Assembly: GCF_017356265.1 (NCBI RefSeq)
Contig: NZ_JAFNAW010000016.1
Location: forward strand, 1 to 64,000
Origin: Paracoccus fontiphilus
GTDB taxonomy: Bacteria; Pseudomonadota; Alphaproteobacteria; Rhodobacterales; Rhodobacteraceae
DNA length: 64,000 bases
Direction: 5' to 3'
Of this stretch, positions 1-64,000 are shown piece after piece; the stretch's first letter is position 1, and every line of letters starts with the position of its first letter. The notes beneath the pieces were generated by a model. It made no database searches. It was given only the letters and a program-made list of their open reading frames with translations, and had not been told where the DNA came from. The translations under genes were made by a program, and so were the position numbers.

Positions 1-15
1 GTGTATAAGAGACAG
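1..15 (+). other. Residual Tn5/Nextera mosaic-end adapter
   Basis: The bases GTGTATAAGAGACAG are identical to the inner 15 bases of the 19-bp Tn5 mosaic end used in Nextera libraries. They sit exactly at the window edge and do not look like the surrounding GC-rich DNA. This is most simply untrimmed adapter at a contig end, not genomic sequence. Confidence 0.9.
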
Positions 16-162
16 CGCCGCATCGCCCAGCGGGCCGAAGCCGTCGGCGGCGGTCGCGAGGGCGGTCGCCGCCTCGGGGGCCACGGCATCCGTCGCCTGC
101 TGCGACAGGCCGGCGGTGGCGCTGCCCAGAAGCAGCGCGATTACCAGGGTTGCACGGGTCAT
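16..162 (-). CDS. Secreted hypothetical protein, 3' end missing (partial)
   Basis: The reverse strand starts with ATG at 162, preceded by a good GGAGG ribosome site about 6 bases upstream. It encodes 49 visible residues before running into the adapter. The N-terminus (MTRATLVIALLLGSATAGLS) is a typical Sec signal peptide: one Arg, a hydrophobic core of Leu/Ile/Val/Ala and small residues near the likely cleavage site. The remaining visible sequence is Ala-rich and gives no family. The gene is truncated by the contig edge, not by mutation. Function unknown; probably a small periplasmic or outer-envelope protein. Confidence 0.6.
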
Positions 163-273
163 CGTCGCCTCCACCGTTGATTGCTCCAGACTGCCCGTCA
201 AGGAGCATCGGCGCAAGGCTGGTACGCCGGTTCGGGAGGGGTCGCGTGCCGCCCGGACCGCCGGGGCGACCGT

Positions 274-513
274 TCAGGTTTCGCTTTGGTGCGGGTTCAG
301 GTCGTCCTGCTGGCGCCGTGTCAGCTCGGATTCGACCGTGCCGCGCCTGGCTTCGGGCGGGTCCTCGCGCAGGCGGTCCATCAGTGTCTCGTCATTGCCG
401 ATCTCGGTCCTGGCCTGTTCCCAATGCTCGGCGTGCTTGCCTTCGGGACGACCCTGTTCCTCCCACAACTGGTGGGCGCGTTGCCGAATCCTGTCGTCGT
501 GTTCAGTGGCCAT
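274..513 (-). CDS. DUF2934-type small hydrophilic protein
   Basis: This 79-aa protein starts at ATG 513 behind a strong GGAGGAG ribosome site. An upstream in-frame extension has no such site and was not used. Residues about 5-45 contain the DUF2934 pattern: a charged helix with RIRQRAHQLWEEQGRPEG followed by H-WEQA. The rest is acidic/basic, with no membrane segment and no catalytic motif. DUF2934 proteins are common small proteins of alphaproteobacteria with no known biochemical role, often near stress genes. A GGAAC-N16-TGTT element lies 31 bases upstream on this strand, which suggests stress-sigma control (inference). The gene is divergent from the 63-aa gene at 696. Confidence 0.75.
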   Translation of the reverse strand: MATEHDDRIRQRAHQLWEEQGRPEGKHAEHWEQARTEIGNDETLMDRLREDPPEARRGTVESELTRRQQDDLNPHQSET

Positions 514-541
514 GTCAGACTCCTCCAGAAAAGCCGGTTCT

Positions 542-566
542 GGAACATCGAACCGGGCAAAATGTT
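542..566 (+). promoter_or_regulatory. EcfG-type promoter, rightward
   Basis: GGAAC (542-546), 16 bases, then TGTT (563-566). This resembles the alphaproteobacterial EcfG consensus GGAAC-N16/17-CGTT. It lies about 130 bases before the 63-aa gene at 696. It overlaps a mirror-image copy on the other strand because the segment is a palindrome (GGAACAT...ATGTTCC). Confidence 0.5.
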
Positions 567-568
567 CC
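544..568 (-). promoter_or_regulatory. EcfG-type promoter, leftward
   Basis: On the reverse strand GGAAC (568-564), 16 bases, TGTT (547-544), ending 31 bases before the ATG of the DUF2934 gene. This is the same spacing to the start codon as at several other stress-type genes in the window. Confidence 0.6.
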
Positions 569-695
569 CGGTGAGGGACCGTCATCGCCCTTGCGCCGGA
601 AACCGGGGGTCCGGCATCCGGGAACAAACCCCTGCCCGATCGTGTTCGGCTTCCTGTCCGGTCGAAACGGCCGGCCACAAGCTAAGGAGGTCGAC

Positions 696-887
696 ATGGC
701 TGACGACAGGGAAACGATCCGGGACACCGGGAACGACGCGGCGGCGCAAAGGAAGGGCGGCGGCGTCCTGCCCGACGGCATCCGCGGCACGACGCGCGAC
801 ACCGGGCACACCATTCCCCAGGATGAACATGCCGGTTATCAGGACCCCACCAAGCCGGCCCCGCCCAGCGAAACGGACCGAACCTGA
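696..887 (+). CDS. Small disordered hydrophilic protein (63 aa)
   Basis: ATG at 696 follows a near-perfect AAGGAGG ribosome site. The 63-residue product is rich in Asp, Gly, Thr, Pro and charged residues, with repeated RDTG motifs (IRDTGNDA, TRDTGHTI). It has no hydrophobic segment and is probably intrinsically disordered. No family recognised. The strong ribosome site and the dyad right after the stop support a real gene. Its composition resembles the small hydrophilic proteins at 49375-49974, and like them it has an EcfG-like element upstream. A role as a hydrophilin-like stress protein is only inference. Confidence 0.65.
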   Translation: MADDRETIRDTGNDAAAQRKGGGVLPDGIRGTTRDTGHTIPQDEHAGYQDPTKPAPPSETDRT

Positions 888-888
888 C

Positions 889-905
889 CGGACGGGGCCC
901 GTCCG
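889..905 (+). terminator. Short GC dyad followed by T-rich stretch
   Basis: CGGACGGG-G-CCCGTCCG, a nearly perfect 8-bp dyad starting just after the stop codon at 887 and followed by ACTTTTCC. The central loop is very short, so the outer pairs would form the stem. Probably a weak intrinsic terminator between the 63-aa gene and the alcohol dehydrogenase. Confidence 0.5.
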
Positions 906-925
906 ACTTTTCCAAAGGATTTTGC

Positions 926-1984
926 ATGACCATTCTTGCCTATGGCACGCCTGCCGCCGACCAGCCGCTGGACCGCATGGAGATCACCCGCCGCGCGGTG
1001 GGCGCCCATGACGTGCGCATCGAGATCGTCTTTTGCGGCATCTGCCATTCCGACCTGCACCAGGCGCGCAGCGAATGGGCAGGCACGCTTTACCCCTGCG
1101 TGCCGGGCCACGAGATCGTCGGCCGCGTGGTGGAGGTCGGCGCCCATGTCACCGCCCACAATCCGGGCGACCTGGTCGGCGTCGGCTGCATCGTGGACAG
1201 TTGCAAGGACTGCCCCGACTGCGCCGAGGGGCTGGAGAACTATTGCGACGGCATGGTCGGCACCTACAACGGCCCCACCGCCGATGCGCCGGGCCACACG
1301 CTGGGCGGCTATTCGCAACAGATCGTGGTCCACGAGCGCTACGTCCTGAAGATCACCCACCCCGAGGATCAACTGGCCGCCGTGGCCCCGCTGCTGTGCG
1401 CGGGCATCACCACCTGGTCGCCCCTGCGCCACTGGGGCGCGGGGCCGGGCAAGAAGGTCGGCGTGGTGGGCATCGGGGGCCTCGGCCACATGGGCGTGAA
1501 GCTGGCGCACGCGATGGGCGCGCATGTGGTGGCCTTCACCACCTCGCCCGAGAAGACCGCCGACGCCAGGGCGCTCGGCGCCGACGAGGTGGTGGTGTCG
1601 CGCAACGCCGACGAGATGGCGGCGCACGCGCAAAGCTTCGACTTCATCCTGAACACGGTCGCGGCCCCCCATGACCTGGACGCGTTCCTGGCGCTACTCA
1701 AGCGTGACGGCACCATGACGCTGGTGGGCGCGCCCGCGACGCCGCACCCCTCGCCCAATGTCTTCAACCTGATCATGCGCCGCCGTTCCCTGGCGGGGTC
1801 GATGATCGGCGGCATCCCCGAGACGCAGGAGATGCTGGATTTCTGCGCGGAACACGGCATCACCGCCGACATCGAGATGATCCGCGCCGACGAGATCGAA
1901 CAAGCCTACGAGCGGATGCTGAAGGGCGACGTGAAATACCGCTTCGTCATGGACATCGCCACGATGGGCGGCCAGCGGGCCTGA
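926..1984 (+). CDS. Zinc-dependent NADP alcohol dehydrogenase, cinnamyl-ADH/YahK family
   Basis: This 352-aa medium-chain dehydrogenase reversibly reduces aldehydes to alcohols, probably with NADPH, in the cytoplasm. Catalytic-zinc ligands are visible in FCGICHSDLH (Cys37) and in PGHEIVG (His about 62). The structural zinc lobe is the spaced Cys cluster in DSCKDCPDCAEGLENYC. The Rossmann nucleotide motif GIGGLGHMGVK lies near residue 190. Length and motif order match YahK/CAD-type enzymes, which act broadly on aldehydes. ATG at 926 follows AAAGGA. It stands alone between a weak terminator and the DUF4142 gene. The physiological substrate cannot be read from sequence; detoxification of reactive aldehydes is plausible. 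Confidence 0.9.
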   Translation: MTILAYGTPAADQPLDRMEITRRAVGAHDVRIEIVFCGICHSDLHQARSEWAGTLYPCVPGHEIVGRVVEVGAHVTAHNPGDLVGVGCIVDSCKDCPDCAEGLENYCDGMVGTYNGPTADAPGHTLGGYSQQIVVHERYVLKITHPEDQLAAVAPLLCAGITTWSPLRHWGAGPGKKVGVVGIGGLGHMGVKLAHAMGAHVVAFTTSPEKTADARALGADEVVVSRNADEMAAHAQSFDFILNTVAAPHDLDAFLALLKRDGTMTLVGAPATPHPSPNVFNLIMRRRSLAGSMIGGIPETQEMLDFCAEHGITADIEMIRADEIEQAYERMLKGDVKYRFVMDIATMGGQRA

Positions 1985-2095
1985 CCGTCACGGGTCCCCG
2001 GCTCTCGTCAAGCAGGGTGGCGGCCGCCATCGAGGATCTTCCATGGCGGCCGGTTTCCCGTGCCCGTTCCTGTTCATTAGCAAAAATCAACATGC

Positions 2096-2120
2096 GGAAC
2101 ATAACCGCCTCGGGCCTGTT
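2096..2120 (+). promoter_or_regulatory. EcfG-type promoter before DUF4142 gene
   Basis: GGAAC (2096-2100), 16 bases, TGTT (2117-2120), ending 30 bases before the ATG at 2151. Confidence 0.6.
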
Positions 2121-2150
2121 GGCGTGCTGTCCCATGACAGGAGACCGAGG

Positions 2151-2636
2151 ATGGAACGTAGAACGCTTTTCGCCGCCGGCGCCCTTGCCGCCGTGATGCC
2201 CGTCGCCAAGCTCGCCTTTGCGCAAGCCGCCCCCGACGCGGAAAAGCAGGACATCCTGCTGGCCGGCAACTTCTCTCTCATGACCAGCCGCCTGGCCGCC
2301 GACCGGGCGACCGACCCGGCCGTCAAGGCCTTCGCCACCCTCGAGGTGTCCGAGCAGGAAGCCGTAGCCTTGGCCTTCGGCGCATCGCCGTCAGAGCAGT
2401 TGACGACCGAACACGCCGCCATGCTGGAGGAACTGACCGCCCTTCCGGCCGGGCCCGAGTTCGACATGAAATACCTTGAAGGGCAGATGACCGGCCACGA
2501 ACAACTGCACGCCCTTCACTCTACCTATGCCGCAAGCGGCGGCGATCCCAAGGCCCAGGGCGCCTCGATCGTGGCGGTGCCGGCCATCGATTCCCACATG
2601 TCGATGCTGCGCGCCATCCAGCAGCGGATGGGCTGA
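2151..2636 (+). CDS. DUF4142 family exported ferritin-like protein
   Basis: This 161-aa protein begins MERRTLFAAGALAAVM, an export signal with a twin-arginine pair followed by a hydrophobic Ala-rich core. Cleavage is likely after AFAQA. The mature part is helical and matches DUF4142: an opening F-LM-S-LA region, a helix containing KAFATLEVSEQE, and a C-terminal helix with DSHMSMLRAIQ. Members of this family are predicted four-helix ferritin-like periplasmic proteins of unknown function, often induced by stress. The start was chosen because the signal begins there and a GGAGACCGAGG site precedes it; the longer upstream reading has neither. It probably forms an operon with the patatin gene 5 bases downstream. 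Confidence 0.8.
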   Translation: MERRTLFAAGALAAVMPVAKLAFAQAAPDAEKQDILLAGNFSLMTSRLAADRATDPAVKAFATLEVSEQEAVALAFGASPSEQLTTEHAAMLEELTALPAGPEFDMKYLEGQMTGHEQLHALHSTYAASGGDPKAQGASIVAVPAIDSHMSMLRAIQQRMG

Positions 2637-2640
2637 CCGC

Positions 2641-3543
2641 GTGGAAACCTGGCTCTGCTTTGCCGGCGGGAACGCACTTGGCGCCTTCCACGTCGGCGCC
2701 TGGCAGGCCATCGAGGCGTCCGGGCTGCGCGTCACGCGCATGGCGGGCGCCTCGATCGGCGCGATTGTCGCGGCCCTGATCGCCGGCAATTCACCGGACC
2801 GGCGCAGCGAGGCGCTGGGGCGGTTCCTGTCGCTGATCGGCGAACGGCGGGCCTTTCTGGGCAGGCGAACCGCTGTCACCCGGACCCTGGCCTGGGGCCA
2901 TCCGTCCCTGTTCGTGCCCGCCTGGCCGGGCGCCTTCGAGATCCTTCCCGGAATGCCCCCCGACAACGCGCTGTTCCGCCGGCAGCGGATGCAGCGCCTG
3001 CTGGAGGGGATGATCGACTTCGACCGCCTGAACGGGGGCGACATCGAGGTGACGCTGACAGCCCTGGACGCCGAGACCGGAAGGATTGTCGCCTTCCGCA
3101 ACAGCGAGGCGCCATTGACGGTGGACCACGTCATGGCCAGCACCGCCCTGCCGATCCTGTTCAGCCCGGTGGAGATCGGCGGCAGCCATTTCTTCGATCC
3201 GGGCACATGCGAGAACCTGCCGCTGCGGCCCCTTCTGGACCGACCCGGCGATGCCCTGATCCTGGCGCTGGATCTCTATGAACTTCGCAAGCCGCTGTCC
3301 CGCACCATGGACGGCATTGCCTGCCGCGCGCAGGAGTTGGTCTTCGCCGGGCAGTCCGCCCGCATCATCGACAGCTGCAACCTTCGGGACCGCCGGTTCC
3401 GGCACATCGTCCTGACGGACCCGGAGGACGGTTTCGCAGGCAAGGCCTTCGACTATGGCCTGGACAGGCTTGAACACCGGATGCGCCTGGGACGCCAGCT
3501 GACCGAAGACGGCCTGCGCGACCTGGCGTCCGTCCCGGCCTGA
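2641..3543 (+). CDS. Patatin-like phospholipase
   Basis: This 300-aa protein starts at GTG 2641, placing the patatin core at the very N-terminus. The Gly-rich oxyanion-hole loop is GGNALGAFHVGA (about residues 9-20). The nucleophile elbow is GASIG (Ser near residue 40). The catalytic Asp lies in FFDPGTCENLPL near residue 190. This Ser-Asp dyad hydrolyses acyl groups from phospholipids or other lipids. No signal peptide or membrane helix is evident, so action is probably cytoplasmic or peripheral to the inner membrane. It follows DUF4142 by 4 bases and is likely co-transcribed from the promoter at 2096. Substrate unknown. Confidence 0.88.
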   Translation: METWLCFAGGNALGAFHVGAWQAIEASGLRVTRMAGASIGAIVAALIAGNSPDRRSEALGRFLSLIGERRAFLGRRTAVTRTLAWGHPSLFVPAWPGAFEILPGMPPDNALFRRQRMQRLLEGMIDFDRLNGGDIEVTLTALDAETGRIVAFRNSEAPLTVDHVMASTALPILFSPVEIGGSHFFDPGTCENLPLRPLLDRPGDALILALDLYELRKPLSRTMDGIACRAQELVFAGQSARIIDSCNLRDRRFRHIVLTDPEDGFAGKAFDYGLDRLEHRMRLGRQLTEDGLRDLASVPA

Positions 3544-3621
3544 CGCAATCCCGACTGTCCAGACGCGGACACCGCCTTGCGGGCGACCGGGATGATAAAG
3601 GTTTAAGGCGGGCCCGATGCG

Positions 3622-3646
3622 GGAACAAGCACGGCACAGGCCGGTT
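3622..3646 (+). promoter_or_regulatory. EcfG-type promoter before Mn-catalase
   Basis: GGAAC (3622-3626), 16 bases, GGTT (3643-3646), about 96 bases before the ATG at 3743. The -10 base is G instead of C, so the match is weaker. The downstream gene, an Mn-catalase, is a typical general stress response target. Confidence 0.45.
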
Positions 3647-3742
3647 GCACAAGGGCCGCAGCGGGGCAGGCGCCAGGCGCCACCCGATCCCCAGCACACA
3701 AGGACGCGGCACATCCCTCATGCCACAAAGCAGGAAACCGTG

Positions 3743-4573
3743 ATGTTCTATACCGACAACAAGCTGCAATATCCCGTTCGCGTCGACAGCCCGAATCCGC
3801 TTTTTGCCCGTGCCCTTCAACAGGCCATCGGCGGCGTCGAGGGCGAGATCCGCGTGGCGATGCAATACTTCTTCCAGGCTTGCGGCGCGCGCGGCAACCC
3901 CAAGTTCCGCGACCTTCTGATGAACACCGCGGCCGAGGAACTGGGCCATATCGAGATGCTGGCCACCGCCGTCGCCATGAACCTGGAAGGCGCCCCCTTG
4001 TCGATGAAAGAGGAAATGGCCGCCACCGACCGCGCGGTGGGCGCGATCATGGGGGGCATGAACCTCAAGAACCTTCTGTCGGCGGGTCTGTCGGCCATGC
4101 CGGTGGACAGCGACGGCGTGCCCTTCGACATGTCCCACATCTATGCCAGCGGCAACATCGCCGCCGACATGACCGCCAATGTCGCCGCCGAATCGACGGG
4201 CCGGACGCTGGCCGTGCGTCTTTACAACATGACCGACGACGCGGGCATGAAGGACATGCTGCAATACCTGATCGCCCGCGACACGATGCACCAGAACCAG
4301 TGGCTGGCCGCGCTGGAGGAACTGGGCGGCATGACCGGCGCCTTCCCGATCCCCAACAGCCATCCGCAGGCCGAGGAAAAGACCGAGTTCAGCTACGCCT
4401 ACCTGGGCTTCCAGGCGGATGGCAGCGCGCCGGCGCCCGGCCGCTGGGGCGAGGGCCCGTCGATCGACGGCAAGGGCACCTTCACCACGGGCAAGCTGCA
4501 CCCCTCGGACCAGGTGCCGAACCTGGGCATGGCCAAGCCCAAAAGCGGCGCGCAGTCCGAGCAGATCGGCTGA
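3743..4573 (+). CDS. Manganese (non-haem) catalase
   Basis: This 276-aa protein decomposes hydrogen peroxide at a dimanganese centre. The ferritin-like four-helix core carries the expected metal-ligand helices: VEGEIRVAMQYFFQ (Glu near 35), AAEELGHIEM (Glu-x-x-His), and the later AESTGRTLAVRLYNM and RDTMHQNQWLAALEEL helices supplying Glu and His. The C-terminal third is the usual extended arm. Length is normal for the family. ATG at 3743 was preferred over upstream in-frame starts because MFYTDNKLQYPV is the conserved family N-terminus. It is followed by a strong hairpin, so it is probably monocistronic. Cytoplasmic. Confidence 0.93.
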   Translation: MFYTDNKLQYPVRVDSPNPLFARALQQAIGGVEGEIRVAMQYFFQACGARGNPKFRDLLMNTAAEELGHIEMLATAVAMNLEGAPLSMKEEMAATDRAVGAIMGGMNLKNLLSAGLSAMPVDSDGVPFDMSHIYASGNIAADMTANVAAESTGRTLAVRLYNMTDDAGMKDMLQYLIARDTMHQNQWLAALEELGGMTGAFPIPNSHPQAEEKTEFSYAYLGFQADGSAPAPGRWGEGPSIDGKGTFTTGKLHPSDQVPNLGMAKPKSGAQSEQIG

Positions 4574-4581
4574 GATCGTCC

Positions 4582-4603
4582 GGGGCCGCCAGCCGGCGGC
4601 CCC
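4582..4603 (+). terminator. Strong GC hairpin after Mn-catalase
   Basis: GGGGCCGCC, loop AGCC, GGCGGCCCC: nine perfect pairs starting 9 bases after the stop codon, followed by only two T residues. Probably an intrinsic terminator or 3'-end stabiliser. Confidence 0.65.
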
Positions 4604-4678
4604 TTCAACACTTCGGCTCGCTCCGGTATGGCTTTGCTGATGGCCCCCATCGCGGGCGGGCAAGGAAAGGCCGGAACG

Positions 4679-5374
4679 ATGACGGACAGTCCTGATCGTG
4701 ACGGCGTGGCGGTTGTCATCGGCGCATCGGGCGGCATCGGTGCCGCGATCCTGGACCGGCTGCGGGATCGCGGCCGATTTCATGCGGCAATCGGGTTCTC
4801 GCGTCCCGAACTGGATCTCACGGACGAGGCCAGCATTGCCCGTGCCGCGCGGGTGGTGGCCGATGCCGGGGTTCCTTCGATGATCGTGGTCGCGACGGGC
4901 GTCCTGCACCGTCCGGGGATGGAGCCCGAAAAGACCATCCGCGCCCTGGACGCCGGCGCGATGGCCGCAGCCTTTGCCGTGAACGCCATCGGTCCCGCGC
5001 TGGTCCTGCGCCACTTCCTGCCGGTGATGCCCCGGGAACGCCGGGTGGTCTTTGCCGTCCTTTCGGCCAAGGTGGGCAGCATCGGGGACAATCGCCTGGG
5101 CGGCTGGTATTCCTATCGCGCGTCCAAGGCCGCGCTGAACCAGATCCTGCGCACGGCCGCGGTGGAACTGCGCCGCACACATCCCAGGGCGATCTGCGTG
5201 GCCTTCCATCCCGGCACGGTCTCGACCGGCCTGTCCCGAAAGTTCGCCAAGACCGGGCTGCAGGTCCAGGAACCCGCCGAAGCGGCAGCCGCGCTGCTTG
5301 ACACCATCGACCACCTGGAACCGAGCCACAGCGGCAGCTTCCTGGACCGGTTCGGCAGTCCCTTGCCCTGGTAG
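4679..5374 (+). CDS. Short-chain dehydrogenase/reductase, CsgA-like
   Basis: This 231-aa SDR has the NAD(P)-binding motif GASGGIG near residue 17 and the catalytic YSYRASKAALN (Tyr-x-x-x-Lys) near residue 143. A Ser-containing strand (VLSAKVG) lies upstream of the Tyr. The region GTVSTGLSRKF after the active site is typical of the C-factor (CsgA)/YciK-like subgroup. ATG 4679 follows AAGGAAAGG; the earlier in-frame ATG lacks a ribosome site. Cytoplasmic oxidoreductase of unknown substrate. It lies between the Mn-catalase and an integrase-like gene, with no strong clue to pathway. Confidence 0.85.
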   Translation: MTDSPDRDGVAVVIGASGGIGAAILDRLRDRGRFHAAIGFSRPELDLTDEASIARAARVVADAGVPSMIVVATGVLHRPGMEPEKTIRALDAGAMAAAFAVNAIGPALVLRHFLPVMPRERRVVFAVLSAKVGSIGDNRLGGWYSYRASKAALNQILRTAAVELRRTHPRAICVAFHPGTVSTGLSRKFAKTGLQVQEPAEAAAALLDTIDHLEPSHSGSFLDRFGSPLPW

Positions 5375-5412
5375 GGTTGCACCGGCCCCGCGATCCGCCG
5401 CATCCTGTCGCC

Positions 5413-6447
5413 ATGGACCTGCCCCTTGCCCCCCTGTCCCTGTCCGCCGACCAGGCCGACGCGCTGAGCGCGCTTTACCGGCGCGGCACGCCCGCCAATA
5501 CGCTGCGGGCCTGGGAACGCGATCTCGCCTATATCGCCGCGTGGAAGCAGGCGGCCCTGGACCGGCCGCTCGACTGGCCGGAATCCGAGGCGGTGGCCCT
5601 GCGCTTCCTGCTGGATCATTCGCAGGACCTGACCGACACGCCCGGCGCGGCGCGGGACGCAGCCCTCGTGCTTGTCGCGGGGGGGCTGCGGCGGTCGCTG
5701 GCCTGCCCCGCGCCCGCGACGCTGGACCGGCGCATCGCCAGCTGGCGGGCCTTTCACCGGATGCAGAACCTGCCCTCGCCCTTCGATGCGCCGCTTGTCT
5801 CGCAGGCGCGCGCCCGGGCGCGGCGCGCGGCGGCACGGCCAAGGGCGCGCAAGTCCGGCAACCCGATCACCCGCCCCGTGCTGGAGGCGATGCTGGCCAC
5901 CTGCGATCACAGCCACCGCGGATTGCGCGACAAGGCCGTGCTGATGCTGGGCTGGGCCTCGGGCGGGCGCCGCCGGTCCGAGATTTCGGCCCTGAACCTC
6001 GACGACGTGGACAGCCGCGACTTCGATGCGCGGGGTTTGCTGCGGGTCCGGCTGCTTTCGACCAAGACCACCGGCCCCGACCTGGCCCCGCGCCTGCCGC
6101 TGAAGGGCCGCCCGGCCCGCGCGGTGATGGCCTGGATCACGGTGGCCCGGGTCGAAAACGGCCCCCTGTTCCGCCCCGTCAGCCTGTCCGACCGGGTGCT
6201 GAAGCGCCGCCTTGGGCCCGAAGGGGTCCGCGAGATCATCCGCCACCGGCTGGTTCTGGCGGGCTATCCCCCCGATTTCGCAAGCGCGCACGGGCTGCGG
6301 TCAGGCTTTCTGACCCAGGCCGCCCTTGACGGCGCACCGCTTCCCGCCGCCATGGCCCTGTCGCTGCACCGCAGCCCGGCGCAGGCCCAGCGCTACTACG
6401 CGGATGTCGAGATCGCCGACAATCCGGCTACGAACCTTCTGGGCTGA
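5413..6447 (+). CDS. Tyrosine recombinase / phage integrase family protein
   Basis: This 344-aa protein has the N-terminal SAM-like DNA-binding domain (about 1-135, including TPANTLRAWERDLAYIAAWK) and the catalytic domain (about 155-340). All catalytic positions are recognisable: Arg in RRRSEISALNL, Lys in STKTTGPDL, His-x-x-Arg in AHGLRSGF, His in LSLHRSP and the nucleophilic Tyr in QRYYADV. It therefore looks active. No att-like repeat, tRNA or phage gene was seen nearby, so it may be a chromosomally resident recombinase. ATG 5413 was chosen over an upstream TTG. Confidence 0.85.
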   Translation: MDLPLAPLSLSADQADALSALYRRGTPANTLRAWERDLAYIAAWKQAALDRPLDWPESEAVALRFLLDHSQDLTDTPGAARDAALVLVAGGLRRSLACPAPATLDRRIASWRAFHRMQNLPSPFDAPLVSQARARARRAAARPRARKSGNPITRPVLEAMLATCDHSHRGLRDKAVLMLGWASGGRRRSEISALNLDDVDSRDFDARGLLRVRLLSTKTTGPDLAPRLPLKGRPARAVMAWITVARVENGPLFRPVSLSDRVLKRRLGPEGVREIIRHRLVLAGYPPDFASAHGLRSGFLTQAALDGAPLPAAMALSLHRSPAQAQRYYADVEIADNPATNLLG

Positions 6448-6490
6448 CCCGACCGATCCCTGTCCCCTTGGCATCCCGGCCTTGGCGTCG

Positions 6491-6516
6491 GGAACACCCG
6501 GGGCGGTCTCCGGGTT
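6491..6516 (+). promoter_or_regulatory. EcfG-type promoter before 88-aa gene
   Basis: GGAAC (6491-6495), 17 bases, GGTT (6513-6516), 29 bases before ATG 6546. Spacing is as at other sites in the window; the -10 has G for C. Confidence 0.45.
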
Positions 6517-6545
6517 GTCCCGTCAGCCACGGATGGGAGACGCAG

Positions 6546-6812
6546 ATGACCAAGGCCACACTGACACTCGACGGCCTGCCGCCCCTTGACGGGACGGCCG
6601 AGGCCGGCGGCGATTACATCCGGTTCCGGACCGAGGCCGGGGTCGACGCCGAAGGCCTTGACCGGCTTCACAAGGGCGAGATCGAGATCGACGGCAAGAC
6701 CGAAAGGGTCATGGTCAAGAACATCCAGCCCCAGGACCGGGATTTTGCCGGGACCGGGGGTGCCACGCCGCTGGAAGTGACCTTGCAGCGCTTCCAGCCC
6801 TCGTCGGTCTGA
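6546..6812 (+). CDS. Small hypothetical protein (88 aa)
   Basis: ATG 6546 follows GGGAGACGCAG. The product is soluble and moderately acidic. It has a short beta-rich look (TKATLTLDG, DYIRFRTEAG, EIEIDGKTERVMVKNI) and no signal peptide or cysteine. No family recognised. The strong start context and the EcfG-like element 29 bases upstream support expression. It precedes the Tat-exported oxidoreductase by 49 bases and may be co-transcribed with it. Function unknown. Confidence 0.6.
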   Translation: MTKATLTLDGLPPLDGTAEAGGDYIRFRTEAGVDAEGLDRLHKGEIEIDGKTERVMVKNIQPQDRDFAGTGGATPLEVTLQRFQPSSV

Positions 6813-6861
6813 TCCTGTTCCCCGCCCCCTTTTGGACCGGCCTGCCAATCACGGAGCTCTG

Positions 6862-8094
6862 ATGATGGACATCCCCACCGTTTCGCGGCGCGGCTTCTTG
6901 CGTACCTCGGCTGCAGGGGCCGGCGTGGGCACCCTGGCGCTTGGCCTGGGCGGCACGCAAGCCTTGGCCCAGACGGCCGGGCGCGCCATCGGCACCGGGC
7001 AGACCCCGCCCGCCGATCCGCTGGAACGCCACGCGGCCGGCCGCCCCGAACCGGACCTGGACGCCGCCCCGCGCCCCACGGCGCCGGAAAACCGGCTTGG
7101 CTGGGCGGTCTGCGGGTTGGGCCATTTCGCGCAGAACTACGCGATCCCTGCCATCGGGCAGTCGTCCGAAGGGAAGCTGACCGGACTGATCTCGGGCAAC
7201 CGCGACAAGGCGATGGCCGTGGGCACCGCCTGGGGTGTGCCAAGGGATGCGATCCACGACTACGGAATGCAGGGGCTGGCGGATAACGACAACATCGACA
7301 TCGTCTATGTCATCACGCCCAATGCCATCCACGAGGAAAACGTCATCGCCGCGCTGGAAGCCGGCAAGCACGTCCTTTGCGAAAAGCCCTTCGCCCACAA
7401 TTCCGCCGCGGCCCGGCGGATGATGGACGCGGCCAAGGCGGCCGACCGCAAGATCATGATCGCCTATCGCGCCCATTTCGAACCGAACAACACCGCGCTG
7501 AAGGAAATGGTGCAGAAGGGCGAGTTGGGTGACATCTGGTATGCGACCTCGGACCATCACCGGCCCCTGGACCCCTCCGTCGAACGCGACCAATGGCGGA
7601 TGGTGCGGGACCTGGCGGGCGGCGGATCGTTCATGGACATCGGCATCTATTCCCTGAACGGCCTGATCTGGCTGCTGGACGAGGTTCCCCAACGCCTGAT
7701 CGCCACGACCTTCTCGCCCGAAACCCCCGATGGCCGCTTCGGCGAGGTCGAGGCCATCGCGCAGGTGCAGCTGGTGTTTCCATCGGGGCGCCGGGCCAGC
7801 ATCTCCTCGGGCTATGTCGCAAACAAGAAGCGCATCGACCTGTGGGGCAGCCAGGCGGTCGCGGTTCTGGACCCGGCCACCGAATACAGCGGCAACCGGC
7901 TGACGATCACGACGGCCGAGGGGCAGGAAACGCCCAAGCCCTCCGGCCCCAGCGAGCAGCAGTTCACCGGAGAGATCGACCATTTCAGCAAGGCGGTGCG
8001 CGACGGCATCGACATCCTGACCCCGGCCGAAATGGGCCTTCGCGACATGCACCTGATGGAGGCGGTCTACCTCTCGGCCGAGCGCGGGGAATGA
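6862..8094 (+). CDS. Tat-exported Gfo/Idh/MocA oxidoreductase, glucose-fructose oxidoreductase-like
   Basis: This 410-aa protein opens with a twin-arginine signal, SRRGFLRTSA, followed by a hydrophobic Ala/Gly/Leu stretch and a likely cleavage site after ALA. A Pro-rich linker follows, then the Rossmann domain starting at AVCGLGHFAQNYAIPAI (about residue 90) and the family hallmark CEKPFAHN near residue 173. This layout (Tat signal, linker, tightly NADP-binding Gfo fold) matches Zymomonas glucose-fructose oxidoreductase and related periplasmic enzymes, which carry their nucleotide with them. The substrate is probably a sugar but is not readable from sequence. It is on the opposite strand to the inositol cluster, so it is not part of that operon. 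Confidence 0.87.
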   Translation: MMDIPTVSRRGFLRTSAAGAGVGTLALGLGGTQALAQTAGRAIGTGQTPPADPLERHAAGRPEPDLDAAPRPTAPENRLGWAVCGLGHFAQNYAIPAIGQSSEGKLTGLISGNRDKAMAVGTAWGVPRDAIHDYGMQGLADNDNIDIVYVITPNAIHEENVIAALEAGKHVLCEKPFAHNSAAARRMMDAAKAADRKIMIAYRAHFEPNNTALKEMVQKGELGDIWYATSDHHRPLDPSVERDQWRMVRDLAGGGSFMDIGIYSLNGLIWLLDEVPQRLIATTFSPETPDGRFGEVEAIAQVQLVFPSGRRASISSGYVANKKRIDLWGSQAVAVLDPATEYSGNRLTITTAEGQETPKPSGPSEQQFTGEIDHFSKAVRDGIDILTPAEMGLRDMHLMEAVYLSAERGE

Positions 8095-8122
8095 CTGGAT
8101 CTCAACCCGGACGGCACGCTGG

Positions 8123-8623
8123 TCAGCGCCCGGTGATGCCCTCGATGGGGTGCGGCGGGACTGGGCGCGTCACCAGGTAGTTCCGGCGCTTTTCGTAGAA
8201 GGCATTGCCGCCCGTCACAAGGACGTAATGCATGTTGTCATAGGGAAAGCGGTGTCCCGCCGTGTGGAAGAACATCGCGTTGCCGACCAGAGGATGGCGT
8301 TCGCCGCGCAGGACGGACCGGGCGGCCTCGCGCACCTTCGGCGCGGTCTTGAGGTTCATCTTGCGCTTCATGATTCCCGGAGCGAACTGGTTCTTCTGCG
8401 CGACGACGCCGCAGACCGACCGGGGATACTGGCCCGATTGCACGCGGTTCATGACCACGCTGCCCACCGCGACCATGCCATCCCGGCTTGACCGGTTCGA
8501 TTCGAAATACATCGCCCGTTCCATGCATTCATGCTCGGGCATGCGATGGCCAAAGCCGCAGCCCGCCAGCACCAGCGCCGCGGCAAGGCACAGCCCCGCG
8601 CGAAACCTTGGGATCATCGTCAT
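8123..8623 (-). CDS. Lipoprotein cell-wall hydrolase (SleB/Hydrolase_2 type)
   Basis: This 166-aa protein has a lipoprotein signal ending in the lipobox LAGCG (Cys near residue 22), so it should be anchored to a membrane facing the periplasm. The rest matches the Hydrolase_2/SleB-type cell wall hydrolase domain: CMERAMYFESNRSSRDG (Glu-rich start of the lysozyme-like core), VVMNRVQSGQYP, QFAPG and a C-terminal AMFFHTAG. Such enzymes cleave peptidoglycan glycan strands. The alternative Met two codons later gives the same signal. It stands alone between convergent neighbours. Confidence 0.82.
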   Translation of the reverse strand: MTMIPRFRAGLCLAAALVLAGCGFGHRMPEHECMERAMYFESNRSSRDGMVAVGSVVMNRVQSGQYPRSVCGVVAQKNQFAPGIMKRKMNLKTAPKVREAARSVLRGERHPLVGNAMFFHTAGHRFPYDNMHYVLVTGGNAFYEKRRNYLVTRPVPPHPIEGITGR

Positions 8624-8694
8624 CGCCTGCCCCTGCCTGCTTGTTGTTGCCGGGATCCTAGCAAGAACCGGGGCGGCGCCGCAAGCTGACGCCC

Positions 8695-9504
8695 TTATGC
8701 GCTGTCCTTCGCGATGACCCCTTCCACTTCCGGCGCGGCGACGAACCGCCAGGCCCTTCGGGGTCCCGCCATGACGTTGAGGTAGTACATTTCGAAGCCA
8801 TGGGGTGCGCCGCAGGGGTGGTGGCCGCGCGGCACCAGCACCACGTCGCCGTCCTTCACCGCCATGGTCTCGTCCAGGCTGCCGTCATCGGTATAGACTC
8901 GCTGGACCGCCCAGCCGTCGCGGGGGTTCAGGCGATGGTAGTAGGTTTCCTCCAGGTAGGTGATGCGGGGGAAGTCGTCCTCGTCATGGCGGTGGCTGGG
9001 ATACGAGGACCAGTTTCCGGCAGGCGTGAAGACCTCGGTCACCAGCAGGCTGTCGCACCAGTCCTCGGCCTCCATGGCGATGTTGTTGATCCAGCGGGTG
9101 TTGGGTCCCTTGCCCCGCTGCGTCAGCGTGATCCCGTCCGGACCGATCCGCCGGGCGGGATGCACGCCCCTACCCGGCGCGGTGCAGACGGCGATGGTGC
9201 AGTCGGTCGCGGCCTCGGCCCGCCAGTCCTGGCCATCCGGGACATACAGGCAATGCGGCGGGGTCTTCTCGAAGACGTCCATGCGGTCCCCCAGGGTGCC
9301 CCAGTCCCGGCCTGCCGCCTGGATGCGAGCCTTGCCCTCGACCATGACAAGGATCGCCTCGTTGCCGCCGGTGGCGTCAGTCGCCGTCTCGCCCGCACGC
9401 AGGCGATAGAGCGAGAAGCCCACATAACGCCAGCCCGCCGATTGCGGGGTGATCTCGTGCACCTTGCCATGGGCGCCGAAGGGCTTGCGAAGAAGATGGC
9501 TCAT
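8695..9504 (-). CDS. iolB: 5-deoxy-glucuronate isomerase
   Basis: This 269-aa bicupin enzyme isomerises 5-deoxy-glucuronate to 2-deoxy-5-keto-gluconate in the myo-inositol pathway. Recognisable features are the N-terminal cupin (about 20-110), SYPSHRHDEDDFPRITYLEETYYHR with the metal-binding His and Glu residues, and the C-terminal GHHPCGAPHGFEMYYLNVMAG. ATG 9504 (MSHLLRKPF) follows AAAGGAAC and matches the usual IolB start; an upstream Met has no site. It is the last gene of the leftward inositol block, separated from iolE by a strong hairpin at 9545-9562. Confidence 0.94.
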   Translation of the reverse strand: MSHLLRKPFGAHGKVHEITPQSAGWRYVGFSLYRLRAGETATDATGGNEAILVMVEGKARIQAAGRDWGTLGDRMDVFEKTPPHCLYVPDGQDWRAEAATDCTIAVCTAPGRGVHPARRIGPDGITLTQRGKGPNTRWINNIAMEAEDWCDSLLVTEVFTPAGNWSSYPSHRHDEDDFPRITYLEETYYHRLNPRDGWAVQRVYTDDGSLDETMAVKDGDVVLVPRGHHPCGAPHGFEMYYLNVMAGPRRAWRFVAAPEVEGVIAKDSA

Positions 9505-9544
9505 CGGGGCAGTTCCTTTGCCTTGGTGCAAATATCCCGGGGGC

Positions 9545-9562
9545 CCGGGGGCTGGCCCCCGG
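9545..9562 (-). other. Intercistronic hairpin between iolE and iolB
   Basis: CCGGGGG, 4-base loop, CCCCCGG, in a run of G and C between the iolE stop and the iolB start. There is no T tract, so it is more likely an mRNA-stabilising or partial-attenuation element than a full terminator. Confidence 0.45.
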
Positions 9563-9581
9563 CTGTCGCGGGATGCAACGA

Positions 9582-10493
9582 TCAGGCGGCCGCCGCGCGA
9601 TCCAGCCCGGCCTCGGCTGCGGCGGCCTTCAGCGCGCGCAGACCCAGCGACTGATACTCCAGCGGGTTGCGCTTGTCGGGGTCCTGCTCGGCCTCGATCA
9701 CCAGCCAGCCGTCATACCCGTGCTCTGCCAGAATGCGCAGCAGCGGCACGAAGTCGATGGCGCCCTCGGGATCGCCCGGCACGGTGAAGGCTCCGGCCAG
9801 AACACCTTGCAGGAAGGACAGGTTCTCCTCTCGCACCCGCCGGGTGACGTCCCGGCGAATGTTCTTGGCGTGGAAATGGGTCACGCGGGCGGCGTGCCTG
9901 CGCAGCACCGCCTCGGGGTCGCCGCCGCCGAAGGTGCAATGGCCCGCATCGAACAGAAGATGCGTGGCGGGGCCGGTCGCGGCCATGAAGGCGTCGATCT
10001 CCTCGGGGGATTCCACGACCGTGCCCATGTGGTGGTGATAGGCCAGGGTGATCCCCTGCGAGGCCAGATAGGCCGCGAACGCCTCCATCTTGCGGCCGAA
10101 CGCGACCATCTCCTCGGCGGTCAGCCGGGGGCGGTCGTTCACCGGCACATCGGGATTGCCATGCACGGTGTTCGAGCATTCGCAAACAATGCAGACGGCG
10201 CAGTCATTGGCCTTCAGCTTGGCCAGATGCGGCTGCACGGCGGCGATCTCGTCCTCGACCGAACCGACCAGCAGGTTCGTCGAATACCAGCCCGAGATGA
10301 ACTTCAGCCCGTGTTCCCCCAGCAGCGTCTTCAGCGCCTGGGGATCGTCGGGCCAGCGGTGGCCGTTCTCGATGCCGTCGAAGCCGATAATGCGGCCTGC
10401 CTCGGTCAGGATCTGCTCGGTCGGGATATGGGCGCCAATGGTCTGGTCGTCGTCATTGGCCCAGGCGATGGGGTTGGTGCCATAGCGGATCAT
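9582..10493 (-). CDS. iolE: Myo-inosose-2 dehydratase
   Basis: This 303-aa TIM-barrel enzyme dehydrates scyllo-inosose (2-keto-myo-inositol) to the trihydroxycyclohexanedione cleaved by IolD. The N-terminus [16 protein letters not shown] and the segments [38 protein letters not shown] and THFHAKNIR are characteristic and supply the metal-binding Glu/His/Asp residues. Start at ATG 10493; the in-frame upstream extension overlaps iolD and is not used. The gap to iolD is 14 bases, so co-translation is likely. Confidence 0.94.
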
Positions 10494-10507
10494 GGGTGGT
10501 TCCCTCC

Positions 10508-12346
10508 TCAGTTCACCAGCCGCGCTTTGGCGGCGTTTTGCAGATAGGTCGTGTAGGCGTCGCGCAGGCGCTGCGGGCCGCCGACCTGGGGGACGGCCAC
10601 GTCCCACCAGTGGCCGGCTTCCTCGGTCAGCCCGTGGGCGGGGCCGTCCTTGGCGGTGGTGTCGATGACGATCACCGTTGGGATGGCGCGGCTGCGCGCG
10701 GCGGCGACCTGCGCCTCCAGGTCGGCGATGTCCGCCGCCTTGACCGCATGCGCGCCCATCGAGGCCGCGTGCGCCACATAGTCGATCTGTGGCTGGTCGG
10801 CGACGTTGCAGTCCACGTACATGTTGTTGAACTCGGCGCCGCCGCAGACCTGCTGGAGGCGGTTGATGCAGCCGTAGCCTCGGTTGTCGGTCAGCACCAC
10901 CGTGAAAGGCACCCGCCGCATCACCGCCGTGGCCAGTTCCGAATTGGCCATCATGTAGCTGCCGTCGCCCACGAAGCAGATCACCTCGCGGTCAGGGGCG
11001 GCCAGCTTGATGCCCATCGCGCCCGCCACCTCGTAGCCCATGCAGGAATAGCCGTATTCCATGTGATAGCCGCCTTGGACGGGCTGCCACAGCAGCTTCA
11101 GCGCGCCGGGCATGGTGCCTGCCGCGCACATGGCGATGGCGTCGGGCGCGGCGCGCTGCACGGCGCCGATCACCTGGGCGTCGGTGGGCAGGTCGTTGCC
11201 GGGATCGGGCGCCGCGCAATGGGCGTCCACGGCGGCCAGCCAGGCGGCGCGCGGGGCGGGATCGAAGGCCGCGCGGTGATCGCCCAAGGCCGCCGTCAGC
11301 TTCTCCAGCGCCACGCGGGCGTCGGCCACCAGCGGCTCGGCCCCGTGCTTCATCGCGTCATAGCCGTGGACGTTGATCGCCACCAGACGGGCATCCGGCG
11401 CGAACATGGTCCGCGAGCCGGTGGTGAAGTCCTGCAGCCGGGCGCCGACCCCGATCACCAGGTCCGCCTCCCGCAGCACCGCATTGGCCGCGGCCGACCC
11501 ATCGACGCCCGAGGCCCCGAAGCTCATCGGGTCCGACTGCGCAAGCGCGGACTTGCCCGCCTGCGTCTCGGCCACCGGAATGCCGTGGCGGGCGGCAAAG
11601 GCCGACAGCGCGGCTTCCGCGCCGGAATAGATCACGCCCCCGCCCGCGACGATGGCGGGACGCTTCGCGGCGCGGATCAGGTCGGCCACCCGCGCCAGTT
11701 CGCCCGCATCGGGCTCGGGGCGGCGGATGCGCCACACGCGGGGCTCGAAGAACGCCTCGGGCCAGTCCCAGGCTTCCGCCTGCGTGTCCTGGCAGAAGGC
11801 CAGGCACACCGGCCCGCAGTTGGCCGGATCGGTCATCACCCGCAGCGCGCGGGGCAGCGCGGTCAAAAGCTGCTCGGGCCGCTGGATGCGGTCGAAGTAG
11901 CGCACCACCGGGCGGAAGCAGTCGTTGGCCGATACCGTACCGTCGTCGAAGTCCTCGACCTGCTGCAGCACCGGATCGGGGCGGCGCGAGGCAAACACGT
12001 CCCCCGCGATCAGCAGCACCGGCAGTCGGTTCACATGCGCCAAGGCCGCCGCCGTCACCATGTTGGTGGCCCCCGGCCCGATGGATGAGGTCACGGCATG
12101 CGCCCGCCGCCGCTTGCTGGCCTTGGCATAGGCGATGGCGGCATGGGCCATGGTCTGCTCGTTCTGGCCCCGCCAGGTCGGGAAGGCGTCGCCGATGCCG
12201 TGCAGCGCCTCGCCGATGCCCGCCACGTTGCCATGGCCAAAGATGGCCCAGCAGCCCTCGACGAAGCGCTCGCCGTCTTCCGTCATCTGCACCGACAGCC
12301 AGCGCATCATGGCCTGCGCCGCGGTCAGCCTGATCGTTCCGCTCAT
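10508..12346 (-). CDS. iolD: 3D-(3,5/4)-trihydroxycyclohexane-1,2-dione acylhydrolase (ThDP-dependent)
   Basis: This 612-aa protein hydrolyses the cyclic dione to 5-deoxy-glucuronate. It has the three-domain ThDP-enzyme layout: a PYR domain with the conserved Glu-containing segment [21 protein letters not shown], a central domain (about 215-340), and a PP domain with the cofactor motif [12 protein letters not shown]...TDN near residue 460. ATG 12346 ([13 protein letters not shown]) follows an AGGAG site and matches the family N-terminus; earlier in-frame Met codons add residues unlike the family. It lies 62 bases after iolC and is followed closely by iolE. Cytoplasmic. Confidence 0.94.
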
Positions 12347-12408
12347 CTCCGCTCCTCTTGCGTGATCCGTCATGGCGGGGCGCCCGTCGCCCATGGTCAG
12401 GGGCCGGT

Positions 12409-14331
12409 TCATGCCGCCACCCTTGCGCCCGCGCGCGCCTTGTCCCAGACGGCGCAAAGCCGGCCATAGCGGCGGGCCATCTCCTCGACCGCCTCGTCGT
12501 CGGTCAGGTCGCCGTCGAGCCAGGCCCGCGCCACCGCGCCGAAGATGGTGCGCCCCACGGCGAAGCCCTTGACCAGCGGAAAGGCGGCCGCCACGGCAAA
12601 GCTGCCCTGCAGCTCCTGTTCCGGCGCATCCAGGCCCAGGACCACGATGCCGCGGGTGTTGGGATCGTTCTCCTCGATGGCCGCGATGGCCTTGCGCCAG
12701 GCCACCGGAGAGGTCATCGGTTCCAGCTTCCACCAGTCGGGGTAAACGCCCGCCGCATAGAACTGCCGGATCAGCGTGGCGGTGGTCTCGTTGTCCACGG
12801 GTCCGACCTTCGAGGGGATGATCTCCAGCAGGAACTCCAGGTCGTTGCGCCGCGCGGCCTCCCACAGGCGCCTGACGGTCTCCTCCTGTCCCGCCCGCGT
12901 TGCCTCGTCATCGTCCGGATGGCAGAAGCACAGGACCTTGACCACGTTCTCGCGCGCCCATCCCTCCAGGCCGCCGCAGTCGAGGCCCAGTTCCGGCTCA
13001 AGCTCCAGCGGCCGCGATCCCGGCCATTCGGCGGGCCGGCCGATCCACAGGCCAGTGCCCGAGGCCGCATGAAGCGCGTCGCGCCCAATGCGGTTGTCGC
13101 AGAGGATGCCATAGCCCGCCTTGCCGCCCTGCACCTGCAGCGCGGCCTTCAGGCACAGCTCCTTGAAGGCGCCGCCCTTCGCGGGCGTGTAGCCGGGCAT
13201 CTGCTCCAGCTGCATCCGGTGGTCGAAGGCAAAGACCCGCATGGTGGACCAGTCGCCCCCCGTACGCCGGTGGCGGTTGGTGGCCCAGTGCACCTGCTCC
13301 AGCTCCGCGTCGTTCCTCAGGTCCGGCCGGACCACGCCGCGCTTGAGGAAGAACTCGAGTTCCGCCAGCGAGGGATAGGCGGGCGTGCAGCCGTGGCGGC
13401 TGACCGCGAAGGCCCCGCAGGCATTGGCGTATTCCAAGGCCTTGGGCCAGGGCTCGCCGTCCAGCCAGCCCTTCATCAGGCCCGAGAAGAAGCCGTCGCC
13501 TGCCCCCAGCACGTTGAAGACCTCGATGGGGAAACCGGGGCCAGCCTCGCCGTCGTCCAGGCTGTCGGGGATCGCGCCGGTGAAGGCCACCGCACCGGCC
13601 GCACCCCGCTTGCAGACCAGCGTGGCGGGGGTGACCGCCCGCACCGCGCGCAGGGCTTCGATGGTGTCGGTGGAGCCGCCGGCGATGTGGAACTCCTCCT
13701 CGGTGCCCACGATCAGGTCGAAGAGCGGCAGCGTCGCCTGCAGCTTGGCCGTGACCGCCGCGCTTTCCACGAACCGGCTTTCACCTGCCCCATGCCCCGC
13801 CAACCCCCAGAGGTTCGGGCGATAGTCGATGTCCAGCGCCGTCCGCGCCCCGTGCCTGCGGGCCAGTTCCAGTGCCTTGATCACGGCCGCTTCCGTGCGC
13901 GGATGGCTCAGGTGCGTGCCCGTCGCCAGCACCGCGCGGGCGTCGGCGATCAGCGCCTCGTCGATGTCCTCCTCGCACAGCGCCATGTCCGCGCAGTCGC
14001 TGCGATAAAAGATCAGCGGAAACTGCTCCTGGTCGCGGATGCCCAGGATCACCAGCGCCGTCAGCCGCTCGGGATCGGTCGCGACGCCCCGCACGTCCAC
14101 CCCCTCGCGCACCAGCTGCTCGCGGATGAAGCGGCCCATGTGCTCGTCGCCGACCCGCGTGATCAGCCCGGACCGCAGCCCGAGCCGCGCCGTGCCGCAG
14201 GCGATGTTCGTCGGACTGCCGCCGATATACTTGCGGAACGACCCCATGTCCTCCAGCCGCCCCCCGACCTGCGCGCCGTACAAGTCGATCGAACTGCGCC
14301 CGATGGTCAGAAGGTCAAGGGTCTTGGTCAT
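12409..14331 (-). CDS. iolC: 5-dehydro-2-deoxygluconokinase fused to DUF2090 (IolC-aldolase-like)
   Basis: The first about 325 residues are a PfkB-type kinase phosphorylating 2-deoxy-5-keto-gluconate: RSSIDLYG, GGSPTNIACGTARLG, and the catalytic/anion-hole motif NVLGAGDGFFSGL. Residues about 330-640 form a DUF2090 domain (STMRVFAFDHRMQLEQM, FLLEIIPSKVG, PDWWKLEPM, VVLGLDAPE), an aldolase-like TIM barrel. The 640-aa fusion is found in many proteobacteria. The second half may replace the separate IolJ aldolase that cleaves the kinase product; no separate iolJ is in this window. Cytoplasmic, in the middle of the leftward operon. Confidence 0.93.
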   Translation of the reverse strand: MTKTLDLLTIGRSSIDLYGAQVGGRLEDMGSFRKYIGGSPTNIACGTARLGLRSGLITRVGDEHMGRFIREQLVREGVDVRGVATDPERLTALVILGIRDQEQFPLIFYRSDCADMALCEEDIDEALIADARAVLATGTHLSHPRTEAAVIKALELARRHGARTALDIDYRPNLWGLAGHGAGESRFVESAAVTAKLQATLPLFDLIVGTEEEFHIAGGSTDTIEALRAVRAVTPATLVCKRGAAGAVAFTGAIPDSLDDGEAGPGFPIEVFNVLGAGDGFFSGLMKGWLDGEPWPKALEYANACGAFAVSRHGCTPAYPSLAELEFFLKRGVVRPDLRNDAELEQVHWATNRHRRTGGDWSTMRVFAFDHRMQLEQMPGYTPAKGGAFKELCLKAALQVQGGKAGYGILCDNRIGRDALHAASGTGLWIGRPAEWPGSRPLELEPELGLDCGGLEGWARENVVKVLCFCHPDDDEATRAGQEETVRRLWEAARRNDLEFLLEIIPSKVGPVDNETTATLIRQFYAAGVYPDWWKLEPMTSPVAWRKAIAAIEENDPNTRGIVVLGLDAPEQELQGSFAVAAAFPLVKGFAVGRTIFGAVARAWLDGDLTDDEAVEEMARRYGRLCAVWDKARAGARVAA

Positions 14332-14353
14332 GGGATCGGTCCTTGTCTTGATG

Positions 14354-15139
14354 TCAAAGCTTTGCGGACACGAAGTCCATGCTGGCCTTCATCGCGCCCT
14401 TGGGGTCGGCGGCCTCGTGCACTTCGGTGGCGAAGGGCTCGAAGCTGAACGGGCCGTCATAGCCCGCAGTCAGCAGTTCCTTAATCTGCGGCAGGTTTTC
14501 CAGCCGGTCCGCGTCGTCCACCAGCACCCGGTGGGCGTCCAGCATGTCGTCCACCTCCACATCGGCGTCGGTCACGCCCGAGATGTGGACAAGGCCGGTC
14601 CAGTCCGGGAAGAACTCGGTCTCTCCGGCCAGGTGGTGGTGGAAGGTGTCGTGCATCAGCTTGTAGGTGTTCTCGCCCCCCGCCGCTTCGATGGCTCGGA
14701 TCGCCTCGGCCTTGCTGCGCAGGGACGAGATCGGGAAGCCCAGCGGTTCCACCAGCCCGGTCAACCCCCGCGTGTCCAGAATCGTCTTCATGGCGGTCAG
14801 CGCGCCCACCAGGCTGTCGAAATCCACGGGCGTGCCGTCGTTCAGCGGGCACATGACCAGGGCCTTGGCCCCGCAGGCGGCGGCGTAATCGGCCATCGCC
14901 TCGGCCCGCGCGGGAAGGTCGCCCTTCCAGACGTTGAAAGGATAAAGCGCGTTGATCGAGACGATGGTGACCCCGGCCTTTTCGGCCTCGGCCTTGACGT
15001 CGGCGGGGTTCCAGGTACCGACGACGTCGGGCAGGTCGTTGCGGATCTCGACCTCGGTGACGCCGAGGTCGCGGGCAGCCGCGAAGAAGTCGGGCAGCGA
15101 CAGCTTGGGCGCGGCGATGTGGTTCAGGGCAAAGCGCAT
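14354..15139 (-). CDS. TIM-barrel isomerase, IolI-like (2-keto-myo-inositol isomerase-like)
   Basis: This 261-aa protein belongs to the xylose-isomerase-like AP-endonuclease 2 fold. Motifs resembling Bacillus IolI are TEVEIRND (metal-site Glu region), SINALYPFN, GLVEPLGFP and LMHDTFHHHLAGE. IolI interconverts 2-keto-myo-inositol with 1-keto-D-chiro-inositol, letting D-chiro-inositol enter the pathway. The position directly between iolG and iolC supports an inositol role. Assignment to IolI and not to another sugar epimerase is by resemblance and context only. Start ATG 15139, 3 bases after the iolG stop codon. Confidence 0.7.
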   Translation of the reverse strand: MRFALNHIAAPKLSLPDFFAAARDLGVTEVEIRNDLPDVVGTWNPADVKAEAEKAGVTIVSINALYPFNVWKGDLPARAEAMADYAAACGAKALVMCPLNDGTPVDFDSLVGALTAMKTILDTRGLTGLVEPLGFPISSLRSKAEAIRAIEAAGGENTYKLMHDTFHHHLAGETEFFPDWTGLVHISGVTDADVEVDDMLDAHRVLVDDADRLENLPQIKELLTAGYDGPFSFEPFATEVHEAADPKGAMKASMDFVSAKL

Positions 15140-15142
15140 GGG

Positions 15143-16159
15143 TCAGCCTTGGGCATAAAGGGCGGGACGGTCGGGATAGGTGATGGCGATGCTGTCGCCT
15201 TCGGCTTCCTGCGCCTGGACGCAGGCGTCCGAGGCGACGGCGGCCATGTAGCCGTCCCAGGAGGTCGGGCCGGAGGCGGTGCCTTGCGCGGCGGCCTTCA
15301 GGAAGTCCTGCAATTCCACGTCATAGGAGGCCACGAAGCGGTCCTTCCAATCGGTCAGGATCGGATTGCCCCGCGTCGCGCCAAGCCGGGTCTGGATCGC
15401 CATGGGTTCGGGCAGCTTCGCCGTGCCGTCCTCGCCCACGACCTCGCACTGGATGTCGTAGCCGTAGTGGCAGTTCACGAAGATTTCCGTGTTGATGACC
15501 GTGCCCTTGGCGGTGGTCAGCGTCACGATCTGCGGGTCGCGCAGTTTCGCATGGCTGCGAGCGCAGGCGCGGGGGAAGGTCACGCGGGCGGACACGTAGT
15601 CGTCGTCCAGCAGCCAGCGGAACACGTCGATCTCGTGGATCAGCGTGTCGTGGATCGCCATGGGGGTGGTGTAGGCTTCCGGCACGGTCGGGTTGCGGTG
15701 CGCGGCGTGGATCATGATCGGCGCGCCGATCTGCTCGTCCACGACCTTTTTCAGCGCTACGTAGCCTTCGTCATAGCGGCGCATGAAGCCGACCTGGACC
15801 AGGCGTTTGCCGTGCGCCACCTCGGCATCGACGATGCGCTTGGCGCCCTCCGCCGTGGTCGCCAGCGGCTTTTCGCAGAAGCAGGGCTTGCCGGCGGCGA
15901 TGGCGGCCAGCACGTATTGTTCGTGCGTGGCGCCCCAGGAGGTGACCAGAACCGCGTCCACGTCGGGGCTGGCAATCAGATCCTCGCCCGTGTCGAACAC
16001 GGTGGCGTCCGGCGCGATGTCGGCCTTGACGGCCTCGGCGGAGGCGCGGTTCACGTCCGACAGCGCGGTGATGGTGCCGCCCTGCAGCACCTGGTTGATG
16101 CGGCGGGCGTGGTCGCGGCCGATGGCTCCGGTGCCGATGACACCAATTCTGACGGTCAT
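15143..16159 (-). CDS. iolG: Inositol 2-dehydrogenase
   Basis: This 338-aa Gfo/Idh/MocA enzyme oxidises myo-inositol to 2-keto-myo-inositol with NAD. It is very close to Bacillus IolG across its length: [64 protein letters not shown] and [14 protein letters not shown], the last holding the catalytic Asp/His pair. ATG 16159 begins the protein; a longer upstream reading runs into the preceding gene and is spurious. It is the first committed enzyme of the leftward inositol block. Three other Gfo/Idh/MocA enzymes in the island are less similar to IolG. Confidence 0.93.
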
Positions 16160-16167
16160 GGGGGGTC

Positions 16168-17064
16168 TCACTTCCAATATTTCTGAACGTAGTTCTTGGT
16201 TTCGCGGAGCATGAACCTTGCGCTGTCCTCGGCGCGGTCTTCCCAGGCGAAGACGCAGTTCGACAGCACGCCGTCGAACTTCATGTCGGCCAGCGTCTGG
16301 AAGAACGTGTCCCAGTCGATCTCGCCCTGGCCGAAGTCGGTGTGCTGGTGGACGCGGACCTTCGACCCCGGCGGGTTGACGATGTAGCGCAGCTGCGAGG
16401 ACCTGGTGTGGTCGTAGGTGTCGGCCAGGCGCACGTGCTCCAGATACCCTTCGGTCGCACGCAGGTTCGCCACCATGTCGGGGCCGTAGAAGAAGGTGTG
16501 CGGCGCGATGAAGGACGCGCGCACGCGGGGCGAGTTGATGGTCTTGATGATGTCCATGGCCGGGGCGATTTCCTCCAGCCAGTCCTCGGGGTGGGCTTCC
16601 AGCGACAGGGTGATGCCCTCGCGCTCCAGGATCGGCACCAGCACGTCCATGGCGCGGAAGAACGCGCCCTCGCAGGTCTCGGGGCGGTGCAGGCCGGATC
16701 GGTCGTTCAGGCTGCGGTCGGGGCTGCCGCCGCGACCGAATTCGCTGACGAACAGCGGGCATTCCAGCTCCACGGCGAACTCGATGGCGCGCTTCCAGTT
16801 GTCGATCGCCACCTCCCATTCGTCGGGATAGGGGCTGGCCCAGCGGTACATCGGCTGGATCGAGGCCAGACCCACCTTGTTGTCGCGCAGCGCCTGCTTG
16901 AAGGACTTGATCCGTTCCGGATAAAGCTTCGGGCGCGTCCACCACGAGAAGAAGTCGGGGCGGGGCGACATTTCCACATGGTCATAGCCAAGCTCGGCCA
17001 CCTTGCGGACGGTGTCCTCCAGCGACAGGTGGCGGATCATGTGCGGGTCAAGCGTGTGTTTCAT
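16168..17064 (-). CDS. Sugar phosphate isomerase/epimerase family protein in inositol operon
   Basis: This 298-aa TIM-barrel protein of the AP-endonuclease 2 superfamily has the usual metal-site segments: [32 protein letters not shown] and [16 protein letters not shown]. It is not IolE or IolI by sequence pattern and may act like IolH, whose reaction is not firmly known. It sits between the transporter genes and iolG, starting 28 bases upstream of the strong hairpin at 17092-17129 and ending 8 bases before iolG. A role with inositol isomers or their keto forms is inferred from context. Confidence 0.75.
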
Positions 17065-17091
17065 CGGGCGTCTCTGGGATGGGGTTCAGGG

Positions 17092-17129
17092 GCCGGGCGG
17101 GGCGGGGAGGAGGAGACGCCCCGCCCGGC
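17092..17129 (-). other. Long intercistronic hairpin after binding-protein gene
   Basis: GCCGGGCGGGGC and GCCCCGCCCGGC form 12 perfect pairs around a 14-base loop, immediately after the stop codon of the second solute-binding protein. There is no T tract. Such hairpins typically protect the upstream message and lower expression of the genes beyond. Confidence 0.65.
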
Positions 17130-17138
17130 AAAGGCCGG

Positions 17139-18068
17139 TCACTTGCGGTAACCGGCCATGTTGGCGGGGGTGACCGGCTCGAAGGGAATCCAGTGTTCGG
17201 CCTCGACCGTTTCGCCCGCAGCGGCGGCGACGGCGGCGCGGACCGCCTGCTCGCCCTGGCCGGTGGCGTTCTGATAGACGGTCACGTCCATCTGCCCGGC
17301 CTCCATCGCGGCCAGCCCGTCGGCGGTGGCGTCGATACCCGCGATGACGATGTCGCCCTTGCCGGTGGTGGCGGCCAAAGCCTGAGCCGCGCCGATCGCC
17401 ATCTCGTCGTTGTTGGCGACGATGGCATCGAAGTCGAGGCCCGCTGTCATCCAGGACGTGACCAGATCCTGCGCCTGCACGCGATTCCAGTTGGCGACCT
17501 GCTTCTCGACGATCTCGACCGGGCATTCGGGGGTGGCGAAGGCCTCCTCGACCATCTGCGTGCGCACATGGGCGGCGTGGTTTTCCAGCGGACCCATCAG
17601 GATCACGGCCTTGGCGTCCTCGCGGCCCTTCAGCGCCTCGCAGACGGCGGCAGCTTCCAGGCGGCCCGCGTCGGTTTCCTGCGATCCGACATAGCCGGTG
17701 CCGGCGGGCATCCCGGTTTCGAGCTCGGCGGGCGGGTGGTTCACGTAGATCAGCGGGATGCCCGCGCCGGTGGCGGCGGCGGTGATCGCGGCGGTGCTGT
17801 CGCCGTCGACCGCGTTCACGATGATCGCATCAACACCGTTGGCCACGAAGTTCTGGACCTGGTTCAACTGCTTGGCCACGTCCAGTTGCGCGTCCTCGAC
17901 CAACAGGGTGACGCCGGGGGTCTTTTCGGCCTCGGCGCGGATGCCGTTCAGAAGGATCGTCAGGAAGGGGTTGTCGAACGAGGTCATGGAAACGCCGATC
18001 TGCGTGTCGGCCATGGCCGGGGCGGCGAGGCTGAGGCACAGGGCGGTGGTGGCGATCAGTCTGGTCAT
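17139..18068 (-). CDS. Sugar/inositol ABC transporter substrate-binding protein (second copy)
   Basis: This 309-aa periplasmic-binding-protein-4-type protein has a Sec signal (MTRLIATTALCLSLAAPAMA) and the mature start DTQIGVSMTSFDNPFLTIL. Segments [29 protein letters not shown] and [19 protein letters not shown] are typical of ribose/inositol-binding proteins of CUT2 systems. It is clearly paralogous to the protein at 20783, and the two flank the same ATPase and permease. ATG 18068 was used; an upstream ATG three codons earlier is possible. The likely ligand is an inositol or related sugar alcohol, from context. Confidence 0.88.
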   Translation of the reverse strand: MTRLIATTALCLSLAAPAMADTQIGVSMTSFDNPFLTILLNGIRAEAEKTPGVTLLVEDAQLDVAKQLNQVQNFVANGVDAIIVNAVDGDSTAAITAAATGAGIPLIYVNHPPAELETGMPAGTGYVGSQETDAGRLEAAAVCEALKGREDAKAVILMGPLENHAAHVRTQMVEEAFATPECPVEIVEKQVANWNRVQAQDLVTSWMTAGLDFDAIVANNDEMAIGAAQALAATTGKGDIVIAGIDATADGLAAMEAGQMDVTVYQNATGQGEQAVRAAVAAAAGETVEAEHWIPFEPVTPANMAGYRK

Positions 18069-18151
18069 GGGGTGCATCCTGTCGGTTCTGGTCGTGTCTG
18101 GTGAACCGGCGCAAGCCGGGGGGCGGTCCGAAAGCCGGGCCGCGCGTTGAT

Positions 18152-19171
18152 TCAGCTTGTTTTCCGGCGCTTCCTTTGCCGGTGGACATCGGCCACCACG
18201 GCGGCGACGACGATGGCGCCCTTGATCATTTCCTGGTAGTAGGCGTCGAGCCTGAGGAAGGTGAAGCCCGAGATGATGACCCCGAAGATGATCATCCCGA
18301 TGGCCGTCCCCAGGATCGATCCGCGCCCGCCGTTCAGGGACACGCCGCCGATCACCGCCATGGCGATGGCGTCGAGTTCATAGGCGAGGCCCATGCCGGC
18401 CTGCGCCGTCTGGCCGCGGGCGGCGACTACCATCCCGGCCAGGGCGGCCAGCATCGCGGCGATGACGTAGACCTTGACCAGGTGGCGTTCCACGTCGATG
18501 CCCGAGACACGCGCGGCCTGGGCGTTGGCGCCGATGGCATAGGTGAACTTGCCGTAGCGGGTGTATTTCATCGCCACGTGGAAGATCGCGGCCACGAGGA
18601 TGAAGATCACCACCGGCATCATGCCCGAGCCGATCCAGGCAAAGCCTTCCGTCGGGAACGAGATCGGCTGGCCCTTGGTGTACCACTTGGCAAAGCCGCG
18701 CACCGTGACCATGGTGCCCAGCGTGGCGATGAAGGGCGGGATCTTGGTATAGGCGATCAGCCAGCCGTTGATCAGCCCCACCACGGCCCCGCAGCCGAGA
18801 CCGATCAGCAAGGGCACGATCATCGGCAGGTCGGTCAGCGCGGGATAGACCGCGCGGGCATAGGTGGAGACCTGGGCGAAGGACATGGCGACCATCGCCA
18901 CCGCGCCCACCACCGATCCCGAGGACAGGTCGATCCCGCCCGAGATGATCACCTGCGTCACGCCCACGGCGATGATGCCGATCACGGACACCTGCAGGAT
19001 CATGATCTTGAGCCGGTTCCAGGAAAACAGGAACGACTGGCCCTGAAAGATCCAGCCCAGGATCTCGAAGACCACGGCGATGCCGATCAGGACCAGAAGG
19101 ATGTTCACTTCCGCCGGAAGCTTGCGATGCGAACGCGGCGCGGCGCGGGCGGTGATGTCTTGGCTGCTCAT
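18152..19171 (-). CDS. CUT2-family ABC transporter permease, inositol-type
   Basis: This 339-aa inner-membrane protein has around nine hydrophobic segments, beginning at EVNILLVLIGIAVVFEILGW, and the CUT2 permease hallmark GGIDLSSGSVVG near residue 88. IGANAQAARVSGIDV near residue 220 is the cytoplasmic loop contacting the ATPase, and GRGSILGTAIG is also typical. A cytoplasmic N-terminal stretch of about 20 residues precedes the first helix. One permease gene is present, so it probably forms a homodimer. It lies 13 bases after the ATPase gene and upstream of the second binding protein. Confidence 0.9.
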   Translation of the reverse strand: MSSQDITARAAPRSHRKLPAEVNILLVLIGIAVVFEILGWIFQGQSFLFSWNRLKIMILQVSVIGIIAVGVTQVIISGGIDLSSGSVVGAVAMVAMSFAQVSTYARAVYPALTDLPMIVPLLIGLGCGAVVGLINGWLIAYTKIPPFIATLGTMVTVRGFAKWYTKGQPISFPTEGFAWIGSGMMPVVIFILVAAIFHVAMKYTRYGKFTYAIGANAQAARVSGIDVERHLVKVYVIAAMLAALAGMVVAARGQTAQAGMGLAYELDAIAMAVIGGVSLNGGRGSILGTAIGMIIFGVIISGFTFLRLDAYYQEMIKGAIVVAAVVADVHRQRKRRKTS

Positions 19172-19184
19172 GCGAATGGTTCCC

Positions 19185-20723
19185 TTACTTCGCCGCAAGC
19201 GACATGATCTTGACCTGGTCGGCCTCGGCCCGGTCCAGGAAGCCGGATACGTGGCCCTCGTGCATGACCATGATGCGGTCGGACATGCCCAGAACCTCGG
19301 GCAGTTCCGAGGAGATCATCAGCACGGCCACCCCTTGGGCGGCCAGTTCCGTGATCAGGCGGTGGATTTCGGATTTCGCGCCCACGTCGATGCCGCGGGT
19401 CGGCTCGTCGAGGATCAGGATGCGGGGTTTCGTCAGCAGCCAGCGGGCGATCAGCAGCTTCTGCTGGTTGCCGCCCGACAGGTTTTCCACGGTTTCCTGC
19501 AGGTTCGGGGTCTTGACGCGCAGGGTCTTGGCCATGTCCTCGGCCAGGCGGGTGACCTCGGCCTGCTGGACGAAGCCGTTCTTCACATGGCTGCGGGTGA
19601 TCAGCGCCGACTGGATGTTTTCCAGGCAGTCCAGCGTCAGGAAGCAGCCGGTTTCCTTGCGGTCCTCGGTCAGGAAGGCCATGCCATGGGCCATGGCCTG
19701 GGCGGGGGTCCTGATCGCGACCTCCTGCCCGTCGATCAGGATCTGGCCGCTTTCCACGGGCGTCACGCCGAACAGCGCCTCGGCCACGTTGGACCGCTTG
19801 GACCCGACCAGGCCCGCGAGGCCCAGGATCTCGCCGCGCCGCAGGCTGAAGGACACGTCGTGGAAGACGCCGGGCAGGGTCAGGTTGCGGACCTCCAGGA
19901 TCGTCTCGCCGATGGGGCAGTCGACCTTGGGGAACATGTTGGTGATCTCGCGCCCCACCATCATGCGGATGATGTCGTCGCGGGTCACATCCGATGCATT
20001 GTGGGTGCCCACGTACTTGCCGTCGCGGAAGACGGTGAACTCGTCGGCGATCTCGAACAGCTCGTTCATCTTGTGGGTGATGTAGACGATGCCGATGCCG
20101 CGGCTCCGCAGGTCGCGGATGATGGCGAACAGGTGGTCCACCTCGCGTTCGGTCAGCGCCGACGTGGGTTCGTCCATGATCAGGACGTCCGAGTTGTGGC
20201 TGACCGCCTTGGCAATCTCGACCATCTGCTTCTGCGCGACGGTCAGTTCGCTGACCTGCGCGCGGGGGTCGAGCCTGATGTTCAGGCGGTCGAACAGGTC
20301 GGCGGTCATCTGCGCCATCTTGTTGTGGTCGATCAGGCCGAAGCGGTTCTTCGGCTCGCGCCGGATCCAGATGTTCTCGGCCACCGTCATCCAGTTCATC
20401 AGCGCCAGTTCCTGGTGGATCATCGAAATCCCCTGTTCCAGCGCGTCCAGCGGCGACTTCAGCGCCACCACCTGTCCCCGCAGCCGGATTTCCCCGGCAT
20501 CGGGCTGATACACCCCGGCGATGATCTTCATCAGCGTGGACTTGCCCGCGCCGTTCTCGCCCATCAGCGCGTGGACGGTGCCGGGACGGATGCGCAGCTG
20601 CACGTCATCCAGCGCCAGCACGCCCGGAAACTCCTTGCGGATGCCGCTGATCGACAAGACACCCTCGCGCTCGGTCGCGGCATGAACGCGGTCGATGGCG
20701 GCAGCGGTCCTTGGACTGACCAT
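19185..20723 (-). CDS. CUT2-family sugar ABC transporter ATPase (two nucleotide-binding domains)
   Basis: This 512-aa protein contains two tandem ATPase domains. The first has Walker [10 protein letters not shown], signature-like [14 protein letters not shown] and Walker [12 protein letters not shown]. The second has the degenerate Walker A usual for this class ([16 protein letters not shown]), the signature [15 protein letters not shown] and [12 protein letters not shown]. This is the standard RbsA/MglA-like architecture. ATG 20723 follows the GGAGGACGACC context. It is preceded by a GC hairpin (20751-20774) separating it from the first binding protein. It powers uptake of inositol-type substrates, by context. 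Confidence 0.92.
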
Positions 20724-20750
20724 GGTCGTCCTCCGGTTGGGGAAAAGGGT

Positions 20751-20774
20751 GCCGGGGCGCGGGTCCGCCCCGGC
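20751..20774 (-). other. Intercistronic hairpin after first binding-protein gene
   Basis: GCCGGGGCG, 6-base loop, CGCCCCGGC: nine perfect pairs starting 8 bases after the stop codon of the binding-protein gene at 20783. It has no T tract. Placement mirrors the hairpin after the second binding protein. Confidence 0.6.
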
Positions 20775-20782
20775 AGAAAGGC

Positions 20783-21724
20783 TCAGTTCTTCGCCTGGTA
20801 GTCGGCAAGGTTCGCGGGCGTCACCAGCTCGAAGGGCACGTAGACCTTGCTTTCCACGGCCTCGCCGCGCGCCAGCTTGACGGCGGCGTCCACCGCGCCC
20901 TGCCCTTGGCCCGCCGCATTCTGAAACACGCTCACGTCCAGGTCGCCCGCTTCCATCGCGGCCAGCGCGTCCTGCGTGGCGTCCACGCCGCCGATGATCA
21001 CGTCGTCCATCGACCGGCCCGCCGATTTCAGCGCCTGGATCGCGCCAATGGCCATTTCGTCGTTGTTGGAAATCACCGCGTCGAATTCGATGCCCGAGGT
21101 GATCCAGTTCGTCATCAGGTCGGCGGCCTGGGTGCGCGACCAGTTGGCGGTCTGCTCCTCGACGATGGTGATGAAGCTGCATTCGGGCGTGGCGATCACG
21201 TCCTTGATGTCCTGGGTGCGCATCCGCGCCGCCTGGTTCGACAACTCGCCCATCAGGACCACGGCCTTGGCCTCGGTCTTGCCGGCCTCCTTCAGCAGGC
21301 GGCAGATTTCCTGGGTTTCCAGCGTGCCGGACTCTTTCTCGTCGGAGGCCACAAAGGCCTGCTTCTCGGGCAGGTCATCGACGTTGACCGGCTCGCGGTT
21401 CACGTAGACCAGCGGGATGCCCGCGTCGGCGGCAGCCTGCGACATGGCGACGGTGGCGTCGGTGTCCACGGGGTTCACGATGATCGCGTCCACACCCGAG
21501 GCCACGAAGTTCTGGATCTGGTTCAGCTGCTTGCCGACGTCGTTCTGCGCGTCCTCGATCTGCAGGGTCACGCCGTCCAAGGTGGCGGCATGGTCCTGCA
21601 TCCCGTTGCGCAGGACGGTCAGGAAGTTGTCGTCGAACAGGGCCATGGATACCCCGATATTCTCGGCCTGGGCAGCCGTTCCCAGCAGCGCGCAGATCGC
21701 GGTCGCCGTCAGCAGTCGCTTCAT
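20783..21724 (-). CDS. Sugar/inositol ABC transporter substrate-binding protein (first copy)
   Basis: This 313-aa protein has a Sec signal ([20 protein letters not shown]) and the mature start [18 protein letters not shown]. Conserved CUT2 binding-protein segments are [44 protein letters not shown] and [13 protein letters not shown]. It is the first gene of the transport and inositol block and lies downstream of a 250-base regulatory gap. Its similarity to the second copy at 17139 is evident along the whole length, implying duplication. Ligand inferred to be an inositol or a similar polyol. Confidence 0.9.
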
Positions 21725-21977
21725 GGTCTTCCCTCCACTGATGGTGCACCGGGCACCTTTATTCGTTACCTCGCGCCAGAAGGGTGCAGGCCATCGCCCC
21801 TGCCACGGCAGGGTTCAGGTCGGTCCGGTCTCTGGCAGGCGGCGACGATTCTCCTCAAGGCTCGTCGCAAGAGGAAGATCACGAAAGCGCGCGCTTCGGT
21901 CAATCGCGGCGTGGTCCGCGAAACCCTCATTCATGATGGAAAATGATGCCCGTGATGATGGTTTACCATCAAATGCG
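21725..21977. promoter_or_regulatory. Regulatory gap upstream of the transport/inositol operon
   Basis: This 253-base gap should hold the promoter of the leftward transporter-iol block. It contains GAAACCCTCA at 21920-21929, the motif shared with the operator-like sites at 23045, 25270 and 26327. It also holds a separate perfect dyad TGATGGTTTACCATCA at 21956-21971 (7-bp arms). The right end is AT-richer than its surroundings. Regulator binding by one of the two nearby LacI proteins is inference. Confidence 0.55.
21956..21971. promoter_or_regulatory. Palindromic operator candidate TGATGGTTTACCATCA
   Basis: Seven-base arms TGATGGT and ACCATCA around TT, six bases before the end of the LacI-type gene and upstream of the binding-protein gene. 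Size and symmetry suit a LacI-family dimer, though the central CG typical of many LacI operators is absent. Confidence 0.45.
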
Positions 21978-23006
21978 TCACAGGCTTTCCGGCGTCCAGA
22001 TCTGGAAGGGCAGGAAACGCTGGCCGGGATTGTCCGTCAGCCCGTGTTCGCGGGCATGGATCATCAGGGCGATGGTTTCCTCGCAGACCTGCCGCAGGGG
22101 CGTGCTGATGACGACCGACAGCGTGCGGTCCTGCAAGGCCTCGCGCGAATCCGGCGTCAGTTCGTTCACCACCAGGACCACGTCGCCGGGCTTGCGCAGT
22201 TCGCGCAGCGCGGCGATGGCGCCTTCCATCCCGCCGCCCGCGCAATAGATGCCGACGATGTCGTTGTGCCGTTCCAGCAGTTCGGTCACGGCTTCATAGG
22301 TCAGTTGCCGCGTTTCCAGGTTGACCTGGGGGTTCAGCAGCTCGAACTCGGGCGCGTATTCGCGAAAATAGCTGCGAAAGCCGGTTTCGCGCAGTTCGTG
22401 TCCGTGAAAGCGGTGCCCGCCGATGAAGACGGCGACCTTTCCCGGCCTCCTGGTGATCTTGGAAATCAGCCAGCCGACCGAGCGGCCCACCTTGATGTTG
22501 TTGGTGCCGACATAGCTTTCGCGCACCCCCTGGGCGAAATCCGACAGCAGGGAAAAGGTCGGGATGCCGCGCAGGCGCAGGTCGGCGACGGCCGCCGTGA
22601 CCTTGTGGTGGTCCAGTCCGGTCGCCGCCACCGCATCCACCTTGCCCGCCAGCGAGGCCAGCAGCTGTTCCAGTTCCCCCGGCAGGGTGGATTGGGCAAA
22701 GCGCACCGTCACCCGCAGCCGGTGCGAGGAGACCTGGGCCGCCTGCTCCTGGAATTCGCGCGCGAAGTCCTGGTAGAAGGGGTGGCGTTCCTTCTGCAGG
22801 ATCAGCGCGACATGCAGTTCGGGCAGTTCGGCCATCAGCCGCGCGCGGATGGCGTTCGCGCCGTGATAGCCGATGCGCTGCGCGGCCTCCTGCACGCGCC
22901 GCGCGGTTTCCTCGCGCACCTTCAGGCGCCCGTTCAGCACGCGGTCGGCGGTGGCAAGGCTGACGCCCGCCTCGCGCGCCAGATCGGCAATGGTCGGACG
23001 GCGCAT
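21978..23006 (-). CDS. LacI-family transcriptional regulator of the inositol block
   Basis: This 342-aa protein has the LacI helix-turn-helix at its N-terminus (TIADLAREAGVSLATADRVLNGR, residues about 4-26), with VQEAAQRIGYH completing the hinge region. A periplasmic-binding-protein-like ligand domain follows (HPFYQDFAREFQEQA, YVGTNNIKVGRSVGWLI, GIYCAGGGMEGA). It lies directly upstream of the transporter operon on the same strand, which suggests it controls that operon, probably as a repressor released by an inositol or its keto form. ATG 23006 begins MRRPTIADL; the upstream in-frame Met codons add non-family sequence. GAAACCCTCA on its coding strand lies 38 bases before the start. Confidence 0.88.
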   Translation of the reverse strand: MRRPTIADLAREAGVSLATADRVLNGRLKVREETARRVQEAAQRIGYHGANAIRARLMAELPELHVALILQKERHPFYQDFAREFQEQAAQVSSHRLRVTVRFAQSTLPGELEQLLASLAGKVDAVAATGLDHHKVTAAVADLRLRGIPTFSLLSDFAQGVRESYVGTNNIKVGRSVGWLISKITRRPGKVAVFIGGHRFHGHELRETGFRSYFREYAPEFELLNPQVNLETRQLTYEAVTELLERHNDIVGIYCAGGGMEGAIAALRELRKPGDVVLVVNELTPDSREALQDRTLSVVISTPLRQVCEETIALMIHAREHGLTDNPGQRFLPFQIWTPESL

Positions 23007-23044
23007 CGGGACCCCTTCGGCTGTGACGTGACCCGTCAAGCATC

Positions 23045-23054
23045 TGAGGGTTTC
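23045..23054. promoter_or_regulatory. Shared operator half-motif TGAGGGTTTC
   Basis: Reverse complement of GAAACCCTCA, in the 66-base gap between the LacI-type gene (start 23006) and the dehydrogenase ending at 23073. The same ten bases occur at 21920, inside 25270-25286 and inside 26327-26344. Confidence 0.5.
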
Positions 23055-23072
23055 ATATCATCACCCCGCTCG

Positions 23073-24071
23073 TCAAGGATGCCAGCCGCCCCCCACATCG
23101 ACCGGCTGCCCCGTCGCGATGGACATCAGGGCGGCTTCCGCCAGCCTCTGCGCCTCGTAGCCGTCGCGGATGCCGGCCAGCGGCGCAGGGCCACCTTGCA
23201 GCCAGGCCGCGAAGGCCTCCATCTCGGCGCGGTACGCGGCCTCGAAGCGGGCGATGAAATAATCCATGGGCGGCGCGGTCCTCTGGCCCGCCGGTCCCGC
23301 GATGCGGATGTCGGTCTGCGGTCGGTTGTCGATGAACAGGACCTCGGACGCGCAATGCGCCTCGAGCCGCTGGTCGTAGCCCAAGGGACCGCGGCGGTTG
23401 TTGGTCATCGTCACCATGCGCCCCGATCCCGTCAGCATCGTCACGGCCAGCGTGTCGATGTCGCCCGCTGCCCCGATCGCACCGTCGATCTGGCAGTTGC
23501 CGACGGCATAGACGGTCGCGATCTCCTCGCCGCACATGAAGCGGGCCTGGTCGAAGTCGTGGATCGCCTGGTCGCGCAGCATTCCCCCCGACCGGCGGAC
23601 ATAGTCGACGGGGGGAGGCGCGGGGTCGCGGGTATGCATCACCAACTGCTCCAGCCGCCCCGAGGCGCCGGAAGCGATGCGGTCCCGCACCCCCCGGAAG
23701 TTCGGGTCGTAGCGGCGCTGGAAGCCCATCATGCAACGGATGCCCGAAGCCTCGACCGCCTCGGTCACGCGTGCGACCGTGGGCCAGTCCAGCGAGATCG
23801 GCTTTTCGCAGAACGCCGCCAGCCCGCGCCGGGCGGCCGCCAGCAGCAATTCCGCATGGCTGTCGGTGGAGGAACAGATGACGATGCCGTCCAGATCGTC
23901 GGACAGCGCGTCATCCGCCGATGACCGCCGTGCGCCAAGCCGCGTGGCCAGCGCCTGGCAGTCGGCCAGCGGATCGACCAGATGCGCGACGGTGACGCCG
24001 GTGATCGCGGCGGCATTGCAGGCGTGGACCGCGCCGATGCGGCCCGCGCCGAAGATGGCCAGCCGGGTCAT
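23073..24071 (-). CDS. Gfo/Idh/MocA dehydrogenase, inositol-dehydrogenase-like
   Basis: This 332-aa enzyme has the Rossmann motif AIFGAGRIGAVHACN at its start, the family CEKPISLDW near residue 90, and a substrate-site segment SGGMLRDQAIHDFDQARF. That segment carries the His/Asp arrangement of inositol 2-dehydrogenases (G-DQAIHDFD). It is more IolG-like than its neighbour at 24068, whose stop codon overlaps its start by 4 bases. The pair is probably controlled by the LacI regulator at 25284. Substrate may be a different inositol stereoisomer or a related sugar; unresolved. Confidence 0.85.
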   Translation of the reverse strand: MTRLAIFGAGRIGAVHACNAAAITGVTVAHLVDPLADCQALATRLGARRSSADDALSDDLDGIVICSSTDSHAELLLAAARRGLAAFCEKPISLDWPTVARVTEAVEASGIRCMMGFQRRYDPNFRGVRDRIASGASGRLEQLVMHTRDPAPPPVDYVRRSGGMLRDQAIHDFDQARFMCGEEIATVYAVGNCQIDGAIGAAGDIDTLAVTMLTGSGRMVTMTNNRRGPLGYDQRLEAHCASEVLFIDNRPQTDIRIAGPAGQRTAPPMDYFIARFEAAYRAEMEAFAAWLQGGPAPLAGIRDGYEAQRLAEAALMSIATGQPVDVGGGWHP

Positions 24072-25210
24072 GCCCAGGCCTCCGCCTCGATCCGGTCCAC
24101 GCGGACCCAGGCGCCGCTGTCGCAGGAGGCCAGCACGGCATCGACCACGGCGGCGGTATGGACGGCTGCGGTGAAATCAGGCCAGGCGGGCGTGCCTTCG
24201 GCGATGGCGCGGATGAATTCGGCCATCTCCACCACGATCATGTCGTTGTAGCCGAAGCCATGCCCCGCGCCGATGCAGAAGCGGCCATAATCGCCATGCC
24301 CCGGCGCGGCCAGGATCGTGCGGAAACCCTGCCGCCCCTTGCGGTCGGCGGCGTCATAGAACTGCAGCTCGCCCATCCGTTCCTGATCGAAGCGCACCGT
24401 GCCCCTGGTCCCCACGACCTCGTAGGTCAGGCCCATCTTGCGACCCGCATGGATTCGGCTGGCCGTGATGCTGCCCGGCACGCCGGATGCGAAGCGCAGC
24501 AGGATCTGCGCCTGATCGTCGTTCTCGACCGCCGCCATGCCGCTTGCTGCCGGGCGCTGCGCATGGACGGTCTGGCGCATCCCCACCACCTCGGCCATCG
24601 GGCCGCACAGGAAATGCGCCAGGTTGATCGCGTGGCTGGCGATGTCGCCAAGCGCCCCGGCACGGCCGACCTGGGCCGCGACCTGCCGCCAGTCATGGGG
24701 CAGCGACGGGTCCATCAGGTAATCCTCGACATGGGTGGCGCTGAAATGGATCACCTCGCCGATCTCTCCGCCCGCGACGATCTGGTGCGCAAGCTGGGTC
24801 GCGGGGTTCTTGATGTAGTTGAAGCCGGTCATCGTGACCCGCCCGCTGGCCTGGGCGGCGCGTGCCATCTGCGCCGCCTCGCGCGCCGTGCGGCCCAGCG
24901 GCTTTTCGCACAGCACATGCTTGCCCGCCTGCAGGGCCGCCACGGCCATGTCCGCGTGCAGGAAGGTGGGCGAGGCGATGGCGACCGCCGCCACGTCCTT
25001 CGCCGCCAGCACCTCGCGCCAGTCGCCCGTGCCGCGTTCGAATCCGAAGTCGCGCGCCCGGCGTTCCGCCCCCGCCGCGTCCGTTGTCGCGATGACGCGT
25101 CTGGCCGCGCGATGCGGCATCTCGTACACCGTCGAGACCTGCGACAGCGCGATGGCATAGGCCTTGCCCATGTAGCCCGCGCCGATGACGCCAAAGCCGA
25201 TATCCGTCAT
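24068..25210 (-). CDS. Gfo/Idh/MocA family oxidoreductase
   Basis: This 380-aa enzyme opens GFGVIGAGYMGKAYA (NAD-binding) and has the CEKPLGRTAREA motif near residue 100 and a GDIASHAINLAHFLCG segment where the catalytic His/Asp region lies. AGHGFGYNDMIVVEMAEFIRAI near the end is typical of dehydrogenases in inositol and sugar clusters. It starts 59 bases downstream of an operator-like palindrome that overlaps the stop codon of the LacI gene at 25284. Its last bases overlap the next dehydrogenase, so the two are co-translated. Substrate unknown. Confidence 0.85.
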   Translation of the reverse strand: MTDIGFGVIGAGYMGKAYAIALSQVSTVYEMPHRAARRVIATTDAAGAERRARDFGFERGTGDWREVLAAKDVAAVAIASPTFLHADMAVAALQAGKHVLCEKPLGRTAREAAQMARAAQASGRVTMTGFNYIKNPATQLAHQIVAGGEIGEVIHFSATHVEDYLMDPSLPHDWRQVAAQVGRAGALGDIASHAINLAHFLCGPMAEVVGMRQTVHAQRPAASGMAAVENDDQAQILLRFASGVPGSITASRIHAGRKMGLTYEVVGTRGTVRFDQERMGELQFYDAADRKGRQGFRTILAAPGHGDYGRFCIGAGHGFGYNDMIVVEMAEFIRAIAEGTPAWPDFTAAVHTAAVVDAVLASCDSGAWVRVDRIEAEAWA

Positions 25211-25269
25211 GATCCCCCCTTGTTCCCGGACAGGCTAGGGGGCAGCCGGTTGCCGCTTCAAGCAGGGGG

Positions 25270-25286
25270 TTGAGGGGAAACCCTCA
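25270..25286. promoter_or_regulatory. Operator-like palindrome TTGAGGGGAAACCCTCA
   Basis: Arms TGAGGG and CCCTCA around GAAA, overlapping the stop codon of the LacI gene and lying upstream of the dehydrogenase pair. The same 17 bases appear in the opposite orientation at 26327-26344, on the other side of the same regulator gene. Confidence 0.65.
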
Positions 25287-26294
25287 GGCGCTCTCGGGCA
25301 TGACGATCTGGATCTCGGTGGCGATGGACGCGGCCTCGCCCTCCAGCCGGCCGATCAGGCGGGCCAGGGTTTCGACCGCAAGCCGCGCCTCGAGCATGGG
25401 CTTCTGGTCGATGACGGCCTGCACCCTGCGGTCCCGCAGCATGAGGCGGCGGTCGGGCGTCAGTTCGTGGGTGACGATGGCGATCGGGCGGGACCGGCGG
25501 ATGGGCGCCAGCGCCGCCACCAGGTCCGAACAGCCGGTCGTGCACAGATAGACGCCCCGCAGGTCGGGGTTCGCGCGCGCGGCGCGCAGGGCCATGGCGG
25601 CGGCGGTCGCCTTGTCCTCGTGCGTTTCCAGAACGTCGCAGACGCGCACCGCAGGGTGGCGTTCCGCCAGCACGTCGATGAAGCCGCCGCTGCGCGCGCC
25701 GTGGCCCGGCATGTCGAAGCGGCCGATCAGGACCAGCGCCTCGCCCCCGCCCTGGCCGATCAGATAGCCCATCAGGTCGCCCGCCACCCGGCCCGACTGG
25801 CGGTCGTCGGGACCCACGAAGGCGGCGCGGGTGCGGGCGGGGACGTCGTCGGCCATCGTCACCACGGGGATGCGCGGGGGCAGCGCCTCGATCGCCGCGA
25901 CCACCTGCGGGGCGGCGGGCACGGTCAGGATCATGCCGTCGGCCCAGGCGGCGGCGCGCGCGATCCGGGCCGCGATCAGATCCGGCCGGGCCGGATCGAC
26001 ATGCTCGACCTGGAACAGCAGGTTCAGGTCGCGGTGGATGGCGCGGGCCTGTTCGATCCCTTGGCGCAACTGGTCGTGGAAGGGGTTCGACGGCGGCTGG
26101 ATCAGGATCGCCACGCGCTTGGCCAGCGTGGGCCTGATCGCCAGGTGGCGATCCAGCCCCAGCCGCCGCGCAGCCTTCAGGATCGCGGCTTCCTTGTCCG
26201 CCGACACCCCGCCGCGCCGGTTCACCACCCGGTCCACGGTCGCAACCGACACGCCCGCGGCCCGGGCCACATCCTCCAACGTCACTTTCGCCAT
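25284..26294 (-). CDS. LacI-family transcriptional regulator (second)
   Basis: This 336-aa protein has an N-terminal helix-turn-helix (TLEDVARAAGVSVATVDRVVN, residues about 5-25) and a sugar-binding-like effector domain (NPFHDQLRQGIEQARAIH, FVGPDDRQSGRVAGDLMGYL, CTTGCSDLVAALAPI). The gene is flanked on both sides by the same palindrome, one copy between it and the divergent gene at 26402 and one overlapping its stop before 25210. It therefore probably represses itself, the divergent isomerase/dehydrogenase pair and the downstream dehydrogenase pair. It differs from the LacI protein at 21978 in sequence, so the two may respond to different ligands. Confidence 0.88.
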   Translation of the reverse strand: MAKVTLEDVARAAGVSVATVDRVVNRRGGVSADKEAAILKAARRLGLDRHLAIRPTLAKRVAILIQPPSNPFHDQLRQGIEQARAIHRDLNLLFQVEHVDPARPDLIAARIARAAAWADGMILTVPAAPQVVAAIEALPPRIPVVTMADDVPARTRAAFVGPDDRQSGRVAGDLMGYLIGQGGGEALVLIGRFDMPGHGARSGGFIDVLAERHPAVRVCDVLETHEDKATAAAMALRAARANPDLRGVYLCTTGCSDLVAALAPIRRSRPIAIVTHELTPDRRLMLRDRRVQAVIDQKPMLEARLAVETLARLIGRLEGEAASIATEIQIVMPESA

Positions 26295-26326
26295 GGTGCC
26301 CCCCTTATGCGCGCGACAGTGGCGGA

Positions 26327-26344
26327 TTGAGGGTTTCCCCTCAA
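26327..26344. promoter_or_regulatory. Operator-like palindrome TTGAGGGTTTCCCCTCAA
   Basis: Seven-base arms TTGAGGG and CCCTCAA around TTTC, in the divergent gap between the LacI gene (start 26294) and the gene starting at 26402. It is the inverted copy of the site at 25270. Confidence 0.7.
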
Positions 26345-26401
26345 GACATTCCTTCGTGCGGCGCCTTGTGACGGCTAATCATGCCGGTGACGGAGGACAC
26401 C

Positions 26402-27349
26402 ATGACCATCACCATCACCACGGCGCCCTGCTGCTGGGGCGTTGACGACCTCGGCAATCCCAACCTGCCCCCTTGGCGGCTGGTGCTGAGCGAGGCCGCA
26501 GCCGCCGGTTACGGCGGGCTCGAGTTGGGCCCCCATGGCTACATGCCGCTGGACGCCGAGGTGGTGTCAGGGGAACTGCGCAACCGGGGGCTCTACGTCG
26601 TGGCGGGCACGATCTTCGACAACCTGGTCGATCCTGCGAACCTTGAAAACCTGAAGGACCAGACCCGCCGGATCTGCGCGGTCATCACCGCCCTGCCCCG
26701 CCCGCCCCTATCGCCGGGCCAGCGCTTTGCCGCGCCCTATCTGACGGTGATGGACTGGGGCCACGAGGCGCGCGACTATGCCGCGGGCCATTCGGACCGC
26801 GCCGGGCGGCTGGGCGACGCGGCATGGGCCGGCATGGTCGCCACGATCCGCAGCATCGCCTGCATCGCGCGGGACGAATACGGCGTCCGCGCCGTGATCC
26901 ACCCCCATGCCGGCGGCCACATCGAGTTCGCCGACGAGATCGAGCGCATCGTCCGTGACATCCCCGCCGACGAGGCCGGGCTGTGCCTGGACACCGGCCA
27001 CACCCTTTATGCCGGGATGGACCCGGTCGCCATGCTGGACCGGTACTGGGACCGGCTGGACTACCTCCACTTCAAGGACATCGACGCGGCCAGATACGCC
27101 GAGGTCATGGCCCGCCGCATCCGCTTCTTCGATGCCTGCGCCGAAGGCGTGATGTGCCCCATCGGCGACGGCTGCATCGACTATCCCGCGATCCTGGCCC
27201 TGCTGGACCGGCGCGACTATGCGGGCTTCATCACCGTGGAACAGGAACGCGACCCGCTGAACGCCGGCGGATCGCTGGCCGATGTCCGCAAATCCCGCCG
27301 CTATCTGGAAACCGTGGGCTTTGCCCGGACCGAGGAGACGACCCGATGA
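26402..27349 (+). CDS. TIM-barrel sugar isomerase/inosose dehydratase-like protein
   Basis: This 315-aa AP-endonuclease-2-type TIM barrel has metal-site segments GYGGLELGPHGYM, AVIHPHAGGHIEF, LCLDTGHTLYAG, YLHFKDIDAA and FITVEQERDPL. The order resembles inosose dehydratases (IolE), but it is distinct from the iolE at 9582. ATG 26402 follows CGGAGGACACC; the in-frame Met seven codons earlier has no site. It is the first gene of a divergent pair controlled by the palindrome at 26327, and it overlaps the next dehydrogenase by ATGA. A role with an alternative inositol or sugar is likely but unproven. Confidence 0.82.
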   Translation: MTITITTAPCCWGVDDLGNPNLPPWRLVLSEAAAAGYGGLELGPHGYMPLDAEVVSGELRNRGLYVVAGTIFDNLVDPANLENLKDQTRRICAVITALPRPPLSPGQRFAAPYLTVMDWGHEARDYAAGHSDRAGRLGDAAWAGMVATIRSIACIARDEYGVRAVIHPHAGGHIEFADEIERIVRDIPADEAGLCLDTGHTLYAGMDPVAMLDRYWDRLDYLHFKDIDAARYAEVMARRIRFFDACAEGVMCPIGDGCIDYPAILALLDRRDYAGFITVEQERDPLNAGGSLADVRKSRRYLETVGFARTEETTR

Positions 27350-28518
27350 TCAACGGCACCCGCCTGACGAAATCCGCGATCCGCTGGGGCATGGTGGGCG
27401 GCGGCAAGGGCAGCCAGATCGGCTATGTCCACCGGTCCGCCGCCCTGCGCGACGGCTATTTCGACCTGAAGGCCGGGGCCTTCGACCTCGACCCCGACCG
27501 GGGCCGCGCCTTCGGGGTCGACCTGGGTCTGGACCCCGACCGCTGCTATCCCGACTACGGGGCGATGTTCGCGGCCGAATCCGCCCGTCCCGACGGCATC
27601 CGCTGCGTGACGGTCGCCACGCCCAACAACACCCATTACCCGATCACCAGGGCCGCCCTTCTGGCCGGGCTTCACGTGATCTGCGAAAAGCCCCTGACCT
27701 TCACCACGGCCGAGGCCTTGGATCTGCAAGCCATCGCCGCCGAACGCGGCCTGGTTGTCGGCGTCACCTACGGCTATTCCGGCCACCAGATGATCGAGGA
27801 AGCCGCCCGCCTTGTCGCCGACGGCACCCTGGGCGAGATCCGCATCGTCAACCTGCAATTCGCCCATGGCTTCCACAGCCAGGCGGTCGAAGGAGACAGC
27901 CCCGCCACCCGCTGGCGCGTCGATCCGGCCTTTGCGGGACCCAGCTATGTCCTGGGGGATCTGGCGACGCATCCCCTCTACATCGCGGGGGTCATCTGCC
28001 CCGACCTGCGCATCAAGCGGCTGCTCTGCTCGCGCCAAAGCTTTGTCGCCTCGCGCGCGCCGCTGGAGGACAATGCCACGGTGCTGATGGAATACGACAC
28101 GGGCGCGGTGGGCACCTGCTGGACCTCGGCCGTGAACGCGGGGGCGATGCACAGCCAGAAGGTGCGGGTCGTGGGGTCCAAGGGGTCGATCGAATGGTGG
28201 GACGAGCACCCCAACCAGTTGCGGCTGGAAATCCAGGGCGAGCCCGCACGCCTGCTGGACCGGGGGATGCCCTACCTGCACCCGCAGGCCCTGGCCGACG
28301 ACCGCATCGGCGCGGGCCATCCCGAAGGGCTGTTCGACGCCTGGGCCAACCTCCACTACCGGTTCGCGCTGGCCATCGAGGCGCATGAGGACCGCGATCC
28401 GTCCGGCGTGGCCGGCCTGCGCTATCCCGGCATCGCGGCAGGGGTCGAGGGCGTCCGCTGGGTCGAACACTGCGTCCGGTCCGCCGACGCGGGCGGGGTC
28501 TGGGTGGACTATGCCTGA
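27346..28518 (+). CDS. Gfo/Idh/MocA family oxidoreductase, scyllo-inositol/sugar dehydrogenase-like
   Basis: This 390-aa enzyme has GMVGGGKGSQIGYVHR (NAD-binding), VATPNNTHYPI, ICEKPLTFTTAEA, and GDLATHPLYIAGVI carrying the conserved His of the active site. A C-terminal AIEAHEDRDPSGVAGLRYPGIAAG is characteristic of a dehydrogenase subfamily common in inositol clusters. Its start overlaps the preceding stop (ATGA), giving translational coupling with the TIM-barrel enzyme. Likely oxidises a cyclitol or hexose; the exact substrate is not visible. Confidence 0.85.
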   Translation: MINGTRLTKSAIRWGMVGGGKGSQIGYVHRSAALRDGYFDLKAGAFDLDPDRGRAFGVDLGLDPDRCYPDYGAMFAAESARPDGIRCVTVATPNNTHYPITRAALLAGLHVICEKPLTFTTAEALDLQAIAAERGLVVGVTYGYSGHQMIEEAARLVADGTLGEIRIVNLQFAHGFHSQAVEGDSPATRWRVDPAFAGPSYVLGDLATHPLYIAGVICPDLRIKRLLCSRQSFVASRAPLEDNATVLMEYDTGAVGTCWTSAVNAGAMHSQKVRVVGSKGSIEWWDEHPNQLRLEIQGEPARLLDRGMPYLHPQALADDRIGAGHPEGLFDAWANLHYRFALAIEAHEDRDPSGVAGLRYPGIAAGVEGVRWVEHCVRSADAGGVWVDYA

Positions 28519-28560
28519 AGACGGGCCGCGTGGCGCCATCGTCCAAAATGCGGGCCGCAG

Positions 28561-28586
28561 GGAACCGGCGGGCGGCGATGCTCGTA
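28561..28586 (+). promoter_or_regulatory. Weak EcfG-like promoter before 63-aa gene
   Basis: GGAAC (28561-28565), 17 bases, CGTA (28583-28586), 30 bases before GTG 28617. The last -10 base deviates from CGTT. Confidence 0.35.
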
Positions 28587-28616
28587 AGGTCAGGAATGCC
28601 GACAGGAGCTTGGGCC

Positions 28617-28808
28617 GTGGACGAATACTGGATCTGCCGACGCGACAACCCCCATTTCCGGCTGAACGAGGCCGGGTCCGACTTTTCGACCAGCGCCGCG
28701 CCCATGGTGTTCGACAGCCATGACGCGGCCCATGACTACATGATCCGAGAGAACACCAGGCCGCCGCTCGAAGGCCTGTCGCTGGAGATCGTCAAGTCCG
28801 ACGGGTGA
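28617..28808 (+). CDS. Small hypothetical protein (63 aa)
   Basis: The chosen start is GTG 28617, eight bases after AGGAG; upstream in-frame ATGs lack a ribosome site and give a non-globular N-terminus. The protein (VDEYWICRRDNPHFRL...) is small, soluble and charged, with a helical C-terminal half (SHDAAHDYMIRENTR) and an ending LEIVKSDG. No family recognised. The position after the inositol island and an EcfG-like element upstream fit the group of small stress proteins in this window. Function unknown. Confidence 0.55.
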   Translation: MDEYWICRRDNPHFRLNEAGSDFSTSAAPMVFDSHDAAHDYMIRENTRPPLEGLSLEIVKSDG

Positions 28809-29016
28809 CATGGCCCCCCGCCCGCGACGCCGGAACGGCAAGCCCCCGCGACGCGGTCGCGGGCGGCGATCGCCATGGGCCGCAGGCAGGCTTGTGCCGG
28901 TCGGGCCGGCTTTCGGATCACGGGTGCAATAGGCCTCGCAAGATGATTGTTTCACCTATATCAGTATGTTCAAAGCGGGCTGGGCCAGATCTCTCCCGGA
29001 ATGAGACGACCCTGGT
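28809..29016. other. 208-base intergenic region, AT-richer 3' half
   Basis: The first half is GC-rich with repeated GCGACG-type runs. The second half (about 28925-28980, ATGATTGTTTCACC through TATCAGTATGTTC) is AT-richer and is the likely promoter region of the HWE kinase at 29017. No EcfG consensus and no terminator was recognised here. Confidence 0.3.
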
Positions 29017-30528
29017 ATGGACAGATTGCACAAGGCCAAGATGCCCACGGCCGACCATGTGTCGGCACTGAAAGGCGGGGGGGAATGCGGCGCCCTGCTG
29101 CGCGGTCTCGACTGGACCGCGAACCCTCTTGGGCACCCTGAGGACTGGCCGGCGGAACTGTCGGCCCTTGTCGGGATCACCCTGGCCTCGGCCCAGCCGA
29201 TGCTGATCGTCTGGGGCCCCAGCCAGATCACGCTGTATAATGACGGCTATGCGGCCATGTGCGGCCAGCGCCACCCGCAGGCGCTTGGCAGGCCGTTCAA
29301 GGAACTGTGGTTCGACATCTGGGACACGGTCCAGCCGATCATCGACGCCGCCTATTCGGGCGTCAGCACCTCGATGGACGACATCGAGTTCACGATGCAT
29401 CGCAACGGCTATCCCGAAAAGACGAACTTCGCCTTTTCCTACAATCCGGTTCGCAACCGCGCGGGCGAGGTGCTGGGCATGTTCTGCCCGTGCACCGAAA
29501 CCACCGCCAGCGTCGCCGCCCGCGGCGTCGAGCGCGTGGAGCGGAGCGGCTTCCTGCAGGTGCTCGAGGTGGCGCTTGGCGCGACGGCCCTGCTCAGCGG
29601 GCCCGACCATGTCTTCCGTTTCGCGAATGCCGAATATGCCAAGCTTGTGGGCAACCGCGACATCATCGGCAAGCCCGTCCGGCTTGCCCTGCCCGAGGTC
29701 GTGGGACAGGGTTTCGTCGCGATCCTCGACAAGGTTTACCGCACCGGCGAATCCCATGTCGGCCGCCAGATCCCCATCGAGCTGAAAAGCCATCCCGACG
29801 CCGTCGCCAGGCTGCGCCACCTCGATTTCCTGTATCACCCGATCCGGGACGAGAAGGGCGCGATCAACGGCATCTTCGTTCAGGCGCTGGATGTCACCGA
29901 GCAGGTGGACGAGGAACAAAGGCAGGGGATGCTGAACCGCGAACTGGGCCACCGGCTGAAGAACCAGCTGGCCATGGTCCAGGCCATCGTGAACCAGACA
30001 CTGCGCTCCGCCGATGACCTGGAATCGGCCGGCAAGGCCCTGAGCGGCCGCATCCGCGCCCTGGCCGGCGCCCACGACATGCTGATCGAGGGCCGCGCAA
30101 GCAGGACCACCGTGGACGAGATCGTCCGCAAGGCCCTGGCACCCTATGACGATGACAGGGGAACGCGGATCGGCATCGGCGGGCCCTCGCTGGCGATCGC
30201 GTCGCGGCCTGCGCTGTCGCTTTCACTGATCCTTCACGAGCTTTCGACCAACGCCACCAAATACGGCGCCTTGTCCAACGACGCGGGCCTTGTCCGCATC
30301 GACTGGCGGACCCGCCCTTCCCCGGACGGAACAGAGCAGTTCGTCCTGTCCTGGAGCGAGACGGACGGCCCGCCCGTCACCGAGCCGGAAAGCATCGGCT
30401 CGGGCACGCGCCTGATCCGCACGGGGCTGTCGGGAACGGCCGCCTGCGAGGTCGTCATCGACTATGCCCCCGACGGGCTGCGCTGCGAGATCGCCGCCGA
30501 TCTGGCAAGCTTCCAGAACGAGAACTAG
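29017..30528 (+). CDS. PAS-domain HWE-family sensor histidine kinase (cytoplasmic)
   Basis: This 503-aa kinase has no membrane segment. Two PAS-type regions are visible, about 40-165 (MLIVWGPSQITLYNDGYAAMCG) and about 175-300 (LLSGPDHVFRFANAEYAKLVG), followed by the HWE kinase core. The phosphoacceptor helix is NRELGHRLKNQLAMVQAI (His near 314), the N-box is LSLILHELSTNATKYGALS, and the WxE signature is in LSWSETDGPP. HWE kinases in alphaproteobacteria often signal to single-domain regulators or to PhyR of the general stress response. No partner response regulator is adjacent. Start ATG 29017; a second Met at 29041 is possible. Confidence 0.88.
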   Translation: MDRLHKAKMPTADHVSALKGGGECGALLRGLDWTANPLGHPEDWPAELSALVGITLASAQPMLIVWGPSQITLYNDGYAAMCGQRHPQALGRPFKELWFDIWDTVQPIIDAAYSGVSTSMDDIEFTMHRNGYPEKTNFAFSYNPVRNRAGEVLGMFCPCTETTASVAARGVERVERSGFLQVLEVALGATALLSGPDHVFRFANAEYAKLVGNRDIIGKPVRLALPEVVGQGFVAILDKVYRTGESHVGRQIPIELKSHPDAVARLRHLDFLYHPIRDEKGAINGIFVQALDVTEQVDEEQRQGMLNRELGHRLKNQLAMVQAIVNQTLRSADDLESAGKALSGRIRALAGAHDMLIEGRASRTTVDEIVRKALAPYDDDRGTRIGIGGPSLAIASRPALSLSLILHELSTNATKYGALSNDAGLVRIDWRTRPSPDGTEQFVLSWSETDGPPVTEPESIGSGTRLIRTGLSGTAACEVVIDYAPDGLRCEIAADLASFQNEN

Positions 30529-30606
30529 GCCGCTGCACCGGTCCGTCCGCCTGCCGCGCGCCGGATGGCGGGGCATGTGATAAACATTGGTCCGGCCGAT
30601 TTCTGC

Positions 30607-30631
30607 GGAACCCCGGCCCCGATGCGGTGTT
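30607..30631 (+). promoter_or_regulatory. EcfG-type promoter before PQQ-dehydrogenase/PEBP gene
   Basis: GGAAC (30607-30611), 16 bases, TGTT (30628-30631), 33 bases before ATG 30665. Confidence 0.6.
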
Positions 30632-30664
30632 GGCCGGAAAACAGCTTCGCCAACAGGAACAGCC

Positions 30665-32440
30665 ATGCCGCGCTTTCAGACGGTTCTCATGATCTCGGCG
30701 TCGCTTGTCGCGCCATCCGCCCTGCTGGCCCAGCCGGAAGGCAAGGTCGGGCAGTATTCCGACGTGACGATCACCGGTGCCATCCTTGAACCGACCCCGA
30801 GAAAGGCGGCCAGCGACGACGAGCTTCTGGCGGGCCTCACGCTGGCCGAAGGCGCGACCGCCACCGTCTTCGCAAGGGATCTGGTGAACCCGCGCATCCT
30901 GGCGGTGTCCGCCGATGGCACCCTTTACGCCACGCGGCGCAGCGTGGGTGACGTGATCATGCTGCGCGACGGCGACAGCGACGGGGTGGCCGATGCGCCG
31001 GTCACGGTCGCGAGCAGGCCGGGGATGCACGGCATCGCCTTTGACGGCAACCGCGTCTATCTGGCAACCGTCAACGACGTCTATGTCGCGGACGTGGCCG
31101 AGGACGGCACCTTTGGCGACCTGCAGCGCATCATCAACGACCTGCCGGACGGCGGCCAGCATCCGAACCGCACCCTTGCCATGGGACCGGACGGCAAGCT
31201 CTACATCTCGGCCGGAAGCACCTGCAACGCCTGCGCCGAGACCAATCCCGAAAGCGCGACCATGCTGCGCGCGGAACCCGACGGGACCAGCCGCGCGATC
31301 TTCGCCAGCGGCTTGCGCAACACCATCGGCTTCGACTGGGAACCGGAATCAGGCCAGCTTTGGGGCATGGATCACGGCATCGACTGGCTGGGCGACGAGG
31401 AGCAGATCGAGGAACTGAACCAGATCCAGCAGGGCAAGCGGTACGGCTGGCCCTTCGTCTATGGCATGGACGAGTTCAACCCGCAGGACAATCCGCCGCC
31501 GGGCACCACCTTGGAAACCTGGGCCGAGATGTCCGAGGAACCGGCGCGGGGCTATACGCCCCATGCCGCGCCGATGCAGATGGTGTTCTATGACGGCGCG
31601 ATGTTTCCCGAATGGCGCGGCGACGCCCTTGTCGCCATGCGGGGATCGTGGAACCGCCGCCCGCCGTCGGGCTATGAACTGATCAGGATCGACTTCCAGG
31701 ATGGCAAGCCCGTCGGCTTCGAACCCGTCGTGACCGGCTTTCTGGCGGAAGGCACGGATGGCTGGACCTATTCGGGCCGTCCGGTCGGCGTCGCCGTGGG
31801 GAAGGATGGCGCCATCTTCCTGTCAGACGACAGCGAGGGCGTGATCTATCGCATCGCCTCGCACAGCGCGCCGCAGGACCGTCCGCCGGCGGGCGGCCCC
31901 GTGCCGAACGCGCTGACCCCGCCCCCGCCCGCCCCCCTGGCGATCGAGGCGCTTAAGGCGGAACCCGGCCTGACCGTTTCCGCCCCCTTCCAGCCCGATG
32001 GCGCCATCGACCTTGAACACGCGGCCGATGGCGACAACGCCTCGCCCGCCTTGTCCTGGGAAGGCGCGCCCGAGGGCACGCAGTCCTTTGTGGTCCTGTC
32101 CGAAGACCCCGATGCCAAGGAGCCCAAGCCCTTCGTCCACTGGCTGGCCTATGACATCCCGGCCGGGGTGACCGCCCTGCGCGAGGGGCTGCCGACCGAG
32201 GCATCGCTGCCCGATCCCGAAGGGGTGAAGCAGGGCGCCAACTCGATGGGATCGACCGGCTATACCGGGCCGAAGCCGCCGGTGCAGGACGGGGCGCATC
32301 ATTACCACTTCCAGGTCTTCGCCCTGGACGTGCCCAGCCTGGCCCTGCCCCCCGCTGCCGACCGCGCCGCCGTTCTTGCCGCGATGCAGGGTCACGTCCT
32401 TGCCGCAGGAGAGATCGTGGGCACCTTCGACCGAAACTGA
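30665..32440 (+). CDS. Periplasmic PQQ-type sugar (sorbosone) dehydrogenase fused to a YbhB/PEBP domain
   Basis: This 591-aa protein begins with a Sec signal (MPRFQTVLMISASLVAPSALLA). Residues about 50-410 form a beta-propeller of the glucose/sorbosone dehydrogenase family (ILAVSADGTLYATRR, PGMHGIAFDGNRVYLA, HPNRTLAMGPDGKLYISAGS, FASGLRNTIGFDW, GWPFVYGMDE, VAMRGSWNRRPPSGYE). After a Pro-rich linker (about 420-445), residues about 460-590 are a complete phosphatidylethanolamine-binding-like YbhB/YbcL domain (PALSWEGAPEGTQSFVVLSE, KPFVHWLAYDIPAG, GPKPPVQDGAHHYHFQVFAL). Each half is normally a separate protein. ATG 30665 is placed by the signal peptide. The EcfG-like promoter suggests stress control. 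Confidence 0.87.
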   Translation: MPRFQTVLMISASLVAPSALLAQPEGKVGQYSDVTITGAILEPTPRKAASDDELLAGLTLAEGATATVFARDLVNPRILAVSADGTLYATRRSVGDVIMLRDGDSDGVADAPVTVASRPGMHGIAFDGNRVYLATVNDVYVADVAEDGTFGDLQRIINDLPDGGQHPNRTLAMGPDGKLYISAGSTCNACAETNPESATMLRAEPDGTSRAIFASGLRNTIGFDWEPESGQLWGMDHGIDWLGDEEQIEELNQIQQGKRYGWPFVYGMDEFNPQDNPPPGTTLETWAEMSEEPARGYTPHAAPMQMVFYDGAMFPEWRGDALVAMRGSWNRRPPSGYELIRIDFQDGKPVGFEPVVTGFLAEGTDGWTYSGRPVGVAVGKDGAIFLSDDSEGVIYRIASHSAPQDRPPAGGPVPNALTPPPPAPLAIEALKAEPGLTVSAPFQPDGAIDLEHAADGDNASPALSWEGAPEGTQSFVVLSEDPDAKEPKPFVHWLAYDIPAGVTALREGLPTEASLPDPEGVKQGANSMGSTGYTGPKPPVQDGAHHYHFQVFALDVPSLALPPAADRAAVLAAMQGHVLAAGEIVGTFDRN

Positions 32441-32492
32441 TGGGGCCGCCGCACGGCTAGCATGACCTTTGCCGCCGGTGCAGGTCCCGCCG

Positions 32493-32795
32493 TTAGCCTT
32501 TCTTCCGGCCGCCGCCGCGCGGCACGCGGGACAGGAAGCCCGGCGGGCGGCGGCTGACCCAATCGGCAAAGACCGCAAGCCGGGGATGCGCGCGCAGGGC
32601 CTCGGGCGTGTTGAAGCTCCGCGCCAGATCCTTTTCGCTGATCGCGGCATGGATTTCCTTGTGGCAGATGTGGTGCATCAGCACCACCGGCCCCCTTGCC
32701 CCGCCTTTCGACCGGGGAATGAGGTGATGCAGGCTTTGCGGCACATCGGGCGGGATGGGACGCAGGCAAAGAGGGCAGCGGGGATCGTCGTCCAT
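32493..32795 (-). CDS. HNH endonuclease domain protein
   Basis: This 100-aa protein has a CPLC zinc knuckle at its N-terminus, then SLHHLIPRSKGG (the HNH central His region) and LMHHICHKEIHAAIS (final His). The C-terminal 40 residues (FADWVSRRPPGFLSRV, then GGGRKKG) are basic and could bind nucleic acid. This compact type is widespread and usually not tied to a mobile intron. No methylase or toxin partner is next to it. It is convergent with the PQQ-dehydrogenase gene. Substrate and biological role unknown. Confidence 0.82.
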   Translation of the reverse strand: MDDDPRCPLCLRPIPPDVPQSLHHLIPRSKGGARGPVVLMHHICHKEIHAAISEKDLARSFNTPEALRAHPRLAVFADWVSRRPPGFLSRVPRGGGRKKG

Positions 32796-32929
32796 GGCCC
32801 CGATATGTGCACTGCCCGCGGAAAGTCACGCAAAAGGCATCCGGCTTTCGTTCAATTTTTGTTCGCATTCGTTGCCTTCAGGCGCGGCTTGTGCTTCAGG
32901 CGGTCCAAAGCCCTTGTCACCGTCCGCCC

Positions 32930-33790
32930 ATGAACGTTCTTGCCTTCCCGGACCGCTCTTTCATCCCGACCGATGGCCCGGCGCCGATCCTGGCCGGCTT
33001 CGAATGCGGCAGGCTGCACTGGAACGGCCACGACCTGCTGCATTCGACCAACCACCTGCCGGCGGGGGCGATGGCGCATCACTATGCCGTCGCCCGCGAG
33101 CAGGGGGTGGCCGGCGCACGGGACGGGTTGTCGTGGCGCCACGACATCGTGGCGCGCGTCAAGGCGGTGCCGGAGGGATTTCCGGTGATCTGGGACTTTG
33201 TCCATTTCGATGCCCCGCCCCGGCCTGCCCAGCACGCGGTGGCCTGCTGCCTTGCGCTGCCGCCGGACGCCTGGGCGATCGCGGTCAACGAACCCTCGGT
33301 CGGGCGCCGCGTTTCGGGCATGACGCCGAAGCGGGCCACGGACATGGCGCTGAAGATGATGGCTGTCGCCGCCTGCCTGCCCGTCCGGCCCCGTTTCGCG
33401 ACCTGCGATCCGTTCCATCACCTGCACCCCGGCGTCTTCGCGGCCACCGACCGCCTGGTCGCCAGCGGCCATGTCCGGATGGTGGGCGTGAACTACTATC
33501 CCCACCACGCCGTCGAACCCCTGCACCGCGTGCTGCGCGCGGTTGCCGACCGCTACCGCCTTCCGGTGATGATCACCGAGACCGGCTGGCACCAGGGCCT
33601 GCGCGCGGCGCACCGGCGCTTTCCCCATGTGCGTGACCGCTGGGACTGGCTGGCCCATGTCCAAGGGGAAATCGCGCTGTCGGGGGTGCCGGTCGCGGGC
33701 CTGTGCTGGTATCCGTGGCTGGACATGCCCGCCTGGGACAACCCCCATCACGGCCGCTGGCCCTGTGGCTGGCCGGGACGCCAGGCCTGA
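32930..33790 (+). CDS. Clan-A glycoside hydrolase-like protein (beta-glucosidase-like)
   Basis: This 286-aa protein looks like a short TIM-barrel glycosidase. The acid/base motif WAIAVNEPSVG (Asn-Glu-Pro) lies near residue 120 and the nucleophile motif VMITETGWHQG (Thr-Glu-x-Gly) near residue 215. Aromatic-rich barrel segments VGVNYYPHH and AGLCWYPWLDMPAWDN fit substrate binding. It lacks a signal peptide. It is shorter than GH1 enzymes, so the family is uncertain. ATG 32930 was chosen because the preceding in-frame stretch overlaps the HNH gene and has no family features. A hairpin follows the stop codon. Confidence 0.72.
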   Translation: MNVLAFPDRSFIPTDGPAPILAGFECGRLHWNGHDLLHSTNHLPAGAMAHHYAVAREQGVAGARDGLSWRHDIVARVKAVPEGFPVIWDFVHFDAPPRPAQHAVACCLALPPDAWAIAVNEPSVGRRVSGMTPKRATDMALKMMAVAACLPVRPRFATCDPFHHLHPGVFAATDRLVASGHVRMVGVNYYPHHAVEPLHRVLRAVADRYRLPVMITETGWHQGLRAAHRRFPHVRDRWDWLAHVQGEIALSGVPVAGLCWYPWLDMPAWDNPHHGRWPCGWPGRQA

Positions 33791-33791
33791 A

Positions 33792-33808
33792 CCCGAAGGA
33801 ACTTCGGG
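33792..33808 (+). terminator. Compact hairpin after glycosidase-like gene
   Basis: CCCGAAG, loop GAA, CTTCGGG: seven perfect pairs with a three-base loop starting right after the stop codon. No T tract follows. Confidence 0.5.
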
Positions 33809-34203
33809 CATCCGTTCGACGCAGGTGGGGCGGCACCGGAACAAGAACACTGACAAACCATCCCGCCCCACCCCTGCGACGGATCACAGATGCGGACAGG
33901 GCTACCCTAGGCAGGATCGGAACAGGCCGTCACCGTGAAACTTTGCAATCGATTTCATCTCACAGGTGAGTATTCCATCAAATCAGACTTATAAGCCGAT
34001 TTTTTTCTGCAAATAAACTTCCGACGATGCCGGGATCATCATGCCCGACGGCATTCAAAGTAGGCAGAGAGGTGGAAAAGCAGCGGCTTGCACGGTTTCG
34101 ATGCACAGAATCAGAGAGGCCCCGCGCCCGTGACCCCGTCCTGCCCGTCTGGGGGTCACGCCCGTCCCTGTGGTGTGACTTCCGGGGCGGCCTGGGGTCA
34201 TGA
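33809..34203. other. 395-base gap: AT-rich pocket and hairpin next to the dead transposase
   Basis: There is no credible gene. Positions about 33955-34020 (including GATTTTTTTCTGC) are strikingly AT-rich for this genome. A perfect 8-bp dyad, GTGACCCC (34130-34137) and GGGGTCAC (34152-34159), lies 45 bases from the end of the transposase remnant and could belong to the element's end or be a terminator. No matching inverted repeat was found on the other side. Confidence 0.45.
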
Positions 34204-34930
34204 TCAGGCAGCTTTCGTGGTGATGCTGGGAAGGGGGTCGATCTCCTCCTTGTCGGTCCGGGCGACTACCTCGACCATCATGTTGCGGCTCGAGGTCTGC
34301 CGTTCGTCGTTCTGCTCGAAGGGCACCGCGCCGATCAGCCGCAGGATCGAGGCCTCGCTGGGGAAGATGCCGGCGACATCAGCCCTGCGCTTCACCTCCT
34401 TGCCGAGGCGTTCAAGTGGGTTGGTGCGGTGCCGCCGAGGAAAGGTCATGCAGGCCAGAACGTCGTCCTCGTCCCCGTTCATCAGGTCCGCGAGCTTGGG
34501 CCAGCGGGGTCGGACTTGCTCAGCAACCTTGCGCCAGATTTCTCTGGCATGGATGGGGTCCGGCTGATCGAAGGCCCGCCGGATCGCGGCCGCCACGACT
34601 GCGAGCTGGCCTTTGGAGACATGCGCCAGGTCATAGCCCATCCGGTGAACCCTGCACCTTTGCCGGGTCGCCGCGAACGCCCGCGCGATGGCGGCCTTGA
34701 GGCCGTGCGCAGGGAACGCAGAAGGTCGGTCCAGAAGGTCTCCGCCTCCGCCGGGCCGATGCAAAGGCCGAGGATCTCGCGGCGGCCTTCCGTGTTGGCG
34801 GCCATGGCGATTATGGCCGCCACCAAGACGATCCGCCCGCCCTGGCGCTGCTTGCGGTAAGTGGCGTCCAGCCAGACATAGGGCCATTCCCCGGCGAGCG
34901 GGCGGTTCGAGGCAACCCGCCGACCCGACG
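34204..34930 (-). pseudogene. Decayed IS256-family (Mutator-type) transposase
   Basis: Two reading frames together spell the C-terminal part of an IS256-type transposase. One frame (about 34901 down to 34715) reads GEWPYVWLDATYRKQRQGGR...EAETFWTDLLRSL and holds the first catalytic Asp (WLDATY). The other (about 34705 to 34204) reads HGLKAAIARAFAATRQRCRVHRM...NPLERLGKEVKRR and holds the final Glu. Between them the usual segment around the second catalytic Asp is missing and the frame changes. The N-terminal third of the protein is unrecognisable. With one catalytic residue lost and the frame broken, the element cannot make active transposase. Confidence 0.8.
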
Positions 34931-35106
34931 TGTCGAGGCGCCGCCGATCCAGGCCTCCGGGATCGTTCCGGCATGGCTTGCATCTGCCCCATTGCAGCAG
35001 GCATGATGAAGCCGGCATGGACGCGCAACCCGTGCGGGAACAGGGTGACGCCGCGTGGCTGTTGACTGGGCGTGCATCTCTCCGGCAATTTTCACCGCAT
35101 CATTTC

Positions 35107-35132
35107 GGAACCGTCCTCGCAGGACAGGCGTT
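35107..35132 (+). promoter_or_regulatory. EcfG consensus promoter before hybrid kinase operon
   Basis: GGAAC (35107-35111), 17 bases, CGTT (35129-35132): exact consensus, 45 bases before GTG 35178. Confidence 0.65.
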
Positions 35133-35137
35133 CGACG

Positions 35138-35156
35138 CTGGCCGCCCCGCGGCCAG
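35138..35156 (+). other. Hairpin in predicted 5' leader
   Basis: CTGGCCGC, CCC, GCGGCCAG: eight perfect pairs at the predicted transcript start downstream of the EcfG-type promoter. It ends 14 bases before the AAAG of the ribosome site. May stabilise the leader. Confidence 0.4.
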
Positions 35157-35177
35157 GCGGCAGTATAGGGAAAGAAC

Positions 35178-38100
35178 GTGCTGAAGACGAAAGACCTGGC
35201 GATCCTGGCCACGATCGCCGTTGTGATGTGTGGCGTGTTCCTCCTCGACCTTTATGTTCCCTTGGGAACGGCGGTCTGGCTTCTCTACATTCTTCCCCTT
35301 GCGCTCAGCTTCTCGGCCTCTGTGTCCATCGTGCCCGTCGTGGTCGCGGGCTTGGCCTGCCTTGCCATGGTCCTGGGCTTCGGCCTGGACAGCGGCGGCA
35401 TCGACCCGCGGATCGCCGCGGCGAATCGCAGCATGGCGGGCATCGTCTATGTCTGCCTCGGCTTCACCGGCCGCTGGCTGATCCGCAACCGCAAGATGTT
35501 GTCGCGCGAAGCCTGGATTCGGGAAGGCGAATCCGACCTGTCGCAGGCGGTTCAGGGCGAACTGACCGCTGACGAGCTTGGCGAGCAGGTGTTGAACCTG
35601 CTGTCCGAACGCATCGGCGCACGCGCGGCGGTCGCCTATTCGACCGGCGGCGGCGGGCTTCGCAGGCTGGCGGCCTGGGGCGTGGACCAATCGGCCCTGG
35701 GAAGCCGCGACAGGACGGCTGACGGACATCTGGCGCGCTGCCTGGCAGAGGTTCGGCCGGTGCAGTTGACGCTGGCACCCGACCAGGCGCTTGGCTGGGG
35801 ATCCGGCCTGGCGCGCGGACGCGCGGCCCATGCGCTGATCGTCCCCCTGAACGAGGGAAGCCGGGTCGACGGCCTTCTGGAATTCGGCTTCGACACGCCG
35901 CCCGCGGGCCGGGTCTCGGACCTTCTGGACCGCGTCGCCGAACGGCTGGCCCTTGCCCTGCGCTCGGTCGAATACCGCCAACGCCTGCAGGAACTGCTGG
36001 AGGAAACCCGCCACCAGGCCGAGGAACTGCGCAGCCATGCCGAGGAACTGGCGGCCAGCAACGAGGAACTGGAGGAACAAAGCCGGGCGCTTCAGGACAG
36101 CCAGCGCAGGCTGGAAGAACAGCAGGCCGAACTGGAACAGCAGAACAGCCAGCTTGAAGGTCAGACGCAGGAACTGGAGGACCAGCGCGACGCCCTGGCC
36201 CGGTCGCGCAGGCAACTGGAGGCGAAAACCGTCGAACTGGCGCGCGAAAGCCGCTACAAGTCCGAATTCGTGGCCAACATGTCGCACGAACTGCGCACGC
36301 CGCTGAACGCGCTGCTGATCATGTCGCGGCTTCTGGCCGAGAACCGGGGGCGCAACCTGTCGGACGAACAGATCCGCTGGGCCGAGACGATCGAAAGCTC
36401 GGGCAAGGATCTGCTGGCGCTGATCAACGACATCCTGGACCTGTCCAAGATCGAGGCGGGCAAGCTGGATCTGGCCCGCGACACGGTCGATCCGCAGGCC
36501 GTGGCCGACAAGCTGGTGCGCAACTTCCGCGAACAGGCCCGCACCAAGGGGCTGGAGATTTCCGCCGAGGTGGCGCCGGGCACGCCGGAATTCCAGACCG
36601 ATCCGGGCCGGTTGGAACAGGTGCTGCGCAACTTCCTGTCGAACGCGCTGAAATTCACCGAACGCGGCCGGGTCACGCTGCGGATCGCGCCCTCGGGGCG
36701 CACCATCGCGTTTTCCGTCACGGACACCGGGATCGGCATCGACGCCGACCAGCAGCAGGCCGTGTTCGAGGCCTTCCGCCAGGCCGACGGCACCATCTCC
36801 CGCCGGTTCGGCGGAACGGGCCTTGGCCTGTCGATCTCTCGCCAGTTGGCCGATCTTCTGGGCGGCCAGATCACGCTGGAAAGCGCAAAGGGCCGTGGCA
36901 GCACCTTCACGCTGACCCTGCCCCTTGCGCCCGAGGGCACGGAGGCCGTCCCGCTTCGGGGCCCGGCCCCCGCCCCGTCCGCGGAACCCGCGACGGTCGA
37001 GGATGCGTCCGCCCCGCTGGCGGCCCTTCCCGGCCTGACGGACGACCGCGACGGGGTCCAGCCGGGCGACCGGGTGATGCTGGTGGTCGAGGACGATCCC
37101 GCCTTCGCCAGCGTCCTTTACGACCTGGCCCACGAACTTGGCTTCAAATGCGTCTGCGTGGACCGGGCCGACGATGCGGTTCGCGCGGCGCAGCGCTTTG
37201 TTCCCCAGGCGATCGTGCTGGACATCCGCCTGCCGGATCACTCGGGCCTGTCGGCCCTTGACCGGCTCAAGCGCGACACCGCCACGCGCCACATCCCCGT
37301 GCATGTCATCTCGGCCGAGGATTACATGCGCGAGGCCCTGGCCCAGGGCGCCATCAGCTACATGCTGAAGCCCGTCGCCCGCGACCAGCTGGAAGCCGCC
37401 ATCCGCAAGCTGGAGCATCGGCTGAGGGACCGCCTGCGCCGCGTCCTGATCGTCGAGGACGACCCGGCGCAGATGGAGGGGCTGCGCGCCCTTCTGGGCA
37501 ATGACGAGGTCGAGACCATCGGCGCGGGCACCGCCGCCGAGGCCCTGCGGATCTGCCGCACGCAAACGGTGGATTGCATCGTGCTGGACATGACCCTGCC
37601 CGACGCCTCGGGCTTCGACCTGCTGGAACAGCTTGACGCCGACGGGACCGCCGCCTTCCCGCCGGTCATCGTCTATACCGCCCGCGCCTTGGACGAGGCC
37701 GAGGAACAGCGCCTGCGCCGCTATTCCAAGTCGATCATTATCAAGGGCGCCAAGTCGCCCGAACGCCTGATCAACGAGGTGACGTTGTTCCTGCACCAGG
37801 TGGTGTCAGACCTGCCCGCCAAGCAGCGCGAGATGCTGGCGGCGTCGCTGAACCGCGACGCCCAGTTGGAAGGCCGCCGCATCCTGGTGGTGGAAGACGA
37901 CATCCGCAACATCTATGCCCTGACCGGCGTGTTCGAGCCGCACGGCGCCACCGTCCAGATCGCCCGCAACGGGCGCGAGGCCCTGGATGCGCTGGGCCGC
38001 ATCAACGACGGCGCCGCGCCCAAGGTCGATCTGGTCCTGATGGACGTGATGATGCCGGAAATGGACGGGCTGACCGCCACGCGCGAAATCCGCAAGATCG

Positions 38101-38255
38101 ACCGCTGGAAGACCCTGCCCATCATCATGCTGACCGCAAAGGCCATGGCCGAGGACCAGAACCGCTGCATCGAGGCCGGGGCCAACGACTACCTGTCCAA
38201 GCCCCTGGACGTGGACAAGCTTCTGTCCCTGACCCGCGTGTGGATGCCGCGATGA
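35178..38255 (+). CDS. Membrane hybrid histidine kinase with GAF, coiled coil and three receiver domains
   Basis: This 1025-aa protein starts at GTG 35178 after AGGGAAAG. Order: three hydrophobic helices (about 7-70) plus a fourth near 90; a GAF-like domain (about 110-260); a long Glu/Gln-rich coiled coil (about 262-358); HisKA with FVANMSHELRTPLNALL (His near 372); HATPase with NFLSNALKFTERG, DTGIGI and GGTGLGL (about 470-600); and three receivers. Their phosphoacceptor Asp residues lie in VLDIRLPDHSG, VLDMTLPDASG and LMDVMMPEMDG, with matching Lys in MLKPVA, IIIKGAK and YLSKPLD. It overlaps cheR by ATGA. The multi-receiver design suits a phosphorelay; the signal is unknown. Confidence 0.92.
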   Translation: MLKTKDLAILATIAVVMCGVFLLDLYVPLGTAVWLLYILPLALSFSASVSIVPVVVAGLACLAMVLGFGLDSGGIDPRIAAANRSMAGIVYVCLGFTGRWLIRNRKMLSREAWIREGESDLSQAVQGELTADELGEQVLNLLSERIGARAAVAYSTGGGGLRRLAAWGVDQSALGSRDRTADGHLARCLAEVRPVQLTLAPDQALGWGSGLARGRAAHALIVPLNEGSRVDGLLEFGFDTPPAGRVSDLLDRVAERLALALRSVEYRQRLQELLEETRHQAEELRSHAEELAASNEELEEQSRALQDSQRRLEEQQAELEQQNSQLEGQTQELEDQRDALARSRRQLEAKTVELARESRYKSEFVANMSHELRTPLNALLIMSRLLAENRGRNLSDEQIRWAETIESSGKDLLALINDILDLSKIEAGKLDLARDTVDPQAVADKLVRNFREQARTKGLEISAEVAPGTPEFQTDPGRLEQVLRNFLSNALKFTERGRVTLRIAPSGRTIAFSVTDTGIGIDADQQQAVFEAFRQADGTISRRFGGTGLGLSISRQLADLLGGQITLESAKGRGSTFTLTLPLAPEGTEAVPLRGPAPAPSAEPATVEDASAPLAALPGLTDDRDGVQPGDRVMLVVEDDPAFASVLYDLAHELGFKCVCVDRADDAVRAAQRFVPQAIVLDIRLPDHSGLSALDRLKRDTATRHIPVHVISAEDYMREALAQGAISYMLKPVARDQLEAAIRKLEHRLRDRLRRVLIVEDDPAQMEGLRALLGNDEVETIGAGTAAEALRICRTQTVDCIVLDMTLPDASGFDLLEQLDADGTAAFPPVIVYTARALDEAEEQRLRRYSKSIIIKGAKSPERLINEVTLFLHQVVSDLPAKQREMLAASLNRDAQLEGRRILVVEDDIRNIYALTGVFEPHGATVQIARNGREALDALGRINDGAAPKVDLVLMDVMMPEMDGLTATREIRKIDRWKTLPIIMLTAKAMAEDQNRCIEAGANDYLSKPLDVDKLLSLTRVWMPR

Positions 38256-39112
38256 GCGTCGCGCCCGTTCCCCTGGCGGCCGTGGACGGCATCGAGCTGG
38301 ACCTGTTCCTGGAAGCCCTGCATCGGCGGTGGCATTACGACTTCCGGTCCTATTCGCGCGCCTCGCTGGTCCGGCGGACGGAACTGGCGCGGCAGCGGCT
38401 GGGCTGCGCGACCCTGTCGGATCTGCAGGGCCGGCTGCTGCGCGACAGCACCATCCTGCCCGAGGTGATCGACGCCATGACCGTGCAGGTCAGCGAGTTG
38501 TTCCGCGACCCCGGCTATTACTTGGCCCTGCGCCGCGAGGTGATCCCGCACCTGCGGACCTATCCCTCGCTCAAGGTCTGGGTCGCGGGCTGCGCGGACG
38601 GAGAAGAACTTTATTCCCTGGCGATCCTGTTCCGCGAGGAGGGATTGTTCGACCGCACCATCTTCTACGCGACCGAGATCAACCGCCGCGCTCTGGCGCG
38701 TGCCGAGGCGGGGGTCTTTCCCATCGACCGGCTTCCGTCGTTCTCGCAGAACTACCAGCGCGCGGGCGGCACGGGGACGCTGGCGGACCATTACACCGCC
38801 GCCTATGGCCGGGTGGCCTTCGACCGGGGGCTGCGGGCGCGGACGGTGTTCACCGAACACAACTTGGCCACCGACCAGGTGTTTTCCGAGGTCCACCTGG
38901 TTTCCTGCCGCAACGTGCTGATCTATTTCGACAGCCCGCTGCAGGACCGCGCCTTCGGCCTTTTCGCCGAGGCGCTGGCACGCGGCGGCTTTCTGGGACT
39001 CGGATCGCATGAAACCTTGCGGTTCTCGTCCCATGCCGCGTCCTTTGCCGCCTTTGACGAGCCGGGCCGCATCTGGCGCCGGGTCGCAAGCCACGAGAAT
39101 GCCAATGTCTGA
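38252..39112 (+). CDS. CheR-type protein-glutamate methyltransferase
   Basis: This 286-aa protein has the CheR N-terminal helical domain (LEALHRRWHYDFRSYSRASLVRR) and the SAM-dependent methyltransferase domain. That domain holds VWVAGCADGEELYSLAILFRE (SAM-binding loop), FYATEINRRALARAEAG (acidic residue binding SAM ribose) and VSCRNVLIYFD (catalytic region). The usual Gly-Cys-Ser-Thr-Gly-Glu motif reads GCADGEE, a minor variant. No cheB or chemoreceptor gene is nearby, so it more likely modifies or modulates the adjacent signalling proteins than acts in flagellar chemotaxis. The start overlaps the kinase stop (ATGA). Confidence 0.88.
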   Translation: MSVAPVPLAAVDGIELDLFLEALHRRWHYDFRSYSRASLVRRTELARQRLGCATLSDLQGRLLRDSTILPEVIDAMTVQVSELFRDPGYYLALRREVIPHLRTYPSLKVWVAGCADGEELYSLAILFREEGLFDRTIFYATEINRRALARAEAGVFPIDRLPSFSQNYQRAGGTGTLADHYTAAYGRVAFDRGLRARTVFTEHNLATDQVFSEVHLVSCRNVLIYFDSPLQDRAFGLFAEALARGGFLGLGSHETLRFSSHAASFAAFDEPGRIWRRVASHENANV

Positions 39113-40931
39113 ACACCCGATCCGCTTCCTGATCGTTGACGACATCGCCGAGAACATCCAGGCCCTGGATGCGCTGCTGCGCCGCGACGGCTTGGTCGTC
39201 GATCACGCCCGGTCCGCCACCGAGGCGCTGGAGCTGATGCTGGTCCACGACTATGCCCTGGCTTTCCTGGACGTGCACATGCCCGGCACCGACGGCTATG
39301 AACTGGCCGAGCTGATGCGGTCGACCGAACGCACGCGGGGCGTGCCGATCATCTTCGTGACGGCGGCGGAACGGGACGAAACGCGCCGCTTCCGGGGCTA
39401 CGAGGCCGGGGCGGTGGACTACATCTTCAAGCCCATCGACCCGGTGGTGCTGAAGTCCAAGGCCGAGGTCTTCTTCCGCATCGGCTGCCAGGCGCGGGAC
39501 CTGCAGCAGCAGCGCGACGAGATGGAGCAGATCGCCCGCGACCGCGACCGCGCGGCCGACCTGCTTCGCGCCCATACCGACAATTCCCCTCTCGCCTTCG
39601 TGACGCTGGACCAGGACCTGACCATCCGCGACTGGTCCAAGGGGTCCGAACGGATGTTCGACCTTGCGGCCGCCGACATGCTGGGGCGGTCCGCCCCCGA
39701 ACGCGGCTGGCTGGACAGCGCCGGCGCGGCCATCCTGCGCGACTGGCTGGCGCCCGGCGACGCGGCCGCCCCCCGCCATTCGGCCGAATTGCAGCTTGGC
39801 CATGCAAGCCGCGGCACGATCCCCTGCGAAATCTACGGCTCGATCCTGTCCGAGGCGGGACGCCGCACCTTGTCGCTGCAAATCCTGGACATCACCGACC
39901 GCAAGCGGGCCGAGGAGATCCGCTCGTTGCTGATCGGGGAACTGAACCACCGCATCAAGAACACGCTTGCCAACGTCCAGGCGATCGCCCGCCAGGGCCT
40001 GCGCCGGTCAAGCAGGCTCGCGGATTTCGAGCAGAGCTTCAGCGGCCGCCTGCAGGCCTTGTCCCGCGCCCATTCCATCCTGTCCGATTCCACCTGGTCC
40101 AGCGCGCCCCTTGACCAGTTGATCGACGACCAGATCCGGGTGGGCACGCTGGACGGCGACCGGCTGGAACGCCGCGGCCCCGCCGTCGAGCTTGCGCCCG
40201 ACACCATGCTGCGCATGGCCCTGGCGCTGCATGAACTGGCGACGAATGCCGCCAAGTACGGCGCGCTGTCGGTGCCTCAGGGCAAGGTGCATCTGGACTG
40301 GACGGCCGAGGACCGCGGCGTCTGCCTGACCTGGCGGGAATCCGGAGGCCCGCTTGTGGCCGCGCCCGAAGGCGGCGGCTTTGGCCTGGATCTGATCGCC
40401 GCGGTGGCCGGGGGCGAGGCCGACGCCGTGGCCGTCGACTGGCACCCCACGGGCGTGGTCTGGACCATCCGGCTGTCCGAGGGGGTCGAGGCGATGGGAT
40501 CGTCCGGTACCGTGGTCGACGTGACGACGGAAACGTTGGCGGGACCGCCTGCCCTGCTGGACGGTCTCGCCATCCTTGTGGTCGAGGACGAGCCCCTTGT
40601 CGCCCTCGACATGCAGGCCGAGCTGGAGGATGCCGGCGCCGGTTCCGTCCGGGTGGCCCGCACGGTCGATGCCGCGCTGGCGGCGCTGAGCGAGCAAAGG
40701 TTCGACCTGGCGCTTCTGGACGGCAACCTGAAGGGCCAACAGGTGGACACGGTCGCGGACCGGCTGCGGCGGTCCCAGATCCCTTTCTGCTTCGTGTCGG
40801 GCTATGGCCGAGAGCATCTGCCCCAGGGCTTCGAGGACGTGCCGCTGATCCAGAAGCCTTTCCCGCCGGCCGCCCTGCGCCGCACCCTGACGGACCTTCT
40901 GGACGCCCGCCCCGCCCGCGCGGCCGAGTGA
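39105..40931 (+). CDS. REC-PAS-HWE histidine kinase-REC hybrid
   Basis: This 608-aa cytoplasmic protein starts with a receiver (IRFLIVDDIAENIQALDALL, phosphoacceptor in FLDVHMPGTDGYE, Lys in YIFKPID). It continues through a short coiled coil and a PAS domain (about 150-270, PLAFVTLDQDLTIRDWSKGSE) to an HWE kinase core (IGELNHRIKNTLANVQAIARQ, LALHELATNAAKYGALS, LTWRESGGP). It ends in a second receiver (LAILVVEDEPLVALDMQAEL, LLDGNLKGQ, LIQKPFPP). ATG 39105 has a GAGA-type site at the right distance; ATG 39099 is an alternative. It overlaps cheR and completes the EcfG-promoter-driven operon. HWE kinases with receivers often feed the general stress response. Confidence 0.9.
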   Translation: MSEHPIRFLIVDDIAENIQALDALLRRDGLVVDHARSATEALELMLVHDYALAFLDVHMPGTDGYELAELMRSTERTRGVPIIFVTAAERDETRRFRGYEAGAVDYIFKPIDPVVLKSKAEVFFRIGCQARDLQQQRDEMEQIARDRDRAADLLRAHTDNSPLAFVTLDQDLTIRDWSKGSERMFDLAAADMLGRSAPERGWLDSAGAAILRDWLAPGDAAAPRHSAELQLGHASRGTIPCEIYGSILSEAGRRTLSLQILDITDRKRAEEIRSLLIGELNHRIKNTLANVQAIARQGLRRSSRLADFEQSFSGRLQALSRAHSILSDSTWSSAPLDQLIDDQIRVGTLDGDRLERRGPAVELAPDTMLRMALALHELATNAAKYGALSVPQGKVHLDWTAEDRGVCLTWRESGGPLVAAPEGGGFGLDLIAAVAGGEADAVAVDWHPTGVVWTIRLSEGVEAMGSSGTVVDVTTETLAGPPALLDGLAILVVEDEPLVALDMQAELEDAGAGSVRVARTVDAALAALSEQRFDLALLDGNLKGQQVDTVADRLRRSQIPFCFVSGYGREHLPQGFEDVPLIQKPFPPAALRRTLTDLLDARPARAAE

Positions 40932-40985
40932 TCGGCCACGAACCGCTGGACGAACGGCAAGCGGCGCGGTAAGAACCCCGCAACA

Positions 40986-41081
40986 CTATCCGTTGGGGCG
41001 TCCCGTCGCGGGGCTGAGAGGTGCAATGCGCGCCGACCCATCGAACCTGATCCGGGTCATGCCGGCGGAGGGAACGGATAG
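40986..41081 (+). ncRNA. TPP riboswitch (THI element)
   Basis: The conserved core is present: GGGGCTGAGAGG (pyrimidine-sensing side), CGACCCATCGAACCTGAT, and CCGGGTCATGCCGGCGGAGG (pyrophosphate-sensing side). The closing P1 stem is perfect: CTATCCGTT at 40986-40994 pairs with AACGGATAG at 41073-41081. It lies 80 bases before thiD and controls the whole thi operon in response to thiamine pyrophosphate. Confidence 0.95.
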
Positions 41082-41161
41082 GCAGACGCGCTGCCCCGTG
41101 CCGCATCCCGTCTGCCGCCGCCCGTCCCTGCCATGCCCCGAAACGCCGCAGGAGGGGGCAG

Positions 41162-41980
41162 ATGACACGAACCGTCTTGACCATCGCGGGGTCGGACAGC
41201 GGCGGGGGCGCCGGAATCCAGGCCGACCTGAAGACCGTCTCGGCGCTCGGCTGCTATGGCGCCAGCGCCATCACGGCGGTGACGGCGCAGAACACCCGGG
41301 GCGTGTCGGCCGTCCACATGGTGCCGCCGGATCTGATCCGGGCGCAGATCGACGCGGTGCTGGATGACATCGCCGTTCACGCGATCAAGATCGGCATGGT
41401 CGGATCGGCGCCCGCCATCGCCGCCGTCGCCACGTCGCTGCGCGACTGCCGGATCCCCGTCGTGCTGGACCCGGTGATGGTCGCCAAGTCAGGCGACGTG
41501 CTGATGGAACGCGACGCGATCGGCGCGCTTGTCCGCGACCTGCTGCCCCTGGCCCATGTGCTGACGCCCAACCTGCCCGAGGCAGCAGCCCTGCTGGGTG
41601 AACACCCGGCCGAGACCGAGGCCGTAGCCATCGTGCAAGGCATGGCCCTGCGCGCCCTCGGCCCCGGCGATGTCCTGATGAAGGGCGGCCATGCGGCAGG
41701 CGCGCACTGCACCGACATCCTGGTCGGCCCCGAGGGCACGACGCGCTTTTCGTCCCCCCGCATCCGCACGCGGAACACGCATGGCACCGGCTGTTCGCTG
41801 TCGTCGGCCATCGCGGCGGGGCTGGCGCAGGGGCTGGCGGTGGCCGATGCGGTGGGCCGCGCGCATGACTGGCTGCACGGCGCGATCCGGGCTGCCGACG
41901 ATCTGGCCGTGGGCGGCGGCCATGGCCCGGTGCATCATTTCCACGCGCTCTGGCCGCCCCGGACCGAGGCTGCGGCATGA
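41162..41980 (+). CDS. thiD: Hydroxymethylpyrimidine/phosphomethylpyrimidine kinase
   Basis: This 272-aa ribokinase-fold enzyme phosphorylates HMP and HMP-phosphate to HMP-PP for thiamine synthesis. Motifs: TIAGSDSGGGAGIQADLK at the N-terminus, AHAIKIGMVGS-like HAIKIGMVGS, VVLDPVMVAKSGD, VLTPNLPEAAALLG and the anion-hole GTGCSLSSAIAAGLA with its Asp-equivalent region. ATG 41162 follows GGAGGGGGCAG. First gene under the TPP riboswitch. Overlaps thiO by four bases. Confidence 0.95.
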   Translation: MTRTVLTIAGSDSGGGAGIQADLKTVSALGCYGASAITAVTAQNTRGVSAVHMVPPDLIRAQIDAVLDDIAVHAIKIGMVGSAPAIAAVATSLRDCRIPVVLDPVMVAKSGDVLMERDAIGALVRDLLPLAHVLTPNLPEAAALLGEHPAETEAVAIVQGMALRALGPGDVLMKGGHAAGAHCTDILVGPEGTTRFSSPRIRTRNTHGTGCSLSSAIAAGLAQGLAVADAVGRAHDWLHGAIRAADDLAVGGGHGPVHHFHALWPPRTEAAA

Positions 41981-42924
41981 CCGTGACCGTGATCGGCGGG
42001 GGCGTCCTGGGCCTCTGCATCGCCACCGAGTTGACCGGGCGCGGCATCCCCGTCGCCATCCGCGACGACGCCCCCGGCCCCCAGGCCTGTTCCTGGTGGG
42101 CCGGAGGGATGCTGGCCCCCTGGTGCGAGGCCGAAAACGCCGATGAAGCCGTGCTGCGCCACGGCTTGTCCGCCGCCGACTGGTGGCAGGACCAGGGCGT
42201 CCCGGTCACGCGGAACGGAACGCTGGTCGTCAGCCTGTCCCGCGACGCAGGCGCGCTGTCGCGCTTTGCGCGGCGCAGCGGAGGCCACCAGACGCTGGAC
42301 GCCCCCGGCATCGCCGCCCTGGAGCCCGACCTTGCGGGCCGCTTCAGTCGCGCACTTTTCTTCACGGACGAAGCCCACCTGGCCCCCCGCGAGGCCTTGG
42401 CGATCCTGTCCGGACGCCTCGGGCGCACCGACGCGACGACCGGCACCGTGATCGACTGCCGCGGCCTGTCCGCCCGCGACGCGCTGCGCGACCTGCGCGG
42501 CGTCCGGGGCGAGATGGTGGTGATCCGCTGCCCCGAGATCACGTTGTCGCGTCCCGTCCGGCTGCTGCATCCCCGGATGCCGCTGTATGTCGTGCCGCGC
42601 GGCGACGGCGTGTTCATGCTGGGCGCCACGATGCTCGAAAGCGACCGGCGCGGCCCGGCCACGGCGCGGGCGGTGCTGGAACTGCTGTCGGCGGCCTTCG
42701 CGCTGCATCCCGCCTTTGCCGAGGCCGAGGTGCTGGAACTGGGTGCCGACGCGCGCCCGGCATTCCCCGACAACCTGCCCCGCATCCGCCGCGTGGGGGG
42801 CGTCATCCACGCCAACGGGCTTTACCGCCACGGTTTCCTGCTGGCCCCGGCGGTCGCCCGCATGGTGGCCGACCACCTTCAACACCAGACCAGACCGGAG
42901 TTCATGGATGCGGATAACGATTAA
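41977..42924 (+). CDS. thiO: Glycine oxidase ThiO-type FAD oxidoreductase
   Basis: This 315-aa DAO-fold enzyme oxidises glycine to dehydroglycine for thiazole synthesis, using FAD and O2. The FAD motif TVIGGGVLGLCIATELTGRG opens the protein. GEMVVIRCPEITLSRPVRLLHPR, YVVPRGDGVFMLGATMLES and GLYRHGFLLAPAVA are typical ThiO regions. Start ATG overlaps the thiD stop (ATGA), and the end overlaps thiS by 17 bases. The operon has ThiO instead of the anaerobic ThiH, consistent with an aerobic organism. Confidence 0.93.
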   Translation: MTVTVIGGGVLGLCIATELTGRGIPVAIRDDAPGPQACSWWAGGMLAPWCEAENADEAVLRHGLSAADWWQDQGVPVTRNGTLVVSLSRDAGALSRFARRSGGHQTLDAPGIAALEPDLAGRFSRALFFTDEAHLAPREALAILSGRLGRTDATTGTVIDCRGLSARDALRDLRGVRGEMVVIRCPEITLSRPVRLLHPRMPLYVVPRGDGVFMLGATMLESDRRGPATARAVLELLSAAFALHPAFAEAEVLELGADARPAFPDNLPRIRRVGGVIHANGLYRHGFLLAPAVARMVADHLQHQTRPEFMDADND

Positions 42925-43102
42925 CGGCAGCCCGCGCGATGTCGCCGCCACCACGCTGGCCGAAGCCTTGGCCGAGGCAAACCTGACCGGCCGCATCGCC
43001 ACCGCGCTGAACGGCACGTTCGTGCCCGCCACCCTGCGAGAGACGACGCCGATCCGCGACGGCGACGCCATCGAGGCCTTGGCCCCCATGCAGGGGGGCT
43101 AA
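42908..43102 (+). CDS. thiS: Sulfur carrier protein ThiS
   Basis: This 64-aa ubiquitin-like protein begins [21 protein letters not shown] and ends in the essential Gly-Gly (MQGG), which is adenylated by ThiF and then carries thiocarboxylate sulfur to ThiG. The ATG at 42908 lies inside the end of thiO, giving coupling. Cytoplasmic. Confidence 0.93.
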
Positions 43103-43106
43103 GGCG

Positions 43107-43868
43107 ATGCCCGTCTTCTATGGCTCCGAAATCGACAGCGCCCTGATGCTGGGCACGGCGGGCTATCCCTCGCCCAAGATCCTGGCCGACGCCTTTGCCC
43201 GGTCGGGTGCGGGCATCGCCACCGTGTCGCTGCGCCGGGAAGGGGGCGGCGGGCAGGACTTCTGGGCGCTGATCCAGTCGCTGGGCGTCCGCCTGCTGCC
43301 CAACACCGCCGGCTGCCACAGCGTGCGCGAGGCCGTCACCACCGCCCATATGGCGCGCGAGGTCTTCGCCACCGACTGGATCAAGCTGGAGGTGATCGGC
43401 CACGCCGACACGCTGCAGCCCGACGTCTTCGGCCTGGTCGAGGCCGCTCGCATCCTGGCCGCCGACGGCTTCAAGGTCTTCCCCTATTGCACCGAGGATC
43501 TGACCGTCTGCGAACGCCTGCTGGACGCGGGCTGCCAGGTGCTGATGCCCTGGGGCGCGCCCATCGGATCGGGACTGGGGCTGAACAATCCCCACGGGCT
43601 GCGGGCGTTGCGCGCGGCTTTCCCCGATGTGCCGCTGGTCGTCGATGCGGGTATCGGCCTGCCCAGCCACGCGGCGGCGGCGATGGAGATGGGCTATGAC
43701 GCGGTCCTGCTGAACAGCGCCGTGGCCCGCGCGGGCGATCCTGCCGCCATGGCGGGCGCCATGGCCGACGCCATCCGCGCCGGACGCGCCGCATATCTTG
43801 CCGACCCGATGGAGCGGACCGACATGGCCATCCCCTCGACCCCCGTGATCGGGCGGGCATTTCTATGA
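43107..43868 (+). CDS. thiG: Thiazole synthase
   Basis: This 253-aa TIM barrel makes the thiazole phosphate carboxylate from deoxyxylulose phosphate, dehydroglycine and ThiS thiocarboxylate. The Schiff-base Lys is in [10 protein letters not shown] (near residue 95). [52 protein letters not shown] and [19 protein letters not shown] are hallmark segments. It starts 4 bases after thiS and overlaps thiE (ATGA). Confidence 0.95.
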
Positions 43869-44461
43869 GGCTGCCGCGTTTCTACCCGATCTTCGACAGC
43901 ACCGACTGGATCGCCCGCGCCCTGCCGCTGGGCGTGCGGCTGGTGCAGTTGCGCATCAAGGACCGGCCCGACGACGCCCTGCGGGCCGAGATCGCCCGCG
44001 CCCGCGACCTGTGCCGCACGCATGGCGCGATCCTTGTGGTGAACGACCATTGGCGGTTGGCGATCGATCTGGGCTGCGACTTCCTGCATCTGGGGCAAGA
44101 GGATCTGGACAGCGCCGACCTGCCCGCGATCCGCGTGGCGGGGCTGCGGCTTGGCATCTCGACCCATGACGATGCGGAACTGGACCGGGCGCTGGCCTGC
44201 AAGCCCGATTACGTGGCGCTTGGCCCGGTCTGGCCGACGATCCTGAAGCAGATGAAATGGCACCGGCAGGGCGTCGAGAAGCTGACCGACTGGAAGGCGC
44301 GCATCGGCGACATCCCCCTTTGCGCCATTGGCGGTCTGACGCCGGACCGGGCACGGCTGGCCTTCGCGGCGGGCGCGGACGTGGCGGCCGCCGTGACCGA
44401 CATCACGCTGAACCCCGACCCCGAGGCGCGCATCCGCGAATGGCTGGAGGTCGCAGCATGA
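43865..44461 (+). CDS. thiE: Thiamine phosphate synthase
   Basis: This 198-aa TIM barrel joins HMP-PP and thiazole phosphate. Recognisable are [40 protein letters not shown] (Mg-binding Asp residues), [30 protein letters not shown] and [13 protein letters not shown]. It is slightly short for the family but contains all core motifs. Start overlaps thiG and end overlaps thiF, both as ATGA. Confidence 0.93.
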
Positions 44462-45402
44462 GATATGCCCGCCAGACCGTCCTGCCCGCCATCGGCGAGG
44501 CGGGCCAGGCCCGGCTTGCGGCGGCGCATGTGCTTGTTGTCGGCGCGGGCGCCCTGGGCGTGCCCGTGCTGCAATACCTGACCGGCGCGGGGGTGGGCCG
44601 CATCACGCTGGTCGATCCCGACCGGGCCGAGATCTCGAACCTGCATCGCCAGCCGATCTACGGCCGCCATCTGGGCACCCCCAAGGCCGTCGCGGCGGCG
44701 CTGGAGATGGCCGCGCTGAACCCCGATACCGTTGTCACGCCCCTTGTGGCGCGGCTGGACCCGGCCAATGCGCCGGATCTGGTGGCGGGGGCCGATGTGG
44801 TTCTGGACTGCGCTGACAGCTTCGCCGCGACCTATGCGCTGTCGGACGCCTGCCTTGCCGCAGGCCGCCCCTTGATCGCCGCATCTGTCCTGGGCACCGA
44901 AGGCTTCGCGGGCGGCTTCTGCGGCGGCGCACCATCGTTCCGGGCGGTGTTCCCGGACCTGCCCGCGCAGGCGGGCACCTGCGCGACGGCAGGCGTGATG
45001 GGTCCGATGGCCGGGCTGATCGGCGCGTTGCAGGCACAGATGGCAATGGCGGTGCTGCTGGGCCTGCACCCCTCGCCCTTGGGCCAGATGATCCGCTTCG
45101 ACGGGTTGCGCCCTGCCTCGTTCCGCTTCGACGGCGCGCCGGAACCCCTAACCGGCCACCGCTTCATCGCCACCAGCCAGATGCGCCCGGACGACTTGGC
45201 GGTCGAGCTGCGCGGCCCCGACGAAGCCCCCCTGCCCTTCGTGCCCCACGCCCTGCGCCAGCCGGAACGCCTGCGCCCGGCCGACGGCCAAAGAGTCGTC
45301 TTCGCCTGCCGCTCGGGCCTTCGGGCCTGGGCCGCCGCCGACCGCCTGCGCCGCGACTGGCCGGGCGCCATTGCCCTTGTCGCCCTTGGAGATCCCCTAT
45401 GA
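44458..45402 (+). CDS. thiF: ThiF adenylyltransferase with C-terminal rhodanese-like segment
   Basis: This 314-aa E1-like enzyme adenylates the ThiS C-terminus. Residues 1-235 are the ThiF/MoeB domain (VLVVGAGALGVPVLQYLTGA, ITLVDPDRAEISNLHRQ, DCADSFAATYALSDACL, GTEGFAGGFCGG). The last about 70 residues resemble a shortened rhodanese with the active-site loop VVFACRSGLRAWAA, whose Cys could relay persulfide sulfur. The zinc-binding CxxC pairs of MoeB are not obvious. Start ATG 44458 overlaps thiE; the ATGA end overlaps thiY. Confidence 0.9.
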   Translation: MRYARQTVLPAIGEAGQARLAAAHVLVVGAGALGVPVLQYLTGAGVGRITLVDPDRAEISNLHRQPIYGRHLGTPKAVAAALEMAALNPDTVVTPLVARLDPANAPDLVAGADVVLDCADSFAATYALSDACLAAGRPLIAASVLGTEGFAGGFCGGAPSFRAVFPDLPAQAGTCATAGVMGPMAGLIGALQAQMAMAVLLGLHPSPLGQMIRFDGLRPASFRFDGAPEPLTGHRFIATSQMRPDDLAVELRGPDEAPLPFVPHALRQPERLRPADGQRVVFACRSGLRAWAAADRLRRDWPGAIALVALGDPL

Positions 45403-46325
45403 AGCCCCTTGTTCTGGTCCTTGCGCTATCCGCCACCCCTGCTTGCGCGCAGGATCTGTCGCTGATGCTGGACTGGTTCGTGAACCCCGACCACGCGCCG
45501 ATCATCGTGGCGCAGGAATTGGGCTATTTCGCGGACGCCGGCCTGACGGTCGCCATCACCGCCCCCGCCGATCCGTCCGATCCGCCGCGGATGCTCGCCT
45601 CGGGTCAGGTCGATCTGGCCGTGGGCTATCAGCCGCAACTGCACCTGCAGGTGCATGAAGGCCTGCCGCTGACCCGCATCGCCACCTTGGTCGCCACGCC
45701 CCTGAACTGCGTGACGGTGATGGCCGATGGGCCGGTGCAATCCATCGCGGACCTGAAGGGCCGCACGGTCGGCTATTCGGTGCCGGGGATGGAAACCGCG
45801 CTGATGGGCGCCATGCTGGAAGGGGCGGGGCTGTCCATCGACGACGTGGAGCTGGTCAATGTCGGCTGGTCCCTGTCGCCCGCGCTGATGACGGGCCAGG
45901 TCGATGCCACGCTGGGCGGGTTCCGCAACTTCGAGATGACGCAGATGCGGCTGGAGGGCGCCGAGGGCCGCTGCCTGTTCGTCGAGGAAAACGGCATCCC
46001 CGCCTATGATGAACTGATCCTGCTGGCGAACCCGCAGACGATGGACCCCGATGCCACCGCCCGCTTCGTCGCCGCCATGGAGCGTGGCGCGCATTACATC
46101 CTCAACCACCCGGACAAGGCCTGGCAGGTCTTCCGCGACGCCCATCCCGACCTGGATGACGAGCTGAACCGGCAGGCCTGGGCCGCGACCCTGCCGCGCT
46201 TCTCGCAAAGCCCCGGCGCGGTGGATCACGGCCGCTATGCCCGGTTCGAGGCTTTCCTGCGCGATGCCGGGCTGATCGACGCCACCCTGCCCGTCAGCGC
46301 CCTAGCGACGGACCCCGGCGCATGA
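45399..46325 (+). CDS. thiY: ABC transporter substrate-binding protein for pyrimidine thiamine precursor (ThiY-like)
   Basis: This 308-aa NMT1-family binding protein has a signal peptide MKPLVLVLALSATPACA and the mature start LMLDWFVNPDHAPIIVAQE, typical of ThiY, which captures formylaminopyrimidine or HMP in the periplasm. Segments TLVATPLNCVTVM, VGYSVPGMETALM and GGFRNFEMTQMRLEG fit the ligand-binding region. Co-transcribed with tenA and the permease thiX. No ATPase gene accompanies it in this window. Confidence 0.9.
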   Translation: MKPLVLVLALSATPACAQDLSLMLDWFVNPDHAPIIVAQELGYFADAGLTVAITAPADPSDPPRMLASGQVDLAVGYQPQLHLQVHEGLPLTRIATLVATPLNCVTVMADGPVQSIADLKGRTVGYSVPGMETALMGAMLEGAGLSIDDVELVNVGWSLSPALMTGQVDATLGGFRNFEMTQMRLEGAEGRCLFVEENGIPAYDELILLANPQTMDPDATARFVAAMERGAHYILNHPDKAWQVFRDAHPDLDDELNRQAWAATLPRFSQSPGAVDHGRYARFEAFLRDAGLIDATLPVSALATDPGA

Positions 46326-46984
46326 GCTATGGCACCTGCTTTCCCCTGTGGCGGGCGGGCGCGCCCGACTGGGACGCCTATGTCCGCGCGCCGTTCCTGC
46401 GGTCGCTGGCCGATGGCAGCCTGCCGCGCCACGCCTTCCTGACCTATCTGGCGCAGGACTACCTGTTCCTGATCCACTTCGCCCGCGCCTGGTCGCTGGC
46501 CGTCACGAAGGCGGGCTCGCTGCCCGAGATGCGCGCCTGTTCCGCCACCGTCCACGCCCTGCTGGAAACCGAAACGCGGCTGCATGTGGACCTGTGCGGC
46601 CGGGCCGGGATCACCGAGGCGGACGTGATAGCCACGGTCGAGGCGCCGCAGAATCTCGCCTATACCCGTTACGTGCTGGAGGCCGGATACAGCGGCGACT
46701 TCCTGGACCTGCTGGCGGCGCTGGCGCCCTGCGTCCTGGGCTACGGAGAGATCGGAGCGCGGCTGCTGTCCGAACCGCATGATCCGGCCTATGCCGAATG
46801 GATCGAGACTTATGGCGGGGCCGACTACCAGGCGTTGTGCCACGGCACCGCCGCGCTGATCGACGGCGCGGTGGCAAGCCGGCTGGGACAGCAGGCCCAT
46901 GTCCTGCCTCGCTGGGGGCAGTTGCAGGACCGCTTCTCGACCGCAACACGCCTGGAAGCCGCCTTCTGGACGCTGGCCGGGTGA
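46322..46984 (+). CDS. tenA: Thiaminase II / aminopyrimidine aminohydrolase
   Basis: This 220-aa TenA protein hydrolyses aminopyrimidine products of thiamine breakdown for salvage. Visible family segments are the N-terminal helix PFLRSLADGSLPRHAFLTYLAQDYLFL (about 23-48) and LAPCVLGYGEIGARL, with the conserved Cys (near 137) and Tyr of the active site. The C-terminal helices end in ATRLEAAFWTLA, with the catalytic Glu. It sits between thiY and thiX, so imported pyrimidine would be processed at once. Start overlaps thiY (ATGA) and end overlaps thiX (GTGA). Confidence 0.93.
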   Translation: MSYGTCFPLWRAGAPDWDAYVRAPFLRSLADGSLPRHAFLTYLAQDYLFLIHFARAWSLAVTKAGSLPEMRACSATVHALLETETRLHVDLCGRAGITEADVIATVEAPQNLAYTRYVLEAGYSGDFLDLLAALAPCVLGYGEIGARLLSEPHDPAYAEWIETYGGADYQALCHGTAALIDGAVASRLGQQAHVLPRWGQLQDRFSTATRLEAAFWTLAG

Positions 46985-47703
46985 TCCGCCTTGCGGTGGT
47001 CTTCGTGCTGCTGTGGCAGGGCACCGTCACGGCCTTGCAGATCCCGCGCTTCCTGCTGCCGGGCCCCTTGGCGGTCGCAAGCGCCGTGATCGACGGCCGG
47101 GCCGCCCTAGCCCGCGCCGCCCTGATCACCGGGGCAGAGATCGCCGCCGGTTTCGCCATCGGTGCCGGACTGGGCGTCCTGCTGGCGCTTGCCATGGGCC
47201 TGCTGGCGCCCCTGGGCCGCGCGCTGATGCCGCTGATGACCTTCAGCCAGACGGTGCCGATCTTCGCCTTTGCGCCGCTTCTGACCCTGTGGCTGGGCTA
47301 CGGCATCGCCCCCAAGATCGCCATCGTCGCGCTGATGGTGTTCTTCCCCGTGGCCTCGGCCTTCGGGGACGGGCTGGCGCGCACGCCCAAGGTGTTTCGC
47401 GAACTGGCCGACAGCATGGGCGCCACGCCGCTGGAGGCGATGCGGATCGTCCGCATCCCCGCCGCCCTGCCCGATCTGGCCAGCGGGTTGCGCATCGCCG
47501 CCGTCTATGCCCCGGCGGCGGCCATCGTGGGCGAATGGGTGGGCGGGTCGCACGGCCTGGGCGCGTTGATGATCCAGTCGAGCGGGCGCATGAAGATCGA
47601 CGCGATGTTCGCGGCCCTTGCCGCCACGATCCTGATCGCCATAGCCTTCAAGGCCGCCGTGTCGCGGCTGGCGCGGCGGCTTGATCGCTATGCCGCCGGG
47701 TGA
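46981..47703 (+). CDS. thiX: ABC transporter permease, ThiX-like
   Basis: This 240-aa inner-membrane protein starts at GTG 46981, overlapping the tenA stop. It has about six hydrophobic segments and the conserved cytoplasmic loop ELADSMGATPLEAMRIVRIPAALPDLASGLRIA, which docks on an ATPase (EAA-type). With ThiY it should import a thiamine pyrimidine precursor. The expected partner ATPase ThiZ is missing after this gene. The next 67 bases hold no gene, followed by an opposite-strand pseudogene. It may borrow another ATPase. Confidence 0.88.
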   Translation: MIRLAVVFVLLWQGTVTALQIPRFLLPGPLAVASAVIDGRAALARAALITGAEIAAGFAIGAGLGVLLALAMGLLAPLGRALMPLMTFSQTVPIFAFAPLLTLWLGYGIAPKIAIVALMVFFPVASAFGDGLARTPKVFRELADSMGATPLEAMRIVRIPAALPDLASGLRIAAVYAPAAAIVGEWVGGSHGLGALMIQSSGRMKIDAMFAALAATILIAIAFKAAVSRLARRLDRYAAG

Positions 47704-47770
47704 TCCCGCGGCCGCTGTCAGAAGATCGCCAAGGGGGTTCGCGCCACCGGACAAGAAGGACGGCCCGCAG

Positions 47771-48077
47771 TTACGCCTGTCCGTCACCCTCATCCAGGGC
47801 TGCGACGACCTCGTCATCGCCGACCTGCGCGAAGTCGCGATGATGCAGGCCGACCGCGCAAAACGGACAGGGGGTGCCGGGGCAAACGATGTCGTCCGCG
47901 ACATGGCGAAGGCGGTCCAGCGGCGCCGCCAGCATCCGCGCCACCGACAAGGCCACCGGCACGCCGCCGCGCGGCAGGGCCAGGACGACGCAGTCCCCCG
48001 CCACGATAGCCGGTCAGGCGTTCGGTAAACCGGGCGCCCGCCTGGGCCCGGTCCGCGAAGATGACCAGGTCCGCCAT
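47771..48077 (-). pseudogene. Broken phosphoribosyltransferase-family gene
   Basis: The reverse strand starts at ATG 48077 with MADLVIFADRAQAGARFTERLTGYRGG, a typical class-I phosphoribosyltransferase N-terminus. The expected continuation (DCVVLALPRGGVPVALSVARML) is in another frame. Removing one G from the GGGGG run around 47994-47998 joins them. After APLD the central catalytic part is missing, and the sequence resumes with the family C-terminus DDIVCPGTPCPFCAVGLHHRDFAQVGDDEV. About half the usual length is lost. It sits one base after the erythromycin esterase-family gene; the two activities occur together or fused in other bacteria. Confidence 0.75.
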
Positions 48078-48078
48078 G

Positions 48079-49374
48079 TCACAATCCGAAAGGCCAGGTA
48101 TCGGGCACGTCGCCGTGCCCGGCCCCCGGTCCTGCCTCGACCAGGGCCTGGGTCCGGTCGAACCAGATCCATCCGTCATACTGCCGGCCGGGCCTCGCCT
48201 GCATGTAGTGGCTCTGCAATTCCGTCTCTGGGCGGTAGATCACGCCGATGAAGCGCTGCGGCAAGGATCGCGACAATCCTTCGGCCAGCAAGGCATTTGC
48301 CCGCAGATCCAGCAGGAAGCCGTCGATCCCGGTGTCGTGGCAAAGCCGTTCGAAGCTGTCGGGATGCGAGGGCCGCACGGTCTTGACCTCGGCCGGGGCG
48401 CCCCAGTTGCTTGCGGCGGTGACACTGCCGTGGTCGGTGCCAAGGCCGATCAGGGCGACCTGGCCGTCCCACCGTTCGCGGGCAAGCTGGCCCAGATTGT
48501 GCTCGGCCCTCCGGCTGCCCATCTCGGTCGCGCGGGCGTCGCCAATATGCGAGTTATGGGCCCAGACCACCGCCTTGGCGCCGGGACCGCCCGCCTGCAG
48601 CAGATGGTCCAGCGTGTCGGCCATGTGGCTGTCGCGCAGGTTCCAGGCTTGGGACCCGCCCTGGTACATCACCCGGTAATAGCGTTCGGCCGAGGCGACC
48701 AGCCGGGCGTTCTGCGCCGCGTCCAGCAGGTCGATCCCCTGGCCCGGCCCCAGAGCCCGGGACAGGAGATCGCGGCATTGCTGGACCACCGCCTGCTCGC
48801 AATCGCGATAGCCCCGAAGGCCGGCGCGGCCATAGGCGGCGGGTCGGTCGATCCAGGGTTCCAGGCAGCCATAGCGGGTCCGCGCAAGGCTTGCCGCCTC
48901 GGGATCGGTGCGGTCCAGATAGTCCAGCACGGCCCGGATCGAGGCATGGAAATTGTAAAGGTCGAGGCCGTAGAAGCCCGCCTGGTCCTCGGGCGCCCTG
49001 CCCCGGTTCCAGTCGCGCATCCATTCGATCAGGCCCGCCACCTCGGCATTGCGCCACATCCAGCGGGGAAAACGCTGGAAGGCCTGGCCTGTGTCGTCCT
49101 GCGGCAGGCCGCGCGCATGGCGGTTCAGGATGGCGGCGTCGGGCCAGTCCGCCTCGACCGCGACGATCCTGACGCCGTGGCGGTCGATCATCCGGCGGGT
49201 GATGGCCCCGCGGGCGCGGTAGAACTCGGCCGTGCCATGGCTGGACTCGCCCAGCATCAGGATGCGGCGATCCGCCCATCGGTCGGCAATGGCCGCGAAA
49301 TCATCATCCTCCGGCGGCGGCAACGGAACGCAGCCGCCGGAGATCGCCTTTGCCAGGTCGCCGCCTGCGGGCAT
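48079..49374 (-). CDS. Erythromycin esterase-family protein
   Basis: This 431-aa protein contains the family signature LMLGESSHGTAEFYRARG near residue 40 and EADWPDA near residue 73. It also has QRFPRWMWRNAEV, FYGLDLYNFHASI and VVWAHNSHIGDARA, which together hold the conserved Glu/His residues of the active site. Most members outside resistance plasmids are of unknown substrate, so macrolide hydrolysis should not be assumed. ATG 49374 directly follows the stop of the 51-aa gene. The operon probably runs from the promoter at 50009 through three small genes to this one and the dead phosphoribosyltransferase. Confidence 0.87.
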   Translation of the reverse strand: MPAGGDLAKAISGGCVPLPPPEDDDFAAIADRWADRRILMLGESSHGTAEFYRARGAITRRMIDRHGVRIVAVEADWPDAAILNRHARGLPQDDTGQAFQRFPRWMWRNAEVAGLIEWMRDWNRGRAPEDQAGFYGLDLYNFHASIRAVLDYLDRTDPEAASLARTRYGCLEPWIDRPAAYGRAGLRGYRDCEQAVVQQCRDLLSRALGPGQGIDLLDAAQNARLVASAERYYRVMYQGGSQAWNLRDSHMADTLDHLLQAGGPGAKAVVWAHNSHIGDARATEMGSRRAEHNLGQLARERWDGQVALIGLGTDHGSVTAASNWGAPAEVKTVRPSHPDSFERLCHDTGIDGFLLDLRANALLAEGLSRSLPQRFIGVIYRPETELQSHYMQARPGRQYDGWIWFDRTQALVEAGPGAGHGDVPDTWPFGL

Positions 49375-49530
49375 CTAGCCCTCGTCTGCCTCGTCGGCGT
49401 CCTTGCGCGCCTCGCGCTTGTCCGATGCCTTCAGGTCGGGGCGCGGATCGAAGTCGGGATCGGCGTTGGTGGTATCGACCTGCTTTTCGATGATGCGCTG
49501 CTGCTGGTCCTTGGTCTTCTTGCCGACCAT
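49375..49530 (-). CDS. Small hydrophilic protein (51 aa)
   Basis: ATG 49530 follows GGAGGAAA and opens MVGKKTKDQQQRIIEKQ; the gene ends ADEADEG at a TAG touching the next gene's ATG. The 51-residue product is very rich in Lys, Asp, Glu and Gln, without hydrophobic segments. It is too short for standard gene callers. The tight spacing to its neighbours and the strong ribosome site support translation. Probably disordered; function unknown. Confidence 0.6.
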   Translation of the reverse strand: MVGKKTKDQQQRIIEKQVDTTNADPDFDPRPDLKASDKREARKDADEADEG

Positions 49531-49544
49531 GGCGCTTTCCTCCG

Positions 49545-49739
49545 TTACTTGTTGGTGCGCCCGCGCTGGTTGGGATCGATGCCGCCCTGCGGGGTGGTGT
49601 CGTTCAGCACGTCGCCTTCAAAGGTGTTGTCGCCGCCGATCTGCGGGTCGTCGACACCGGCGCCCTTGGACCGCCCGATGCCGGGGTCCTGGTCCAGATC
49701 CTTGTCGGACGGCTGGTCGGTCTTCGGATGCTTGGACAT
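49545..49739 (-). CDS. Small hydrophilic protein (64 aa)
   Basis: ATG 49739 lies 4 bases beyond the stop of the upstream small gene, and AGGAGGGTTAGG precedes it. The product (MSKHPKTDQPSDKDLDQDPG...) is rich in Asp, Gly, Asn and Pro and likely disordered, containing GGDNTFEGDVLNDTTPQGG. No family recognised. Part of the stress-promoter operon 49974-48079. Confidence 0.65.
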   Translation of the reverse strand: MSKHPKTDQPSDKDLDQDPGIGRSKGAGVDDPQIGGDNTFEGDVLNDTTPQGGIDPNQRGRTNK

Positions 49740-49743
49740 GGTC

Positions 49744-49974
49744 CTAACCCTCCTTGTCGCCGTCGCGGTTGCCGACGTGATCGTGAAGCTGCTCGGTATC
49801 GACATGACGGGAATCGAGGCCGCGCTGATCGGAATGGCGCGACTTGTCGCGGTTCGACAGGATCTCGTTGTCGGGCAGCTGGTCGGGCACGTCGGGGGAC
49901 ATGCCGCCGGTGCCGTCGCCCTTGCCCTGGTCCTGCTGGCCCGCGCCGAACTTCTTGCTGCTTGCATTGGCCAT
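49744..49974 (-). CDS. Small hydrophilic protein (76 aa)
   Basis: ATG 49974 follows GGAGGGTTGAGAC. The product (MANASSKKFGAGQQDQGKGDG...) is almost free of hydrophobic residues, with Gly/Gln/Asp/His-rich stretches such as NRDKSRHSDQRGLDSRHVDTE. It resembles hydrophilin-type stress proteins by composition only. It is the first gene after the leftward EcfG-type promoter at 50009-50033 (start 34 bases downstream). Confidence 0.65.
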   Translation of the reverse strand: MANASSKKFGAGQQDQGKGDGTGGMSPDVPDQLPDNEILSNRDKSRHSDQRGLDSRHVDTEQLHDHVGNRDGDKEG

Positions 49975-50008
49975 GTCTCAACCCTCCTTGCATGTTGGCG
50001 TCGAAGAA

Positions 50009-50033
50009 AACCGGCTCGCGCGGGGATTGTTCC
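50009..50033 (-). promoter_or_regulatory. EcfG-type promoter, leftward (small-protein operon)
   Basis: On the reverse strand GGAAC (50033-50029), 16 bases, GGTT (50012-50009), 34 bases before ATG 49974. It is back to back with the consensus site at 50042. Confidence 0.55.
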
Positions 50034-50041
50034 GAAAAGGG

Positions 50042-50066
50042 GGAACCGCCGTCAGCGGGGGCCGTT
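50042..50066 (+). promoter_or_regulatory. EcfG consensus promoter, rightward (PAP2 gene)
   Basis: GGAAC (50042-50046), 16 bases, CGTT (50063-50066): exact consensus. The start codons at 50075 or 50084 are so close that the message would be leaderless or nearly so. Confidence 0.6.
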
Positions 50067-50074
50067 ACCGAGGC

Positions 50075-51001
50075 ATGTCACAGATGCCCGACCAGACCGA
50101 GCCTGACGACCCCGCCGCCAAGACCGAGGGGCTTGAGAAGATCGACGTCGAGGCCGCCAAGGCGGCCGCGCAGCACCGCCATCATCCCATGGTCAGGACC
50201 TTGGGCACGGTCAGCGAACTGGCGGACCAGATGCAGCTGACCACGGTCTGCGGGGCGGTCATCGCCGGGGGCATCCTTGGCGGGCGGGCCGACATCGCCC
50301 GGACCGGCCTGCGGATGATGGCGGCCCATGTGCTGGCCAATGTCGTCAAGCGCCGCATCAAGAACCGCCTGCGCCGCACCCGCCCCGAAAAGATGGTCGA
50401 TGAGCAGGACTACCATTTCGAGCCGGGCGAGGCCGAGGGAGGCCACGAAACCTCGTTCCCGTCGGGCCACACGGCCGGGGCGGTCGCGGTTGCCCGGATC
50501 GTGGCCCGCGACATGCCGGCCTTGTCCCTTCCCGTCACCGCCTTTGCAGCCATGATCGCGACGGTGCAGGTGCCGCGGGCCAAGCACTATCCCATCGACG
50601 TCGCCGCGGGCGCGGCGCTGGGCCTTGCCGCGGCCTGGGCCGTCGACCGCCTGCTGCCCGGCACCCGCCATCATTCGCAAGCCAAGGAGAACCGAATGTC
50701 AGACGACGCCACGAAATCCGTCTCGGCCCTGTTCGAGACGCGGGAAGCCGCCGACTACGCCATCGAGCATCTGGTCCAGCAACACGGGCTGAACCGGGCC
50801 GACATCTTCGCCGAGCCCGAGGGCCCCGGCAACACCGCCGGCAATCGCCCCTCGGGCGGTGATGCGAACAAGGGCGACGGTGCGGAAGGCGCCGCCCTGC
50901 GCGGCGGGATCAAGGTGTCGGTCGATGTGGCGTCGGACCGGGTCGAAACCGTGGAAGGCACCTTCCGCGAGATGGGCGGGCAGGACATCGCGCGGCGCTG
51001 A
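50075..51001 (+). CDS. PAP2-family phosphatase fused in frame to a small stress-type protein
   Basis: The 308-aa reading frame first encodes a PAP2 (lipid phosphatase/chloroperoxidase) domain: KNRLRRTRPEKM (Lys-x6-Arg-Pro), ETSFPSGHTAGAVA (Pro-Ser-Gly-His) and KHYPIDVAAG (His-x3-Asp), with hydrophobic helices between. The motif-3 Arg usually six residues before the His appears to be Gln. Without a stop codon the frame continues at 50696 into MSDDATKSVSALFETREAADYAIEHL..., a 101-residue module normally separate. An AAGGAG site and ATG at the junction suggest it can also be made alone. Start 50075 or 50084. Confidence 0.78.
   Translation: MSQMPDQTEPDDPAAKTEGLEKIDVEAAKAAAQHRHHPMVRTLGTVSELADQMQLTTVCGAVIAGGILGGRADIARTGLRMMAAHVLANVVKRRIKNRLRRTRPEKMVDEQDYHFEPGEAEGGHETSFPSGHTAGAVAVARIVARDMPALSLPVTAFAAMIATVQVPRAKHYPIDVAAGAALGLAAAWAVDRLLPGTRHHSQAKENRMSDDATKSVSALFETREAADYAIEHLVQQHGLNRADIFAEPEGPGNTAGNRPSGGDANKGDGAEGAALRGGIKVSVDVASDRVETVEGTFREMGGQDIARR
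50696..51001 (+). CDS. Internal start: small stress-type protein module (101 aa)
   Basis: ATG 50696 is preceded by AAGGAG at ideal spacing inside the PAP2 reading frame. The encoded 101 residues (ETREAADYAIEHLVQQHGLNRADIF..., then GGIKVSVDVASDRVETVEGTFREMGG) form an alpha/beta module that looks complete by itself, with a disordered Gly/Asn middle. Separate production in addition to the fusion is an inference from the ribosome site. Confidence 0.5.
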   Translation: MSDDATKSVSALFETREAADYAIEHLVQQHGLNRADIFAEPEGPGNTAGNRPSGGDANKGDGAEGAALRGGIKVSVDVASDRVETVEGTFREMGGQDIARR

Positions 51002-51027
51002 CCAGCGCGGCGCCCTGCCGCCCTTGT

Positions 51028-51294
51028 TCACTTGCCCTCGGACACGAACTTGTTGAAACGGCTGGTGTCGCCACCGGCCGTTTCGTCCTGGTACAGGAAA
51101 TGCAGGCCGTTCTCGTCGAAGATCTCGAAGAACTCGTCCCAGGAAATCCGGGTCAGGCCTTCCTCTTCCTCGCCGAAGTCGATGCGCAGGATGCCGCCTT
51201 CGCCCTTGGTCTCGACCATGGCGGGGTGGCCGTCGCGCGATTCCGCCCATTCGCGGATGGTGTCGTGGTCCTGGGTGGTGTTCGATGTGGACAT
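51028..51294 (-). CDS. Small acidic protein (88 aa), conserved WDEFF motif
   Basis: ATG 51294 follows CGGAGGACCGC. The product opens with HDTIREWAESRDGHPAMVETKGEGG, continues with ILRIDFGEEEEGLTRISWDEFFEIFDENGLHFLYQDETAGG and ends RFNKFVSEGK. This arrangement (DHDTIR.WAE, I.WDEFF, YQ..TAGG, FNKFV) recurs in small bacterial proteins that are sometimes mislabelled as glucan branching enzyme; no catalytic domain is present. It is convergent with the PAP2 gene and has an exact EcfG consensus 30 bases upstream. Confidence 0.72.
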   Translation of the reverse strand: MSTSNTTQDHDTIREWAESRDGHPAMVETKGEGGILRIDFGEEEEGLTRISWDEFFEIFDENGLHFLYQDETAGGDTSRFNKFVSEGK

Positions 51295-51324
51295 GCGGTC
51301 CTCCGAAAGGGGTTGTCGCGGGGA

Positions 51325-51349
51325 AACGCCTTGGCCCCCGCGCCGTTCC
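51325..51349 (-). promoter_or_regulatory. EcfG consensus promoter, leftward (88-aa gene)
   Basis: On the reverse strand GGAAC (51349-51345), 16 bases, CGTT (51328-51325): exact consensus, 30 bases before ATG 51294. Divergent from the site at 51374. Confidence 0.65.
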
Positions 51350-51373
51350 GTCCGTGAAAGCGTCCGCCGGAAG

Positions 51374-51399
51374 GGAACGCCCTGCCATCCCAGGCCGTT
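51374..51399 (+). promoter_or_regulatory. EcfG consensus promoter before paoA
   Basis: GGAAC (51374-51378), 17 bases, CGTT (51396-51399): exact consensus, 39 bases before ATG 51439. Confidence 0.6.
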
Positions 51400-51438
51400 G
51401 AGGCGCTGCCAGCCGCCATGCCAGCCATTGGGGAATCC

Positions 51439-51963
51439 ATGCAGATCACGCTGAACCTGAACGGCACGTCCCATCACTTGGACGTGGACCCGCGCACCAC
51501 GCTTCTGGATGCGCTTCGCCATCACCTCGGATTGACGGGGACCAAGAAGGGCTGCGACCACGGCCAATGCGGGTCCTGCACGGTCCTGATGGACGGGCGC
51601 CGCGTCAATGCCTGCCTGACGCTGGCCTGCATGGTCGAGGACCGCGACATCACCACCATCGAGGGGATCGGCACGCCCGGCCACCTGTCGCCCTTGCAGC
51701 AGCAGTTCCTGGACCATGACGGCTTCCAATGCGGCTATTGCACGCCCGGCCAGATCTGTTCGGCCGCCGGCATGCTGGAGGAGATCGCGGCAGGCTGGCC
51801 CAGCCATGCCTCGGAGTCGCTGGACGGCCCGTTCGAGCTGAGCCATGCCGAGATCGCCGAACGGATGAGCGGCAACCTGTGCCGCTGCGCCGCCTATACC
51901 AACATCGTCGCGGCCATCCGGCAGGCTGCCCAAGGCGACAACCGGCGCGAGGACGCAGCATGA
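51439..51963 (+). CDS. paoA: Aldehyde oxidoreductase iron-sulfur subunit (PaoA-like)
   Basis: This 174-aa protein carries two [2Fe-2S] clusters. The plant-ferredoxin-like domain has [18 protein letters not shown]...NACL, and the helical domain has [12 protein letters not shown]...GNLCRCAAY. It is the electron-transfer subunit of a molybdenum hydroxylase. The E. coli PaoA homologue has a Tat signal of about 50 residues; here the protein begins directly with MQITLNLNG, so the complex is likely cytoplasmic. ATG 51439 follows GGGGAATCC; ATG 51418 is an alternative. Overlaps paoB by ATGA. Confidence 0.9.
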
Positions 51964-52928
51964 GGGACTTTTCCTTTCACCGCGCGACATCCTTGGACGA
52001 CCTGCCCGCCGGGGCCACGATCATCGCGGGCGGCACCAACCTGCTGGACCTGATGAAGCACGAGGTGATGGCCCCCGGTTCGTTGGTGGACATCACCCGG
52101 CTGGATCTGGACCGGGTCGAAGCGGAGGGCCAGGGGCTGCGCATCGGCGCCCTGGTCAGGAACAGCGACCTGGCCGCCCATCCCGCGGTCCGGCGGGATT
52201 ACCCCGTCCTGTCCCGCGCGCTTCTGGCGGGCGCCAGCGGGCAGTTGCGCAACATGGCGACGACCGGCGGCAACCTGATGCAGCGGACGCGCTGCCCGTA
52301 TTTCTACGACCGCCGCATGGCCTGCAACAAGCGCGACCCCGGCGCGGGCTGTTCGGCCATCGGCGGCGTGACGCGCAACCACGCGATTCTGGGCGCATCC
52401 CCCCATTGCATCGCCACCTATCCCGGCGACATGGCGGTGGCCCTGCGCGCGCTTGACGCCGAGGTCGAGATCGGCGGTCCTTCGCCCCGCCGCATCCCGC
52501 TGGCGGACTTTCACAAGCTGCCGGGCGACACGCCCCATGTCGAGACGGCCCTGCAGCCGGGCGACATCATCACCGCCGTGATCCTGCCCGCCCCCGTCGG
52601 CGGCCAGCATCGCTATCGCAAGGTGCGGGACCGGGCCTCCTATGCCTTCGCCCTGGTTTCGGTTGCGGCGGTCATCGGCATGGACGGAAGCCGGATCGGC
52701 CATGCCGCCCTGGCCTTTGGCGGCGTCGCCCACAAGCCCTGGCGAGACCCCGAGGTCGAGCGGTTGTTGACCGGACAGGAACCGTCCGATGCGCTGTTCG
52801 CCGAGGCGGCGGACATCTTGCTGCGTCCGGCCCAGGCCCATGGCGAGAACCAGTTCAAGATCCCCCTGCTGCGCCGCACGCTGATCGCGACCCTGCGCGA
52901 CGCGACCGGAATGGAGGCCAAGGCATGA
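51960..52928 (+). CDS. paoB: Aldehyde oxidoreductase FAD/[4Fe-4S] subunit (PaoB-like)
   Basis: This 322-aa subunit has the FAD-binding loop [17 protein letters not shown] near residue 21 and [12 protein letters not shown] near residue 101. A Cys cluster ([21 protein letters not shown]) is characteristic of the PaoB-type subunit that holds an extra [4Fe-4S] cluster. FAD passes electrons from the molybdenum centre to an acceptor. The C-terminal domain ([29 protein letters not shown]) is normal. Start overlaps paoA and end overlaps paoC, both as ATGA. Confidence 0.92.
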
Positions 52929-55099
52929 CACGACACCTGAGGGTCGATGGCCCGAACCACGACGACCGGCTGGACCACATGGCGCAGGGCGTCATCGGCC
53001 AACCCCTGAACCGGCTGGAAGGACCGCTGAAGGTGGCGGGCCGCGCCACCTATGCCGCCGAGGCGCGGCCCCGCAACCTTGCCTACGGGGTGCTGGTGCA
53101 GGCCGCCATCCCGGCGGGCAAGGTGCTGGAGATCGGCGACGCCCCCGGCGCCCTGGCGGTGATCCGGGACAAGCGGATGGTCCGCTTCGCCGCGCAGGGC
53201 ATGGCGCGCAAGGCGCCGAAATCGGGCCCCGACGGGATCGACTACATGGGCCAGGCCATCGCCCTGGTCGTGGCCGACACCTTCGAGGCCGCCCGCCATG
53301 CGGCGCAGAACCTGTCGGTCCGCTATGCGCGCGAGGACGTGCCCGTCAACCCCGAGGACGTGACGCCCGAGCTGCCGCCGAAGAAGCAGTCCAAGACCGG
53401 CGATCTGGACAAGGCAATGCAAGAGGCGGCCTTTTCGGTCGATCAGGTCTGGCACACGCCCTCGCAGATGGCCGCCGCGATGGAGCCTCATGCCGCGATC
53501 GCCGAATGGGACGGCGACCGGGTGACGATCCGCGCGGGGCTGCAGATGCTGTCGTCGAACAAGGAACAGATGGCCGACGCGCTGGGCATCCGGCCTGACA
53601 AGCTGCGGCTGCTGGCGCCCTATGTCGGCGGCGGCTTCGGGTCCAAGCTGGGCATCAATGCCGAATCCGTGGCGGCCGCGATTGCCGCCCAGAAGCTTGG
53701 CCGGCCGGTCCAGGTGTCCATGACCCGCCAGCAGGTCTTCGATCTGGCGCATCGACGGTCCGAGACGCGCCAGCGGATTCGCCTTGCCTGCGACGCGGAT
53801 GGCACCCTGACCGGCCTGGGTCACGAGGCGCTTGTCTCGAACCTGCCGGATGACGGCTTCTCGGAACCCGTCACCCAGGCCACGCCCTTTACCTATCAGG
53901 CCGCCCACCGGCAGGTCGTCCATGCCATCGCCCGCATCCACCGCAGTTGCGCGGGCTCTGTCCGGGCTCCGGGCGAGGCGGTCGGCGTGACCGTCTTCGA
54001 ATGCGCCATGGACGAGTTGGCCGAGGCTGCCGGGATCGATCCGGTGGACCTGCGCCTGCGCAACATCCCCGAAGCCGAGCCGGTCACCGGACGACCCTTC
54101 AGCAGCCACAAGCTGACCGAGGCGCTGCAGGAAGGCGCCAAGCTGTTCGGCTGGTCCGACCGCCGCCCCGCCAAGGAGCGCCTTGAAGGGGAATGGTATA
54201 TCGGCATCGGCATGGCCTCTGCCGTGCGCGTCAACCAGCTTGTGGAATCGCGCGCCAGGGTGACGCTGGTCCAGGATGGCAGCGCCATCGTCGAGACCGA
54301 CATGACCGATATCGGCACCGGCACCTATACCATCCTGGGCCAGTTGGCGGCCGAGATGCTGGGGCTTCCGGCCGACCGGGTCGAGGTGAAGCTGGGCGAC
54401 ACGCAGTTCCCCCCTGCCGCGGGGTCGGGCGGGTCCTTCGGCGCGGCGTCCAGCGGCAACTCGGTCTTCCTGGCCTGCGAGGAGATCCGCCGCCAGATCG
54501 CCAAGGCGATTGGCTGCGACGAAGGCGACCTGACGCTGCAGGACGGCATGGCCCGCGCCGGAAACGTCTCGAAGTCCTTGTCCGAAGTGGTGGAGGGAAC
54601 GATCACCGGCGAAGGTCACCTGGAACCGGGCAAGACCGAAAAAAGCCACCGTCAGGCCACCTGGGGCAGCCATTGGGCCGAGGTCGCGGTGAACCGCTGG
54701 ACGGGCGAGGTTCGCGTGCGCCGGATGATGGGCGTCTTTGCCTGCGGACGGGTGCTGAACGAAAAGACCGCGCGGTCGCAGTGCCTGGGCGGCATGACCT
54801 TCGGCATCGGCATTGCCCTGACCGAGGCCATGGAGCATGACCGCCGCGACGGCCATGCGGTCAGCCGCGATCTTGCCGAATACCACATCCCCTGCCATGC
54901 TGACGTGCCGCCGCTCGAGGTGCATTTCCTTCAGGAACGGGATGCCTATGTCGGCCCCTTGCAGGCCAAGGGGCTGGGAGAGCTTGGCATCTGCGGGGCC
55001 GGGGCGGCGGTGCTGAACGCGATCTACAACGCCTGCGGCGTCCGGGTCCGCGAATTGCCGGCGACGCCCGACAAGATCATCGCGGGACTGGACCCGTGA
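52925..55099 (+). CDS. paoC: Aldehyde oxidoreductase molybdenum-cofactor subunit (PaoC-like)
   Basis: This 724-aa xanthine-oxidase-family subunit binds the molybdopterin (probably the cytosine dinucleotide form) and oxidises aldehydes. Visible are the N-terminal [28 protein letters not shown], the GGGFGSKLG cofactor loop, [13 protein letters not shown] and the catalytic base Glu in [15 protein letters not shown] near residue 700. PaoABC-type enzymes detoxify aromatic and other aldehydes. The two genes that follow (XdhC-like and MocA-like) are dedicated maturation factors. Confidence 0.93.
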
Positions 55100-55101
55100 C
55101 C

Positions 55102-56025
55102 ATGCCGGACCCTTTGCCGGTGGCGGGGTCGTCGGCGTTGCCCGACGACCCCCTTGCCGCCGCGCTTGACTGCCCCGACGCCGTTCTGGCCGTCATCACC
55201 GGCATCCAGGGCCCATCCTACCGTCCCCTGGGCGAGATGATGGCCTTCTGCGGGGACCGACAGGTCGGAACGCTGAGTTCCGGCTGCATCGAAACCGACC
55301 TGGCCAGATATGCGCGGCACGCCCTGCTTGGCGGTCCTCTGCGCCTCCGATACGGAGAGGGTTCCCCCTGGTTCGACCTGCAACTGCCCTGCGGCGGGGG
55401 ACTGGAGATCAGCCTGATTCCCCGGCCCTGCCCCCGCCTGCTGTCGGAAATTGCAACGGCCCGCGCGTCGCGCCAGCATGTCGCGCTTCACATCAGCGAC
55501 ACCTTGGCCCTGAGGCGCTGCGAGGCGGGTCCGACGGGCCCGGTGCCGGGGGGCTTTCGCATCGGGATCAAGCCTCCTCCCCGCTTTCTGGTCTTCGGCC
55601 AAGGCCCCGAGGCGGTCGTTTTCACGCGTCTGGTGCAGGCAGCCGGCTATCCCCTTCTGCTCTCGACCCCGGATCGCGCCACGATGGCACAGGTCGCGGA
55701 GAGCGGCTGCCCGGTCCGCCTGCTGCATTGGCCGGCCTTGCCCACCGATCTGGAGATCGACGACCGTACCGCCGTGATCCTGTTCTTCCACGACCATGAC
55801 TGGGAACCCCCGATCCTTGCCCGTGCGCTGGAGTCCGCCGCCTTCTATATCGGGGCCCAGGGGTCTCGAAGGGCCCGTGACGCGCGGTTGGAAACGCTCA
55901 AGGCGCGCGGCATCGTGGAGGGGCTTGATCGCTTGCGAGGTCCCATCGGCCTGATCCCGTCCGCCCGTGATCCCAAGGTCCTTGCGATATCCGTCCTTGC
56001 CGAAGCATTGGAGGCCGCAACCTGA
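55102..56025 (+). CDS. XdhC/PaoD-like molybdenum cofactor insertion factor
   Basis: This 307-aa XdhC-family protein has the N-terminal XdhC region (AVITGIQGPSYRPLGEMMAF, GTLSSGCIETDLARYA, YGEGSPWFDLQLPCGGG) and the Rossmann-like C-terminal domain (RFLVFGQGPEAVVF...). Also visible are ILFFHDHDWEPPIL and FYIGAQGSRRARDARLETLKARG. Such chaperones stabilise sulfurated cofactor and insert it into the large subunit. ATG 55102 was chosen; GTG 55096 overlapping the paoC stop is an alternative. Its stop TGA overlaps the CTG start of the next gene. Confidence 0.88.
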   Translation: MPDPLPVAGSSALPDDPLAAALDCPDAVLAVITGIQGPSYRPLGEMMAFCGDRQVGTLSSGCIETDLARYARHALLGGPLRLRYGEGSPWFDLQLPCGGGLEISLIPRPCPRLLSEIATARASRQHVALHISDTLALRRCEAGPTGPVPGGFRIGIKPPPRFLVFGQGPEAVVFTRLVQAAGYPLLLSTPDRATMAQVAESGCPVRLLHWPALPTDLEIDDRTAVILFFHDHDWEPPILARALESAAFYIGAQGSRRARDARLETLKARGIVEGLDRLRGPIGLIPSARDPKVLAISVLAEALEAAT

Positions 56026-56555
56026 CCACGATCGTCCTTTTGGCAGCCGGAAGATCGTCGCGATTTGGACCGCAGTGCAAGCTGCAGACCGTCTATCGCG
56101 GAAAACCCCTTGTTCGTCACGCGGCCGACGCGATCATCCAGACAGGACTTCCATCGATTGCCGTGATCGCCGATCCTGACGTCGAAGGACTGCTGCCCGA
56201 GTTCCGGATCGTGCGTTGCTGCGGTACCCAGTCGCAGTCTCTCCAGGCCGGGCTGTCCCAGGTTCGGGACAACGCGGCCATGATCGTGCTTGGCGACATG
56301 CCGAACATCGACGCCGATATCATCCGGAAGATCGCCGCCGCGCCAGGCCCGGCCGCCCTGTGGGACGGGACCCGCATCTGCCCGCCCGCCAGCATCCCTC
56401 GCGCGCTTTTCACAAGGATTTTCAGTCTGACAGGGGATGTCGGCGCACGAGACTTGCTACGGTCACTGCCGGATCTGAACCGCGTTCAGGTACCATCCCA
56501 CCTGTTGAAGGATATCGACCATCGCCGTGACCTGGACGAGGATCTCAGTTCCTAG
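56022..56555 (+). CDS. MocA/MobA-like molybdopterin nucleotidyltransferase, probable CTG start
   Basis: This protein of about 177 aa has the nucleotidyltransferase loop LLAAGRSSRFGPQCKLQ at its very start, then LVRHAADAIIQTGLPSIAVIADPD and MIVLGDMPNID with the metal-binding Asp. In the expected frame there is no ATG, GTG or TTG before the loop. CTG at 56022, overlapping the previous stop as CTGA, gives the complete family N-terminus (TTIVLLAAGRSS). A TTG at 56040 would delete the first strand. Next to paoABC it likely makes molybdopterin cytosine dinucleotide. It overlaps parB by 11 bases, convergently. Confidence 0.75.
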   Translation: MTTIVLLAAGRSSRFGPQCKLQTVYRGKPLVRHAADAIIQTGLPSIAVIADPDVEGLLPEFRIVRCCGTQSQSLQAGLSQVRDNAAMIVLGDMPNIDADIIRKIAAAPGPAALWDGTRICPPASIPRALFTRIFSLTGDVGARDLLRSLPDLNRVQVPSHLLKDIDHRRDLDEDLSS

Positions 56556-57447
56556 CCCAGCTGCTTCCACCAAGAATCTGGCAAAGACGATCCAGTTCCT
56601 CCAGATCGCGATAGGCGATGCAAACGGCCCCCGCACCGCTGGCGGAATGATCTATGGTGACGGTTGTCTTCAACTGGGCCGAGAGATCGGCTTCCAAGGC
56701 GCGGGTGTCTGCATCCTTGGACTGTTTCTTGGCCCGATTGGACCTAGAAGTTGTGCCTTCGTTCTGCTTTCGTACCAGATCTTCCGTTTCCCGGACGGAA
56801 AGACCACCTTCGATGATCTTCCTTGCCAGAACTGCGGAATTTTCCGCCGTGACAAGGGCGCGGGCATGGCCGGCGCTCAGCTTGCCATCCTTCAGGTAGT
56901 CCTGGACCTGATCGGGCAATGTCAGAAGCCGAAGCAGGTTGGCAATATGGCTGCGGCTCTTGTTCAAGGCTTCGGCCAGCTTCTCCTGCGTGTGGCCGAA
57001 CCGGTCCATCAACTGCCGGAAGGACGCCGCCTCCTCGATCGCGTTCAGGTCGGCACGCTGGATGTTCTCGATGATCGCGACTTCAAGAACCTCGTTGTCC
57101 GTCAGATCGCGGACGATGACCGGAAGTTCGTGCAACTGTGCCATCTGCGCGGCACGCCAGCGACGTTCGCCCGCGACGATTTGATAAAGTCCTTCATCAG
57201 CGGGATGTCTGCGGACGATCAAGGGCTGCAATACACCTCGCTGTCTCAGCGAGTCCGCCAGTTCCTGAAGCGCCGCTGGCTCGAAGCTGCGTCGCGGCTG
57301 GTCGGGATTGGCGGTGATCTGCTCGATCGGGATCATCGTCCGTTCCTTGAGCGGTTTCGGATCGGCAGCGCCATCCAGATCAAGATCCGCCATAAGGGCA
57401 GACAGCCCACGCCCCAGGCCACGCTTGGCAAGCTTGCTATCGGACAT
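56545..57447 (-). CDS. parB: Chromosome partitioning protein ParB
   Basis: This 300-aa protein binds parS and spreads on DNA. It opens with the conserved LGRGLSALM. The CTPase/partition domain holds NPDQPRRSF and IVAGERRWRAAQMA (the GxRRxxA arginine patch), and NIQRADLNAIEEA also falls here. The helix-turn-helix is in LAEALNKSRSHIANLLRLL and the C-terminal dimerisation segment follows a basic linker (RSNRAKKQSK). ATG overlaps the parA stop (TGATG). Two perfect parS sites lie 1.3 and 3.2 kb upstream. Confidence 0.96.
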   Translation of the reverse strand: MSDSKLAKRGLGRGLSALMADLDLDGAADPKPLKERTMIPIEQITANPDQPRRSFEPAALQELADSLRQRGVLQPLIVRRHPADEGLYQIVAGERRWRAAQMAQLHELPVIVRDLTDNEVLEVAIIENIQRADLNAIEEAASFRQLMDRFGHTQEKLAEALNKSRSHIANLLRLLTLPDQVQDYLKDGKLSAGHARALVTAENSAVLARKIIEGGLSVRETEDLVRKQNEGTTSRSNRAKKQSKDADTRALEADLSAQLKTTVTIDHSASGAGAVCIAYRDLEELDRLCQILGGSSWARN

Positions 57448-58232
57448 CAGGCTTCCTCTTTGACGAGCTTCAGACGGGCGGCAAATTCATTCGCAAACTG
57501 CCGGTAAGCGGCACTTCCCTTGGAGGAAGGATCATATAGCAGAACCGGCTGCGCAAAGGAGGGTGCCTCGGACACGCGAACATTCCGGGGAATAACGGTC
57601 GGAAAGACGAGTTCCCCAAGCGTGGCCCGCGCATCGGCTTCGACCTGTTGCGACAGATTGTTGCGGTAATCCGACATGGTCAGAAGCACACCATTGATCC
57701 GCAGGTCAGGATTGCCCGTCTGACGCACCTGCTTCACCGTCGTGAGCAGCTGAGACAAGCCTTCCAGGGCGTAAAATTCCGCCTGCAGCGGCACAAGCAC
57801 CGCGTCGGCAGCGATCATGGCATTCACGGTAAGAAGGCCCAAGGCAGGCGGGCAGTCGATCAGGATGATGGCACCCTTGGGTGCATCCTCGAGCTTGCGA
57901 CGCAGCAGACGGGTCCGATCCTTCGTCTGCGAAAGATCGACGTCGGCGGATGCCAAGTCCGAAGTCGCGGGAACGATGCTCAGATTTTCGATACGGGTGG
58001 CGATGCTGCAGTCGCTCAGCGACTCGGGCCCGGCCATCAGGTCATAGACCGTCTTGTGGCGTTGGTCGACATCAATGCCGAGACCGGTCGAGGCGTTTCC
58101 CTGAGGATCAAGATCGATCAGGATCGTGCGGTGCCCATCCATTGCCAGCGCTGCGCCCAGGTTGACGGCGGTCGTTGTCTTGCCAACGCCGCCCTTCTGG
58201 TTTGCAATGGCAACGACGCTATGATGCGCCAT
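57447..58232 (-). CDS. parA: Chromosome partitioning ATPase ParA
   Basis: This 261-aa Walker-type ATPase drives segregation of the ParB-parS complex. The deviant Walker A KGGVGKTTTAVNLG is at residues about 13-26. ILIDLDPQGNAS and ILIDCPPALGLLT supply the Mg and hydrolysis residues, and a C-terminal basic surface for DNA is expected. Its start lies inside the end of rsmG (14-base overlap). Same strand order rsmG-parA-parB as in many alphaproteobacteria. Confidence 0.96.
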   Translation of the reverse strand: MAHHSVVAIANQKGGVGKTTTAVNLGAALAMDGHRTILIDLDPQGNASTGLGIDVDQRHKTVYDLMAGPESLSDCSIATRIENLSIVPATSDLASADVDLSQTKDRTRLLRRKLEDAPKGAIILIDCPPALGLLTVNAMIAADAVLVPLQAEFYALEGLSQLLTTVKQVRQTGNPDLRINGVLLTMSDYRNNLSQQVEADARATLGELVFPTVIPRNVRVSEAPSFAQPVLLYDPSSKGSAAYRQFANEFAARLKLVKEEA

Positions 58233-58815
58233 GAGATACTCCGCTTATTTCCAAGGTCGCTGCGCCCTCCTGGGTTCGGCTGGGATGCGCGATACAGTTG
58301 AAGTTCCATTCGATTCTAGCATCTTCAACTTCGGACTGCCACTGGCGACCCTTCATCAAATACGCCTTTCCTGCGGGTGCAAGATGAAGATCAAGATATG
58401 ACATGAGCTTGGGCAGCGGAGCAAGAGCCCGGGCACTGATATAAGCAGCATTCAACGGCGGAACTGCTTCGATCCGATCCACGATCACGCGGGCGTTCTT
58501 CAAACCTGTCTTTCGAATGACTTCACGCAGGAAAGCGGCCTTTCGCTGATCGCTTTCGACAAGTGTGAAGAAAAGCGCCGTGTGTGCCTTGGCAATCGCC
58601 AGAACGATGCCTGGCAAGCCGCCTCCACTGCCCAGATCCACCCAGTGGCCTTCAGCGCCGTCCATAAGATCGCCTACCTGCAACGAGTCTTGAACATGCC
58701 TCGCCCTGAGGTCGGCCAAGCTCACTTCGGCGACCAGGTTGATGCGTGGATTCCAGCGGATCAGAAGTTGTTCGTAGATCTCCAGACGCTCGGATGTTTC
58801 ACGTGAAACACTCAT
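58219..58815 (-). CDS. rsmG: 16S rRNA (guanine-527-N7)-methyltransferase
   Basis: This 198-aa SAM-dependent enzyme (formerly GidB) methylates G527 of 16S rRNA. Motifs: [22 protein letters not shown], the SAM loop [32 protein letters not shown], and [20 protein letters not shown]. Start ATG 58815 (MSVSRETSE) overlaps the mnmG end by 4 bases. Its codons 2-7 contain a parS palindrome, so the N-terminal sequence is constrained by the DNA site. Confidence 0.95.
58795..58810. other. parS centromere site 1
   Basis: TGTTTCACGTGAAACA, an exact 16-bp parS consensus palindrome, inside the first codons of rsmG. ParB nucleation site. Confidence 0.95.
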
Positions 58816-60680
58816 GCCGCTTTGAAGCCCTTGGATCGTACGGCAGCGATAACAAGAGTAAGGGCAGCGGGGGTCATTCCTTCGAGTTTCGCGGCCGCAG
58901 CCAGCGTTTCGGGACAAGCCTCGGTCAGCTTTACCTTCAACTCATTGGACAAACCCATGAGTTGAGAATAGTCAAAGTCGCTAGGCAGAGGAATGGCCTC
59001 GTCACGGCGCAGCAGATCCGCATCCGCAGCTTGGCGATCCGTATATTGAGAATAAAGAGCGTCGCACTGGATTTGCCGGAGAGTCGCGGCAGCAATGTCC
59101 TGAAGAGGAGGAAACAGTTCGGACAGATCCTCAAGGGCGATGTTCTGCTGACCCAGAAGCGTAAAAACCGACCGAACCTGGCCGTCCTGTCGAACCGCCA
59201 AACCTGCTTTCTGAAGCGCTGCGGAAGAATAAGTCTTCGCCTCAAGCAAGTCGCGTGCTTTGAGATAGCTTTCTTGCCGCTTTTCAAATGCCCGGCGCCT
59301 TTCGTCCCCGACGCATCCCAGATCAATTCCCAGCGGGGTCAAGCGGCGATCCGCATTGTCCGCTCTCAAGCTGAGCCTGAACTCCGCGCGCGATGTGAAC
59401 ATGCGGTAAGGCTCTGTCACGCCGCGCGTGGTCAGGTCATCTACCATCACGCCGATGTAGCTGTCGGCACGACTGAAGATGACCGGATCGCGATCCAAGG
59501 CCTGCAGCCCTGCATTCAGGCCTGCAACCACGCCCTGTGCTGCTGCTTCCTCGTAACCTGTGGTGCCATTGATCTGACCCGCCAGATATAATCCCTCGAC
59601 CGCCTTCATCTGCAGGGTCGAAGTCAGCGAGCGAGGATCGACATAGTCGTATTCCACGGCATATCCGGGCTGCAGAATTTCGGCCTGCTCCAGCCCGACA
59701 ATGCTGCGGACATACTGCGATTGGACCTCTGCCGGCAGGGAGGTGGAAATACCATTGGGATAGACCGTATGGTCGTCCAGCCCCTCCGGCTCCAGGAAGA
59801 TCTGGTGCGAATCCTTTTCTGCGAAGCGAAGGACCTTGTCTTCGATGGAGGGACAGTAGCGTGGTCCACGACCTGAGATGTGGCCTCCATACATCGCCGA
59901 ACGCGTCAGGTTCGCGGAAATGATGTCGTGCGTGCGCGTGTTGGTGTACGTGATGCCACAGGAAATCTGCGGCACCGACAGACCATGGCTGAGATAGGAG
60001 AAAAGCGTTGGTTCCTCGTCGCCCTCCTGCCTTTCCAGACGATCCCAGTCTATCGTTCTGCCATCCAGCCGTGGCGGAGTGCCCGTTTTCAGACGTCCCA
60101 AGGCTGAACTGTATTCCTTGAGGGACTCGGCCAGCCTGTTCGAGGCTTGATCTCCCCAGCGGCCTGCGGGTCGGCTTACATCCCCGATATGAATCGTACC
60201 GTTCAGAAATGTTCCGGTCGTCAGAACGACAGCTTTCGCGGACAACTGCGTTCCACCTGCAAGCTCGACACCACGAACGCTACCCCCCTCGTTCACAAAT
60301 TTTGCAACTTCTCCGAGAACCAAGTCCAAGCCCTGATGCTGAGAAATGGCTTGGAATGCCGCCTGTCGGTACAGCGCACGGTCCATCTGCGCCCGTGGAC
60401 CTTGGACGGCGGGTCCTTTCTTGCGGTTCAAGAGGCGAAACTGGATTCCCGCCTGATCTGCAAGCAGCCCCATCAAGCCATCCAGCGCATCAACTTCCCG
60501 GACAAGATGCCCCTTTCCCAGACCGCCGATGGCCGGGTTGCAGGAAAGCGTGCCGATATCCTCGCGCCGCATGGTTACAAGCGCGGTTGCGGCTCCAACT
60601 CGAGCTGCAGCCGACGCCGCTTCCAAGCCAGCATGGCCGGCACCGATCACGATCACATCGTATTGTTTCACGTGAAACAC
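58812..60680 (-). CDS. mnmG: tRNA uridine-5-carboxymethylaminomethyl modification enzyme MnmG
   Basis: This 622-aa FAD protein (GidA) works with MnmE to modify U34 in certain tRNAs. Motifs: the FAD loop [22 protein letters not shown] near residue 8, [51 protein letters not shown] and [21 protein letters not shown]. Start is GTG 60680 (MFHVKQYDV), whose first codons also encode a parS site. It directly follows the mnmE stop. Base composition is lower in GC than most of the window. Confidence 0.95.
60664..60679. other. parS centromere site 2
   Basis: TGTTTCACGTGAAACA, exact parS consensus, inside the first codons of mnmG. About 1.9 kb from site 1. Confidence 0.95.
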
Positions 60681-61946
60681 CTATTTTCCGATACAGAAGG
60701 AGGTAAAGATGACATCCAGATAATCGTCTGCGCCGATTCTGCCAAGCAGACTATCAAGCGAGATGGCAGCTTGACGCAATGCCTCGGCAATGAGTTCCGG
60801 AGGCGCATCCTCCTGAACATCGGCAGCAGCTCTTGCGGCAAGCAATGCATTCAACTGGCGTTCATGGCTGACCAGAGACGCGCCTGCCGCCCGCTGCGAC
60901 AACGCCGCAAAGACTTTCTCCAAGAACTCGTCCAGACCTTCTCCCGTAAGGGACGAAACCTTCAGTTCGCTGCCGGAAGCCTGCAGATCGGCCTTGCTGG
61001 TCACGGCCAGATCGCCGGGTTGCCAAAGCTGATCATCAACGTTTCCCTCGGGGGAAAGGTGCACGCGCAAATCCGCCGCCAAGGCACGTCCACGCGCACG
61101 ATCAATCCCCAGGCTTTCAATCCTGTCTTGGGACTCCCTCAGTCCCGCCGTATCCAGGAAGGTCACGGCCAGACCCCGAAGATCCACACGAAGCTCTATG
61201 ATGTCCCTGGTTGTTCCGGCCACATCAGACACGAGCGCAACTTCCCGACGTCCTATCCTGTTCAAAAGACTGGACTTGCCAGCATTCGGAGGACCGATGA
61301 TAGCGACTTCGAAGCCGTTTCTTATCCGTTCGGCTGCAGCATAGCCACGGATCTGGTCGTCCAGTTCCCTGCGAAACCTGTCCAGAAGAACGAAGACTTC
61401 TTCCGGAACGTCATCGGGGACTTCCTCATCGGCAAAGTCGATGCTGCTCTCCGTCAAGGCGCCTGCCCGAACCAGCAGGGATCGCCAAGACTCCGCCTTT
61501 CGGGCAAGCTCACCACTCGAGGTTCGCAGCGCTATCCGCCGTTGGGATTCAGTCTCGGCTGCCAGAAGATCGCCAAGTCCTTCCACCTCGGAAAGATCCA
61601 TCTTGCCGTTGAGAAAGGCCCGGCGGGTAAACTCTCCGGCCTCGGCAAGTCTGATACCTTGGGCTCTGAGGAGTTGCCCCAACCGCCTGACGATCACCGG
61701 GGCGCCGTGCAGGTGTATCTCGACCACCTCCTCGCCCGTGAAGCTTTGGCCGCTTTCGAACCACAGGATCAATGCGCGATCCAGGATTTCGTCGCCGTCG
61801 GCGATCTGCCGCAAATAGGCATGTCGTGATTGCGGCAGCCGGCCTGCCAGACGCTCGGCGGCATTTCGGGCACCGGTTCCGCTGATGCGTACAATGGAAA
61901 CGCCACCCCGCCCGGGCGGAGTGGCTTCAGCGTAGATCAGATCCAT
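60681..61946 (-). CDS. mnmE: tRNA modification GTPase MnmE
   Basis: This 421-aa protein has the N-terminal THF-binding domain (YAEATPPGRGGVSIVRISG, GAPVIVRRL, GEFTRRAFLNGKMDLSEVE) and helical domain. The inserted GTPase domain (about 205-350) has Walker A GPPNAGKSSLLNRIG, VAGTTRDI and DTAGLRE. It ends in the essential C-terminal Cys motif FCIGK. It partners MnmG, encoded immediately downstream with no gap. Length is slightly short in the GTPase region but all motifs are kept. Confidence 0.95.
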   Translation of the reverse strand: MDLIYAEATPPGRGGVSIVRISGTGARNAAERLAGRLPQSRHAYLRQIADGDEILDRALILWFESGQSFTGEEVVEIHLHGAPVIVRRLGQLLRAQGIRLAEAGEFTRRAFLNGKMDLSEVEGLGDLLAAETESQRRIALRTSSGELARKAESWRSLLVRAGALTESSIDFADEEVPDDVPEEVFVLLDRFRRELDDQIRGYAAAERIRNGFEVAIIGPPNAGKSSLLNRIGRREVALVSDVAGTTRDIIELRVDLRGLAVTFLDTAGLRESQDRIESLGIDRARGRALAADLRVHLSPEGNVDDQLWQPGDLAVTSKADLQASGSELKVSSLTGEGLDEFLEKVFAALSQRAAGASLVSHERQLNALLAARAAADVQEDAPPELIAEALRQAAISLDSLLGRIGADDYLDVIFTSFCIGK

Positions 61947-61956
61947 TCCTGCCTCG

Positions 61957-63228
61957 CTAGGCGTTCATCGAGTCGAAGAAGTCGGAATTCGACTTGGTCT
62001 GCTTGAGCTTGGAAATCAGGAACTCGATCGCATCGGTCGTTCCCATCGGGTTCAGGATGCGGCGCAGCAGGTAGGTCTTTTGCAGGTCCTTCGAATCGAC
62101 CAGCAGTTCTTCCTTCCGTGTGCCGGACTTGAGAATGTCCATCGCCGGGAAGACACGCTTGTCGGCAACCTTCCGGTCAAGCACGATTTCGCTGTTGCCG
62201 GTACCCTTGAACTCTTCGAAGATCACCTCATCCATGCGCGACCCGGTGTCGATCAGCGCCGTGGCGATGATGGTCAGCGAACCGCCCTCCTCGATGTTGC
62301 GGGCCGCGCCGAAGAAGCGCTTCGGCCGCTGCAAGGCATTCGCATCCACACCACCCGTCAGCACCTTGCCCGAGCTTGGCACCACGGTATTGAAAGCCCT
62401 ACCAAGTCTTGTGATCGAATCGAGAAGAATAACAACATCTCGTTTATGTTCAACCAGACGTTTGGCTTTCTCGATCACCATTTCGGATACTGCAACGTGC
62501 CGGCTGGCGGGCTCGTCGAAGGTCGATGAGACGACTTCGCCTTTCACGGACCGCTGCATGTCGGTCACCTCTTCCGGGCGTTCGTCGATCAGCAGGACGA
62601 TCAGATAGCATTCCGGATGATTGCGCTCGATCGAATGGGCGATGTTCTGCAGCAGCACCGTCTTGCCCGTGCGCGGGGGTGCCACGATCAGCGACCGCTG
62701 GCCCTTGCCGATGGGCGCCACCAGGTCGATGATGCGGGCCGAACGATCCTTGATGGTGGGGTCCTCGACCTCCATCTTCAACCGCTCGTTCGGGTACAGC
62801 GGGGTCAGGTTGTCGAAGGCGACCTTGTGTCGGGCCTTCTCGGGGTCCTCGAAGTTGATCCGCTCCACCTTGGTCAGCGCGAAGTAACGCTCGTTCTCGC
62901 CAGGCGCGCGGATCACCCCCTCGACCGTGTCGCCGGTGCGCAGGGAATGCTGGCGGATCATGTCGGGACTGACATAGATGTCGTCGGGACCGGGCAGGTA
63001 GTTCGCCGCAGTGGACCGCAGGAAGCCGAAACCGTCCTGAACAACCTCCAGCACGCCGTCTCCGCCGATCTCCACGCCTTCCTCGGCATGTTCCTTCAGC
63101 AGCTGGAACATCATCTCGCCCTTGCGCATGGTCGAGGCGTTCTCGATCTCCCACTCCTCGGCCATCGAGAGCAGGTCGGCCGGGCTCTTGGCCTTGAGTT
63201 CGGAGAGGTTGAGACGTTCTTCGGTCAT
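61957..63228 (-). CDS. rho: Transcription termination factor Rho
   Basis: This 423-aa hexameric RNA helicase has the N-terminal helix bundle ([20 protein letters not shown]), the RNA-binding cold-shock-like domain ([26 protein letters not shown]) and the ATPase core (Walker [28 protein letters not shown], and the [27 protein letters not shown] region). It starts at ATG 63228. The 3' half (about 61957-62530) has clearly lower GC than the 5' half. Confidence 0.96.
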
Positions 63229-63362
63229 GGTGTCACCGCGAATGCCGCACGATCACGGATCGCCGCGCGGCTGAAAGGATAAGGATCGGGAATCCCCGTG
63301 CCGGACGGCCGGGCTTGGAGTTCACATAGTCGGGGAAAGGCCGCGAGTCAACGACGGGGCCG

Positions 63363-63806
63363 TCAGAACTTGACGATGACCGACACCACGATGCCCACCA
63401 TCAGCAGGGTCGGCACCTCGTTCATCAAGCGGTAGCGCCTGCCCGGATGGCCCTTGCCCGCCTCCAGGAGCCGCCGCTGGCCCGCGCACCACATGTGGAA
63501 CCCCGTCATCGCCAGAACGCAGGCGGCCTTGGTCCAGGGCCAGGCCATCGACCAGTCGACGATGCCCGGCGTCAGCACCAGGGACAGGCCGCTGAGCCAG
63601 GTGGCGATCATGGCCGGGTTCATGATCAGCCGCAGAAGCTTGGCCTCCATGATGGCAAAGCTTTCCGCAGGCTCGGGCGTCCGGCCGCGTTCGGCGTGAT
63701 AGACGAACAAACGGGGCAGGTAGAACAGCCCCGCCATCCAGGAAATCACCGCCATGACATGGAAGGCCTTGGCATAGGGATAGATCAGGGCAAGCCAATC
63801 CGACAT
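63363..63806 (-). CDS. hemJ: Protoporphyrinogen IX oxidase HemJ
   Basis: This 147-aa membrane protein oxidises protoporphyrinogen IX to protoporphyrin IX. It has the signature KAFHVMAVISWMAGLFYLPRLFVYH near the N-terminus, with the conserved heme-ligand His. Three further hydrophobic segments and the conserved GFHMWCAGQRRLLEAG and RLMNEVPTLLMVGIVV regions are present. ATG 63806 follows AAGGTG; GTG 63818 is an alternative. It is the upstream neighbour of rho, with a 134-base gap that holds no other recognisable feature. Confidence 0.92.
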   Translation of the reverse strand: MSDWLALIYPYAKAFHVMAVISWMAGLFYLPRLFVYHAERGRTPEPAESFAIMEAKLLRLIMNPAMIATWLSGLSLVLTPGIVDWSMAWPWTKAACVLAMTGFHMWCAGQRRLLEAGKGHPGRRYRLMNEVPTLLMVGIVVSVIVKF

Positions 63807-63818
63807 CGGCACCTTCAC

Positions 63819-64000
63819 TTAAATAAAAGAGAAAGAAAGAAGGATGATGTTGCTGTAGGGGCTGTGGACAAAAGGATAAAGGGGAAATCCACGGGTTTGC
63901 CCACCTCCCGACAGCCTGTGGATAATTATGGGATTACGGGCGCGAGATAATGGAAAATACTTTTTTATCATAATCATGGTATGTGGATGAAAATGTGGAC
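63819..64000. other. Candidate chromosomal origin region with DnaA-box-like sites
   Basis: This gap is much richer in A and T than the window. It contains a perfect DnaA box, TGTGGATAA (63917-63925), and one-mismatch relatives TGTGGACAA (63863-63871) and TGTGGATGA (63982-63990), with TGTGGAC cut by the window edge at 63994. An AT-rich block (about 63950-63975, ACTTTTTTATCATAATC) could unwind. The position next to hemJ-rho-parAB fits an alphaproteobacterial oriC. Confidence 0.6.

Follow-up and report, generated by a model that had tools for sequence, protein, structure and literature searches.

Genes with an in-frame internal start, which yield a long and a short product, include cheA and infB. 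PAP2 enzymes carry a third motif of the canonical form (S)RX5HX3D, and in their usual topology the tail after the last helix is cytoplasmic. Among the membrane partners of known PII proteins are AmtB and SbtA. Coupling of gene pairs is described in parts of PMC10666635 as requiring very short distances, and such pairs as being enriched for complex subunits and often partners. With regard to the general stress response, sections of PMC6599016 give the EcfG consensus in Sphingomonas melonis as GGAAC-N17-20-GTT and list CO-dehydrogenase-like subunits among the EcfG-regulated genes. For Sinorhizobium meliloti, portions of PMC3616915 report 171 mapped leaderless starts, all promoters taken together, and the acceptance of promoters that end 5-12 nt before the transcript start.

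Here, we describe a locus of Paracoccus fontiphilus in which a PAP2 phosphatase gene runs directly into a gene for a small module (SM). It lies in a 64,000-nt stretch of DNA, analysed as a whole and referred to below as the window. No paper on the PAP2-SM pair was found by title or abstract opening, the term 'PAP2' was absent from the main text of PMC6599016 and PMC5830050, and a literature search joining PII-like with PAP2 and phosphatase returned no paper.

The junction in the window and across Paracoccus

Features of the locus are collected in Table 1. An earlier sequence-only reading of this DNA had seen no stop between the PAP2 domain and a 101-residue module, and an AAGGAG and an ATG exactly at their junction. 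Both observations were confirmed: the frame translates unbroken to 308 aa and closes with a TGA at 50999-51001, and the junction reads AAGGAG, AACCGA and ATG in succession, with a 6-nt spacer and with the ATG in frame with PAP2.

Table 1. Features of the PAP2-SM locus and its surroundings in the window
Feature	Position	Strand	Remarks
76-aa hydrophilic neighbour, divergent	49744..49974	-	In 8/9 tandem loci; no Pfam family
Divergent EcfG-type promoter	50009..50033	-	Strict pattern in 8/9 tandem loci
EcfG-type promoter GGAAC-N17-GTT	50042..50066	+	8 nt before PAP2 ATG
Fused ORF, PAP2 phosphatase and SM	50075..51001	+	308 aa
PAP2 part	50075..50695	+	PF01569, E 5e-14; motifs K96-x6-RP, PSGH at 129, R168-x2-H-x3-D; best solved fold match 5jki (PgpB)
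Shine-Dalgarno (SD) AAGGAG	50684..50689	+	6 nt 5' of internal ATG
CGA codon	50693..50695	+	TGA at the same place in the three nearest relatives
SM, 101 aa	50696..51001	+	Own ATG (50696-50698); predicted beta-alpha-beta, long loop, beta-alpha-beta
88-aa neighbour	51028..51294	-	EcfG-type promoter 51349-51325; in 5/9 tandem loci; no Pfam family
EcfG-type promoter (51374-51399) and [2Fe-2S] subunit gene (51418-51963)	51374..51963	+	In 9/9 tandem loci

A sample of 125 Paracoccus genomes, with a second search using an SM profile, was utilized to follow the junction through the genus. PAP2 was followed directly by SM at the same locus in nine genomes: that of the window, P. lichenicola (G024), P. 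shandongensis (G144), P. benzoatiresistens (G111), P. sediminis (G142), G012, G046, G038 and G101. In P. lichenicola, P. shandongensis and P. benzoatiresistens a TGA abuts the ATG of SM. Four genomes are fused in frame without a stop, carrying CGA (window), CCC (G012 and G046) or ATC (P. sediminis), whilst G038 and G101 display an out-of-frame overlap in which PAP2 ends in TAA 11 nt into SM. The 12 nt before the ATG are identical between the window and P. benzoatiresistens except for the T/C of TGA/CGA, and the linker amino acids are identical in the fused sister pair G012 and G046. Whichever of these arrangements is present, a near-zero distance or overlap is kept in all nine loci; PAP2 translation passes the SD and reaches or passes the start codon of SM in every one, and an untranslated gap occurs in none. 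With three further fused species, two of them sisters sharing the state, fusion at the PAP2-SM junction is, judging from these assemblies, real in the genus.

Both parts are under purifying selection. Across 10 of 36 possible pairs, dN/dS was 0.19-0.35 for PAP2 and 0.17-0.38 for SM. The SM values were 0.19 for the fused sisters, 0.18 for a TGA pair and 0.19 for the overlap pair, and were somewhat higher for pairs of the window with TGA species (0.23-0.32) than for TGA-TGA pairs (0.17-0.18). A pseudogene reading was rejected because these ratios lie well below 1 for both parts. Recoding was likewise discarded, since the codon at the junction is CGA and there is no stop codon to read through.

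The ribosome site of SM is as constant as the distance. All nine species, the four fused ones included, retain the SD and the ATG; the predicted duplex of the SD with the 16S tail ranged from -5.8 to -11.2 kcal/mol, AGGAG was present in eight of the nine, and the weaker site, at -5.8 kcal/mol, belonged to P. sediminis. The sequence-only reading had asked whether relatives all carry the same long fusion without the ribosome site, which was not the case: four of nine are fused and nine of nine have the site. In stand-alone SM homologues, the protein begins at the homologous Met. As a control, 275 in-frame internal ATGs were drawn from 35 long non-overlapping ORFs of the window, a mechanically picked set that includes some spurious frames and leaves out the fused ORF itself. 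Only five had an SD 5-mer 3-8 nt upstream, among them the genuine start codon of the gene at 51294, and none had AAGGAG 4-8 nt upstream. Duplex energy alone was less special, with 28 of the 275 scoring -8.3 kcal/mol or better. It is the retention of SD and ATG across nine species that, on sequence grounds, lifts the observation above chance. RNA around the SM start was predicted to be weakly folded, at -5.6 to -8.9 kcal/mol over 60 nt, figures that stand without a control set.

Predicted folds of PAP2 and SM

The PAP2 domain spans residues 81-190 of the fused protein, matching PF01569 at 52.6 bits against a curated cut-off of 27.2. The KX6RP and PSGH motifs are present and the third motif reads RX2HX3D at 168-175. 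In this PAP2 subfamily (window 50075-50695, locus L004) the third-motif arginine stands three rather than six residues before the histidine (QxPRAxHYPxDV), and in G046 it is replaced by histidine. A model of the whole fusion (pLDDT 86) displayed a helical PAP2 part, a low-confidence linker (residues 201-210, mean pLDDT 52) and a folded SM. Its best solved match was Bacillus subtilis PgpB (5jki; E 1.1e-4), the sole match at E <= 0.001, with GlnK chains lower down the list. A basic tail follows the last PAP2 helix and, on this basis and that of the usual PAP2 topology, SM is probably cytoplasmic in the fusion.

No Pfam or NCBIfam model matched SM above its cut-off. Modelled by itself (pLDDT 76, with residues 11-40 and 71-100 at 88-92), SM was predicted to run beta-alpha-beta, a low-confidence loop of approximately 30 residues, and beta-alpha-beta again. 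Among the 50 solved Foldseek matches listed for this model, 46 were PII proteins (GlnB, GlnK, GlnZ and the like), the rest being LarC2 (two), CutA1 (one) and a protein of unknown function (one); the best E was 2.3e-4, three matches had E <= 0.001 and TM scores were about 0.5-0.6. VIA-align gave Z up to 10.2, superposing 66 residues of 1hwu_E at 1.7 Å and 64 of PstA (4rwx) at 1.4 Å.

Sequence comparison did not recover this resemblance. In hhalign, SM against seven alphaproteobacterial PII proteins reached a probability of 3.2 %, with a shallow PII profile. For nine SM members no match to the P-II Pfam family was found up to E 5, although most matches weaker than about 0.1 are discarded by the HMMER filters, and none to YflT (PF11181) up to the same E. 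YflT was also without a match in the window's genome, and matched in 1 of 41 genomes, under cut-off and away from SM. A solved-structure search by SM sequence returned no relative (best E 0.5). Assignment of SM to PII or YflT by sequence was rejected on the profile comparison and Pfam searches. TraY, matched by 10 of 22 members in NCBIfam (best E 0.0053), was taken as chance, the window scoring 13.8 bits against a cut-off of 232. From its model, SM is called PII-fold-like here, not PII.

Promoter, neighbourhood and distribution

The EcfG-type promoter pattern GGAAC-N17-GTT, with an identical 8-nt gap to the PAP2 ATG, was present in all nine tandem loci and in two PAP2-only orthologues. Across the window, GGAAC-N16-18-GTT matched 15 times against 3.14 expected, and 0 of 100 shuffles had as many. 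Small hydrophilic ORFs lie downstream of some of these 15 sites, with a back-to-back pair at 542-568 as one example. At stand-alone SM loci the strict pattern was found upstream on the coding strand in 2 of 12 (L069 and L072). A variant of the consensus, GAAAC-N16/17-(C)GTT, was noted by eye upstream of four rhizobial SM genes (L074, L075, L077 and L082). NepR (PF18557) is encoded by 123 of the 125 Paracoccus genomes, that of the window among them; it lies about 15.6-17.3 kb from the PAP2-SM pair in eight of the nine tandem genomes and on a separate contig in the window's. We infer from these motifs that an EcfG sigma factor drives the PAP2-SM unit. The label 'small stress protein' given to SM by the sequence-only reading is partly supported, being in keeping with the promoter, whilst no named stress-protein family was matched. 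When the promoter-to-start spacing of S. meliloti is applied to the 8-nt gap, transcription would begin no more than about 4 nt from the PAP2 ATG, probably giving a leaderless message. The 20 nt before that ATG also give an SD duplex energy of -8.6 kcal/mol, although they would be absent from the message if it is leaderless.

An erythromycin-esterase family protein (PF05139) is encoded beside stress genes on the minus strand at 48079-49374, and its gene adjoins the pair or PAP2 in several relatives. A PAP2 orthologue lies between the same neighbours without SM in G003 (L006) and G051 (L007); as their PAP2 nests within the tandem group on the PAP2 tree, this suggests that SM was lost in both. 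Conversely, SM without PAP2 before it was found in three more Paracoccus genomes (G029, G005 and G103). Weak partial matches in G003, G051 and G150 and second hits in G111, G046 and G144 (E 2.2e-4 to 6.9e-4) were not counted as SM, nor were two similarly weak and partial hits from the family-level sample.

All five close named matches were from Paracoccus, and a sixth, from Dysgonomonas, covered only 29 residues. The only full-length SM match in a sample of the family (n=394) was the window's own genome, and SM relatives were found in 6 of 385 genomes sampled across Alphaproteobacteria, again with the window's own included. They were also present in 145 plasmid records, mostly of Sinorhizobium, Agrobacterium and Rhizobium. 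In the five annotated plasmid records examined, SM was a hypothetical protein and PAP2 did not adjoin it in any. On Shinella plasmid pShin-03 (L075, 2413-3294) the stand-alone SM gene follows an annotated sigma-70 family sigma factor gene, and an annotated general stress protein gene is nearby. One examined stretch of S. meliloti 1021 pSymB contained no SM.

Proposed coupling, fusion and an apparently optional stop

We consider it reasonably probable that PAP2 and SM form a coupled two-gene stress unit in which the stop is dispensable, and that this species makes both a membrane-tethered fusion and free SM. In such a unit the gene of a membrane PAP2 phosphatase would come first and that of SM second, the two overlapping or abutting such that ribosomes leaving PAP2 could re-start on SM. 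In the window's lineage no stop precedes the start of SM, most likely through a change of TGA to CGA. Ribosomes that started at PAP2 would here read on, giving a fused product in which SM is attached after the last PAP2 helix, probably on the cytoplasmic side, whilst those loading at the kept AAGGAG-ATG would still make free SM. Production of both forms is likely, and free SM would be expected to predominate, since its internal SD is strong and the PAP2 start probably lacks a leader. The earlier suggestion of a gene that makes both forms fits these data, in that the ribosome site persists in four of four fused species and relatives with a stand-alone SM begin it at that ATG; the two products themselves are inferred. 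The features constant across the nine loci may reflect selection for coupling and for a free SM, the stop being optional.

The sequence-only reading also proposed that the stop was lost recently. The PAP2 tree excludes SM, PAP2 rows below 50 % identity, and L008, in which no ATG was found. It joins the window to P. lichenicola and P. shandongensis with support 95/91, and these three fall within a larger group that includes P. benzoatiresistens (94/95). A joined tree of PAP2, SM and two neighbours gave this order again with lower support (83/87 and 74/71); P. sediminis entered it without the 76-aa neighbour, a gene not found in the fetched stretch. Because both trees nest the window among species with TGA, its three nearest relatives, the favoured direction, though not a proven one, is stop loss in the lineage of the window rather than stop gain in those relatives. 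The SM tree disagrees, placing the three TGA species together without the window (89/83). On the joined data, a constraint that unites these three loses 7.9 log units and is not rejected (AU p 0.07), a grouping of the window with P. benzoatiresistens has AU p 0.20, and the neighbour tree by itself does not resolve the window's placement. The SM tree and the AU value of 0.07 leave some room for an old fused state in the group, with a stop gained by the three TGA relatives and no recent loss in the window, yet the PAP2 and four-protein trees make this unlikely. The PAP2 and joined trees each require at least three switches between the fused and unfused states and the SM tree two, and repeated change of state in the genus is a firmer result than its direction. 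It is very unlikely that the fusion is an assembly or sequencing error over a true TGA, leaving two ordinary coupled genes. In the window a single base of one draft assembly (185 contigs) separates CGA from the TGA carried by its three nearest relatives, but no single miscall explains CCC or ATC in three other species, two of them sisters. The worry about an error near 50690 applies to the window's own base rather than to fusion in the genus.

What the fusion is worth to the cell is a separate matter. Were this a true gene fusion, with the 308-aa protein as the sole relevant product and the SD a disused relic, the intact frame in four of nine species and the shared linker of G012 and G046 would be expected. 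This same pair still keeps AGGAG and ATG, however, the junction changes state repeatedly as though the stop were immaterial, and other Alphaproteobacteria encode SM alone, all of which makes such a fusion quite improbable. The opposite possibility is the strongest of the alternatives, though still short of probable: SM would be made almost entirely from its own site and the read-on product would be a functionless tail on PAP2. The presence or absence of the stop does look nearly neutral, with fused, abutting and overlapping states side by side in close relatives and SM under similar purifying selection in fused and unfused pairs (0.18-0.19), and the fusion may lack a function of its own. Against strict neutrality, PAP2 reaches the SM start in nine of nine loci, suggesting that coupling at least is selected, and each completed PAP2 chain in fused species carries SM. 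Next in plausibility, and tentative, is a role for SM as a PII-like regulator of the PAP2 enzyme whose stoichiometry is fixed by fusion. The action of PII proteins on membrane partners makes such a role attractive, PII, CutA and PstA stand top in both structural comparisons of the model, and coupling and natural fusion point to partnership; set against this are the hhalign result, the lack of a P-II Pfam hit and the absence of PAP2 beside SM in the five plasmid records. More broadly, SM presumably acts together with PAP2, as its partner or its regulator. Speculatively, and with slightly less confidence than for the regulator role, the locus might encode a stress-induced membrane lipid phosphatase with a PII-like (trimeric, loop-bearing) subunit, free by internal initiation and tethered by read-on, with the tether toggled via gain and loss of the stop. 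If true, this would offer natural species pairs in which to test the effect of tethering.

The interest of the locus is that one junction occurs as abutting, overlapping and fused genes among nine closely related species, all of which retain the downstream ribosome site; it is a natural experiment on whether selection acts on coupled translation or on the physical joining of the proteins. The locus further draws attention to an unnamed family of small, predicted PII-fold-like proteins, here under a general-stress-type promoter, that ranges over Paracoccus, rhizobial plasmids and elsewhere in Alphaproteobacteria.

Compared with described systems, the window's PAP2 shares its fold, KX6RP, PSGH and HX3D with B. 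subtilis PgpB (5jki) and LpxE (6ebu), and differs in a third-motif arginine three residues before the histidine (canonically six) and in a tail past the last helix that is joined to SM. The predicted order of SM, beta-alpha-beta, long flexible loop, beta-alpha-beta, is that of the PII/GlnK, CutA1 and PstA folds, whereas SM has no detectable sequence relation to PII and has a short turn where PII has its nucleotide-binding B-loop. Like cheA and infB, PAP2-SM would use one frame and two starts, with the short form as the C-terminal part; unlike them, its short form is also encoded by a gene of its own, both in relatives and in other members of the class. The GGAAC-N-GTT promoter near the start codon is shared with the EcfG (sigma-E2) regulon as set out in parts of PMC6599016 and PMC3616915, the regulation of PAP2-SM being proposed here from this motif. 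Finally, PAP2-SM resembles the translationally coupled overlapping pairs covered in sections of PMC10666635 (termination-reinitiation) in its abutting or overlapping start and stop, an SD within the upstream coding sequence and likely partnership of the products, and departs from them in that some species have no stop, where a read-on fusion and an internal start would take the place of the two-gene arrangement.
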